From the NCBI GenBank assembly GCA_037974665.1, contig CM075783.1, positions 9,350,762 through 9,414,761 on the forward strand: a stretch of 64,000 nt of DNA, written 5' to 3'. The DNA is from Ehretia macrophylla (taxonomy: Eukaryota; Streptophyta; Magnoliopsida; Boraginales; Ehretiaceae). Positions 1-64,000 of this stretch are shown here, piece after piece (the first letter of the stretch is position 1; each line of letters starts with the position of its first letter). The translations under genes and the position numbers were made by a program. The notes under the pieces were generated by a model, which was not told the origin of the DNA, did no database searches, and worked only from the letters and a program-made list of their open reading frames with translations.

Positions 1-954
1 AGGATCGATTCCGAAAATGTTTCCGTCATTTTTCAGAACACCTCATGCTCATGAGTGACGCGCTAGCAACGAACGTATCATGATAATATGTACAGTAATG
101 AAATCCAATTCCAACGAACCTATTTATAGTCGCAAATTAGTGTGCTCCTTCTGTTAAAATGTCCCAATCGTTGTGGGGACCATGAAATGATTAATTCCGC
201 TATATGATTTTATGCACAGATCTAATTCGGTGGAATAAGAGATGACATCTATGGAAAAACACATTTCCATTGTTCAACTACCCCGGCTAACGATTTCTCA
301 TTTTAGATGATTGACACTAGATCGCATAGGGCATCGCCTCACTGTCGGAGGTTAGCAGATCCTATCTTAACAATTATCTATCGGTCTCATATCGACTAAA
401 TTGCAAGAGGTCGTATCTCACCCTCAAAGAAGGCAAGCATTGTCCAAATGCAAAATTTAGCCCCTGATATAGCCACAGCCGTAATTTCTCAAGTCAAATG
501 ATTAATTTGCACAATTTGCAACGAATGACAAACTATTAATCCAAAGTCATGTAGTTTTGTCAGTCTGGTCACATTCAATGATCCGTTCAACCAACGATCA
601 TTCATATGTGAGTTAATCGCATCCCTATGCCATTATAGCTCAACGTTCGCTACCATTTATCATTAACATCTCTATGTTAATCAAAGGTAATTACATATGA
701 TAGTTCGTACTTGATTATTCTAGTCCTGGTTGAATAATCTAAGGACTATGAATGCTTTTGAATATTTATCATGTCGAAGAAATATGCAGTCAAATTCTCA
801 ACACTTTAAGAATATACTTCTTCTCAGAAAAACATTAAGGACCTATTCATATAATTGAACGGAGAATATGAACATCCAATTAACATACCATTCAGATTTA
901 CATCAAAATGCCCTATATAGGTCATCTAATTATATAGCATTAAGGCATATCTTT
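1..954. other. Unassigned AT-rich non-coding DNA
   Basis: No ORF of note and no terminal repeats, RNA gene or known protein similarity were seen. The style (AT-rich, many short palindromic words, just upstream of a Copia integrase remnant) suggests more decayed repeat DNA, but no family can be named. Confidence 0.4.
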
Positions 955-2334
955 AACAGTGATTGCATATCTTCTTTTGCTAAATTTATGTCTATGGCTA
1001 AGAATTTTTTTTCTACAAAAAAAAAAATACTTCCAATGTGATGATGCTGCTGAACTCACTAAAGGTCCTTTATCTAAACTTATTGCTTAGAATAGGATAC
1101 AGTATCAAATCTCCTGTCCTCATACCCTGGAACAAGATAGTGCTGTTGAACGTAAAATTCAGTACATAATTAAAATGGGCACTACCCATATGATACACTC
1201 TTTTACACCTAAAAAAAATTTATAGCATTTTCTACTGCGATTTTTCTTATTAATCGCCTGTCGACTCAGTCCTCAACAATAATCCTCTGTATTTTATTTT
1301 GCATAACAAAAATCCCGATTATAATGTGTTTTGTGTGTTTGGGTGTTATTGTTTCCCTTTTCTCGGTGCTTATAAGAAAGATAAATTAAGTCCCAAATCT
1401 ATAATGTGTATTTTCTTGTGATACAACAATGAGTATAAGGGGTATTGTTGTTTTAATCCACAATCAAATCTTGTTTACATTTCTAGCCATGTCATTTTTG
1501 ATGAATTCTCATTTCTGTTTCACATTACGTCTCTATCGGGCTCGAATCACTCTCTCTCCTCGTCCACTTTTACTTCTTGTTGCAATACAACAATTTCCCT
1601 CATGCTCCTCTCAACTACAATCTCTCTCTATACCGTCAATTCAGCATCGTCTTGTCCCATCAAATCCCTAAGCAATATCTTTAGCAACTAATTCAACTTG
1701 TCCAAATCTTGAAGCTCAAGACCCTACGCTCCAGCCTCTGTCCATTTACCCACTGCTTCTATCACTATTACATCATAATACACCTATTTTCTCTACCAAG
1801 CGCACGTGTCAACCCCTTGGATGCCCCAGGCCTATAGGCTCTATTTCTCTAATAAATGGCCCGTCACCTATTGGGTCCCACCATCCACTACCCAACTCCA
1901 CCTCATGTCATTCTCCACCTTTAGTCTCTTCTCCTCGGGCCCCACCTCTTGCCAAGTTTGATGTGATGTCACATCGCCTCATTAATTCTTCTACCCAAAG
2001 TAACTTAGGCTTACCTAATCAAGCCACTCTCCCTAGCGTTAACCATGGTTTGCAAATTAATTCTACACACACTCTATTAGATGTCTATCTCATTGACCAA
2101 CCTATACAAAAATCATCTCATATGGTGTCTAGGCATTTAATGACCATACAATCTTGTGATTTTATTGGCACTGTGAAAACTTTTTCAGGTTATAGTACTT
2201 TTAATGCTATTTTGGCTCTCGTGGAGACTGAGCCCACTTGTTACTGTCTAGCAGTTAAGTCTCCTCATTGGTGTGTTGTAATATCTACTGAGTATATTGA
2301 CATTATCCAAAATGGTAGTTGGTTGCTTGTTCTG

Positions 2335-5300
2335 TGTAGCAACCCCAACTCGACCCTTCTCAAGGTTAGGTCAAAGTCTACGTTCATTGTTGCCGCAGTC
2401 TCATGTAAATAATTAACGGTAACCTTAAGAGAAAGAAAATATAAAAAAATATGCCACAATAGGCTTTTATACAATAAATTAAGTACAAAGGGTGTTACAT
2501 TATCACCCGAGATACGAAAACTACCCGACTGTCATACAAACTAGGGTTCCAGCGCAACTACCCTTCTACCCAGGAGTAATACAAACAAACTCCAACTTTT
2601 ACAACTTGGATCGAAATATGACAAGCAAGGAGATTCGAGCATGTAAACATTCAACTTCAACTTATAAAGTCAATTTCCATTTCAAACTAAGTTGTACATG
2701 TACTAGGGGGAGAAAAGAGGGTGAGCTCTTGGGAAAGCTCAGTGAAGATGGTATAGGAGAGGTTTGAAAACATTTCTGGTCAAGTCCCTTTTGAAAATCA
2801 TGATGCAATTCACATACGATACATATAAAAAGTAGAAATTACTATCCCGTTCGAGTCACATATCCAATAGCAGTAATAATAATACTTAAATAGGTAATCA
2901 ATTTATATTGCAACAATAATTACATTTAGTGGCATATACCCACAACACATATCAACCTACCCTCTGAGGGTGGAATACCAAGCGAGAGTAGGACACTACT
3001 ATCCAAAGGTGGTACCAAATGAGAGTAAGAACAATTTTCAATCCGATCATTTCACGAGGTGGCCAGCCTTGATCTCAATGTCAACTTCTTATCTCTCCCA
3101 AGAGGGTACTCCAGATTGTACCCGAAATCTATGACCTAGCTCCTCAAGGGTGGAATGCCAAGCGAGAGAGGGAATAGGACCACGATAGTCACGGGAGCAC
3201 CGGTAAGCCCTATGTCACCCGGTGTTTGTGAAACGCTATCGTGCTTGAGGTTGCAACCCCCAAGTAGCACACAAGCATGCACAAGTTGTCACATAACACA
3301 CAGCTGATAGGAATAAACATGCAATTCGATATATGGGATACAACAGAAAAGGTTGTCCCCAGTCAGATACCTTTCACAATTGGAAATATTGATACAGGCA
3401 GATAGCAGGATATAATTTATAACAATTCATTGTCGTCACTTAGGACAAATAAATACTATCTCGATTGATAACCAAATAAACAGTTTATAAGGGAAAACAT
3501 ATAACTATATACATATGATAAGCTCAGGTTTCATGTTTCTTGTAAATTCAATAACTCCTGATAATAAAATGTATCAGGGCCTAGCTACTAAACATAAAAG
3601 TTCAGCACTGGCATCCAGAACATACGGGTATTTAGAAGCCAAATGTTTATTTTACTCTTGTTCTATAAACATTATGTTATCTTCCAAACTCCTCTAGAAA
3701 TATACTAAGTTCATTAGAAGGTTGAATAGAGCTATAACATCAACTGGTAGCATTTTAGACAAACCATTTTTGTATAAGTAGATATATATATATAACTAAG
3801 AAAATCTTATCTTGTACATAATTTGAGATATATTCAAACATAAATCTATCTTCCCTAAAATAATTATTTAAAGTCTGGGAGTAGCCAACTAAATATATAT
3901 ACTATGCACCAGGTGAATTCCAGCTACAATATATTAGACTTCCTTTATTAATTCCTAATTACTTACCAACTATCTTAATTTACTTCTGCTAATACTTCGT
4001 CTATTGTGTAGCTTACCCCTTCCTTTATCTTTGGCTCTTACCAGTAGATCCTACTGTTTAAGAAATAATAGCCATCTACTTTACGTGAATGGTACAAGCA
4101 GTATACCTACCTAAAGAGTTTCACGATAGTCATCTCAACATATTACATAGCAAGCATACTACTCAAGGAACCCTATAAAAATTCTCACGTGTAGATTACA
4201 TGCAATATAGAACAGAATACTCATAATCTATACGATAGGAATAAAAATCTCCTCACATATCACCCCTATACGTAACTACATAAGCAAAACGGGAACCAAT
4301 AATTAAGCTGTTTTCTTGATTAAATTCCTTCACATATCCAGTAACCTACTAGCACATTTAATAACTAATACATTATGTAAAATCATAGTTAACACATATA
4401 ATTAACCAAATCATGAATTTTGTAAATCTCCTAGCCGAATCAAGTAGAAGATTTTGCTAGTTGATTGTCTAATTTGAACATAACTGCACGCAAGCCATGG
4501 TTGACTATCTCCAAAGGCACCACCGACTTAATTCTTCCTCAATACTCTACGGCCTAAATGTCCCCTTAGCTCCATCTACTTCTTTTATAACTTTGTTTTG
4601 TCCTACTTTTAAGATCTCTCTGTTGCCTTTGGTTTATTATGCATGTACTTACCTATAATGTGCGTAAAGCTAATCCAACAAAAGTCACCAAAATACTCTT
4701 GTCTCCTGTTTCTTTTTTTTTTCCTCTTTTCCCTTTCGGTTTCACCAGTTCTGATTCTTTTCTTTTCTCTAGTTGTCTGATCTGTGAAGAGAAGATAGAT
4801 GAAATGGTTGCCTAGCTATTTATAACGTGAGATTAGTGCACGGTAGTCAGCTTAGTTACGTGACAAATATTAATTTCATTTGTAATTGTAGAAGATGGTC
4901 CGTAGACGATGATGATGGCGAAGCTAATGATGAAGTTGAGGGTAATTTACTAACGTGGCAAGCTATGGTATAGAGGTGCAAGTTGGCGAGCAGCTAATGT
5001 AGCTTAGTGTCTGGTTGCTTAATTCTAGTGAGGCCGTGTGTGGTGGTGAGGTGTGTTGATAAGGCAATGACTTGCCAATAGAATTTATTAATTGCTGCTA
5101 ACATTAGGATGTGATGATGATGAAGAATAGCAGGTGGCAACAGCAAATCAACTTAAGAAGTGACTAATGTGAGCTAGTGTAATAATATCATAGAGTAATG
5201 ATGCTTAAAAGATGAGGCCGTGTGGTGTACAACATCTACTTGCTGGTAATGTATAGGCTTTGTTGATGATGATACTAACTACTACATAATTATATAATTA

Positions 5301-6356
5301 TACAATTACCTAGCTTAACGATGTTGGCAAGTACCAAGTGGTGCGGCGTAGCCGCGAAGAGTGAATCAGCAAGTCAATTAACTGCGTGAAGCTTAGAATA
5401 GTGCCGCGTCCTAGATTGGTATGCATCGCTAGGTTTCGTGGTTCGTTTTGCTAGGATGATAATAGCTAAAGAATTTCCAGAACATTTAATTTTGGACAGG
5501 TATAAACTTTAATTTAATAACTTAGAGATTGGTCCGGTGGTGCCAGTGTAGCCATGTGAGTGATCCGAGCTAATTTAGTACTAACAAAATAATGGTGAAT
5601 ATAACTAAAGACTTTTAACGACCTAATTAGCATTCCTAACTAGCTTATTCGAACTCATTCTGTAATAAACCTAAGTACTAATGTACTTATTTCGACCACT
5701 TAGTTGATTCACTATTTTTTCCAAATTGCTATATCAGGTGCAATATATTCCATATTAACTAACATATTACTATACAGTTTATCAAACTATATTGCCTAGT
5801 TATTTATTCGTAAGCCCTAGTAATCCAAAACTATTAGATGTGCCTAACATATAGTCTAATTCTACACTTTATCTAATATACTTTTACTTGGGACATATCC
5901 TTATATATAGAATTTTAGGATTGCTATATTAATCTTAAAAGTTAACTTTTCTATCCAGTAATTAACCCAATTATTTCAATTACAACTGACAACAAATTAC
6001 TTATCCATATATATATATTTCTAAAAATTCTTACAACTACATTACGTTTTAGTTAACTAATATAATAACCTTTCCATTTACTAAATTAAGATTGTCATTC
6101 AACTAGTACCCTCATTCACTTTCTTTTATCTCAGAAGCTAATGACCTATATCATTTTTGGTTCCTAGTAAATCCTAGGCTTATAAGAACTAAGATTACCT
6201 AGTAAGTTATTACTAATCAAAGACAAATTGATCCTAGATATTGAGGCAATTAATTATAAATGAAATGTAAGCAAATAATTATAAAGGCACATTTCCCAAG
6301 AATAAATAATTTATAAGTAAATATTTGTAAATATATGGTCGGGCTCGGGTATTACA
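2335..6356 (-). mobile_element. Solo-LTR-like block, Ty3/gypsy type, about 4 kb
   Basis: The right end reads CGGGCTCGGGTATTACA, the reverse complement of the TGTAATACCCGAGCCCG that opens the Tekay-type LTR at 24064. The left end, TGTAGCAACCCCAACTCGAC, resembles the reversed end of that LTR type. Inside, about 2730-2750 (GGTGAGCTC then AAAGCTCAGTGA) and 3090-3230 (AAGCGAGAGAGGGAATAGGA) match modules shared by the other long LTRs here, in minus orientation. No gag-pol and no primer-binding site were found, so it looks like one very long LTR left by recombination. The flanking 5-mers do not match cleanly. It could instead be a collapsed non-autonomous element. Confidence 0.6.
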
Positions 6357-6569
6357 TTTCCAACCTTGTTAAAGCAAATGTGGTTGGTCTGAAATGGGTT
6401 TTTCGGATTAAATAAAAAGCCAAACAGTACAATTCAACTGTTTAAGGTGTGACCCATTAGTAAGGGCTAAAGTCAGGAGAAAGGTCTCAATTACTCTGAA
6501 ACCTTTAGTCACGTGGTGAAACCTACGACCATCAGGATTATTATCTTTTGCTATTTCGAATGGTTGGCC

Positions 6570-6574
6570 ATTGC
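6570..6574. repeat. Target site duplication, left copy (ATTGC)
   Basis: ATTGC abuts the left end (TGAAACAC) of the non-autonomous LTR element and is repeated exactly at 13228-13232. Confidence 0.9.
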
Positions 6575-9120
6575 TGAAACACATCGATCCCTCTCGAGAC
6601 CGGAAGTTCTATTAATCAATCTAATCACAACCCAATTCCAAAATCGGGCATAATTTTTTTAGGGAAAACGGACGGAGTTTCCTATGTTTCTAGGCAAAAT
6701 GCAAACCTGCGACAGCATATAAGTAGACCAGCACCGTGTCCAATCATTCAAAATTCCTCAAGGTCATCCGAGCCTCGGTTCTCAACAATTAAACACAACA
6801 AGTATATATACATTTCCAAGTACCCAGACTATTCTAACTCTTTCTTTAAACAATACAAACATGCATTGAAGTTAAACTATACTAACTGAATATATAAACT
6901 AACTTATCATACCACTTCAATAATCTAGTTAAACTTAAATTACATTCATTTTAACACTAAACACATACATTACATGAAAATATACATCTTTACATCTTTG
7001 ACAACTCAAGCCACATAGCATGCAAGGCAACTCTTCAAGCACGATCTATCACATAACCACGAACTTTCCAGCTAACATGGTACTTCCTGAAATGTGGGGG
7101 TGAGGAGTGAGTATACACAACACGTATACTCAGTGAGCGCGGAACAGATATCGAAGTGGAGAGAAAGAAGATCGTGCAATGCAAATAAAACAGTTAAGCA
7201 ATATAACCGACAAGTAAAGCAATCAATATAAACAACAATACAATAAACAATTAATAAAAGTATTAACACAACCATTCAAAGCTATACCACAGTTTGAAGG
7301 CTATGGTTCACTCATACGAGCAATGTACCATTTCACGAGCAATACATGAAGGTCGTGCTTGATGTTGACATCCATGACAATAAGCGCGCAACCACCTTAT
7401 AACATCCACTAGGTATACTCCGGATGTACCCCGACACATCTACGACCCAAATCCCCCAGGGCGGTACCCCTAGCGAGAATGGGAATAGGACATGAAGCTA
7501 GATCAACTAACCCTGGTAGCCTGAGACTACCCAGAGAGGCCCATCACTCACGCACCTGACACTATGCAATGCAATACGAGATACAAGCAATAAACGAGCG
7601 ATAGTACGAAAGTGCAGATTAGTGGCGATATACGAGATATCAAACATTTACAATCAATATTAGCATTCAATTAACTTTTCAAGCATGATTATCATTAACA
7701 TCAACAAGAACATCAATTAAACACGTAATAGCAGTTCAAACACGAAAACGACAATATCACTATTCAATCTCTAACTTCCAAAGGCAATTACGAGCAAACG
7801 AGCTGCGGGATTAAAAAACCGATTTTACTACATTCACTTAGGTACTACAAGGCACGTTTCTATATCACAAAACTTCACTTTCTCACCCGAAGCCCGAAAG
7901 TCCACCTACTACGTTTGAACTACTGCTATGCTAACCGGACACTCAATCAATGCCACAACAGCGCCAAAAGTGCTTCCATGTCCTCAATAGCAAAACCCCC
8001 AACTCAATTCGAGCACGATCAACTCTTGGTCAAACGGCCCCCTTACGTTTCTTTGTCTAATTTTTAATTTTAACAAGGGCCGGTCCATTTTTATTGCACA
8101 TTTTATCTTTCTAACATTAATGGCACCTAATCAAATCAAGAAAACGCGATTCGGAATAAAAATCCAAAAATCTAGGGTTTTACTATTTATTTTTACTATT
8201 CACGTTCTTCCCTAATTTCAATTTGCGTTTCTAGCCATAAAAATTGCTAAATAACTAACAAGCAATGCTCTATGATCCCTAAAGAGACAAGTCCAAGCAA
8301 TTTCAGGCATTATAACGCATTAAATATCAAATCTAAGAAATTGAATCAAAAATTTAAATAAAAATGCACAAAAACGTGAAAACCCTTACAGAGATTGAAA
8401 AGGAAGGCTTGCAAAGACCCGAGCAACGATCCCCGAGCAATTCCACGTAAGATTGCATAAGAAAAATGGAAGCAAAATTCTTTTTTTTATTCCTTGGGAG
8501 TTTTGGCCATGGGGGGGATACAAAGGGAATTTTGGGTTTTGTTTTGTTTTTATTTTTGCCTTGTTTTATTTATAAAAGATGACAAATGGCATTTTGGTCT
8601 TTTTGCAAAGTCAAGCTTAAGTGAAAATATGGTCAAATTAGCTTATTTTGATGTCATTTAATCTAATTCAAGTTAAAACCTTGCAATTCAATAAAAATCA
8701 ACTAAAACTAGTTAAATTAAACTAGAAATACTATTCACAAAATCCGAAAAATATTCTTCTAACTTTCATTTTCAATGCGATACGATCTAGCGATCAATAA
8801 ACGATTACGATAAGTATGGTAAATAATAATATCAAAATATAATTTTTGAAAAGTAGAATAGTAGAATAGTTTAAAACGTACTCCCCCTCGAAGTTACTTT
8901 TCCATTTTGTTGAAAATAAAGTAATTTAAGTGCAAGAAAATAAATCTGAGTTTTGAAAACAATCAAAATAGTTAATACTCATTTAAAATAATTAATGTAT
9001 ATATTACTGAAATACTTTTAAAAGAAATATTAAATCAATGCAAAATGAATAAACTAAGTTAAACAATCAATTAAATGCATCTAAATGCCATTAAATGCGT
9101 GCCGGGTTTGGGTTATCACA
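6575..9120 (-). repeat. 3' LTR of the non-autonomous element
   Basis: About 2546 bp, collinear with 10685-13227. It contains the inverted repeat TGAGTATAC/GTATACTCA (7108-7116 and 7124-7132) and the module around 7440-7560 that is shared with the Tekay-type LTRs. A run of 7 G lies at 8511-8517. Confidence 0.9.
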
Positions 9121-9137
9121 TCCTTCCTTCCTTCCTT
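9121..9137 (-). other. Polypurine tract of the non-autonomous element
   Basis: Plus-strand TCCTTCCTTCCTTCCTT, an all-purine AAGG repeat on the minus strand, directly abuts the 3' LTR. This is the position expected for the plus-strand primer of reverse transcription. Confidence 0.75.
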
Positions 9138-9240
9138 AAAACAATTGCGTCCTCGCAATTCTTCTTCCAATAGAACTCAACATCACCTAAGATCTAACTC
9201 TGACCACTCTTCATTGGTTGTTGAGCAAGACACTGAAAAA

Positions 9241-10030
9241 GATACTCGTAGGAAAACCCAAATAGAAATCCCAACCAAGAATGCCGAGAAAATACCACTA
9301 AAGACTGAAGTAGGGATACTGTACATATTATCAATGCCACATATTATTGACAAGAAGAATACCAAAGGAATATCCTATATATGAATCCCTAATAGAAGTC
9401 CAACAAGTACCCAATAGGAAGTCAAAGGATTGCCAGAGTAGATACAGCACATATAAGACCAAACTCCAAGACCTCATCACCATTTGCCGAGTGCAAACTT
9501 TATACAACTTACCACCAAGAAAACCCCAAGTATTCCACAGCATACCGTAAGCAATATGAGATAATAAGTCTGAACAAGATTCTAAGTGTAAAACTTCCAA
9601 TAAGTGCCATCAAGGAAAATACTAGTAGAATACCCACTAAGAATTTCCAAAGAATACCGTAAGTGGTACTATACAATAAGTATGATAGGAATTCCAAATA
9701 CCATACCTACTGAGGAACACTAAAAAAAATACGCGAAACAATGCTCCAGTAAAAAAGTAGCAAGGATTGCCCAATAAGTAAGTACTAAATAAGTGGCCAC
9801 TAAGGATTCTAGAGAATGCCATTGAAGAATTTCCAATAAGGAATACCAGTAATACACCAATAAAGACCGAGACACATATGTCATAGATAATACCATGCAG
9901 TAAGTCCGATTGAAAACCCAATAGCCAAGTCTACCAAGAAGTGCCAACAGAAGTTCCAAAGAATACCAATAAGAAAACCAAAGAATGCTCCAGAGAACAA
10001 CCAAATAGAACCCCAAAAGAAAGTTACTCT
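9241..10030 (-). repeat. Degenerate 12-bp-period repeat inside the non-autonomous element
   Basis: For roughly 790 bp the plus strand keeps returning to variants of CCAATAAGNANN, spaced 12 bp apart. The stretch 9770-9880 shows about nine consecutive units in register. Because 12 is a multiple of three, the minus strand stays open in several overlapping frames (between about 9331 and 10123) and translates to hydrophobic 4-residue repeats such as YYWY, SLLE, ILQW, HSLE. The shape suggests an ancient minisatellite expansion. Whether it ever encoded protein is unclear. Confidence 0.6.
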
Positions 10031-10670
10031 TTCACAACTGTTAAGCACAGAGGAGGACCTTAGAAATTCACCAATAACCGAGCTCCAAAAGCAAACACCA
10101 ACTCCCAAATAAAGGCTAGTCAAATACTGCTCATTCCCGTCAATCCATATAACTTGGAGGGCCTGCTACTAACCACTTCTCTTCAGGGGAAGAAGAAGTT
10201 TTTCTTACTACTTCAACATGACATGTATGAATGCCAAGATATCACATTTATACATATACGCCTTAATCTATTATGCAAGCATGTTTGTAAAACAGTTTAT
10301 AAAACAGTTTATTCATTAAAGTCACTCAAGCACGACAATAAAGTCAAACACAACATAATCAATTCAAATCACGGCACAACCAATTCAAGACATTCCAATA
10401 CACACATTACAAGCAATACTGCAAGTAAATAACAATTCACGAGGTCGATTCAATTCACGATGTCAATTCGATACACGAATAGTCACTTCACTTCACGTAA
10501 CACACCTTTAGCACATACCACATAACTACATCACGTAGGCACACACATTCAATTCAAGACACACAATCTCATATACAGGCAAACACTTTCAAGACACACT
10601 TAACAAGTATACAACCAAGGGTTACGACCCGACAGACCGAGGACCCTGTCCTGGCTTATAAGCTAAACAA

Positions 10671-10682
10671 GCTCTGATACCA
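10671..10682 (-). other. Primer-binding site of the non-autonomous element (initiator Met type)
   Basis: Plus strand GCTCTGATACCA is the reverse complement of TGGTATCAGAGC, the standard plant initiator tRNA-Met primer site. It sits two bases from the 5' LTR at 10685 and fixes the element's orientation as minus. Confidence 0.85.
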
Positions 10683-10684
10683 CT

Positions 10685-13227
10685 TGAAACACCTTGATCC
10701 CTCTCGAGACCGGAAGTTCTATTAATCAATTTAATCACAACCAAATTCCAAACCCGGGCATAATTTTTTTAGGGAAAACGGACGGAGACTCCCTTGTTTC
10801 TAGGCAAAATGCAAACCTGCGACAGTATATAAGTGGACCAGCACCATGTCCAACCATTCAAAATTCCTCAAGGCCATCCGAGCCTCGATTCTCAACAATT
10901 AAACACAAGTATATATACATTTCCAAGTACCCAGACTATTCTAACTATTTCTTTAAACAATACAAACATGCATTGAAGTTAAACTATACTAACTAAATAC
11001 ATAAACTAACTTATCATACCACTTCAATAATCTAGTTAAACTTAAATTACATTCCTTTTAACACTAAACACATACATTACATGAAAATATACATCTTTGC
11101 ATCTTTGACAACTCAAGCCACATAGCACGCAAGGCAACTTTTCAAGCACGATCTATCACATAACCACGAACTTTTTAGCTAACATGGTATTTCCTGAAAT
11201 GTGGTGGTGAGGAGTGAGTATACACAACACGTATACTCAGTGAGGGCGGAACAGATATCGAGGTGGAGAAAAAGAAGATCGTGCAATGCAAATAAGACAG
11301 TTAAGTAATAAAACCAACAAGTAAAGCAATCAATATAAACAACAATACAATAAATAATTAATAAAAGCATTAACACAACCATTCAAAGCTATACCACACT
11401 TTGAAGGCTATGGTTCACTCATACGAGCTATATACCATTTCACGAGCAATACATCAATCTCGAGCTTAATATTGACAACGATAACAATAAGTGCGCAACC
11501 ACCTTATAACTTTCACTGGGTGTACTCCGGACGTACCCCGACACATCTACGACCCAAATCCCCCAGGGCAGTACCCCTAGCAAGAATGGGAATAGGACAC
11601 AGAGCTAGAGCAACCAACCCTGGCAGCCCGAGAGTACCCAAAGAGGCCCATCACTCACGCGCTTGACACTATGCAATGCAATACGAGATACAAGCAATAA
11701 ACGAGCAATAGCACGAAAGTGTAGATTAGTGGTGATATACGAGATATCAAACATTTACAATCAATATTAGCATTCAACTAACTTTTCAAGCATGATTATC
11801 ATTAACATCAACAAGAACATCAATTAAACATGTAATAGTAGTTCGACAATATCACTATTCAATATCTAACTTCCAAAGGCAATTATGAGCAAACGAGCTA
11901 CGGGATTAAGAAACCGATTTCACTACATTCACTTAGGTACTACAAGGCATGTTTCTATATCACAAAACTTTACTTTCTCACTCGAAGCTCGAAAGTCCAC
12001 CGACTGCGTTTGAACTACTGCTATGCTAATCGGACACTTAATCAATGTTACAACAGCGCCAAAAGTGCTTCCATGCCCTCAATAGCAAAACCCCAACTCA
12101 ATTCGAGCACGGTCAACTCTTGGTCAAACGGCCCCTTTACGTTTCTTTGTCTAATTTCTAATTTTAATAAAGGCCGATCCGTTTTTATTGCACATTTTAT
12201 CTTTCTAACGTTAATGGCACCTATCCAAATCAAGAAATGGCAATTCGGATCAAAAATCCAAAAATCTAGGGTTTTACTATTCATTTTTACTATTCACGTT
12301 CTTCCCTAATTTCAATTTGCGTTTCTAGCCGTAAAAATTGTTAAATAACTAACAAGCAATGCTCTACGATCCCTAAAGAGACAATTCCAAGCAATTTTAG
12401 GCATTATAACGCATTAAATATCAAATCTAAGAAATTGAATCAAAACTAAAATTTAAATAAAAATGCACAAAAACGTAAAAACCTTCACAGAGATTGAAGA
12501 TGAAGCCTTGCAAGGACCCGAGCCATGATCCCCGAGCAATTCCACGCAAGATTACACAAGAAAAATGGAAGCAAAATTATTTTTTTTTTCTTGGGAGTTT
12601 CGGCCATGGGGGGGGGGGGGGGGGATACAAAGGGAATTTTGGGTTTTGTTGTGTTTTTATTTTTGCCTTGTTTTATTTATAAAAGATGACAAAGGGCATT
12701 TTGATCTTTTTACAAAGTCAAGCTTAAGTGAAAATATGGTCAAATTAGCTTATTTTGATGCCATTTAATCTAATTCAAGTTAAAACCTTGCAATTCAATA
12801 AAAATCAACTAAAACTAGTTAAAATAAACTAGAAATACTATTCACAAAATCCGAGAAATATTCCTCTAACTTTCATTTTTAATGTGATACGATCAAACGA
12901 TCAATAAACGATTACGATAAGTATGGTAAATAATAATATCAAAATATAATTTTTGAAAAGTAGAATAGTATAATAGTTTAAAACCTACTCTGCCTCGGAG
13001 TTACTTTTTCATTTTGTTAAAAATATAGTAAATTAAGTGCAAGAAATAAATCCGAGTTTTGAAAACAATCAAAATAGTTAATACTCATTTAAAATAATTA
13101 AAGTAAGTATTACTGAAATACTTTTAAAAGAAATATGAAATCAATGCAAAATGAATAAACTAAGTTAAATAATCAATTAAATGCATCTAAATGCCATTAA
13201 ATGCGTGCCAGGTTTCGGGTTATCACA
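10685..13227 (-). repeat. 5' LTR of the non-autonomous element
   Basis: About 2543 bp, collinear with the 3' LTR. It has the same inverted repeat at 11215-11223 and 11231-11239. It differs visibly by a 17-G run at 12608-12624, where the partner LTR has 7 G. Confidence 0.9.
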
Positions 13228-13232
13228 ATTGC
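13228..13232. repeat. Target site duplication, right copy (ATTGC)
   Basis: Exact repeat of 6570-6574, immediately after the minus-strand LTR start (plus strand GGGTTATCACA). Confidence 0.9.
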
Positions 13233-14531
13233 AGTAATTAGACGTAAATAGTGTATTTCTAAATGGGTTTTTGAAAGATGATGTTTATATGGTTCAACCA
13301 CCAGGGTTTGCTAATTTTATGTTTCTTACACATACCTGTAATTTACAAAAAGTTTTATATAGTCTTAAATAGGCTCCAGGAGCGTGGTTTTCACGTCTTA
13401 GTACATTTCTTCAACAAGTTGGGTATTTTGCGTCGAAGTTAGACTCGTCTCTCTTTGTTTACTCTCGTTCCATAGTGGTTATTTTCTCTTGGTTTATGTG
13501 GATGACATTGTCATCTTGGAAGATGTTCCACTAATATTGCTTCTAATACTACCTTATTGCATTGTCAGTTTGCACTTAAGGACTAGGTCCACATTCATAT
13601 TTTCTTGGGGTTCAGGTTCAATAGGTATCTAATATCCTTCTTTTGTCTCAACAAAAGTATATACTTGAGCTTCTCGATCACACAAAATTGGATGGTGACA
13701 AGCCTGTCCCTTCTCCCATTACACCTAGCCAGCAGTTATGTCAGCACATGAGTGGTCCATTTTCAGACCCTACTCACTATTGAAGCATTGTGGGTGCTCT
13801 AAAATATTTCACTTTCACACTCCTGATATTGCTCTGGCTGTTAACGAGGTGTATCAGTTTATGCATCAACCAGTGAAAACACACTGGTCATCAGTCAAAC
13901 AAATCCTTCATTACCTGAAAGGAATATCGACACATGGTCTCTTTCTGTGGTCGTCCTTTAACTTTACTCTTCATGCATATTTTGATTCTGATTGTGCTGG
14001 TTTTCCTAATAATCGACGCAGCACACATGGTTATTGTATTTTCCTTGGCTCAAAGTTTATTTTCTGGTCGGCCAAGAAGTAGACTACCACGTCTTGCTGA
14101 TTGTGCTGGTTTTCCTAATAATCGATGCAGCACACATGGTTATTGTATTTTCCTTCCAAATTTGATTTTCTGGTCGGCCAAGAAGTAGACTACCACGGCT
14201 TGCTCAAGCACTAAGGTTGAATATCGTGCTATAGCCTATGCCATTGCGGAACTTTGTTAGCTAAATTCCTTACTTGCTGAATTATGTATTGTTACACTCC
14301 TATGTTTGGTGTGACAATATTGGTGCCACCTATTTAACTGTTAATCCCATCTTTCATGCGAGAACGAAACACATTAAAATTGATATTCATTTTATTCGCA
14401 AAAAGGTAGCTTCCAATGAACTGCATGTTCGATTCATTTCTACTGTTGATCAGCTTGCAAATATCACGACCAAAAGGTTGTTGATCACTCGGTTTAAATC
14501 ACTTCGGTACAAGCTTACTCACTTGAGGGGG

Positions 14532-14735
14532 TGTAATAAGAGATAACAACAACATAGATTTTGATAAGCAACAAAATAGATTTTGATAGGATTAATTTTA
14601 ACTTTTATATTGATGTTGTACTTATCCATCCTAGCCTGCTTGTATAGCGTTGTTGTATAAGTCTGTACTTTTACAGAAGTGAGACATACAAAGAGGAATA
14701 ATTGTATTCCAATCCTTTCACGATCCATAAAAAAA
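14532..14735 (+). repeat. 3' LTR of the old Copia element (approximate end)
   Basis: After the RNase H remnant, a polypurine tract (TTGAGGGGG) runs into TGTAATAAGAGATAACAACA, the usual layout for a Copia 3' LTR. The block is about 200 bp and ends near a CACGATCCAT motif. No second copy was found in the window, so the right edge is a guess. Confidence 0.55.
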
Positions 14736-15153
14736 TTTGCTCAACTTTAAGTCAAAACCTATATTTTACTAACAAAAGGAAAAAAACATTACTCCTCTTG
14801 TTTACTTGATATCATTGTATATGATAGTTGAAACTAGTTTAGTAAGTATGACGAGCTCATGCTTTTTTAGAATGAATGAATTTAGTCAAGGAGATGGGGT
14901 ATTCTAAAGAATAAAAATGTCCAAGTCTAATAAGGCTTTTGGCAGGACAAGAAAAAAGGCTTTCAGAGTACACGTGAATATTCATATAGATATTGGATAA
15001 TAGCCTTTAGATTTTGCTATAAAATGAATCCTTTAATTTAACTCGTCAAACATTATAGTTGTTCTTTGAGTACATGGCTGATTTCATGAATAAAGTTTCT
15101 TCATCTAGCAGGTTTGAAGTTTAAGCTCTCTTGATAGAAACTAGAAAGGAAGA
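14736..15153 (+). other. Upstream region of the NLR locus
   Basis: About 400 bp without a gene, between the Copia LTR and the NLR start codon. Apart from the TATA-like site at 15018 nothing specific is visible. Confidence 0.4.
15018..15024 (+). promoter_or_regulatory. Candidate TATA box of the NLR gene
   Basis: TATAAAA in the context TTTGCTATAAAATGAATCC, 130 bp before the NLR ATG at 15154. Spacing and sequence suit a plant core promoter; transcription is not proven. Confidence 0.45.
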
Positions 15154-17718
15154 ATGAATAGGTCTCGTCTATTTTTCAATATTCTCAGACGGCAGCAAGG
15201 AGAATACCGGAGCATCCTAAATAGAGCCCCGTTGAAGGATCATTTCTTGTCCATCAAACATGGGGTTGGTCTTCTACAATTATTTTACGTCGCCTCAGGA
15301 AGAGATGATCTTGATTTGCGTTTTGCAACAATGGTCGACGATGTCAGTGGGGAATTTAGGTCACTCTGCAATAGAGCAATAGATGATGATAGTCTTATCG
15401 TCGACATGGATCGTGCGTATACTAATTTGCGAGAAAAAATAAAGAATGTTCTTATCAATCCAGAAACCGGGGAATATGATACCATGTTGCCGGAAGGAAC
15501 TCATGGTAGCGATATTCTTTTGTTTGTTAGTTGTGTCCTATATGGTTTTGAGGATTTATTAAGCTGTAAGGATGATCAAATTGCCCATTCCATCAAAGAT
15601 AAGCTGCTATTTCTTCGAACTTTCTTGACATATGTAAGCGACAGAGGATTATACTTGAAGGGAAGCCGAGAAATGGTCGCTGTTTTACTTGCTTTAATTG
15701 ACAAAACATCATGTTTCCTCTACTCATGCTTCATTGGCAAAATGGATGAAGAGATGGAACTTGAAATGAAGCATAATCCCTATAATCCATTAGAGAAGAA
15801 TTTTGTGATGGAGGCCTATGTAATGATCTTTAGAGCCTCAACTGGTCTTGATTCACCAGAAAATCTCCTGGAAAGTGAACTTTCTCTCCTTCATAGTTTG
15901 ATAAAGATATTAGAGCCAAAGACAAGTTTTCAGATTTATTTGAATGATCAAAGTATCAAGCTCCACGACAAGTTGAATTTCCTTGCAAATCTTCTTAAAG
16001 ATCTGCCACATGAAGTGATAGTAGACAAGTTCATATATCTAGTACGACCATCCACCGAAGCTATTATTTCTAGGGTAATACCCATCCTTTACTCATCGTA
16101 TGAAGAAGACATGAAAGAAGAGATGGCTTTGGAAGTAAATGATGCAGTTTCTGAGGTGCTTGACCAGATTGAGCATATTCAATTTGAGCTAAGAGAGATG
16201 AAGTTGTATTACTATCCCAAAACTGATGAATTGGGCTTTCTGGATCTTCTCTTGGAACATTTGGAGGAGTTGCTGAAATGTCGACCAGAATTGATTGAGG
16301 TTCTGAGGAATCAAATTGATACGCTAAATGTGGAATTTGATTTCTTGAGATCTTTCCTAAGAAAAATCAAGAAGCAACATAATGAGCATGAAGAACTAGA
16401 AGATCTTTGGACAGGCATCATAGGCTTGGCATACCAGATGGAATACATTATCGATTTTTTCCTTTTAAATCATGATCCTGATGACTCTCGCATCATTTTC
16501 TCACTTTCTAAGATCATAGAGCAAACTAAGCTCATTAGATCAAAGGTAAAGAGGATCTATGATGAGGAGAAGTATCATATGCAACCCCACGGTATGGCGA
16601 AGGCATTCAGCTGTCTTCAATCAAAAGTTATCGATACAACAACAACTAATGAATTAGTAGTGGGGTTCGAGGATGAGGAAGAGAAGGTAATGCAGTACCT
16701 TGTAGGAGGCTCAACGCAACGACATGTTATCTCAATTATCGGTATCCCTGGACTTGGAAAGACGACTCTTGCCAGGAAATTGTATGAGGCTCCTTCAATC
16801 ATAAATCATTTTGATATTCGAGCATGGTGCTCTGTTTCTCAAACATATCGGAAAAAAGAATTGTTGCTTAGCATTTTAGGTAATGCTGTTGGAGATACCC
16901 GTGGAATCAATAACCTGAATGACACAGAGTTATCTGAAAAGCTTTACCAAAGTTTGAAGAAATGTAGATATCTCATCGTCCTTGACGATATATGGGACAT
17001 CGAGTCTTGGAATGATTTGGTAAGATCTCTTCCAGACGACAAAATTCAAAGTCGTATTCTCATAACTAGTAGACTCCACAGTGTGGCTTCACAAATTAAA
17101 GCTGGTAGCATGCATTTTCTTCGTCAATTCTCTCATGATGAGAGTTGGGAGTTATTTCAAAAGAAGCTATTTCTGAAAGAAAGATTCCCTCATGAATTTT
17201 TGGATGTTGGAAAAGAAATTGTAATGTGTTGCAAGAGACTTCCTCTTGCAATTGTTGTGGTAGCTGGACTTCTTACAAAGTAGGAAAAGAATACACATAT
17301 GTGGAAACAAATTACTAAAAGCTTAAGTTCACACATTTTTAGTTACTCGGAAAATCAGTGCAAGGCCATATTGGAGCTGAGTTACATTCATTTGCCAGAT
17401 CATTTAAAATCATGCTTTCTATACATTGGAGCATTTCGAGAAGGCAAAAGCATTATTGTCTCGAAATTGAAATGGTTTTGGATCGCTGAAGGATTTGTAC
17501 GAAATACTACGGGAAAGAGTTTGGATGATGTAGCAGAGGAGTATTTCAAGGATTTAATAAGTAGGAGCCTTGTAACAACTACCGAAGAAAGATCCCAAGG
17601 AGGAACCAAAATATGTGAAGTTCATAATCTCTTACGTGATTTTTGCTTGGAAAAAGCTAAAGAAGAGAAATTTTTGCAGGTGATAGATAACAATGAATTG
17701 CCTGGTAATTGGAGTAAT

Positions 17719-17724
17719 TGGCAT
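17719..17724. repeat. Target site duplication, left copy (TGGCAT)
   Basis: TGGCAT (codons W-H of the NLR) precedes the solo LTR and is repeated at 20244-20249. The usual duplication for this group is 5 bp (GGCAT); the sixth base may be chance. Confidence 0.85.
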
Positions 17725-20243
17725 TGTGATAACCCGAACCCGTCATGCATTTAATTAAGTGTTATCTTAAATGTTAGCATTGAATTTTGTGTTTATTTTT
17801 AGTTAAACATTCATTTGTAGCTTTATTTTCATATTTATGTTAATCGGTTTTATTTTTCTTGCATCTTAATGCTCGGTTCTCAATTAAATGAAAAGTAGCT
17901 CCGAGCCGGAGTAAATTTTTAACTATGTTGCTTTTCAAAAATTATATTTTCTTAAATTCTTTGAGATTTAATTGTTATTCTTTTATTGTCGCAAAGTGCA
18001 TTGAATTTCGAGAGCGATAGTTAGGAAATGATTTCTAGTCCTTAACAAATAGTGAAAACTAGTGTTTGGTGTTTTAATTTTAGTAGTTTAATTGTTATTA
18101 ACTGGAATTGGATTTATGTTAGTTGTTTTAGCTTTAAAATGCATGAAATAAGATTAGTTGACCAAGTTTAAGTTAGCTTTGACCAAGGGCTTTGACTTGT
18201 TGACTCCTTGTCACCTTAAAAGCTTATATTAGCACAAAACAAAAACAAAAAAGAAAGCTGAAAACAGAAATGGAAGGGCCGAAAATATACAGGGAGAAAA
18301 AAAAAGATTTCAATCTTCAAAACTTTAAATCTTTGCGTGAGCTTGCACGGGGTGGTTTCTGAGGCATCCGGCGTGGTTTTCCTAGCGTCTAATAGCGTTT
18401 AAGGTGAGGGTTTCATCGTTATTTGCGCATTTGAAATTATTGTATCTAAACTTTAATTTTTGTGATTTAACCGTAGGTTGTTATTTTATCCATTTCGTTT
18501 CTTAAAGAATGTTCCCTAGCAATCTTAGAACATGTATTTATAGCTTTTTAACATTTTCTGCGGTTGAATATCAAAATTGAAATATAAATTGTTAATTGAA
18601 TAGTAAATTATGAATAGTAAACCCCCGTTTCGATGAAGTTGCTCCGTTATGCGTTCTGTTGATGTAGGAAGGTGCTAGATATGCTTGAATGCCTAAATGT
18701 ATGGTTTAACTGGATTATGTAATGAAAAAACGGAGAAAAATGGCTTAGTGAAAGTTGGGGTCGTTTAGGTCAAGTTTGGCATTCTATCGTTTTTCGTGAT
18801 GGCATTGTCTCGGGAGACCATGGAAGCACTTTTGGTATGGTTATGGCATTGGTTGAGTGCTTGGTTAGGGTAGCGGTAGTTCAAACGAGCAAAGGGGGAA
18901 ATCGGGGCTTTGCGTGAATTCTAGGGTTAAGTAGGGTTTCGGGGTCTTTAGACGTGCCTTATGGTGACTTAGGAGGATTGGTGAAGTCGGTTTCCAAAAC
19001 TCGTGGTTCATTTGAAAGTAATAGTGTTTTGAAAGTTGGGGTCATTTTGTGATTTTGTGTATTTTTCATAGTGTAATGCCTATAGAATGCTTAATGTTAC
19101 TTGTTATGTTTGTTAAAGATGGTTATGATTGAATTTGTATGTCAATTGTTAATAATGCTAGTTAGTATTGTTCATATTACTTTATTGATTGTAATTGCTT
19201 ATTGTATCGCATGTTGTTATTGACTTGCATTCAGTGCCTTGCTCGATTATCGTTATATGTCTCGTATTGCATTGCATTAGAGTCAGGCGCGTGAGTGATG
19301 GGCCTCTCTGGGTAGCCTCGGGTTGCCAGTGTTGGTTGCTCTAGCTCCGTGTCCTATTCCCTTTTCTCGCTTGGGTTACCGCCTAGAGAGTTTTGGGTCG
19401 TAGAATTGACAGAGTATGTCCAGAGTACTCTAACGGAAGTTATAAGGTGAGTGAGCCGGCGTATCATCGTTAAAGTCATCGAAGTCATGATCGGTACATT
19501 TCTCGCTCGAGTGAACCATAGCCTTCAGAGTGTGGTATAGCTTTGAATGGTTGTGTTAATGCTTTCCTTAATTGCTTTTTGTATTGATTGTTTGACTTGA
19601 TTGCTTAATTATCAATTATATTGCTTAACTGTACCTATTTGCATTGCACGATCTTCTTTCTCTCCAATTCGATATCTGTCTCGCCCTCACTGAGTATACG
19701 TGTTGTGTATACTCACTCCTCACCACCACATTTCAGGAAATGCCTTGTTAGTTGGAAAGTTCGTGAATACGTGAAAGTTCATGCTTGAAGAGTTATCTTG
19801 CGTGCTACGTGGCTTGAGTTGTCAAAGATGCAAAGATGTATGTTTCATGTGTTGTTGTATTTAATGTTAATAAAGAATGTAATTTAAATTTAACTAGGTG
19901 ATTGAGGTAGAATGATAAGATAGTTTATGTATCTAGTTAGTATGGCTTGACTTTAATGCATGTTTGTATAGCTTAAAGGAAGAGTTAGAATAGTCTGGTA
20001 CTTGGAAATGTATGTATACTTGTTGAGTTTAATTGTTGAGAAACAAGGCTTGGATGACCTTGAGGTGTTTGAATGGTTGGACATGGTACTGGTCCATTTA
20101 TATGTTATTACAGGTTTTACATTTTGCCTAGAAACAGGGGAGACTCCGTCCGTCTTTCCCTAAAATTTTGGCCGGGTTTGGAATTGGGTTGTGATTAGAT
20201 TGATTGATAGAACTCCCGGTCTCGAGTGGGATCGGGGTGTTAC
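17725..20243 (+). mobile_element. Solo LTR inserted in the NLR coding sequence
   Basis: It starts TGTGATAACCCGAACCC and ends with the ATCGGGGTGTTAC type terminus of the non-autonomous element's LTRs (6575-9120, 10685-13227), in the opposite orientation to those copies. It shares the hairpin TGAGTATAC/GTATACTCA (19691-19699, 19707-19715) and the GGGCCTCTCTGGGTAGCC module near 19298. There is no internal region or second LTR, and the short direct repeat TGGCAT lies on both sides. This is therefore a full insertion later reduced to one LTR by recombination. If the duplication is only 5 bp, the right end is 20244. Confidence 0.9.
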
Positions 20244-20249
20244 TGGCAT
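20244..20249. repeat. Target site duplication, right copy (TGGCAT)
   Basis: Same six bases as 17719-17724. The NLR reading frame resumes here in the original phase. Confidence 0.85.
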
Positions 20250-21377
20250 GATCTTTCGGCAGTATATGTTCAGTGTCGAATTAGCTTTTATTGCCCAATG
20301 GTAGTTTTAAAATCGAAAAAGCCATCTAGCTATAGCCTTCACTCTCTATTATATCATTTTCGTACTCAGTACTTAGATGCAGAGATGTCAATCATTTCTC
20401 AGAATTTTTAGCTTCTTCGGGTGTTGCATATAGATTCTGCAAGGATTGACGAGAATTTTGGTAGAATTGAATTGCTTATTCATTTGAGGTATTTATTTGT
20501 GAAGGGTAAAATACCTTTTATCCCATCATCAATAGCCAACCTTTGGAACCTTCAGATTCTCCTTCTCGAAATGGATGATTATTATAATGATGAGGAAGTG
20601 GCGAGTGTACCAGATTCTGTTTGGGACATGGTGAACTTGAGGCATGTACACATAAATCCCCGTACTTGCTCTAATGTTGACAATCATAGACTTGAGAGGT
20701 CCTCATTATTGGATAATTTGAAGACGTTATCAACACCATGCTTTTCTTGCAAGCAAGATGCGGAAAACTTACTAAGAAGGCTACCGAAACCTAGGAAATT
20801 GAGTTGCGTATTTTTTGACTGTTGGGAAGATTCCAACGACTGCTGTCAGTTTCCAATACTGGACTTTCTCGGTCAACTTACATCCCTGAAGGTTCGTTTT
20901 GAGGGATCTTTGCACTTGAGAAAGAGATGTGAGTTTAAATTCCCTTTAAATCTACAAAAATTGACTCTGTCGAATTGTCGAATATTGTGGGATGACATTT
21001 CAAGAATTGGGAATACACTCCCCAACCTAAAGGTTCTCAAATTAATTGGAAACAATCCTTTCGATAGTACATGGAACATGAATGAAGGGGACTTATTCCC
21101 TCAGTTGAAATGTCTGAAATTAAGCAATCTGAGATATCTTCGTAATTGGATTGCTTCAGAAGAATCTTTTCCCAAGCTTGAACAACTGTTGTTATACCAT
21201 TGCGGGGATCTTAATGAGATCCCTCCTCTTTTTGAAGATATTCCCACACTACGGAAAATTGTAGTGGGTTGGTGCAAAGTTTCTGTGGGTGAATCAGCTC
21301 AGAGAATTCAAGAGGAACAGCTAGATGGATGGCAAAACCAAGAACTCAAAGTCTATATCAATGACCTTTACCAGTGA

Positions 21378-22029
21378 ACACAGGTGAATTTCTTAATTTC
21401 TCTGCTTGTGGAATTAATTACAATTATATATTTCGCTGTTTCTACTTATTAATTTGTTTATTTTTGGCTAGCTTAAGACCCGTGAGAATTCAAATATTAT
21501 TATATATGAATTAGTAGTGATGCTTTGTGAGTTATACTGCAACTTTGCTTGTTTGTTTTACCCCGATTTCCCATTAAATTCCTAAAATTTCACAACTTAT
21601 CTTGTTGTGATTGAGCGTATATTTCATTCGTTTTCTAATCTAGTTGGTATTCCATGCTTCCTGTTCTTAAGATGTATTTTTCCTGACATTTGCAATTTTT
21701 TCGTCTGTAACTTATGCTACCCCGCGCTCATTCCCAGTCTTGTTTGATAATCCATGCATATATATATTTGTTTATAATCACCCATGATGACTTCCAGCTT
21801 GTGAACAATTAGGTTTGTAGCATGAGTTGAAACTATTAAATATTAATTTGTGCAAAATTTCCAATTCACTATAATTCATAGTCCCGTCTGCACATTTTCT
21901 TTGCAAAACTTTCGGAAACATATACTTTTCAAAATAAAACGCTACTACATTTTCATATGCTAGTGATTTGAAACTAATCTTAAAACATGGTGTTTACTTT
22001 GTGTATCTCCATAGTAAAGTGTGTATATG
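21378..22029. other. Downstream flank of the NLR locus
   Basis: AT-rich DNA of about 650 bp with no gene, repeat or signal that could be supported. It probably includes the former 3' UTR. Confidence 0.4.
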
Positions 22030-22256
22030 TATATATGTTTTGTAACACTAAAGAAGACAGATAAAGACGAGAGATACATGGAGAAAAGAGAAAAGTTATT
22101 TTATTACTTTTCTTGAGTGTGTTATATTATAACGTAGAGAGTTCTATTTATAGAGAAATACAACTTACTTTTTAAGTAATCCCTAGAGGGCTTTTATATT
22201 CATGGGTTTAGTTTTGGGCTCCAAAACTAACTTGCGGACCAAACAATGAATATCCA
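22030..22256 (-). mobile_element. Copia-like LTR fragment
   Basis: On the minus strand this reads like a short Copia LTR: GGTGGATATTCATTGTTTGG at the start, then CTCTATAAATAGAACTCTC as a TATA region, then a pyrimidine-rich leader. The opening resembles that of the Copia LTRs at 44041 and 52015 (GGTGGATATTCA), but the rest differs. There is no partner LTR and no clear duplication, so family and ends are uncertain. Confidence 0.45.
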
Positions 22257-22261
22257 CCTAT

Positions 22262-22263
<2 letters not shown>

Positions 22264-22314
<51 letters not shown>
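22264..22314. repeat. (TA)n microsatellite
   Basis: About 24 uninterrupted TA units. Length is likely polymorphic. Confidence 0.9.
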
Positions 22315-22316
<2 letters not shown>

Positions 22317-22387
22317 TTGGAATATTTTGTTTTGGAATAGGTTCTCTTTAATATCTTTTGTATAAACTGGTATGTATATAAGTTCTA

Positions 22388-22776
22388 GGGTAAATTTTAC
22401 ACTTAGTTCCTATTGTTTACATATTTTTTTAATGTAATTCTTAATGTTTTAAAAGATTTATAGTGGTTCCTAATTGTTACAAAAATTATTCAAAATGGTT
22501 CTTATTATTCAAACTTAGTCAATTTGGTCTCTATTGATTTAAAAATTTTAATTTAGTTTATATTACTTTTTAAAAAAATTCAATTCAGTCTTTACACGTG
22601 ACCCGACTAAATTAAAATTTATGAGAAATAATAGGGGCTAAATTTGCTAGTTCTTAACAATGGGGATCATTTTGAATAACTTTATAAATATTAAGGACTA
22701 ATATAATTTTTTTAAAATATTAAAAATCAATTTTAAAAAAAATATAAATATTAGAGACTAAGTGTGATATTTACTT
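22388..22776. mobile_element. Mutator-like MITE, copy 1
   Basis: A 389 bp non-coding element starting GGGTAAATTTTACACTTAG and ending with the imperfect inverse CTAAGTGTGATATTTACTT. It is largely self-complementary and flanked by TAAGTTCTA (22379-22387) and TAAGTTTTA (22777-22785), a 9-bp target duplication with one mismatch. Nine-bp duplications are the hallmark of the Mutator superfamily. A second copy lies at 44461-44835. Confidence 0.75.
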
Positions 22777-22870
22777 TAAGTTTTATGATTTGAACACTTT
22801 TGAACTATGCCTTACTTATGGAATAGAGAAATATTACATGTTGGTCTTGTCAATAGGAGTCAACAGTTTA

Positions 22871-22895
22871 CATACTATACTATACTATACTATTA
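22871..22895. repeat. Short (TATAC)n run
   Basis: Four to five copies of a 5-bp unit (TACTATACTATACTATACTA). Minor simple repeat. Confidence 0.8.
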
Positions 22896-22956
22896 AAGTG
22901 CACCGTTGTTTTGGATATCCTATACAACAACTAGGGGCCATATACCCACTATTAAG

Positions 22957-23950
22957 AGTATTTTTAGTGGGGGCTCTACAAGCTAATAATTACACAAAAT
23001 AGACTTTAGAAAAAAAAATACCACAATGGGAGTCTGTAAAAAAAATAGAGCCCAGTCTGTAAAATTTGGCAATTTCAGTCCAAAATAGAGATCAGTCTCT
23101 ATTTTCTTCAACAAATTTGTATAAAAAAATAGAGACTCCACAAAAAGACAAAGTCAGTCTCTATATTTTTCAAACATACATCATACCAGATCGTCAAATC
23201 TGATTTTTTTTTTTTTTAAAAAAAATTGAGTGATCTAAAGAGTCATTGAGATATAGCCGTTGATGGTCTAATTGCATATATATTCAACCAATCAGACCAT
23301 CAATGGCATACACAAGAAAAAAAACAACAGATCTGAAAAAAAAAGGTAAAAAATAGATTCAGCATATATATATATAAAAACAGATTTGAAACAACACGCA
23401 TAGGGGATAACAGGAGAGGAGCGGGGTGAGGGAGGGGGTGACGGGAGAAGAGGAAGTAGGGGAAGGGATGAGGTAGGGCAGCGATAGAGGGGTGATGTGG
23501 GGTAGTGTGTGGTATAGGGTTGAAAGAATTATGAGAGGAGGGTGGCGGCTACATTAGGGCAGTGAAATGGGTTGAGGGGTTGGGTTTTATTTTATATATT
23601 GGGTTTATTTATTTATTTTTTATGATTTTCTTTTTAATTTTTTTTAAAAATTTATATAATACTTAATTTTAACGAACGGATGAGATTGAAAATAAAAAAA
23701 TCCAATGTAATCGGATGTAATTAAACGTCATCCATGTGGATAAATGTTACCGTTGTCGGAATTAATTTATTTTTTTGTCGAAATGTTTGTAAAAAAAAGT
23801 TGCGAAAATATAAATAACAATTAAAATTAAAAAAAATTAACACTCGCAAAAAATTAACACATAATCAAATTAGTATGTAAAATTAAATTAAACACAATAT
23901 AGAGACTCAAGTAAATAAAGACCCTCACTGGGGATGAATCTTTTTTAGAG
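22957..23950. mobile_element. Possible non-autonomous DNA transposon
   Basis: The left side (AGTGGGGGCTCTACAAGC) and the inverse of the right side (CCCCAGTGAGGGTCTTTA) are loosely similar, as in MITE families whose ends read like CAGTGGGGGTCTCT. The interior has repeated GAGACTC/GAGTCTC words, a hairpin at 23256-23307 and a G-rich purine stretch at 23407-23580. No exact terminal repeat or target duplication could be fixed, so this is tentative. Confidence 0.3.
23256..23307. repeat. Hairpin: 14-bp inverted repeat
   Basis: GCCGTTGATGGTCT (23256-23269) and AGACCATCAATGGC (23294-23307) pair with one mismatch around a 24-base loop. Probably part of the surrounding transposon-like unit. Confidence 0.6.
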
Positions 23951-24005
23951 ACCCAAAAAAATACTTGAGTCTTAATCAGAGTCTCTAAAATTGGCAAGGT
24001 CTCTA

Positions 24006-24063
24006 ATTCCCTTCCTACTTGTCACGGACCGCGTCCTTTTTTGGGCTGACACCCTACTCAGCC
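24006..24063 (-). repeat. GC-rich ~102 bp repeat, left half, split by the gypsy element
   Basis: These 58 bp together with 33547-33590 (44 bp) align, about 88% identical and without gaps, to the unbroken minus-oriented copy at 46996-47097. The last five bases, CAGCC, are the target duplication of the inserted element. Confidence 0.8.
24059..24063. repeat. Target site duplication, left copy (CAGCC)
   Basis: CAGCC precedes the 5' LTR and recurs at 33542-33546 directly after the 3' LTR. Confidence 0.95.
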
Positions 24064-26336
24064 TGTAATACCCGAGCCCGGAATGTGAAAATCCCTTGTT
24101 TATTATCTTGAAAATTATATTTCCTTAAATTCTTTGTGAATTAATTGTTACATTCTCGCCGTCGCAACGTGCATTGCATTTCAGGAGCGTTAGCTAGATA
24201 ACGATTTCCAGTCCTCAGCAAATAGTGAAACTAGTGTTTAGATGACTTAAATTTTATATTTTAATTGATACTAGCTGATAATTTAATTGGTGTTAGTTAT
24301 TGAGCTTAAAAATGCACAAAAATAGGGCATTTGACCAAGTTTTAAGTTGTTTGACCTAGACCTTTGACCATTTGACCACTTAGCACTTAAATAAGCTTTT
24401 AACTTAGCAAAATAAAAATAAAAAAAAACAGCAGCTGAAACAGAGAGAGAGGGCCGTGAGTTCCAAGAGAGAGAAAAAAAAGATTTCAACCTTTCAATCG
24501 TTCAATCTTCGCGTGAGCTCGTGCGGGGTGATTTTCGAGGTAACTAGCATTGTTTTCCTAGTGACTAGGAGTACCTGAGGTGAGGGAATCATGCTATTTG
24601 CGCATTTAAATGTTTAGTGTATCAACTTTGCAATTTTTAGATTTTATCCGTAAATTGTTGTTTAAAGCGTTTTGATGCTTCTAGAATGTTCCTTGGCTAT
24701 TGTAGAACGTGTATTTATAGTTTTTTAACATTTTCTGCGGTTAAATGTTGAGATTGCAATTAAATTTGGGTGTTGAATAGTGTTTTATGAATAGTAAACC
24801 CTTGGAACGATGAAGTTGTTCCGTTATGCTGTCCGTTGATGTAGAATTGTGCTAGGTGAGCTAGAATGCCTAAATGCATGGTTTGTTTGGGTTGCGTAAT
24901 GGAAAAAACGAGAATTAAGCCTTGTTGAAAGTCGGGGTCGTTTAGGTCGACTTTAGCATTTTCTCGTTTTGTATGTTGGCATTATATCGGGAGGCCATGG
25001 AAGCACTTTTGGTGCGTTTATGGCGTTGGTTGGGTGTTTGGTTGATATAGTTGTAGTTCAAACGAGAAAGGGGAAAATCGAGGCTTTGCGCGAGTTCTAG
25101 GGTAAAGTAAGGTTTCGGGGTCTTTAGACGTGCCTTATGGTGACCTAGGAGGTTTGACGAAGTCGGTTTCCAGAACTCGTGGCTCGTTTGGAAATGGTAG
25201 GGTTTTGATAGTTGGGGCCGATTTGTGTTTTTTGCTTGTTTTCTTGATTTTATGTCTATAGAATGCTTAGGGTTACTTGAAATACTTGTTTGAGTTGTTT
25301 TGGATTGAATTGCTTATCAATTGCTGCTATTACGTGCGAGAGTAACCTACTTTGTTATTCTCCCACGTGTGGCTTTATCGCCTTGTATCGAGTCTTGCAT
25401 TGCATAGTGTCTCGCGCGTGAGTGATGGGCCTCTCTGGGTAGCCTTGGTTTGCCAGTGTTGGTTGCTCTAGCTCCGCTGCTATTCCCTTTCTCGCTTGGG
25501 TTGCCTCCCAGGGAGATTTGGATCGTAGGTTGATGGATACTTCCGGGGTATTCCAAACTGGTGTTATAAGGTGGTTTGGGCCGACGCGTCGTCATCGAAT
25601 TCTTGAATGAAAGTTGCTCGTGAAAAGAGTACCGTATCCTTTGAATGAATGTTTATAGTCTTTAATGCTTGCCTTGTTATAATATTGACTTGTTTGTATC
25701 TTTAAATGTTAATTGTATGCATTGCTTGGCTAATTGCATTGCATACTCCTCTCATCTCCGTCCTTGAGACCAATTGCCCTCGCTGAGCAATAGTTTTTTC
25801 TCATTCCTCTCTATACTATATTTTTACAGGAGTAGTTGAAGCAGACCCTCTTGAGGTAATTGAGGATGAGGAATAGGTGGAGGTGTTCCCGTGATTGTAC
25901 TTCTTTGCTTTGCTGGTGGTTGGTTGCCAGATTTTGTGCGAGCCTTGCTTGATATGTATATTGCTTGGATGTCGCCTAATTTTGAGGCTTGTAGCCTTGT
26001 ATGTATTTTCTAGTTTGAGGCCTCTACGGTCTTATGATGTATAAGTTGAAAGAATGTAAAGATTACTCTTGTGACTAGTAAAGAAATGCATGCTAATAGC
26101 TAACTGTTTAGTGGCATAAATACTTGCGTAGTATGCATGGCATTTTGGTTTGGGAAAGTTGGTTAATAAGAGGATGTATGTTTTTAAAAGAAAGTTGGCT
26201 TGTTTTGATTATTATATGGCTTTCGCAAGTATTATATTGATTTTAGGATTTTCGGATCGTCCGCGGTACAGAGGAGACTCCGTCCGTGTGTCGGGTCCGG
26301 GCTTGGCCTTTTGCGGGGTCGGGTCGGGGCGTGACA
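24064..26336 (+). repeat. 5' LTR of the Tekay-type element
   Basis: 2273 bp, TGTAATACCC to GCGTGACA, collinear with 31275-33541. It contains the GGGCCTCTCTGGGTAGCC module (near 25427) shared with the solo LTR and the non-autonomous element. Confidence 0.95.
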
Positions 26337-26344
26337 TCTTTAGG

Positions 26345-26356
26345 TGGTATCAGAGC
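26345..26356 (+). other. Primer-binding site of the Tekay-type element
   Basis: TGGTATCAGAGC, complementary to plant initiator tRNA-Met, 8 bases after the 5' LTR. Confidence 0.9.
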
Positions 26357-26646
26357 ATGATAGTCTTGCATGAGCCGGGATATGATTCTCGGTCTGTGGG
26401 GTAAAGGTCTAAAATGCTAAAGTGTTTATGTATGATTGCTAAGTGAAAAGAAATGTTCTAGCATGACTTTGTGAACTTGGAATGTTTATGTGTTTAAGTG
26501 AAATAGTTTGGCAAGTTGAACTTGTCTTATGTGAATTGTGTGATAGAATATTGGATTGTTATTGACTTGAGTGTTATCTAATCTTATGTGCTATATTTCT
26601 GTCTATAACTGCTTTTAAATGTTGCCAGCTATTGTGAATTGCTACT

Positions 26647-29600
26647 ATGCCGCGCCGCCGTGGTACTCAAGGTATAGGATCAGATGAAGAGGCAGCAGAA
26701 CAGGGTCAGCAGCCGTTGCCTGAGCAGTTTATGGCTACCATGACTACTGCAGTAGACCGGATTACACAGGTGCTGCATGAACAGAGGCAGGACAGGATTA
26801 ATTCCCAGGGAAATCAAGCTAATCCTGGTGGACAGGGGTATAGGGTTGAGAATAACCAACTAGAGAAATTTCTGAGGCATGAGCCAGAAAAGTTCTTCGG
26901 AGAGCCGGATGATGAGGCGGCCGAGAGATGGATTAATCGAGTTGAGAAGATTTTCACCGCGTTGAGGTACACTGATGAGGCAATAATAGACTATGCGTCA
27001 TTCTTATTTGAGGGTGATGCAGAGCAGTTGTGGAATACTGTCAGGAGGAGGTGGGATTGTGAGGATGTACCACATTTGTGGGATGATTTTGTAAGTGAGT
27101 TCCGGGACAAATATATTCCCGAGATGGCTATGGAAATGAGGGAAGACGAGTTTGGGGCCCTGAAACAAGGAAATGTGACTGTTGCACAGTCCGAGGGTAG
27201 GTTTGTTAGCGTGTCGAGGTATATGCCCTAGTTGGTACAGCCGGTTAGGAGGATAATTCATAGGTTTGTCCGTGGGCTGAGAATGGACATTCAGTTGCAT
27301 TTGACTGGGCAGACCTACACTACTTTTTTTGAGGCATTTCTAGCAGCCTCGAAGTTTGAGAAACGGAAGGCTGAGATGATAGCTGAGAGCAGTCAGCCGA
27401 GTAAGAAGCAGTATTTGGGCCAGAGCAGCCAGAGTCAGCCGAGGCAGTATCAGACTTCTGCACAGGGTCCTCAGCAACGTCCGTATCAGCCACAGCAGCA
27501 GATTCAGGCTAGGCCAGCTGTGACTAGACCCCAGCAGGGAGGTACAGTTCCTACTACTACCAGAGCCCCAGCACCTACGGGAAACACTGCAGTTAGGCAA
27601 AATCAGCAGTGTAATTATTGTAATCGATCAGGGCATATTGAGGCTAACTGCTGGAGGAAGAGTGGTAAATGTACGGGTTGTGGCAGTGATGATCACAGGG
27701 TGAGAGATTGCCCTAAGTATAACAATGTTCAGGGCCGTGGTGGAGGCCAAGGTGTTCAGAATAGGGCTGCAGGTGCACGTCCAGCACAGAGAGTTCAGGC
27801 TAGGGTCTTTGCACTAGATGCGGAGGAGCTGCCCGATACTACAACTATTGTGGAAGGTACCTTTCTTCTCAATACTCAGCCAGTTAAAGTTTTGATTGAT
27901 CCCGGAGCTACACATTCGTTTATAACTCCTGCATGTGCACGATCTGTGAATGTTTGCATTGATAAATTGCCGCATGAAGTTGAAGTTAGTACTCATTTGG
28001 GTGCAAAATTTGTTACTGAGTCTATTTGCAAATCTTGTGATATATGTATTGAGAACCGTAAATTTCCTGCTGATTTAATTATATTGCCATTCCGTGACTT
28101 TGAAATCATTTTGGGAATGGACTGGTTGGGAAAGTATTATGCTCAGTTGGATTGTAGAACAAAGGTCATTTATCTTCAGGTTCCTGACCTACCGGTACTA
28201 GAGATTGTTGGGAACTGCAGGGCTGCCCGAATTCCACTTTTATCAGCGATCAAGACTTCTAAGTTGTTGAATAGGGGTTGTGAAGCTTACTTAGCTTATT
28301 TGATCAATCAACCTACTGATAAGTTGAGTTTGAATGAGGTTCCGATTGTTAGAGACTTCCCTAGTGTATTTCCTGAGGAATTACCGGGTTTACCACCGGA
28401 TAGGGAGATTGAGTTTGTGATTGATCTTGTGCCAGGCACTGCGCCAATTTCTAGGAGTCCTTATAGAATGGCATCGGCCGAACTTCAGGAGTTAAAAATT
28501 CAGCTTCAGAACTTGCTTGAGAAAGGGTTTATACAACCTAGTTCTTCGCCGTGGGGTGCACCTGTGTTGTTTGTGAGAAAGAAAGACGGCACGCTACGGT
28601 TATGTATTGATTACAGGGGACTTAATCAAGTCACGATTAAGAATAAATACCCCTTGCCGTTGATTGAAGAATTGTTTGACCAGTTGCAAGGTGCGAGCGT
28701 TTACTCCAAATTTGACTTGAGGCAAGGTTACTATCAACTTAGAATTCGGAGTGACGATATACCGAAGACAGCTTTCAGGACTAGATATGGCCACTATGAG
28801 TTTGTTGTGTTGCCGTTTGGATTGACGAATGCACCAGCCGCATTCATGGACTTGATGCAGAGGGTTTTCCGACCTTACCTTGATCAGTTTGTCGTAATCT
28901 TTATTGACGACCTTTTAGTGTACTCGAAGAATGAGGCTGAACATGAGCAACACTTAAGGATTGTGCTTCAGACTTTACAGGAAAACAAGCTTTTTGCTAA
29001 ATTCAACAAGTGCGAGTTCTGGTTGAATCAGATATCTTTTCTAGGCCATATCATTTCAGATCGAGGAATTTCGGTGGACCCAGCTAAGATTGAGGTTGTT
29101 TCATCTTGGAAGAGACCTGAGATGGTGTCAGAGATTCGGAGTTTTCTTGGATTGGCAGGTTACTACCGGAGATTTATTAAAGACTTTTCCAAAATTTCTG
29201 GACCTTTGAGCCAGTTGGCTCGAAAGAAAGTTGCTTACAACTGGGATGCCAAATATGAATCCAGTTTCCAAGAATTGAAGAAGAGACTAACTACAGCTCC
29301 TATATTAGCTTTACCTGAGGGAACAGAGAACTTTGTTGTCTACAATGATGCATCTAAAGAAGGTTTGGGCTGTGTTTTAATGCAGAATAGTAAGGTGATT
29401 GCCTATGCTTCTAGGAAGTTGAAACCTTATGAAGTCAATTACCCTACACATGATCTTGAGTTAGCTGCAGTTGTGTTTGCTTTGAAGAAGTGGCGTCATT
29501 ACTTGTGGGGTTGCAGATTTGAAATATTTACTGACCACAAGAGTCTCAAGTATTTGTTTTCACAGAAGGATTTGAATATGAGGCAGCGGAGATGACTAGA

Positions 29601-31263
29601 GCTATTGGGTGGTCACAACTGTTCTATTAACTATGTGCCAGATAAGGCAAATATTGTTGCTGATGCTTTGAGCCGAAAGGCTACTGTTGCAAGCTTGATT
29701 ATCAAGGATTGGGGGACTTTGGAAGAAATTTGTTCATGAAAGCCAGAAGCTACTGAGGTAGGGATTCGATTTGCTAGTTTGCAGATTCAGTCAGGGTTGC
29801 TAGCACAGATCAGAGAGGCTCAGAAGACTGATCCTCACCTCTTGAAGATCCAAGAAAAATCAAAAGGGGGAGAGTCGGAGTTTAAATTACATGCAGATGG
29901 CATCTTCAGATTCAGGGACAGGGTGTGTGTTCCTGGTGATCCGACTTTGAAGAATGAGATCCTGTTCGAGGCACATAATTCGAGGTATACGATTCACCCG
30001 GGCAGTACTAAAATGTATAGAGATTTGAAGCAACACTTCTGGTGGAACAATATGAAGAGGGAGATTGCTGGGTATGTATCCAGATGTTTGACTTGTCAGA
30101 GGGTTAAAGTTGAGCATCAGAGGCCAACCTGACTTCTACAGCCGTTGTCGATTCCGCAATGGAAGTGGGTACATATAACAATGGACCTTGTGACCGATCT
30201 TCCTAGATCTCCGAGAGGATGTGATTCTGTTTGGGTTGTTGTGGACCGCTTGACTAAAGTTACACATTTTATTCCCGTGAACAAACAGGATAGCCTTGAT
30301 AAGCTAGTTGAGCTTTATGTTGCTAATATTGTGAGATTGCATGGTGTGCCACAGAGTATAGTGTCAAATAGGGATCCCAGATTCAGATCTCGTTTTTGGC
30401 AGAAGTTGCAAGAGGCCTTGGGAACTAAGTTGAGCTTCAATATTGCATATCATCCGCAAACTGATGGCCAGTCTGGGAGAACCATCAGGATCTTGGAAGA
30501 CATGCTTCGGGCATGTGTGTTAGAGTTTGGGAAGGATTGGGAGAAGTTTTTGCGTTTAGCGGAGTTCGCCTACAACAATAGTTATCAATCTACTATAGGT
30601 ATGGCTCCCTACGAGGCGTTGTATGGTCGGAAATGCAGATCCCCATTATATTGGGAAGAGGTTGGAGAGATGAGAACAGTTGATCCGACTGTGTTACCTG
30701 AGATGATTAAGATGGTAGATAATGTTCACCTTATTCGCCAGCGTATGCTTACAGCTCAGAGTCGTCAGAAGAGTTATGCGGATAAGCACCGTCGGGATCT
30801 TGAGTTTGATTTGGGAGATTGGGTGTTTCTTAAGATTTCTCCACGGAAGGGATTGATTCGGCACGGTAAGAGCGGGAAGCTTAGTCCCAGGTATGTGGGT
30901 CCGTACGAGATCACCGAAAAGGTAGGTCCTTTGGCTTATCGATTAGCTTTGCCTCCGAGCTTGTCGAGACTGCACGATGTGTTCCACGTGTCTATGTTAA
31001 AGAAGTACCATCCAGACCCTTCACAGGTACTTGAACCAGAACCTTTGCAGATTGAAGAGAAGTTGTCCTATGAAGATAAACCGATTCGAATTGTGGATCG
31101 GAAGATTCAGGAGCTTCGCAGAAAGAGTATTCCATTAGTAAAGGTTCTGTGGAATCATCATGGGTTTGAGGAAGCAACTTTGGAAAGAGAGGAGCAGGTT
31201 CGGGATCAGTATCCGGAGTTGTTTGTTGACCAGGTAAGAATTGCGTGGGCGCAATTGTTTTAA
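26647..31263 (+). pseudogene. gag-pol region of the Tekay-type element (fossil)
   Basis: Starts at ATGCCGCGCCGCCG. Approximate parts: gag 26650-27780, with capsid-like LEKFLRHEPEKFFGEP and zinc knuckles [14 protein letters not shown] and [14 protein letters not shown]; protease near 27890 ([12 protein letters not shown]); reverse transcriptase 28400-29130 ([19 protein letters not shown]); RNase H near 29340 ([14 protein letters not shown]); integrase about 29780-30960 (HPGSTKMYRDLKQHFWW, VVVDRLTKVTHFIPV); and a chromodomain-like end near 31140-31240 (KVLWNHHGFEEATLEREEQ). It is broken in about four places and so is not expected to give a working polyprotein. All domains remain easy to recognise, in keeping with a fairly young insertion. 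Confidence 0.92.
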
Positions 31264-31274
31264 GGGGGAGAGGA
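31262..31274 (+). other. Polypurine tract of the Tekay-type element
   Basis: AAGGGGGAGAGGA directly before the 3' LTR, the expected position for plus-strand priming. Confidence 0.9.
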
Positions 31275-33541
31275 TGTAATACCCGAGCCCGGAATGTGAA
31301 AATCCCTTGTTTATTATCTTGAAAATTATATTTTCTTAAATTCTTTGTGAATTAATTGTTACATTCTCGCCGTCGCAACGTGCATTGCATTTAGGAGCGT
31401 TAGCTAGAGAACGATTTCGAGTCCTCAGCAAATAGTGAAACTAGTGTTTAGATGACTTAAATTTTATATTTTAATTGATGCTAGCTGAAAATTTAATTGG
31501 TGTTAGTTATTGAGCTTAAAAATGCACAAAAATAGGGCCTTTGACCAAGTTTTAAGTTGTTTGACCTAGACCTTCGCCCCTTTGACCACTTAGCCTTAAA
31601 ATAAGCTTTTAACTTAACAAAAAAAAAAAAAAAAACAGCAGCTGAAACAGAAAGAGAGGGCCGTGAGTTCCAAGAGAGAAAAAAAAAAGATTTCAACCTT
31701 TCAATCTTCAATCTTCGCGTGAACTCGTGCGGGGTGAATTTCGAGGCAACTAGCATTGTTTTCCTAGTGACTAGGAGTACCTGAGGTGAGGGAATCATGC
31801 TATTTGCGCATTTAAATGTTTAGTGTATCAACTTTGTAATTTTTAGATTTTATCTGTAGATTGTTGTTTAAAGCATTTTGATGCTTCTAGAATGTTCCTT
31901 GGCTATTGTAGAACGTGTATTTATAGTTTTTTAATATTTTCTGCGGTTAAATGTTGAGATTGCAATTAAATTTGGGTGTTAAATAGTGTTTTGTGAATAG
32001 TAAACCCTTGGACCGATGAAGTTGTTCCGTTATGCTGTCCGTTGATATAGAATTGTGCTAGGTGTGCTAGAATGACTAAATGCATGGTTTGTTTGGGTTG
32101 CGTAATGGAAAAAACGGGAATTAAGCCTTGTTGAAAGTCGGGGTCGTTTAGGTCGACTTTAGCGTTTTCTCGTCTTGCGTGTTGGCATTATATCAGGAGG
32201 CCATGGAAGCACTTTTGGTGTGTTTATGGCGTTGGTTGGGTGTTTGGTTGATATAGTTGTAGTTCAAACGAGAAAGGGGGAAATCGGGGCTTTGCGCGAG
32301 TTCTAGGGTAAAGTAAGGTTTAGGGGTCTTTAGACGTGCCTTATGGTGACTTAGGAGGTTTGTCGAAGTCGGTTTCCAGAACTCGTGGCTCGTTTGGAAA
32401 TTGTAGGGTTTTGATAGTTGGGGCCGATTTGTGTTTTTTGCTTGTTTTCTTGATTTTATGTCTATAGAATGCTTAGAATTACTTGAATTACTTGTTTGAG
32501 TTGTTTTGGATTGAATTGCTTATCAAATTGCTGCAATTGCGTGCGAGAGTAACCTACTTTGTTATTCTCCCACTTGTGGCTTTATCGCCTTGTATCGAGT
32601 CTTGCATTGCATAGTGTCTCGCGCGTGAGTGATGGGCCTCTCTGGGTAGCCTTGGGTTGCCAGTGTTGGTTGCTCTAGCTCCGCTGCTATTCCCTTTCTC
32701 GCTTGGGTTGCCTCCCAGGGAGATTTGGGTTGTAGGTTGATGGATACTTCTGGGGTATTCCAAACTGGTGTTATAAGGTGGTTTGGGCTGGCGCGTCATC
32801 ATCGAATTCTTGAATGAAAGTTGCTCGTGAAATGAGTACCGTATCCTTTGAATGAATATTTATAGTCTTTAATGCTTGCCTTCTTATAATATTGACTTGT
32901 TTGTATCTTTAAATGTTAATTGTATACATTGCTTGGCTAATTACATTGCATACTCCTCTCATCTCCGTCCTTGAGACCAATTGCCCTCGCTAAGCAATAG
33001 TTTTTGCTCATTCCTCTCTATACTATATTTTTACAAGAGTAGTTGAAGCAGACCCTCTTGAGGTAATTGAGGAAGAGGAATAGGTGGAGGTGTTCCCGTG
33101 ATTGCACTTCTTTGCTTTGCTGGTGGTTGGTTGCCAGATTTTGTGCGAGCCTTGCTTGATATGTATATTGCTTGGATGTCGCTTAATTTTGAGGCTTATA
33201 GTCTTGTATGTTTTTTCTAGTTTGAGGTCTCTACGGTCTTATGTTGTATAAGTTGAAAGAATGTAAAGATTACTCTTGTGACTAGTAAAGAAATGCATGC
33301 TAATAGCTAACTGTTTAGTGGCATAAATACTTGTGTAGTATGCATGGCATTTTAGTTTGGGAAAGTTGGATAACAAGAAATGTATGTTTTTAAGGAAAGT
33401 TGGCTTGTTTTGATTATTATATGGCTTTCGCAAGTATTATATTGATTTTAGGGTTTTTGGATCGTCCGCGGTACAGAGGAGCCCCCGTCCGTGTGTCGGG
33501 TCCGGGCTTGGCCTTTTGCGGGGTCGGGTCGGAGCGTGACA
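31275..33541 (+). repeat. 3' LTR of the Tekay-type element
   Basis: 2267 bp, collinear with the 5' LTR and ending GCGTGACA before the second CAGCC. Confidence 0.95.
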
Positions 33542-33590
33542 CAGCCCCATACCCATACGGGCCTTAGCCTCTCACAACCCAGGCTCTGTA
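33542..33590 (-). repeat. GC-rich ~102 bp repeat, right half (with CAGCC duplication)
   Basis: The first five bases are the target duplication. The rest completes the repeat begun at 24006, matching 46996-47039 in reverse. Confidence 0.8.
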
Positions 33591-33956
33591 CAAAGATTTG
33601 GACCAGAAGAGTCACTACGTGTCCTGCACAACCTCCAACGCGTAAGTGTCTCCCATTTGTAGACGTCCTTCTTCCTCGTGGGTCGTGCGGCTGTGTTGCC
33701 CAACTATCCTTCTCCATGTGGTCGTGCCCTGTATGCCTACTAACTTCTTGTCAGCCGAAATGTCTCTCTGAGACTGATGCTTTATCTTCACACGTGATCT
33801 CCCGTCACATACCACCTTCCTACCCCTATCGTTGATCAACCTTTTTCCCACTCTTGCATCTTCAGGCAATCTTCACCTTCATTATTATGTTCGGTAAGTA
33901 TCCTTTCTCCTATCATGGATGCCTCCCAACCTCCTTAAGGATCTTACAACCCCTCG

Positions 33957-35580
33957 TTGATAGTAAATGACGACAGGATTTCTTCCACTTGTCGGCGATG
34001 CCTCCTTCCGGAGGGCTTTGCTCGCTCCCCCATTGGTGACGAGCATGCTGACAGCCACGACCCGCTGTGGGTGTGTGTCTATACCAAGTTCTTTGAAGAC
34101 GATCTTCGCCTACCTTTTCCTCTTCTAGCCCAGCAGGTGTGCTGCCATTTTCGCATTTCACCAGGGTAGCTTATGCCCAACTCGTGGCGCGTTGTGTTAT
34201 CCCTGGGGGTGCTTGCAGAAAGGCATGAACTGGAATTCGAATTTCCTGACCTTCTCCACTCCTATCATCTGAAGAATCGTTTGTCTTCAAAGCCAAGCCG
34301 ATATTCCCTTTCCCTTCGTGCTGGGCGTCGGCACTTGATCCCTGACTTGACTTCTGGGGACAAACTCTAGAAGGAATCCTACTTTTTTTGTCTTAGCCGA
34401 CGCTGCCCTTGGTTTTACTTCGGATATTCCTACTGGATTGAGGGTATTCGGTATGTCCTTTGCCTTCTCTTACTGCCCAGTTAACATACTTATCTTATCT
34501 CGTCTTGCAGATCCGAAGTTTGAATTCCCGGAGACCGAACTTAGCGCTGTCTCGGACCAGTAAGTGGACCGATTACTAGTGATTGGAGCATCCGAACACT
34601 GTTGGAAACAACTCATTAGCCCTGACTCTTTGACTTCTTACCGCTCGTGGTCTCTAGCTGCTAAGCTATACAGAAAACCGAACCTCCTTCGTTTGAATTT
34701 TTGTTTTCCTTATATTCTTTGCAACTAATTACTTGTTCCCTATTCCTCCAGGGGACTCTATGGACGATGGAGTGTCAGCATCCACATCTCTGGAGGATAT
34801 TCTCCGAAGACATCACTTGGTCCTTAAAACTCAACCTCCCTCTCGCCCATCTCCAAATGCCGCCACTGGTCAACGGAAGAAGCACAGAGCTCAAGCCCGG
34901 AAGTGGCGCTACACGGGTAAAGCTGTTTAGGCTTCTGCTGGCCTAGTACCTGATGGTTCCGCCGAGGAAATAGCCAGTGTAGAACCTTCTGAAGCGATTC
35001 CTGATAGCACTCCCATCACAGAGATGAACGAGGTCCCTACCACTGGAGAGGCTAACACGGGAGTCCCTGTTACGGATGAGATAGACATGGAAACCTTCAT
35101 TGCCGATGGTACTGGGGTGCCGACTACACCTACAACTACTTCCATTGCTGGTGCCGATACCTCAGGCTCACACAGCTTGAACGAAAAAGTGCCTCAGGCT
35201 CCATTGGATGCTGCCGTTGCTTGCCCTAGGTAGCCTCCGGCCAACTTTGAGGCTACTGAGAGTTCCGCCCTCAATACCCAGGCTTCGATTGCCGAAGACG
35301 AGACGGCTCCCCTTGATCCATCTAGTCATTTACCTGTGTCTTCTCCGCGGCTTAGCCCTTATCGGTCTCACCACATTGCCCGAGGGCTTATAGCTCTACG
35401 CCTGATCTAGACTCTACTAAAGCCGGGGACGCCAAACCTGCTGCCTTCGAGGCTACCTTCTGTTTCCCTCATGACACCAGTTTCTTTCGCAATCCGAGCT
35501 GGATTGTTCGTGCTTTGGAGGCCATGAGGTTTCCCATCGACGCTGATTTTATCCAACGGCATAGAGACGATATTTTTGAC
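33957..35580 (+). pseudogene. Antisense extra ORF of the Tat-type element (putative gypsy-type transposon domain)
   Basis: On the plus strand, opposite to gag-pol and downstream of it, the translation reads like the plant 'putative gypsy type transposon' domain (FFEDDLRLPFPLLAQQVCCHF, then MPNSWRVVLSLGVLAERH and RYSLSLRAGRRHLIPDL). A Ser/Thr/Pro-rich segment (near 35020-35230) and a helical stretch with DTSFFRNPSWIVRALEAMRF (near 35475-35540) follow. Antisense extra ORFs after pol are known from Tat-lineage elements. Pyrimidine-rich GT-AG stretches between blocks suggest introns (inference). The function of such ORFs is unknown and this copy looks decayed. Confidence 0.55.
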
Positions 35581-35607
35581 ATGGCTGCTGGTGTCGCGGT
35601 TGGGGTA

Positions 35608-35626
35608 ATATATATATATATATATA
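35608..35626. repeat. Short (TA)n microsatellite
   Basis: About nine TA units between the extra ORF and the tandem array. Confidence 0.85.
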
Positions 35627-36027
35627 GTTGAGCTGGTTGAATGACTTTCTGTTGTTCTTGGTTGGTGTTGAGCCATGACTGGACTGTGGGGGCTAAACAA
35701 GAGTTATTGTTCATCTTGTCCCACCATTTGACTTTGTGAGTTCTTCCGAATGCCGGAACAACCTCTTGACTTCCATAGGAAGTATGGTTAAAAACAAACT
35801 CAGACATAAAAATCCAAGTTACAAAAAACTGTATGTAAAAAACAAAAAATGAAAGAAGATAGGCAAGATTGTCTGGTGCTTGCCATTTTTCCAAAAACAA
35901 TTGATAACCCTGAAAAATAGGTTCTGGAAGAATTTCTGGGATTGGGCCATATGATGCCCACCATTGGATGAACCAATTTGGGACTTGGACTGGGAATGAT
36001 AGTTATATATATATTGTGGGATCCCCA

Positions 36028-36430
36028 GTTCATTTGAGACCCCTTGGGTGTACCTTTAGCAGTTGTTGGTCGCCTTATCATTCGAGACCCTTTGGGGGTC
36101 TCTTATCCTTGTCTGAAGCCCCTGTCCGGTGCCTTCAGCATTTTGCTTCATGACCCCTGTAGGACTCTTATCACCCGAGACCCTTTTGGGTTCTCAATTT
36201 TGTCTGAAGCCCTTGTGGGGTTCTTTCGGTGCTTTGTTTTGCCACGACCCCTGTGGGGTTTTCATTATCCGAGGCCCCTTTGGGGTCTCATTCTTGTCCG
36301 AAGCCCCTTTGGGTTGCCTTTGACATTTTTTTGCTTATCGCGACCCCTACGAGGTATTTATCATTTGAGATCCCTTTGGGGTCTCTCACTCTTGTCTGAA
36401 ACTCCTTTGGGGTGCCTATGCGAAACTTGG
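36028..36430. repeat. ~94 bp tandem array of G/C palindromes in the Tat-type element
   Basis: Motifs of the type GAGACCCTTTGGGGGTCTC begin near 36083, 36176, 36270 and 36366, so the period is 93-96 bp with four main copies plus a partial one at 36033. Each unit also holds GACCCCTGTGGGGTT and GCCCCTTTGGGGTGCC. All three words are near-perfect palindromes, so one strand could fold into a row of small hairpins. It lies between the integrase end and the antisense ORF. Tandem arrays at this place are common in Tat elements. Confidence 0.85.
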
Positions 36431-37150
36431 CTGTAAAAGTAACCATTTTTATTCAAATCAAATCAAACTTGTTACATCAAAAGAAATATTTGTATAAGTG
36501 TATCGAGTTCCAATAATGGGGTAGCTCATTTCTCTCTCCATCTTGTAGTCTGTAGGCACCATGCCTCGCAATACCAATGACCTGGTAAGGGCCTTCCAAA
36601 TTAGCACCAAGTTTACTGGCATTGACCTCTACTGTGTTTTGAAAGGTTTTCCTCAACACTCATTCCCCTACTTTGAAATATCACGAGCGAATCATGATAT
36701 AGGGACAACTTCTGCTGGTACTCTACTATCTTCCTCATTTCTCTCTCCTAGCACTCGTCCACAGTATCTAGCTGATTACGCATTTCCTGCTGGTTGCCTT
36801 CATTATCCGAATGTTGCACTCGGTATGATGGAATTCCTACCTCTAGTGGAATAACCGCTTTGGCCCCGTATGCAAGAAAGAATGACATATCTCTGGTTGA
36901 GAATTGGGGGATGGTACGGTATGCCCACAGGACAGCTAGTAACTCTTCTGCCCACTTTTCTTTAGCCTATTCCAATCGCTTCTTCATGGATTCTAAAATT
37001 GCTTTGTTTGAAGCCTCGGCTTGTCCGTTTGCGTGGGAATGGCGTGGTGTGGCGTAATTGACTTGAATTTTCCAAGTGTCGCAGAATTTTTAAAATCCTT
37101 GGATAGGAATTGTGCACCGTTGTCAGTGACCAACTCATTAGGCACGCTAA

Positions 37151-37303
37151 ACCTGCATATCACGTGTTTCCAAAGAACAAGATAAGGTTTTGTTTCGATA
37201 CATAAATATGACTATATTACAAAAAAATAGCTTACTAAATAGATAAAGCTTTAACGGAATGATTCGGATTGGTTGTACCTGCATATCACGTGTTTTCAAA
37301 GAA
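37151..37303. repeat. 27-bp direct repeats around a 99-bp filler
   Basis: ACCTGCATATCACGTGTTT and the following 8 bases occur at 37151-37177 and again at 37277-37303 with one mismatch. Between them lie 99 AT-rich bases that do not look like the surrounding element. It may be a small insertion with an unusually long target duplication, or a repair-type duplication with filler DNA. Confidence 0.6.
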
Positions 37304-40300
37304 AGGCCTTTACCTTTTTATCTTTAATCTGAGCGAGGCATCGGAAGTATGGCCCAAAATAGGATCTTTTGTACAGTGTATCTTCTATAAGGCAATACCT
37401 TCTTGCATTCACCTGTAGCTTATGAGCTTTCCCTTTATCTTTTGGAAGGGTACCTTCCTTTAAATAAGCCACCAATGGGGCAATCCAGGACTCTACACTG
37501 CTAGTGTTTAGGGCAGTTTCCTTTTTTCCTAAGGCTGCTTTAGACAGTGTTGATTTTTCCAGGATATACCAGCGGGATCTGCCTCTCTTTGATTTGCTCT
37601 AACTTCAACTCTTCGAATTAAGCCGACAAGTTCCTCAAGGTTGCAAGGTAATGGACCATCTTTTCTCCCTTGGCCTGATACCTACTATTCAAATGATTGA
37701 CTACCAGTTGGGAATCGCTGAAGGACTTCACCCTTGTTGCCCCTAGACTTTTTACCTATGTTAGTCCTACTATCAAGGCTTCATATTCAGCTTCATTATT
37801 GGTTACTCTAAAGCTACACCGTATACTTTTTTCCATTATGATGCCCTCGGGGTCCTGTATAATTATGCCCAGACCTCCGCCCCTCTGACTACTCGATCCA
37901 TCTATGTGCAACTATCATCCCCCTAGGCTTTCCATTGCCTCAACTTCTGTAGGTTCGTTAAATTCGGCGAGAAAGTCAACTAAGGCCTGGGATTTGATTG
38001 TCGTCCTTGGTTGATACATGATATCCAATTCTGTAAAACTTATCGCCTATTTTGATAATCTGCCAAATAGGTCTGGTTTGTGCAAGACGGCTCTCAAGGG
38101 ATAAGTCGTCGTGACAATTACTCTGTGAGCCTGAAAGTACGGCCAGAGCTTTTTTTGATGCAGTAACTAGAGCCAGTGCTAGTTTTTCCATTTGACTATA
38201 CCTGGTTTCAGTGTCGGTCAAGGCCTTACTGACGTAGTAGATGGGCAACTGCCTTCTTCCTTCCTCTCTTACCAGCACCACACTTACGATGAATTCTGAC
38301 ACTGTGAGATATAGCAACAAATCCTCATTTGGCTGGGGCTTGTCTAATAGTGGTGGGTTACTGAGATACTCTTTAAGTTGATGAATGGCCGCTTCACATT
38401 TCGGAGTCCATTCGAACTTTCCCTTTTTCTTTAATGCCTTAAAGAAGGGCAGGCATTTGTCAGTACTACGTGGGATGAATCAGTTTAGTGCGGCAATTCA
38501 TCCTGTCAGTTTTGTGACCTTCTTATTTGTTTTCGGTGAGGCCAGACTCTGTATAGCTCGGATTTGATCCGGGTGAGCCTTAATTATGTGCCTAGTCACT
38601 AAGTACCCCAAAAATTTTCTTGCTTCTATGCCGAAGGTGCACTTTGTCAGGTTTAACTTCATGTTATACTCCCTTAATACATCCAGCGTTTGCCTCAGAT
38701 GGGATATGTGATCCGAAGTTACCATAGATTTGACCAGCATATCATCAATGTATACTTCTATAGTCTTTCTTAACTGCGGCTCAAACATTTGGTTAACAAG
38801 CCTCTAGTATGTTGCACCGGCATTCTTTAACCCGAAAGGCATCCTTTTGTAACAATATATGCCCCTTTCGGTCATGAAGGCCGTCTTCTCCTGATCTGAA
38901 TGATGCATCAAAATTTGGTTGTACCCCGAGAACGCGTCCATAAAGCTCAACAACTCGTGCCCCGTCATAGCATCGACCACGACATCTATCCGTGGAAGTG
39001 GGTATGGATCTTTCGGGCAAGCCTTGTTTAAATCAGTGAAATCTATACTCATCTGCCATTTACCCCCTTTTTTTGGTACCACCACCACATTTGCCAACCA
39101 ATCCGGATACAGAACCTGTCGTATTGACCCATTTTTTAACAGCTTCTGCATTTTCAAATCTACAATTTTATTTATTTCTGCCGCGAATTTTCTCATCTTT
39201 TGCTGTACTGGCTTATGAAAAGGATCAACGTTCAGCCTATGTGTGGTAATCTGTGGGTCGATTCCGGTCATATCTGTATAACTCCAGGCAAAGCAGTCTC
39301 GGTATTCCTTCAACAACCGAATCAGGTTTTTCCTCAACTCCGGCTTAAGCCAGGCTCTTATCTTGACAGTTTTGGTGGCGTCATTTGGATCTAGTACCAC
39401 ATCTTCGGTATCTTTGGGGCCAGGTATCTTATGACCCCCTTGTTGTAATTGCTATTTTTGAGTCTGACCCCCATCTTCATCTGCTTTTGGCTTCGGCTTC
39501 AGAGCCATTGCATAATACCTTTGTGCTTCCTCAGGATCTCCTCTGATTTCCCGATTCCCCTACTTCGATGGGAAGAGAAAGACTTGATGGTAAGTGGATA
39601 GTACTGCCTTTAATTGGTGGATCCAGGGCCTCCCCATGATTATAGTATATGTGGACGAACAGTCAACCACCAAATACTTTGTCAAAGTGTGTACGTCCTT
39701 AGCCCAGGTGGAGAGGGTGATTTCTCCCAAAGTGCACTTGGTTTCTCCGCTGAATCCAGTAAGATGCACAATCTTCTTCACGAGCTGTGACTCGTCTATT
39801 CCTATTTCCCACAAGTTCCAATCATACGGATGTTAGCGGAACTACCCCCGTTCACTAAGATCCGCTTAACCTCAAATCCTGTCGTTACCAATCTTATGAC
39901 CAGTGCATAGTGGTGACTGTCAATGATATCCTCCTCATCTTCATGACCAAAATTTAAATTGTACTGCTGTTGTGGTGCTGTGCTTTGTTGCGCGAGTATG
40001 CATTCATCAGCTTTCCATCTCTTGTCATTCCTTCGTCTAGCCGAAGCTATCTCCCCACTGAATTTAGATCCTTCAATAATACATCCGATGGTCCGTATTG
40101 GTTTCAAAGGTCCTGCTGGTCGATCCTCCATTTCTTTTTCTCTCATCTCTAATTGCCTCTTACCTTTATCAGTCAAATATCATTTTTTTAACATGTTTAG
40201 AACTTCAATCCTTAAATCCGTGCACTCCGAGGTGACGTGCCCGTGGTCACAATGAAATTCGCACCATAGTCTATGATCTCTTTTACTCGGATGGCTCTTC

Positions 40301-41800
40301 ATTTTGTCTGGCCATCTTACATGAGCTAACTACTTCAATTCATTCACACATTGGGTATGGTTGATAAACAAGTTTTATTCTGGCTTTACTGGGTCTTCCT
40401 TTTTCCCGTCGAATAGTTTTTGTCCTAGGTGACGCTGTCTCGGTTCCGCTACTTTCACCAGCACTGATACTGCCTGGCGGCTATGAAGTGTATAAGATTG
40501 GTATCGTCGGGGCTTCGAGTGGCACACTTCTCTATTGTTGTACACTGACCGGGGAGTGGAGCTTCGACCACCTACTTTTTCCTCCCACCTCATGATTCCT
40601 ATGGCCTTCTCGATTACATATTTCATGCTACTATATGTGTTCATCACTAACTCCTTATATAAATCAGATTCGAACAAAAGTCCTTGCTGAAAAGATGATA
40701 CCGCGGTTTCTTGGTTGCATTACGGTATGCTAATCATCTCCTCGTTGAACCGTTTCACGTATTTCCTCAAAGGCTTGTTCCTCCCCTGCCTAACTTTGTA
40801 CAAATCACTGGTTTTCTTCCTTGCCTTCATACTTGGCATAAACTACTCTACAAACTACTTCATCAACTGACTGAATGATCCGATGCTCCAATGCAAGCTC
40901 GTATACCACGTCAGAGCTGACCCTGTAAGGCTAGATCCGAAGCTCTTGCACATGCAAGCCTCTTTCAAGGTTGGAGCTATGTTTGCCGTCATCATACCCT
41001 GACGGAAGTGTGTGATATGCTCGTCAGGGTCTGTTTTTCCATCGTATTACTTCCACTGCAACATGCGAAACTTGACGGGCATCTCAGCAAATTCGATGTG
41101 ATCTTGGAATGGGGAATCGTTGTGCTTGTACTCAATGCCACCTCCACTTTCTGTTCCAATGACAGTGTCGGCAATCTAAGCATTGTCAGCCTTTGGACTA
41201 TCATCGAGTGCTTGCATGGGCATTATCATTCTTGTTCCAGGTGGGGGAGTTTGGTAAGGTCCCACCCCTGGGCTGGTTGCTAGTGTCTCAATCTTCGTCC
41301 TCAACTCCTCATTTTTCTTCCGGGCTGCATCTCTTTCCGCTACTGCTTCCTTGAGTTGCGCCTCGAGCATAGCTTGCAAGGCATTCAGTCTTTGTTCTAA
41401 GCTTCCAGATGCGCTCTCTACCATCTCTGATTCTTGTAGGTTACCACAGTTGCCGAAGGACCCCACGGTGGGCGCCAAATTGTAGACCCTCGGAATCTAC
41501 AATTAAAATTGAAAAACTCCAATCCCTTTCTTTCTACAGGGTCCCGACAAGTGAGTCTCTTTAAGGATCCGAAGTGGCATTTTGGGTTTATGCTTCTTTG
41601 GATAGGATAGTGTTTAGGGTTGCTCAATGAATGCCCTTGGACCTTGCTTATCCCTCCCTTAAATAGTTTCTTTCGCCCTAGGCACCTTCTTCCACACGCC
41701 ATTTTCCTTCCTTCCACACCTCCTCAATCATATCCTGCCAAATCTTCCTTGATCATGATTCCAATCCAAAACTTGCTCCTTTACTTTCCTATCTCGATTT

Positions 41801-43800
41801 GTGAGACCCCGAATTTGGCCATATTTACAATTACGTGTTTTAACCTATTTATATGTGTTATATGAATTAAAATGTGCTAATTAAGTGATTAATACTTCTA
41901 ATACATTATATGTAAGCATTCATGAAATTTTCATAAAAATCTGTATCGAAAATTATATCATTGCTATTTGTGAATAGTGTTTGAAGCACACGTCCACTAA
42001 AATTTTGACACGGGTGTTTTAAACATCTTAAAACCTAGTCCTCTATTATTAATAGGCCCGTGTTTGATAAAAAATGGTTCTAAAACGGATTAAGAATTTA
42101 AATAGATTTTACGGACGAAAATATACGTTTTTAAGCTAAAATAGTGATTTCTGCTCAAAACGATTCTTGCATTGACTTTCATTGACCTAGTATATATAAA
42201 ATACAACTTGTATTTCATTTTAAATATTTCTAAAATGGCAAAATTGAAAAATGCATTTGAAAAATAAATAATATGACTTTTCATCTTCTTTTGCAAAAAT
42301 AAGCATTTTATTTTAGTTGTATGTATATATATGGTTATATATGCTTACATAGACTTACACATAAATGTTGTCGACTAAAATATAGTCCTAATAAATATAG
42401 TATTAGTTAGATAGTATTTATATTTCTATTTTTGGCCAAAAACACCAAAAAATGACTAAGTAATCAACTTTGACCTTGAATCTTGCTTTGACTTTTGTTT
42501 ATAAGTTGTCAACACACATTAAAACAAGCTAAAAAAATACCCCAAAAACACACAAAATTGTGGCTCATTGGAAGACAAAGATGAAGAATATTTTCAAGGT
42601 TTTTCAAAGTATTTTTCACATAAAAACTTCATTTCATGCCCAAATCACTTCATTCAAAGCTTAATTTTTCTTGTTGGGCATCTATTCTACCTATTTCTAG
42701 CCTTAGTTTGCATCAAAGGTGAGAGAAAAAAATAGGTCTAGAAATTAAAGTTCATGTGAAATTTTATTTAATGCATGTATAGTTAATGTTTTGTTAAATT
42801 GCTTATAGATTATTGCTAAGTAGTTGATAAGGACCAACTTGATAAGTTTATAGCCATTTTGAACAGTTGTAACGTGTATTTTTATTTTTCGGGTATTTAA
42901 TTGATTTAGCTTGTTTGTTGAATAATTGTTGTTGTAGTGGTTGGAATTGATTGGTTATTGCTTCTAAAAGTTTGTTAATTGTGGGGTAGTAATGTTGTAA
43001 TTCTGAATTTTTGATTGAAATGTTGTAGCAAAAGCCCGAAAAATTCAGCCTAGGTGCATTGCCAAAATAGGGTTGTTGGACTTGTTTTGGATGGCTTTTG
43101 GTTGGTTTCCGATGGGGCTAATGTAGTTGCATGTGTGCTTGAGTGATAGAAAGTGGTTTTGAGGTTATTGGATTTCTAGAATGTAAGTTATGACTTTTAG
43201 AAGTTTGTGTAGTCTTTCTTTAATATGTTGAAAAGTTGTCTTTGGTTGTTTGGGTAGTGTTTGAGTAGTTGATTCTTGGGTTGTTTTTCATTAGGTCGGG
43301 GTTGAATGTGTGTTCAAATGCATGTTGAGTTGGATGGCCTACTTTGTCATCTAGCCTAATTGTTTTAGAATTGTATAGTTGTTGATTGTTTAAATGTTGT
43401 TTAATTGATTGTTGAAATATGGTTGATTGTTGAAATACCGGGGATCGGGCACTTTCGTTGCTGATCTCTCGGAATGTAAAGAGTCAAGTGTCATTGTTGT
43501 TGTGAGTCATGATAGTGTTGTGTCACTTCGGGAGGCATCCTGGGTTGCTGGCACAATTATCATGACTAATCCATATCTCGCATGGGCGGAAATGCCATAG
43601 AGTGTGGGTCTAGAATAAGGTACCTCAGGATTGTGTCATTGGATTTTGAGGAGTTAGTGAACATTGAAACGACATATGGAGTTACATCAACAAGTGTATC
43701 GTATCCTTATTGTTTATTTACTGTTATTATTATATTTGTATTGTTATTAATGTTTATTGTGTGTTTATTGCTCATAGGATGATTTCCCTAGGGGTAAAGT
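41801..43800 (+). mobile_element. Truncated Ty3/gypsy-type LTR
   Basis: TGTGAGACCCCGAATTTGG opens at 41801 exactly where the Tat-type LTR remnant stops, in the style of other long gypsy LTRs here. A module near 43440-43640 (TCACTTCGGGAGGCATCC, ATCTCGCATGGGCGG) corresponds in position to the GGGTAGCC module of the Tekay LTR. No end with a primer site is seen. The block fades near 43800, where Copia sequence starts. The right edge is approximate. Confidence 0.55.
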
Positions 43801-43809
43801 AAATGTTTT

Positions 43810-44368
43810 CAAGTGAGGTTTTCACTATAACAATGTGAATTTCAATCATACAAAAGATAAGATAATAATGAAAAATATTTTTCTATAAATGATATACATA
43901 GGGTATAATATTCATACCTCCATCTGAAATAGCTTCAAAACTGTGGTAAGATTTTCCTTTTCATATTCAAAGAGTAAGATTTGATTCCCACCATAACTTT
44001 TTACCAAGTAACTTAATGGTAGAGACTCGTGCTGATAACGTGTTATAAACTAACTGCAAAAGACAACAAATAGTATCAAGAGAAAACTGAAACTCTTATT
44101 CATTTTTGAATCCTTTACATTTCTATTATACTTCTCTATTTATAGAGTTTCAGAAGCTAGTAGCTGATGACTGCAAGCTGTTTACACTGCTGATGACTGC
44201 AAGCTGCTTACGCTACTGCTTGTAAGCTGCTTAGTAGCTGGTGACTGCAAGCTGCTTACGCTGCTACTTGTAAGCTGCTTACGCTGCTAGTGACTGCAAG
44301 TTGCTTACGCTGCTACTTGTAAGCTGCTATATCGATAGTGAATATCCACCAATCGATATTTCATAACA
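43810..44368 (-). mobile_element. Copia fragment: 5' LTR and start of internal region
   Basis: The LTR is 44041-44368 on the minus strand, opening TGTTATGAAATATCGATTGG, with a TATA region CTATAAATAGAGA and sub-repeats built on GCTTACAAGTAGCAGCGTAA. Next to it, the minus strand reads ACACGTTATCAGCACGAG, a sequence typical of the primer-site region of several plant Copia families, followed by a short leader. The rest of the element is missing. It is an inverted relative of the LTR at 52015-52309. Confidence 0.7.
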
Positions 44369-44451
44369 TTACTAAATTTATTGGCCAAATTTTGGTACCA
44401 GTCTTGTAACGTTTATTCCAATTTTTAGCTTAAAAGTCACACAGTTGTAAA
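44369..44451. other. Short spacer between Copia LTR and MITE
   Basis: Nothing recognised in these bases. Confidence 0.4.
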
Positions 44452-44460
44452 TTTTTAGTA

Positions 44461-44835
44461 GAGTATACAACTTTTTTAAAGTTGGTCTTTAATATTTAAA
44501 AAAATCATATTAGTCCTTAATATTTACAAAGTTAGTCAAATTGGTTCTTATTATTCAAAATTATCCAATTTAGTCTCTATTGTTTATCATAAAATTTAAT
44601 TTCGGTCCCTAAATAGAAATCATATACAGAGATTGAATTGAATTTTTTTAGAAAATAATAAGGACTAAATTAAATTTTTTGAAAAATAATATGAACCAAA
44701 TTGACTAAGTTTGAATAATAGGGATCATTTAAATAAACTTTTGTAAACATTAAGGACCATTATGAATCTTTTGAAATATTAGAGACTATGTTAAAAAAAT
44801 ATGTAAACAATAGGGACTAAGTGTGAAATTTACCC
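44461..44835. mobile_element. Mutator-like MITE, copy 2
   Basis: 375 bp, non-coding and fold-back in structure, flanked by a perfect 9-bp duplication TTTTTAGTA (44452-44460, 44836-44844). The right end, CTAAGTGTGAAATTTACCC, matches the terminal repeat of copy 1 (22388-22776). The left end is more diverged. Internal words such as TTATTATTCAAA and GGACTAA occur in both copies. Confidence 0.8.
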
Positions 44836-44844
44836 TTTTTAGTA

Positions 44845-46222
44845 TCTACTAAATTATAAATGGCACTATTTATAAAGAAATTTCTTTTCCCCTGACTTAG
44901 CCAAAAAAAAAAAAGTTGTTAAACTGCCTATTTTTAATTTGGATAGAAAACGGTAAAACAATATTTTTATGTTCTGTAGAATCATCATAATTTTTGAAAA
45001 AAAGAAGATATGTGTTCACATGATTATCCGCCTCATTTTAACAAAAACATAACATAGAGGCTATTTTGGACATTTATGGTCAATATTAGAACTCATAATA
45101 TCACTTTTGAAATATTACAAATATTTTAATATAGTAGATAAGTATTAGAAATTAGTGGTTATTTTGTCTTGATTCATTTTACGAAAATTGCAAAAAATAA
45201 TTTGAGATTATTTAATTATTTGGGTTCAGGTCCCTAAACTTATTTACTGGCAAAAAATATGTCATATATAGCGTCAAGTTGTTACCTTGTTTTGTTGGAC
45301 CAATTTCTTATAATCATATTAACTTAGAGACTAAACTAGTGGAAGTAAAAATTTAGATACCGAAAAGTTGAGTGGAACGATTAGTAGTAACCTCTTGTAA
45401 TTAAGGTTCTGAGTTTAAATCACGGCTTCAGTCTCTAATGTGTAAAAAACAATAGATTATTTTCATAAATAGTGTTTTATTTTAGAGAAATTATAAGTCC
45501 CTTTAATAATTGAACCCGAGTAAGAGATATTGCTCAAGTAGTGAAAGACGTTTTCAAGACCTTCGCAAAAATCAAGGGTATGGGGGATGGGCATTTCAGG
45601 AGAATTTGTATTCTCTTCTAATCACTAGAGCCTTAGAGCAACTAGGAGGTAAAACTCTAATTACTAATCTCATATTGAATGCTTTGAGTTGGAGGCAAAA
45701 AAAAAATAATAATAATAATCGGAAAGAGAATGAGATGAATGATTAGAATTTTACATTTTAGTCACATAGAGATACTAGTGACTAGGAAGGTTTGGGTTGT
45801 TCAAAAATTAAGGTTTTGTGATGTATTTGTTACTCATGAATTAAAAAAGAAACAAATCGATGAAAAAAACTTTTTGACTGTTAATTGGCCCAATAGTGAA
45901 AGAGACTAAATTTGTACTCTAAATTATGGGAATATTCTTATATAGAGATTTTAATTATGATTTAGTTTTATGGTAATCTTTTTGAAGTTACTTAATTATC
46001 ACGAAAATAATAATTTGGTTCCCTCTCTTTTAAAATAAGCTTTTTAAGTCTTTTTTGATCGTTTTCTTAGTGTATGAAAAATGACACTATTAAACTATCA
46101 AGTTAAACACGCAAGTGTCAAATTTATACAATATAATTTACTAGAGTACGAAATTGGATCTTTACAAGAAGGCTCCTAAATGATATCTAACTAAGATATG
46201 TTTGTGTGTAAGGAAGTCTAAA
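44845..46222. other. Intergenic AT-rich DNA
   Basis: No gene seen. Near 45365-45430 a tRNA-like pair of words (GAGTGGAACGATTAGTAGTA, then GGTTCTGAGTTTAAATC) could be the A and B boxes of a decayed SINE, but no poly-A or target duplication was found. Short ORFs around 45510-45746 show no recognisable similarity. Confidence 0.35.
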
Positions 46223-46385
46223 AGCGTGAAATGAAAAAAAATAAAATGGTTCGAAGTTTTGGCAGCCTCATCAGTATGTTCTCTACGTCTTTTCCATTAG
46301 AAAGATATGGTGTTGATAAAGTTTCTAAATTATCCAATATGGAAGAATTTTCAAGTTGCTGGGGTGTATGCCAAAAGAAACACAA
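46223..46385 (-). pseudogene. R1-like NLR relic (LRR scrap)
   Basis: The minus strand between about 46355 and 46245 encodes LENSSILDNLETLSTPYLSN, then GKDVENILMRLPKLRTI. The NLR at 15154-21377 has LERSSLLDNLKTLSTPCFSC, then KQDAENLLRRLPKPRKL, at the equivalent LRR site. Similarity stops on both sides; no NB-ARC or other LRRs were found nearby. This is therefore a small piece of a second, inverted R1-family gene, probably cut up by transposons. Confidence 0.8.
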
Positions 46386-46995
46386 CGGACGTGCACATGC
46401 CTCAAAATGTGACGTAACATTAAATACTAACTTCAAAATTGAATAAACGCTTGACAATATTAGTGCATTTTGTGTTCAAACAAAGATTTGAAGTGAGAAG
46501 GAAGATCACGCCTCCAATCCCAGCAACACAAACCTCCACCATCACGACCCAAAATTCCACCAAGGCCAATTATGCTACAAAACTAAAATGATAAATCTTA
46601 GGTCTGCAAGGCTCACTTAATAAATAAACCTCATAAAGAGAAAGTGAAGCACCAATCCACAGCAACACATAGCATCTTCAAAATAAACCAACATGATCAA
46701 GCATAACAATCTAAATCTTAAACCTCTATCATAATAATTCATAAAACCAACATTAACACACAAATTTAAGAGTGCCATAGTGTCCAACAGTCACACCAAT
46801 ATGGCATTGTCTTTTTCATCCAAACAAGAGAGTCGTCAAAGTCTTTTCTCGATAGTAGTAGGGAAACATTTAATTCCAAACTAGCAATCTCCAACAATTA
46901 TCCTCATTTATCTGCTAAAGGATTAACAAAAATTACACAATATCAAAGGATAAATTACACATATGCTGATTGATATGGAATCCGATTGTAGTGGC
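46386..46995. other. Intergenic DNA, unassigned
   Basis: About 600 bp with no supported gene or repeat boundary. Confidence 0.35.
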
Positions 46996-47097
46996 TACGG
47001 AGCCTGGGCCGTGATGGGCTAAGGCCCGTACGGGTATGGGGCTAAGTAGGGTGTCGGCCCAAAAAGGGACACGGCCCGTGACAAGTAGGAAAGGAAT
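46996..47097 (+). repeat. GC-rich ~102 bp repeat, uninterrupted copy
   Basis: It contains AAGGCCCGTACGGGTATGGG and GGGACACGGCCCGTGAC, both rich in small palindromes. It matches the repeat split by the Tekay-type element (24006-24063 plus 33547-33590) in reverse orientation, with about a dozen substitutions and no gaps. It ends 3 bases before a gypsy-type LTR end at 47101. Confidence 0.8.
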
Positions 47098-47100
47098 CGT

Positions 47101-47683
47101 GTCACGCCCTAACTCGACCTTACTTACAATTAGTCAGGACGCAACGGAATTTCGACATTATAACATTTGTAATACGGGCGTCAAGGCTCTAAACCAACCC
47201 TTTATAACAACACACAACCAACTCCAAATATCATCAACAAATCCGCAACCATTCATCAACATTCAACACCATATTTTTAACAACCAAATTACATACCAAC
47301 AACAAGTCATATGCCTCCGTTTCAACAACATAACTCAAGCTATAACATACATTCACAAAATAGATTATAAACTAGTTTGGCAACCCAATCATATTCAAAA
47401 AGGAAGACTACTAAACCAGTATCATACAAACCGTTATCTTAAGTAAGTTATACAATACAACATAATATAAAATGCTAAAATAAACTCATGGACATGACTC
47501 CGACACATAAGACTCGTCCACATAAGGCACATTCTCAGCTTCCTGAGGTACTACCTGAAATCTGGTTTGGTAACTCCTGATGACAATAAATGAATGAGGG
47601 TGAGCTTATATATAACAAAGCTCAGTGAGGATTCAAAAGATCTTTTGAATTTATAGAAAGCCAAAATTTTCAGTTGGCTTCCA
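47101..47683 (-). mobile_element. Gypsy-type LTR fragment
   Basis: TGTCACGCCCTAACTCGACC is the reversed end of a gypsy-type LTR (compare GGGTCGGGGCGTGACA at the end of the Tekay LTR). Further in, GGTGAGCTTATATATAACAA and AGCTCAGTGAGG match the layout of the long LTR at 2335-6356 (minus). The far end is lost in the tandem repeat that follows. Confidence 0.55.
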
Positions 47684-48018
47684 TTCTCTGAAGTGAATGA
47701 AATTAAAATTCTCTGATATGAATTGAAATTAGATTTTCCAAAGTGAATCAAAAATTGCATTCCCTGAAGTGAATGAAATTAAAGTGGATAGAATTACATT
47801 CCCTGAAATGGATGAAATATAAATTCTCTGAAGGAATATAGTTGAAAATTCCCCAAAGTGAGTGAAATTAAATTCTCTGACCCGAATGGATTTGAAATCC
47901 CCTGAAGTGGATAATATTTATTTTCTTGAAGAAAATAAAATTACATTCCCTACAGCGAATAAAACTACATTCCCCGGAGTGAATAGAGTTGTGTTCTCCA
48001 AAGTGAATGATATTGCAC
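47684..48018. repeat. Degenerate 24-25 bp tandem repeat, about 13-14 copies
   Basis: Units follow TTCCCTGAAGTGAATGAAAT plus 4-5 bases. Thirteen or more can be lined up by eye with only a few length changes. In the right half the unit is exactly 24 bp, giving an open plus-strand frame with an 8-residue repeat (TFPTANKT, TFPGVNRV, VFSKVNDI). It lies inside or next to a gypsy LTR remnant. Confidence 0.85.
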
Positions 48019-48299
48019 TTCTTGTACTAACTATAATATCTACATATTAAATTAGTCATAGTCATGACCGTGGTTGAGATAATATGTCCCACAAAAAATG
48101 CTAAGATTGATAATCCTCACTACCAGTAGTGGAATAATGAGGAAAAACATGAGAAGTCAAAACCACTATGAACATTTGTGGTCTGAATGCATATTAAGTG
48201 TGTACTTGTCGTACCCTTGGTCTAAGACATATGTACTAGCTATTTGATTTTACTAATCTAACTTGCTCCAGCAGAGCTAATATAACATAGCCTTGTGGC
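48019..48299. other. Unassigned spacer
   Basis: About 280 bp between the tandem repeat and the first Copia similarity. No supported feature. Confidence 0.35.
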
Positions 48300-51200
48300 C
48301 CATAATTTCGAATCGTGGATTCATTATATTTTAGCAAGTCCGAAAGATTTTTGCTAAGATTAACGATATTTGTCGAAATGAATATCTTATTGAGACCACA
48401 AATGATGGTGATAAAGACTATCTTTGCATTTTCTTTTCAGTCCATGCTAGAAGCATGTATTTCAAAATTCTTGTTCTTTCTTATGGGTTGTATCATACAA
48501 TCATACGAGCAATTAAATCACCTCTTGTACAAATGCAAAGATATCATAATCCAATTGTTCTCATGGTTTGGCATAATCAACTTGGCTACCTAAGGGCGTA
48601 ATGATATCTTAAACCCCTAGTTGATGATCACATTAAAGCACACTCTGGTGCTTGTTGTTCCATCCATTAAAGGGAAAGAAAATTGCTACCTGAAGTTAGC
48701 ATGAGATATTTTAGAGGAACCTGAAGTTCACTATGATACATCTTTGATATCTCAATATAATGTATGTTGGAGGACAATATTATTATTTCATTTGAATCTA
48801 AGACATTAGCTCAATGAACTTGAAGTTCAAGTGATTCTTCATTTGCAGAGTATTGCAAATAATTTACCAGATGCAAAGAATACTGTGAAATCACAAATAT
48901 TTGCTATGAATGTGTTGACACAAATTGTAGTCCCAGAAGGACATCTAATGAACGCATAACATATGCATCTGAGACACACTAGAAGCGAGACGTATCTATC
49001 GGTGCAAAGGATATTATACCTAATATATGAATTATGAATCATGAAGATGCCATATCTTTAAGAAGCACGATAGAACTAGCAAAACCAACCGATGTTGGTG
49101 AATGCACAATCCCTGCCAAGATTGAAGAATAGTTGGTCCTTGGAGAAACCAAACGCTTGAAATAAAGCGATTAGGATCCTAAACCACAAAGTGTGGATGA
49201 ATGTCGACAAAAACCTGATCGGTCAAAGAGAGAGAAGCAATATAGTGGAAACTCAGCTGACATGTCAAATGTGAAATTCTCGTATGTGAGATTGAGGGGG
49301 AGCATTGTGAAGCAAACCCTATGTCATTTTTAATCCCGCAACGCTTGGATACTTGTAAGTACTGTACCATATAGGTATATATCTCTTAAACTGCTTAAAG
49401 CTTTGCAGGGAATGGGTTAGTATGCTATATGGGTAAGTTTTGGCTTATATCCTCATATGGTAACTGTAATACCATTGTTAATGAGTTCCTATGCTTCTTA
49501 TAGAAATGGCAACAACTTGCCAATATAAATTACGTGATATTGATATTGAAGTTCCTGAAGAACTTATTATGCCTAAAGCATATGATATTGAAGTTCTTGA
49601 AGAACTTACTATGCCTGAAGCATATGACTCGAAATCCCAGGAAATGTAATCGATTACATAGATCTTTGTACAAATGAAAACATTCTGGAAGAATGTTGTA
49701 TAACCTTCTTAGTATATGTTGATATTTTGTTGGTCATATATCTTATTAAGAAGTATTATCTCCTTGTAGATCTCTATTTGCTATCAATTGCTTATTATTT
49801 TAAATTTGCCAATTATTGCTGAAATATATGCTGATAATTCTTGAATGTCATAAATGCTTCTGAAGAGCTTATACAAGTGAAAGTTTATCTACCTGAAGAT
49901 CGAGTACTCACTGACAAAATAATATTATATGGAAAGCATTAGAATGATATGATTACTGTCCTAATCTTCAAGATGCTTGGGATGATAATGAGATAACTAT
50001 TGGTCCTGAAGTACCATGTCTCAGTCCTATTGATCCACTAACATATCTTGCTAATAATAGAAGGCCAGAAAATTGTCTTCCATTAATTTGTTAGCGAAAT
50101 ATAGAGCAGTTCCAACCTGAAGGTATTAGAATGAAAATAAGCACCTGTCGTGCTATCTATGTGGAACATCAAATATGGACTTATATTATCCAAGAATATT
50201 GATCTTATTATAGTCAGTCCTACAGATGCTGACCAGCTACCTGACCCCCACAAAGAAAGATCACAGACATTTCATGTATTTACTTGTAATATGGCTCCAT
50301 GGAACAGAACATGAGTGCTACTCTTTCAAATTATGATGAGATTGAAAAAATTCATGAGGCTAGTTGAGAATGTATATGATTAAGATTTGTCATACAATAC
50401 ATTCAGGAATCATACGGTTTACCTTTTGAAAGAGCTAGTCTCATTAAAGGTGGCTATGGTGACATGATGAAACATATTTTGTTAAAATTTTTCTACACAT
50501 ATGAGTTTCAAAAGAATGGTATTGTTGATATTCAACAAGTACAGTCAAGTAAAAATCTAGCAGATTTGTTCACTAAAGTTTTACCAACAAAGATGACAAA
50601 GGACATACTCAGAAGTGTAGAATGCATCGCTTAAAAGATCTGTCACCATGACGCATGTTGCAATGAGGGGGAGAATATATTGATGCACTGTACTATTTTT
50701 CCTTCACCAAGTTTTTTTCCCATTGGATTTTTCCTGGTAAGGTTTTAACGACGCAGGACAAATATGTTTGATATGATAGAAACATGTCGAGCCAAAGTTC
50801 TCTTTCATGGATGAACTCTAAGTGGAAGTAAAACAGATATTCATAGATTGATTTCTGTCAACTCAAAAAATACTCTTATTATGCTCAGATGAGGGGGATA
50901 CAAATACACATTGTACTCTTTTTCCCTTCGCCTAGGTTTTATCCCATTGGGTTTTTCTAGCAAGGTTTTTAATAAGACAGTGGTTGAGTTTATAATAAGA
51001 TTTTATACGGATAAAACTCATCCACTAACAACCCCGATGGTTGTTAGGCCACTTGATGTGATAAAAGATCCTTTTTTGCCCTTGAGAATATGGAGAAAAG
51101 TTACTTGGTCCTGAAGCACCATATCTAAGTGTCATTGGTGCATTAATGTACCTAGCTAATAATACAAGGCCATATATTGCTTTTTTCTGTTAACTTATTA

Positions 51201-52014
51201 GCCAGGTATAGTGCAGCTCCAACTCGCAGACATTGGAACGGAATTAAACACATATTCCACTATTTGCGTGGAACATTAGATATGGGTTTATTCTATTGAA
51301 GACAGTCAAGATCTTCATTAATTGGTCATACTGATGCTGGTTATCTATTAGACCCTCATAAAGCAAGGTCACAAACGGGATACGTCTTTCATTTTGGTGA
51401 CACTACTATATCATGGCGGTCCATGAAGCAAACAATGACTGCCACTTCCTCTATTCATGCTGAAATTTTAGCTATTCATGAAGCTAGCCGAATACGTGTT
51501 TGGTCGAAATCTGTCATCCAACATATTCGAGAATCATGTGGATTACCCTCCGACAAAGACCAACCAACCACACTATATGAAGATAACACAACATGTATCA
51601 CACAAATCAAGGGTGGTTATATCACCGAAATTCTTCTACACACATGAGCTCCAAACAAGCAGAATAGCTGATATGCAGCAAGTACGGTTGAGTGAAAATC
51701 CAACAGATTTATTCACTAAAGCATTACCACCAACGATCTTCAAATCACATGTACAAAGATATGGAATGCACCGCCTGAAAGATTTGTCATCATGAGGGGA
51801 AGATGATATTTATGCATTGTACTCTTTTTCCTTCACCAAGGTTTTTATTCTAACTGAATTTTTTCTGGTAAGGTTTTAACGAGGCAAACCAAATGCAATA
51901 GTATTCCTCATAAAGATAATGTACTCTTTTTCCTTAGTCAAGTTTTTATCCCATTGAGTTTGCTTGACGAGGTTTTAATGAGACATATTTTTATAATGAA
52001 TATCCAAGGGGGAG

Positions 52015-52309
52015 TGTTATGAAATATCGATTGGTGGATATTCACTATCGATATAAACAGCTTACAAGTAGCAGCGTAAGTAACTTGCAGTCACCAGCTA
52101 CTAAGCAGCTTACAAATAGTAGCGTAAGTAGCTTGCAGTCATCAGCAGCTTACAAGCAGCTGTGTAAATAACTTGCAGTTATCAGCTATTAACTTCTGAA
52201 ACTCTATAAATAGAGAAATATAATTAAAATGTAAAAGATTCAAAAATGAATAAGAGTTTCAATTTTCACTTAATATTAGTTGTTGTCTTTTGAAATTAAT
52301 TTATAACTA
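52015..52309 (+). repeat. Copia 3' LTR just upstream of UEV1
   Basis: Opens TGTTATGAAATATCGATTGG and ends near TTTATAAC. It contains about three sub-repeats built on GCTTACAAGTAGCAGCGTAA and the TATA region at 52205. Same family as the inverted LTR at 44041-44368. It points toward the UEV1 gene. Confidence 0.85.
52205..52212 (+). promoter_or_regulatory. TATA box of the Copia LTR
   Basis: TATAAATA in CTCTATAAATAGAGA. It is conserved in the sister LTR (minus strand near 44140-44155), so it is likely the native LTR promoter. It lies 371 bp upstream of the UEV1 start codon on the same strand. Confidence 0.6.
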
Positions 52310-52575
52310 GTAAAAGTTTTTGTTGCTTTTCTTTCCTTGGTCCTAAATTAATCCCCAAAAGTGGGTAAAAACCTGAAGCTCTGTGTATTTTAGTCAGTCT
52401 GTTAGTGGGGTAGTTAAACTGCTGTCCTGCCCTGCCCCCAAGTACAACAACTTCAACTGGTACCATTTTTTCCTCTTTGCCGACCCCATTTTTTATCTAA
52501 AAAGACTCAACTCTTTTTCCTAATTTTCAGACCCAAAAAATTCACTACCCTTTTGTCTCTGAATTGCAGCAAAGT
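52310..52575 (+). promoter_or_regulatory. UEV1 proximal promoter and 5' UTR region
   Basis: The 266 bp between the Copia LTR and the UEV1 ATG. The second half is pyrimidine-rich (TTTTTTCCTCTTTGCC, AACTCTTTTTCCTAATTTTC), as in many plant leaders. No clear TATA box is present here, so the native core promoter may be TATA-less or the LTR may supply it. Confidence 0.5.
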
Positions 52576-55500
52576 ATGGGCTCAGAAGAATCATCAAAGG
52601 TTGTTGGTAAGCTTCATAACCAACCCCGTTTCTCTTTTTGTTTAAAATGGCAGTTTGTTCCACGAAATTTTCGTTATGCGTGAAGTAGAGGGAAGGATCA
52701 GACCAATTTTAATTTTAGTACACATTGTTGCCTTATGATTTTTGTAAGATGCTGGTTTTATGATTCGGACGGGTGACTTCTAAGTCGAAAGAAAAAAAAA
52801 GGAAAAAAAAAAACCTCTTCTATAGCTTTGAGTCGTTATGAATTCGCGTTTCAGCTTGCTCTGCTATGTTTCCCTTTTGGTATAACAAAATTAGGCTGTT
52901 TCTTTATTGGGTTCTGCTATGATTAGGGTTTTGTGAACTGGGTACTTTTTGCTTTTTTCATTTATATGTTACAGTTTGAGATTTTTATGCCTATGGAAGC
53001 TTGTGTTAAATTTCCAACTCATGTAAGAGTTTAAGATATTAGGGAGGAGTTTGTTGTATTTATTTATTGTGTTCAACACTCTCCTAGGCTAGATGGATTT
53101 TGATTGAGTCTTAGATGTGGATGTAATTTTTACAAATGAGCGGCATTGAGTTGTGAACTCGAGGCTTTTGGTACCTAGCGACTGATACAATATTAAGAGA
53201 CCACCTCATCTAAAAGTTTAAGCTTTTAGAGAAGGTTTTATTGTATTTATTTATTGTGTTCAACAACTTGGATAATGCGAATTTGAATTGTTGGCTTTGT
53301 TGATATTATGGAATGTTAGTTGTGATTATGAAAGTCTGCTTTTTTAAGGCTTCATCGAGAGGTAACAATGGCTTTTCAGTTTGACATTGACATTGAAAGA
53401 ACAGCCCAGAGCATGAAGCTCTCGCTATACATGGGTGTGGGGAGGGTCTAACCCACTTTGGGGGCAATAGCCGTTCGCCCAACTCCAACAGCCTCCCTGT
53501 ATTTTTTTCTATAATAGGGAGCCAAACAGGTGACCGTCTAGTTTTAGGGACCTCTATTTCAATTTCACTTCAACGACACTTCCTATTTTAGGGATTCCTA
53601 TATCATCACTCCAACGACACTCCCTACACAAAAAGAAAATGGGAAAATGTGTTGAGGCTCACAGGCTCTTAATTTTAGGGAGGCCCTGACAGGGAGGTTG
53701 TTGGAGTGAATTTTGAGCATTTGCCTCCGTTAATTGGCTAAGGAAGCTGTTGAAGTTGGCCTTACCTTGCATTTGTTGTTCCATGACTTAGCCTTACCTT
53801 GCATTTTTGACATTGACATAACTACAAATTTATGGATAATTTCCATTGAAAAGTTACTTAGGAAAAAATGTTTGCATATTTAAATACCACCAGCTTTTTA
53901 GAGGCTTAGACTGATTATATGCTTAAGCAAGAGATAGTATGTTGAACGGCTACTATTGGCATATCATAGAGATTATGTCAGCTGAACAATTTATATCTTA
54001 ACAGAGATTCGATAAGCACTGCACCGTTTGAATTCTAAGCTTGAAGCCTTCTGTTTTTCTTTTTCTCTTCTTTTTCATTTAGGTTAAAGCTCCAATTCTT
54101 TCATTTGCATATTTAATTTTGCTTCTGTAGAGTTCAAAACAAAAAACTTGAGAGTTTAACAAGGCTTAAGCCTTTTGGTGTGGCAGCAGTTGTGAGTATA
54201 TGTATTCTTGAGACAATATGGAAGCGATTTCTATCTGTTAGGGTTCTGGTAGTGTCTGTTACATAGAAGTTACTACTCGTCTTTTTAACTGTAAGGTTTT
54301 AGCTCAATCAGAAATATATAGGTAACTGTTATTGTGGAAGCAAGGTTTTAAAATATTAATAATAATAAAAAGGTGTTTATGAAATTGGAGCCAATGCATG
54401 GAGACAGTAAAGATTTATGATCATGTCAGTTGGGGGTTCCTTATGCATATCATGAAAAGAAGTTCTTGGGGGTTTAGATCAAGATGGCTGCAGGGGATTG
54501 AACTAAGCATCTCAACTGTAATTTTTTCTACTATAATGATTGGAAGCCCAGTTGGTGTTTTCAGCAGTTCTTGACGGTTGAGGAAAGGGGACTCGTTGTT
54601 TCTCTTATTTATTCTGGTGTGATGGACGCATTTCTGGTTTGATTATGATAGCTGAATACTAGTGGAAATGAGAAAGAGATTAGAATCAGGCCTCTCTTCT
54701 TTTCCTGTGACATGCTACTTTTCTGCAGAGCTGATCATTCTCAACTAAATTTATTAGGAATTCAATATGATGTTTTTTTTTCTCTTTTTTTATTTTTTTA
54801 TTTTTTTATTTTTCTGGTTGAGGGTGTGCATCATGTCAATGTGGCTCCGCCACTGATTAGATTACAACTGCAACTTTTTCAGGCTGTTTGAGGGTTGAAG
54901 ATAAATATCAATAAAATCAAGCTTGTTTTTGTTGGTGAAGTCTGTAATCTTAATCCTTGGTGGGCAACCTTGGCTGTGCCATCACTTTTCTCCCTACTAT
55001 TAATCTTGGGCTTCCATTGGAAGCCAGACATAAATAAAAGAAGTGTGGAGCAATGTGGTTGAGAGAATTTGAAGGAAATTGTTCTGTGAGGAAGATGCAA
55101 TGTCTCTTTAGGGAGGGAAGGATGACGCTGATTGAGTCTTCTCTCTCCAATCTTCTGACTTACTTTCTCTTTTTGAAATTTCTGGTTCTGTTGCTCACTG
55201 GATCAAGAAACTACTAAGAGATTTTCTCTGAAATGTATCAGAGGGAGGAGGAAAATATCATTTGATAAATTGGCACAGAGTTTGGAGTCCTTTTAATTAT
55301 GGGGGCGTTGGTTTGAGTAGGAGGGTGGATATTACGCTGAAGTATAGGACTGAAGATGGTGATCGGATGACTCGAGAGGTGCAAATTAGCTTATGGCATT
55401 GTAATACAGAAGAGTGTTTGAAGAAGATAGACTGAGTTCTCAAGAAGCATTATACTTGAAAAGGGAAATGGTGTATGACTTAAGTTCTGGCATTACTTAT

Positions 55501-58500
55501 GGTATGGAGATAAAACTATTAAAGGGAGTTTTCTTAACCTCTTTAAAATAGCCGCTAATCCAAGTCTAAAGGATGCAGAGGTAATGGAGGAAGGCAGTGG
55601 AGGAAGAGTTTGAGTACCTAATTTTAAAAGAGATTTGCAAGACTGGGAGCTAGAATATGGCTAATTTCGTGCAGACTCCTTCTGAGGCTAGGAATTGGAG
55701 ATATAATGATGATTAGGTAACCTGGACTGCATTTAGAATGGGCCGTTTCCTGTTCCAGTTAGTCATCAATAAAAAGCCAACAAACTCCTTTCAATATACA
55801 CAGAGTTGGAGAAGTTGTAGTCCAAAGGAGGCGGCATATTTCATTTGGGAGGAAGCTAATGGGAGCTTTTTAACTGGACATAACCCGAGAAGAAAGAGAA
55901 GACCAACGGGAATCACTGGTTATTGTACAAGAAGGATGAAGTGATTCCCATCATACTACTCACCGTGAAATAGCTCATTCACTATCATCAGTTTTGTCGC
56001 TCTCAACATGCAGATTAAGTGGATCATGCCCAGGCACATTGTAGACTTCCTCCTAAGCTGATTCAAATTTAGAAGAAGGAACATCACCCTGACAGTTGTC
56101 TTTCTTTTCTGGAGGTCTTGGATTACACCTTTTTGTAGTTAACAAAATTTAGTTATTTACTTGCATATGGGTTGCATGCTGGTTGCCTCTTTACTAAAAT
56201 ATGTTTCTCTCAAAAGATAAGTTTAATGTACGGAGACAGTAAAGAATGAAGACTAAGAGTTAAGAAGCACCAAATAACAGCATAGTTTTCTTGGTCTACT
56301 TTGATAATTCATGAATGCATATCGAGAGAGATGTTTAATTTACATGGGAATGTGAATGTATAGATGTAGTTTGACTGTGACCTGCGCTGAACTTCGAAAG
56401 TGCCCTTAGTTTTTTTCTTATCCTTATTCGTTTTTGGCATTTCCAGGTTAGCTATTTTTTTCCTTTTTTTTTTTTTTTTTTTTTTTTTGAGAAATGAAAA
56501 ATTTTAGTAATATGTACCAAGGGGCCGTCAGATGTTGAGGTATAAGGAAATAGCTCTGGAGGTCACACCTTGAGATGATACTATTAATTAAGAAGAATGA
56601 TAGAAGATGATAATTGGATTTATATTATAAATGGATTGAAAAATTATCTTATGCATCATGCTTCACCATTAGTTGACGGATAAAGAACCATAGCTTGGCC
56701 AGATCTTTGTTCTAGGTGGAGCTTCTTTGTATTCATAATAAAGTTCAGCAGGAGCTCTGAGTATCAATCCGGATGTATAAGGATAAGCTATTGAAATCAT
56801 TTAGTACCCTTCCCACCCCATAACCGTAATTTAAGGGTCCACCCCTCCCAGCAAGTATCCTTCCTGGACCATGGAAAAGTTAAGAGAAAGGTAGCATACT
56901 GCGAAATTTTGACCTTTTCTTCCTCTCAAGCACTCTCCAGAAAAGAAACAACTGTTGGTACTGCTAATATCTTTATAAAAGGGTTCCAGATCCTTTCTCT
57001 GAAACCTTCTTCCCCGTCTTATTGCTTTGTTTTGTAATCTTTCTTTAAGTCACTCTGAATATACCTTTGGACTATTTGATGTCTCCTGCTTTATTGTTTC
57101 TTATTCTTATGGATTTTTTTCCCCAACATGCCCGTGCGGGGCAGGTTGGTGCTTAGGGTCATACATCATGATGTTTTAGAAAGTGTGAGGATAAGAGGAA
57201 TTTCTATGCAAGAAAAAACTTCTTTGTGGGACTTCAGTACTAGTATGATATATGGATTTTAGAACATAATACAGTGTTTAGTGTGTTTTTACATAGTTGT
57301 AGGAGGCCTTGAGTGATGTTGTTTAGAACTTGGTGATAGTGCAGTTATGGTGGTGCATCTTTTGTTTGTATTACGAACTTGACGGCCCTTTTTCTTGTTA
57401 TTCTTGATTTTTTTAATATTTGGATTTTGACAAATCTATTAATATGTCATTATGTGTACTCCTTCCCCCTCCCAGAACTATGAAGTTATATATCAGTTTA
57501 GTAATATTATGTGCAAAGATTATTATTGTCAGAGAACCTTTGAAACTTTTTGCAATTATATTTATAGATATCTATCAGAACTTTACTTTTGTTTACAGTT
57601 CCAAGGAACTTTAGATTGTTAGAGGAGCTTGAGAGAGGCGAAAAGGGAATAGGTGATGGAACTGTCAGCTATGGAATGGACGATGCTGATGATGTGTACA
57701 TGCAGTCTTGGACTGGAACTATAATTGGTCCTCCTAATGTTGGTTTTCTTGTCTTGCTCTTTTGTTTCCTACTTGATGTGCTTTAGACTGTTCTCTTGAG
57801 TCATAAGAAATGATAATTGCACTCCTTTGTTGATCCACTCTTGATGTTTAGAGTATTGGGAAGCTTGAAATAGTTCAATTTCCATCTTCAGAGGGAGTGG
57901 ATTTGCCAAACAATTGTGACATCTGTTTTATTAACTTTTTGGAGGGCTTCAAATGTCCTTCCTAACCGTTATGTAAACTGGAATTAGATTTATACTTGCC
58001 ATGTAGAGTTACAGTGATCAGACAACTCAAAATATCTCCACTTTGGAGAAATTATAAAGACTAACTAGTGTGATTCATTATCATATATATATATGATTGG
58101 ATAAGAGTGCAATGGTGTTTGAACTGGTAAATGGAATGTAATTGAATTGAGGAATTAAGTTATCTTATGACTGTGGTTACATCAGAAAAGATATTTCTCT
58201 AGATGGATGACGCTATTAGTAGTACTGTTAAAAGATATTGTTTCATTTTTTTAGGAATTTGATTGTAGTGCATGTGCCTTGATACTTGAGCATACAGCCT
58301 GTTTGATATTTTACTGGATAAAGTAAACAAACTATTGGTAACATCTCTTCCTTCTAATTTGTTGAGGCAACTTTAACAAGTGATTAAATTATAGTTAGTA
58401 TCTGGCTAGTATTGAGGAGATAGTGACTCCTTCCTCCATTTACTCAAGTATGCCCGACATAATTAATTTTACCTGGCTATGCGGAGAGCTATTGTACTTT

Positions 58501-59645
58501 GAAGATATATATCTGAAGCCTAATTAATTTGTTCTCATCCCGACATTCTGTCCTATCTATGTATGTGTATAATACAATATCAATTAACATCTGACTTCTC
58601 CTCATGCTGTTCATGTTCTGATTTATCTGAAATTTCCTTTCTACGGACTTTGAAGCATTGGCATCGGGATATGGCACTAGGTGGTGACTTAATAGTTGAA
58701 TGTTTCAATTTACTGCCTTTCTTCAGACAATTATGTAGTAGTCATTCTGATAATACAATTCAACACGATATATAAGAAGACAAATATCAATGTTGACAAT
58801 TAACGCTTCCTGCCAGACTGTACATGAAGGGCGCATCTACCAGTTGAAATTATTCTGTGGGAAGGATTATCCGGATAAGCCACCCAATGTAAGATTCCAG
58901 ACCCGGATAAACATGAGCTGTGTTAACCAGGAAACTGGCATGGTAAGTGTTATCTAATAGAGAGAGATTCTTCATCATGAATTTATTATATATTTAGTAG
59001 CAAGCTTATGGCGATCAACTTACTAGGTTGAACCAAACCTGTTTCCCATGCTTGCCAATTGGCAAAGGGAGTCCACGATGGAGGACATATTGATGCAGTT
59101 GAAGAAGGAAATGATGTCTCCAGAAAATCGAAAACTTGCTCAGCCTCCTGAAGGTATTCTGTTGGTTTATTTTTATTTGGCATGTTTATTTATTTACGAT
59201 ATCATGCTGTTGAGTTCTTAACTAAGTGAGATAGTCAATCTTTTAATCTACTACTTTGATCTCCTCTTAACCGTCTGGCCCCGAAATGATCATTTGAATG
59301 AACTTAGAAACGGAAAACTTTAGTAATATCCAATGTTTCTTTGAGTTTGAATTATCTGAGAGCTAGTAGGCCAATATGAAACTACAGTATAGGGCAAAAT
59401 TTTGATAGATCGGTGTAACTGTGACCCTTTTTTCTTTGATCTTCGTAACAAGTATAATGTTTATCTACAGCCACAGCAAATGCGTCTTTTGAGACTGAAT
59501 CCAGTTTCGATGATAGCATGAGAATTCGTATTCTTTATCCCATATCTTCTCATGAATGTTTACTGAATCCTGTGTTATATTTCCAGGTAATGAAGAGGCC
59601 AGAGTGGATCAAAAGGGGCTGGTGCTACGGTGTTGTATCCTTTGA
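52576..59645 (+). CDS. UEV1: Ubiquitin-conjugating enzyme E2 variant 1 (UEV1/MMS2-like), five exons
   Basis: Exons: 52576-52606, 57599-57738, 58817-58942, 59027-59153, 59587-59645. All introns are GT-AG and the phases fit, giving 160 residues. UEV proteins pair with Ubc13 to build Lys63-linked ubiquitin chains, acting in DNA-damage tolerance and immune signalling. Seen here: the Ubc13-contact segment [12 protein letters not shown] (Phe15 matches human MMS2 Phe13), [32 protein letters not shown] and LRR-free C-terminal helices ([14 protein letters not shown]); there is no catalytic cysteine at the E2 site, as expected of a variant. After PPEG a tail of 19 residues ends in Cys-Cys-Ile-Leu, a CaaX-type prenylation signal. 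The first intron is about 5 kb and holds a LINE and a MITE. This ATG is chosen because MGSEESSKV is a typical plant UEV start, directly before a consensus donor. The gene looks intact. Confidence 0.95.
53029..53275. repeat. Short interspersed repeat in UEV1 intron 1
   Basis: A ~50 bp word (GTTTAAG, then TTGTATTTATTTATTGTGTT and CAACA) occurs at 53029-53079 and again at 53216-53265. The second copy follows CTGATACAATATTAAGAGAC, a decayed form of the GCTCTGATACCATGTTA motif found in many plant retroelements. Origin uncertain. Confidence 0.45.
53482..53707. mobile_element. MITE in UEV1 intron 1
   Basis: About 226 bp with inverted ends: ACTCCAACAGCCTCCCTGT at the left and ACAGGGAGGTTGTTGGAGT at the right, two mismatches apart. 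The interior repeats the words ATTTTAGGGA and CTCCAACGACACT. No convincing target duplication, so the superfamily is left open. Confidence 0.65.
54885..56130 (+). mobile_element. L1-type LINE fragment in UEV1 intron 1
   Basis: Decayed translation in the gene's orientation matches the C-terminal half of plant L1 reverse transcriptase: [13 protein letters not shown]-like start, [36 protein letters not shown]-like block, then [16 protein letters not shown] with [20 protein letters not shown]. It ends in the zinc-binding region, with WELEYMANFVQ near 55650 and [20 protein letters not shown] near 55815-55875. Frames change several times and stops are present (for example in the stretch 55400-55450), so it is dead. 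The 5' part is missing, as is usual for LINEs, and no poly-A tail or target duplication could be fixed. Confidence 0.75.
56459..56489. repeat. Poly-T tract in UEV1 intron 1
   Basis: About 24 uninterrupted T after TTTTTTTCC. It might be a reversed poly-A of a lost retroelement, but nothing next to it supports that. Confidence 0.8.
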
Positions 59646-61482
59646 TTTCGTTTACTGAACGTTGTATATTGTATAATGTATATATAAGATGATCCCCGGC
59701 AGCTGCCAATGTTGCACTTGTGTATATGTATGTATTTATATTTGAGGATCATCACCTAATTAATTGTATGCAACCTAACCATGTAAGTGCTAATGTTTAA
59801 TGTAACACAATGAACAATCTTGATGATGCCAATCTTATGACTTTTGAGTTAAAATATGCCTTCATAGGCACATTTCGAAGTCTGAACTCTAAAGAAACAT
59901 TAGTGGAGGTGCTCCTTAGGCCTGTGGACTAGGGAGTCCAAGATTTTTGCTTGTTTTCCTTGGTTGTTCTTTTTTCTTTTTTTTAAAATTAATTGTTGAC
60001 AAGGAATTTATATTAGACAATATTATATTGAATCTACCTCAAAATTATAGAAATTTTGAGATGTAATTGTATATCTTGATACTTTTTACCAAGTCAGTCA
60101 AGGAGGAGTATTGAATTTAGCACATTATCTTTACGAGCTAATATTTTTGAATATTTTGATGTTAGTAAAGATCTGTTCCTTCGAATTAATGCCTTCACCA
60201 TTTGTTACATAGAGGGATGGATCCTCCTAGCTTATCTTGATCCAGGGTAAGACTTTAATGCACTTGTTTCTTATGATCTCTATTCAAATACACGTGGATT
60301 TCACACATGTGAGGTCTATTTCTCTATCTCTATGGAGTATGGGGAGGAGCACTGAAGAAGTTTTCCTTGATCCAATGTTTAACGTCTGCCATGGTGCATA
60401 ACTTACTGATTTTGCCCAGTGAGAACAAAATAATGATTAACAGAAGAAGATTCTACATATTAATTAGTTCATTAGCTTTGCATGGATCATTTCAATTTTC
60501 TCTTACAAATATGAATAAAATAACTATTTAAGCTAAAGCTGAAATGCACATGGAAAGAGGAGTTTCTCATAAGCAATTGTCTATCAAGAGAAAAATAAAG
60601 AAGTACTAATTAGTGGTATGATTTTCGTTTTAAGTGCAAGAGGTTTTGAAATTAATTTTTAGAATTAACATCTTAAGTGATATAATGTTGGCGTATAAGC
60701 CCCCTTTAAATAAAAAAAAAGTATTTCATATTAAAGGAATGCCTCTACTGTTCTCTCTAATCACTTTTAATGTTAATGATATATAGAAATTTGGATTGAA
60801 CTGTAATATTCCTTCTTTTTCTTTTCCACCTTTATTTTCTAGTAAAGAAATAATTCGATTCCCTTTATTCTCTTTTATACCACTTTTTCTTCATGTTAAA
60901 CTCACTGCAGGATACAAGCTTGACTTGGGGTTTTGGGCAATCCCATTATTTCCTAATCATTTTAAAATGCATTTTTTAGCATGTAAATGGTTATTCAATC
61001 CAAAACCAGTGTAGATTGAGATATTTATACATAAATCGACACTAAATTTTGAACATTACTTATACTTAGATGCGATGTTTTGATTTCTATTGAATGAAAC
61101 ACTGACAGATGGAGTTGGGAAAACTCTTCTAACCGACCAAAACGCCTCTCACATGAGAGGTGACCTTACACAGGTAGGGTCCACCTCTACACTAATGTGT
61201 TTCGATCCGTTAGACTAACCGAAAATTTTTCTAATGGAGTTGTCCCAATTCTTATTTTTCTTTTTTTAATTTTTTTTTTGCACTAGCACTATCTTTTCAC
61301 AGTTTAGCGAGTGAAAGTGGTTTTTTCTATTTTAAAGAATTCTTTATTTTAATTTTATTCTAATGTCATTCCTTATTTTAGCCACTACATTGTTTTTATT
61401 TTTTTAATTATGTTTTAGTCATTTAATTTTTTACATTTCAATATTTTGAGTTTGAATATTCATGTTTTTTTTCAAAAATTAT
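59646..61482. other. UEV1 3' flank and intergenic DNA
   Basis: It contains the UEV1 3' UTR (end not determined) and AT-rich DNA without a supported gene. Near 61116-61250 TTGGGAAAACTCTTCTAACC and TTGGGACAACTCCATTAG (reversed) hint at a small inverted-repeat element, too weak to call. Confidence 0.4.
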
Positions 61483-61839
61483 AGAGTAAATAACTTAACA
61501 CCTCATGTGTTTTGCTAAAAGTGTACAATACCATTTGTATTTTAAAACGTAGCTTATTATCCCCTGTATTTTATAAAAGTAATTGAATACCCCTCATGTA
61601 TTTTATAAATAAGTTGAATACTCCTTTGTGTTTTAAAAACGTAGTTCAATTATATTTTTAAAAATACAAGGGATATTTAATTACTTTTTTAAAATACAGG
61701 GGATAATCAGCTTATTTATAAAATAAAGGGGAATATTCAGCTAATTTTATAAAATACACGAAGGTAATCAACTACGTTTGAAAAGAAAATGATATTGTAC
61801 ATTTTTAACAAAATATAAGGGGTGTTAAGTCGTTTACTC
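61483..61839. mobile_element. Palindromic MITE, 357 bp
   Basis: The two halves are inverted copies: AGAGTAAATAACTTAACACC at the left and GGGGTGTTAAGTCGTTTACTC at the right, continuing inward with CCCTGTATTTTATAAAAGTA against its inverse near 61690. It is flanked by AAAATTAT on both sides (61475-61482, 61840-61847), an 8-bp duplication typical of hAT-like elements. There is no coding capacity. Confidence 0.8.
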
Positions 61840-62072
61840 AAAATTATATTCTTTCTAATAAGTATATTCCCAACTATTATATTTTTGTACCGTTTTGCTA
61901 ATCCATCTTGAATTAATAAATATCAAAATACAAAGATAATATTATAGATTAACCACCGTGCTATTAACATTTTTTTAAACAAAAATATTTGTTTGAGAAA
62001 CCAATACGTAAATTTAAAATATAAATATATCTAAATACAATCTAGTTTCAAAATTATTTGATTTCGTTGCAC

Positions 62073-62332
62073 TTAAAAATGTAAATATAAAACTATAATA
62101 TAAAATACAAAAAGAAATAAAAGAAAAGAAGTGAGATAGGAAGTCATTCTCCCTCTCCAATTGTGTGGAGTGAGAAGATAAAAATTGAGAACCAGTTAAA
62201 AATGTAAATATAAAACTATAATAAAAAAAAGATAAAATACAAAAAGAAATAAAAAATAAGAAGTGAGATAAGAAGTCATTCTCCCTCTCTAATTGTGTGG
62301 AGTGAGAAGATAAAAATTGAGAACCAGCTAAA
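62073..62332. repeat. Two-copy tandem duplication, about 123-137 bp unit
   Basis: TTAAAAATGTAAATATAAAA starts both copies (62073 and 62196). Both contain GAAGTGAGATA, GTCATTCTCCCTCTC, AATTGTGTGGAGTGAGAAGA and GAGAACCAG. The second is longer by a short A-rich insertion. They are about 93% alike by eye, so the duplication is recent. Confidence 0.9.
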
Positions 62333-62689
62333 ATAACAATTGTGATTAGGAGTCTTTTGGAGAAGAGAAACTACATTTTGGATCCCTCTTTCGGCTGAGG
62401 CAATATAGGCACCCTATTGGAAATACTATAATTCTTTACATGACTTTCCATTGCAATTTGTTTATCTTTCTTTGGTGATGGTATGACAAATTGGTAGAGC
62501 TCTGTGGGGCGTTTGTTTGCAGAATCTTATAATTCGAGAATGTGAAGTTTGTAATATGATATTTTTATATTTAGTTCGTGTAATAAAATTTATTTTTAAC
62601 AATATATGTTTTTAGGTGACTTAAAAGCAGAACATATGTCCCGTCCACTTCCAACTTCTATTCAAATTCTTATTCGCATGTGATGATGA

Positions 62690-63055
62690 TAAAATTAACC
62701 AACCGATCTCCAATAAAGTAATCTGAACTACCAAACGTGATCGGTACCCCCATTATGCTAAAGTCCTTTGCAAGTCGGGTCACCCTGACCTAAGGGTTTG
62801 GGCCCGAGGTTCGACCATTCCCTGACTTAGTGACGAGACGACATAATCTCGTAAAATTTGGAAAATGTGTCAGAAAGAAAGGTATAAATATGGCAATTAC
62901 ACCAACAAAAAAGGTGATTTATCATTCGCATATTAAACACACTATACTTTCTATTTTTGCAATCATCAACGATCAAAATACTAACTTAAGCATTAGAGTA
63001 CTTACGTAACCCAAACCCACACCCATTTTTCTTACAGGATAGCGCAGGAGGCACC
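62690..63055 (+). mobile_element. Gypsy LTR fragment, Tat/Athila style
   Basis: A TATA region (GGTATAAATATGG, TATAAATA at 62883-62890) is followed about 100 bp later by CTAACTTAAGCATTAGAGTA and, near 63040, CTTACAGGATAGCGC. The words ACTTAAGCATCGGAGTG, then a G-rich GCAGG end, are a known signature of the LTR 3' half in Tat-type elements. No primer site or partner LTR is visible. Confidence 0.5.
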
Positions 63056-64000
63056 TGACCAGTTTTGATCATCAACAGCATAGATAAAGCAAAAGCCAAA
63101 ACTGAAAGGCATAAAAGAATCATCTTTATTGAAACAAGATAAGTTTCGAATATTTGTTTTCTGGAAAATGTAGCTGTTAAGTCACTAGTGTCATCCTTTG
63201 TCTCGTGCGAAGATGCATTAACATAGCTTGAAGGAAAATTTTCATGTTAGTAGTAGTTGCTTAAACGTCTAGTGACGGCATTATTGTCAACTAGTTGCAT
63301 TGATCAATTGCAGTTCAGAAAAAAATATATACATTCCCAACTTTCTAAAATAAATAGGTACCAAAATCACAAAGGGAAAAAGTAAAAAGAATCGGTTTAT
63401 ATAATTAAAAGTCTGCAGGATAGGTTACAGAGGGAAAATTATTCTATCCGGAGCGCGCGACATTTGGCGAGCATATATGCATTGGCTGACATCATGCGAA
63501 GCAAGAAGACTGACACGCAAATGACCAAAACAGACACGCAAGTGAAGACAAAAACTTTGGCAAATGACCAGAATGGGCCGTGTAGTAAAGTGACGCTTCA
63601 AATTGATGTTATTTATTTCTGTTTGTCTAATTGCAATTTCCACGGGATTTATGAGTACGAAATTGTATGCATGAGTACGAAATTGTATGCAATAGAAGTG
63701 TGTCTCAGCAAATCAAAAACCTCATAAGAAATGCTAAGATGTAGTTTTATTTTGGTATTACAAAAAAAATATATTTTTCGATCGCATCGTTGTCGCAACG
63801 TAATTAACAATTACTCGATGATCTTATTAAAATATTGGAACATGATCCAAAATTAGTGTATATCATGCAACAAATGTCATATGTAGGGATATTCTGACAT
63901 GGTAATTGCAAAACCAATTTAAAGCGGGGTTGTTATCCTTGATGGGTTTATTTTTCAAGAAGTGGCAACAAAACACTTATTACATGCAAGATTTTGTTGT
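63056..64000. other. Intergenic DNA with a 20-bp tandem duplication
   Basis: ATGAGTACGAAATTGTATGC is repeated back to back at 63651-63670 and 63671-63690. Otherwise no feature could be supported; short ORFs near 63425-63727 overlap on both strands and resemble nothing known. Confidence 0.5.

Follow-up and report, generated by a model that had tools for sequence, protein, structure and literature searches.

One of the closest described systems is the susceptible allele of Crr1a in Brassica rapa, in which a solo LTR lies in an NLR exon together with a conserved target duplication and further lesions, a loss of function being inferred by its authors (PMC3559844). Crr1a represents the nearest precedent in the open-licence full-text literature, so that an NLR exon carrying a solo LTR has been published before. 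In wheat Sr22b retrotransposons are found within an intron without loss (PMC8882774), and work on cacao describes birth-and-death of NLRs with many pseudogenes (PMC12405883). The locus presented here is very probably an NLR gene interrupted by a Ty3-type LTR element that was later reduced to a solo LTR, with two nonsense mutations in addition, and would represent a fairly recent, non-functional pseudogene.

The locus occupies positions 15154-21377 of the window, which is the whole stretch of 64,000 bp that was analysed (G000:C20:9350762-9414761, from a 1.58-Gb genome in 20 contigs). A single NLR reading frame can be followed in pieces between these limits (Table 1), with the flanking exon pieces B and C1 in phase. 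In agreement with the sequence-only reading made before this analysis, the only frame-breaking lesions in its 1,230 codons are two TAG codons and the LTR, and no frameshift was found over that length. The open frame is accordingly not intact, being broken at 17281, at 20409 and by the LTR at 17725-20244. A protein made from the first ATG would stop at codon 709, within the NB-ARC domain and without winged helix or LRR, which makes it most likely that this member of the CC-NB-ARC-LRR family is a pseudogene without function.

Table 1. Features of the interrupted NLR locus, in window coordinates.
Feature	Position	Strand	Description
5′ flank	14720..15153	+	homologous to C4 paralogue flanks (longest matches about 82-86%)
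NLR piece A	15154..17280	+	709 codons: N-terminal extension (about 360 aa), Rx_N, NB-ARC
Premature TAG number 1	17281..17283	+	sense codon in 18/18 paralogous genes
NLR piece B	17284..17724	+	147 codons: winged helix (WH_DRP), MHD region (here VHN)
Target-site duplication GGCAT, left copy (most likely length)	17720..17724	+	TGGCAT 17719-17724 if counted as 6 bp
Solo LTR	17725..20244	+	TGTGATAACCC to GTGTTACT, about 2.52 kb, Ty3-type element family; last base unlike other copies
Target-site duplication GGCAT, right copy (most likely length)	20245..20249	+	TGGCAT 20244-20249 if counted as 6 bp
NLR piece C1	20250..20408	+	53 codons, phase matches piece B
Premature TAG number 2	20409..20411	+	sense codon in 14/14 paralogous genes readable here
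NLR piece C2	20412..21377	+	321 codons (20412-21374) plus stop 21375-21377: leucine-rich repeats
3′ flank	21378..22955	+	patchy homology to flanks of C4 paralogues

When the pieces were searched separately against Pfam, Rx_N (28.4 bits, with a cut-off of 27.7), NB-ARC (170.6), WH_DRP (65.4) and LRR_14 (61.0) were detected; Rx_N, NB-ARC, winged helix and LRR thus follow each other in the order of a CNL (CC-NB-ARC-LRR), which upholds the identification of the gene as an NLR. Rx_N starts at residue 363 of piece A, behind a long N-terminal extension of the kind that we take to be a trait of the R1-type group. NLRs of this type generally depend on an NRC-type helper. In a PDB sequence search NRC3 and NRC2 were top-listed, with matches that cover residues 364-707 or 376-707 of piece A and are confined to Rx_N and NB-ARC. 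The gene had also been called R1-type from its sequence, a name that is right as kinship and unproven as a domain: PF12061, the R1 N-terminal region, is absent from the 17 families matching piece A at E<=10, but it exceeds its cut-off at 69 places in the genome (133 of 155 candidates scored), and 11 of these fall in relatives of 52-57% identity. Piece A retains intact P-loop, kinase-2 and GLPL motifs. The position of the MHD-type motif, which affects receptor activity, reads VHN instead of the usual VHD; this change was set aside as a cause of death, VHN being shared by C4_38535071, whose 1,310-aa frame is open.

The borders of the inserted DNA are those of a defined family. Its 5′ end, TGTGATAACCC, is common to all seven fetched copies (L002-L008), three of which show a polypurine tract directly before it. 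At the other side, the three fetched 3′ ends (L069-L071) all read GTGTTACA, in one case (L070) with a primer-binding site close behind, and the NLR copy, ending in GTGTTACT, agrees with them through GTGTTAC and then has T at 20244 versus their terminal A. None of the internal region of the element is left at the NLR site, where the exon resumes directly after the LTR, and the insert is therefore a solo LTR, with family-specific ends, no interior and a flanking duplication. The TGGCAT match noted from the sequence is exact at both sides of the LTR, but as a target duplication it is most likely one base shorter: because the three fetched LTR ends finish in A, and because both complete related elements of the window carry 5-bp duplications (GCAAT and CAGCC), the duplication is most likely GGCAT, and the sixth matching base would be the LTR's own altered last base. 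A 6-bp duplication plus loss of the LTR's last base could also give these flanks, and is less likely on the same two grounds. A 5-bp match at fixed borders has, by arithmetic, a probability of about 0.001, and the duplication is not a matter of chance. The added DNA, consisting of the LTR and one copy of the duplication (17725-20249), measures 2,525 bp, or 2 modulo 3, and the frame running into the LTR meets a stop at 17752. Since its length is not a multiple of three and it brings its own stop, the LTR itself is not in-frame, and its earlier description as such holds for the exon pieces, which are in phase once the LTR and one duplication copy are discounted.

Matches to the first 676 bases of the LTR are widespread in the genome, the best other one among the 40 scored of 8,847 candidates having 96% identity, and the last part of the LTR is likewise matched at many places, 40 out of 6,328 candidates having been scored. 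The spacing of LTR pairs, about 4.1-4.4 kb in several genome copies, suggests that the family is mostly non-autonomous. At G000:C10:76319286-76328640 three LTRs stand in series with a spacing of about 4.35 kb, as unequal recombination between elements leaves. Within the window, a short complete element on the minus strand (6575-13227) has LTRs about 93% identical, an interior of about 1.6 kb and its 5-bp GCAAT duplication, read in the element's orientation; it is apparently non-autonomous. The complete Ty3-type element on the plus strand (24064-33541) has gag-pol frames, LTRs 96% identical and the 5-bp duplication CAGCC.

The NLR copy was compared with 18 paralogous genes, 13 of them close and 5 more distant, the protein match lists representing lower bounds. 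Among the matches listed, the best others lie on contig C4, at 38.5-39.5 Mb and 50.7 Mb, with 76-78% protein identity. In 8/18 paralogues the counterparts of the two codons bordering the LTR are immediate neighbours; in the other 10 the step is unreadable, one or both of these residues being unaligned. Together with the LTR borders and the exact match, this adjacency bears out a solo LTR inside the NLR with its duplication intact. The position of the first TAG (17281) is a sense codon in all 18 paralogous genes, and that of the second (20409) in all 14 that can be read there, one of which is unaligned on the 3′ side (4/18 unreadable). Homology also extends into the flanks. In the 1.5 kb taken next to each paralogue it reaches, with gaps, from 14720 as far as 22955. 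The presence of homologous non-coding flanks on both sides indicates that the copy arose at the DNA level with its surroundings, and rules out a retrocopy origin. Of the 13 close paralogues five are open and eight lack a piece or contain a stop or frame break, and thus interrupted receptors are common in the clade of the NLR copy; several of the close paralogues are near-identical tandem copies, and counted by lineage 5/8 are broken.

Some further features of the family were observed. Between 38.82 and 39.49 Mb of C4 (L011/L012, L015/L016/L017 and L018/L019), NLR copies with 98.8-99.8% identity recur about every 236.8 kb (spacings of 236,817, 236,839, 236,851 and 236,849 bp, then 235-240 kb), a recurrence that would reflect either recent tandem triplication of a segment or a duplication made in assembly. 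In two near-identical broken copies on the same contig (38.997-39.007 and 39.234-39.244 Mb) the LRR part is split, with its halves about 9.8 kb apart; the splits fall near query residue 106 and represent another large insertion in a paralogue. Four dispersed LRR fragments (C18:76601972, C20:45996926, C1:31384215 and C1:17333413), 72-78% identical, all match the same two stretches (query 71-227 and 214-318), and might perhaps be a piece captured by a mobile element.

The time of death was estimated from the lesions, taking a nonsense share of 4.3% of mutations and, from seven LTRs pooled, an indel rate of 19 private frame-changing indels to 289 private substitutions. By the lesion count, 0.005 substitutions per site (0.0006-0.018) have accumulated since death; at 1.3e-8 per site and year this corresponds to 0.4 My (0.05-1.4), and at half that rate to 0.8 My (0.1-2.8). 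Nonsense changes alone give 0.013 (0.0015-0.046), a wider estimate, so that the tighter figure rests on the LTR indel rate. The terminal branch of the solo LTR measures 0.041, which at 1.3e-8 per site and year corresponds to 3.2 My. A gene dead over this distance would be expected to carry about 16.5 lesions versus the 2 observed (P of two or fewer about 1e-5), or 6.5 if nonsense changes alone are counted (P 0.043), and thus part of the divergence on the LTR branch probably predates the insertion. The LTR alone was discarded as a means of dating, as its branch resembles those of other copies and would include donor-inherited divergence; the LTR tree is star-like and poorly supported (mostly 20-36), with L002 as an outlier at 0.127. 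By itself, the LTR is no evidence of youth, its terminal branch not being short. The lesion count supports a fairly recent death relative to the divergence from the paralogues, in keeping with what had been supposed from the sequence, and, given a synonymous distance of 0.14-0.23 between the NLR copy and its close paralogues, places it in the late part of the copy's history.

The starting point was very probably a solitary R1-kin sensor NLR copy, derived at the DNA level from a family now clustered on C4. A Ty3-type LTR element would have entered it near the end of the winged-helix/MHD region, making a 5-bp target duplication, and recombination between the two LTRs, the standard route, would then have deleted the interior and left the solo LTR, with two nonsense mutations arising one on either side of it. 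There is about an even chance that the LTR insertion came first and that the TAG codons followed in a dead copy: the count of two lesions fits neutral decay over about 0.005, and the LTR terminal branch permits a longer time, although one genome cannot tell this order from the reverse. That the gene was killed by the TAG at 17281 and was already dead when the LTR arrived is a serious possibility, to which we give somewhat less than an even chance. This codon lies upstream of the LTR and truncates the protein whatever the LTR does, and a solo LTR in the exon would cost nothing further selectively if the gene were already dead, but the TAG carries no date, and the absence of frameshifts limits the time between the two events. 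With one TAG standing 441 bp upstream of it, the LTR is a candidate, not an established, silencer of the receptor. The TAG/LTR allele could segregate against an uninterrupted working allele as a presence/absence receptor polymorphism within the species, which we consider unlikely; a cost of the working allele would possibly maintain such a polymorphism, the NLR copy having VHN and not VHD.

A codon model over 13 genes, with p values uncorrected for several tests, gave an omega of 0.64 on the NLR branch (95% interval about 0.48 to 0.86, read from the profile) versus 0.72 in the background, a difference that is not significant (p 0.44), and rejected an omega of 1 for the whole gene on that branch (p 0.003). 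By part, the values compared with 1 were 0.76 for A (p 0.20), 0.60 for B (p 0.33) and 0.53 for C (p 0.007, uncorrected); A and B singly do not reject an omega of 1, and the codons after the insertion are on average below neutrality. Omega separates live from dead copies poorly and is weakly diagnostic, because among six other branches the value is 1.07 for C4_38945963, which has no stop, and 0.58 for the broken C4_38755944; C4_50726123, also stop-free, has 0.66, further broken copies have 0.84 and 1.01, and the 3.6 of C4_39481845, on a very short branch, was left out. In view of this overlap, omega is a weak means of dating the death. Private changes at otherwise invariant positions number 18 in the NLR copy, joint highest of nine close copies (4-18 in the others), and 25-34 in the four distant ones of the tree. 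A functional truncated protein, comprising the N-terminal extension, Rx_N and most of NB-ARC and ending at the first TAG, is very improbable: piece A is open over its 709 codons, with the motifs named above intact, but it is not more constrained than piece C, and the proposal is not favoured. An assembly artefact or a chance match, for which the use of one assembly only would speak, is hardly credible against family-specific LTR borders with the duplication at both, phase-correct pieces and adjacent residues in the paralogues.

The interruption by a Ty3-type element together with two nonsense mutations offers a clean, datable death of an NLR by retrotransposon, and a marker for birth-and-death turnover in the R1-kin cluster. 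An uninterrupted allele, if one came to light in related plants, would make it possible to test the receptor's value directly by comparing the two; alone, the case alters no general view. With Crr1a it shares an NLR with a solo LTR in an exon, a conserved duplication and further lesions in the same allele, whereas Crr1a is a TIR-type NLR with a 357-bp Ty1-copia LTR in exon 1, for which resistant and susceptible alleles were compared (PMC3559844). The present copy is CC-type and R1-kin, with a 2.5-kb Ty3-type LTR in a single open frame and a single allele. Like the R1-type sensor NLRs, represented by R1 of Solanum demissum, it has an N-terminal extension, Rx_N, NB-ARC, winged helix and LRR in one open frame, but it has no PF12061 match at E<=10 and is broken by two TAG codons and the LTR. 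Its LTR resembles plant Ty3-type solo LTRs in the TG start, the 5-bp duplication and the many dispersed copies, sister copies having a polypurine tract and a primer-binding site, but it ends in T instead of A. The present case is thus a further instance of an already known kind of NLR gene death, ordinary in a fast-changing family.
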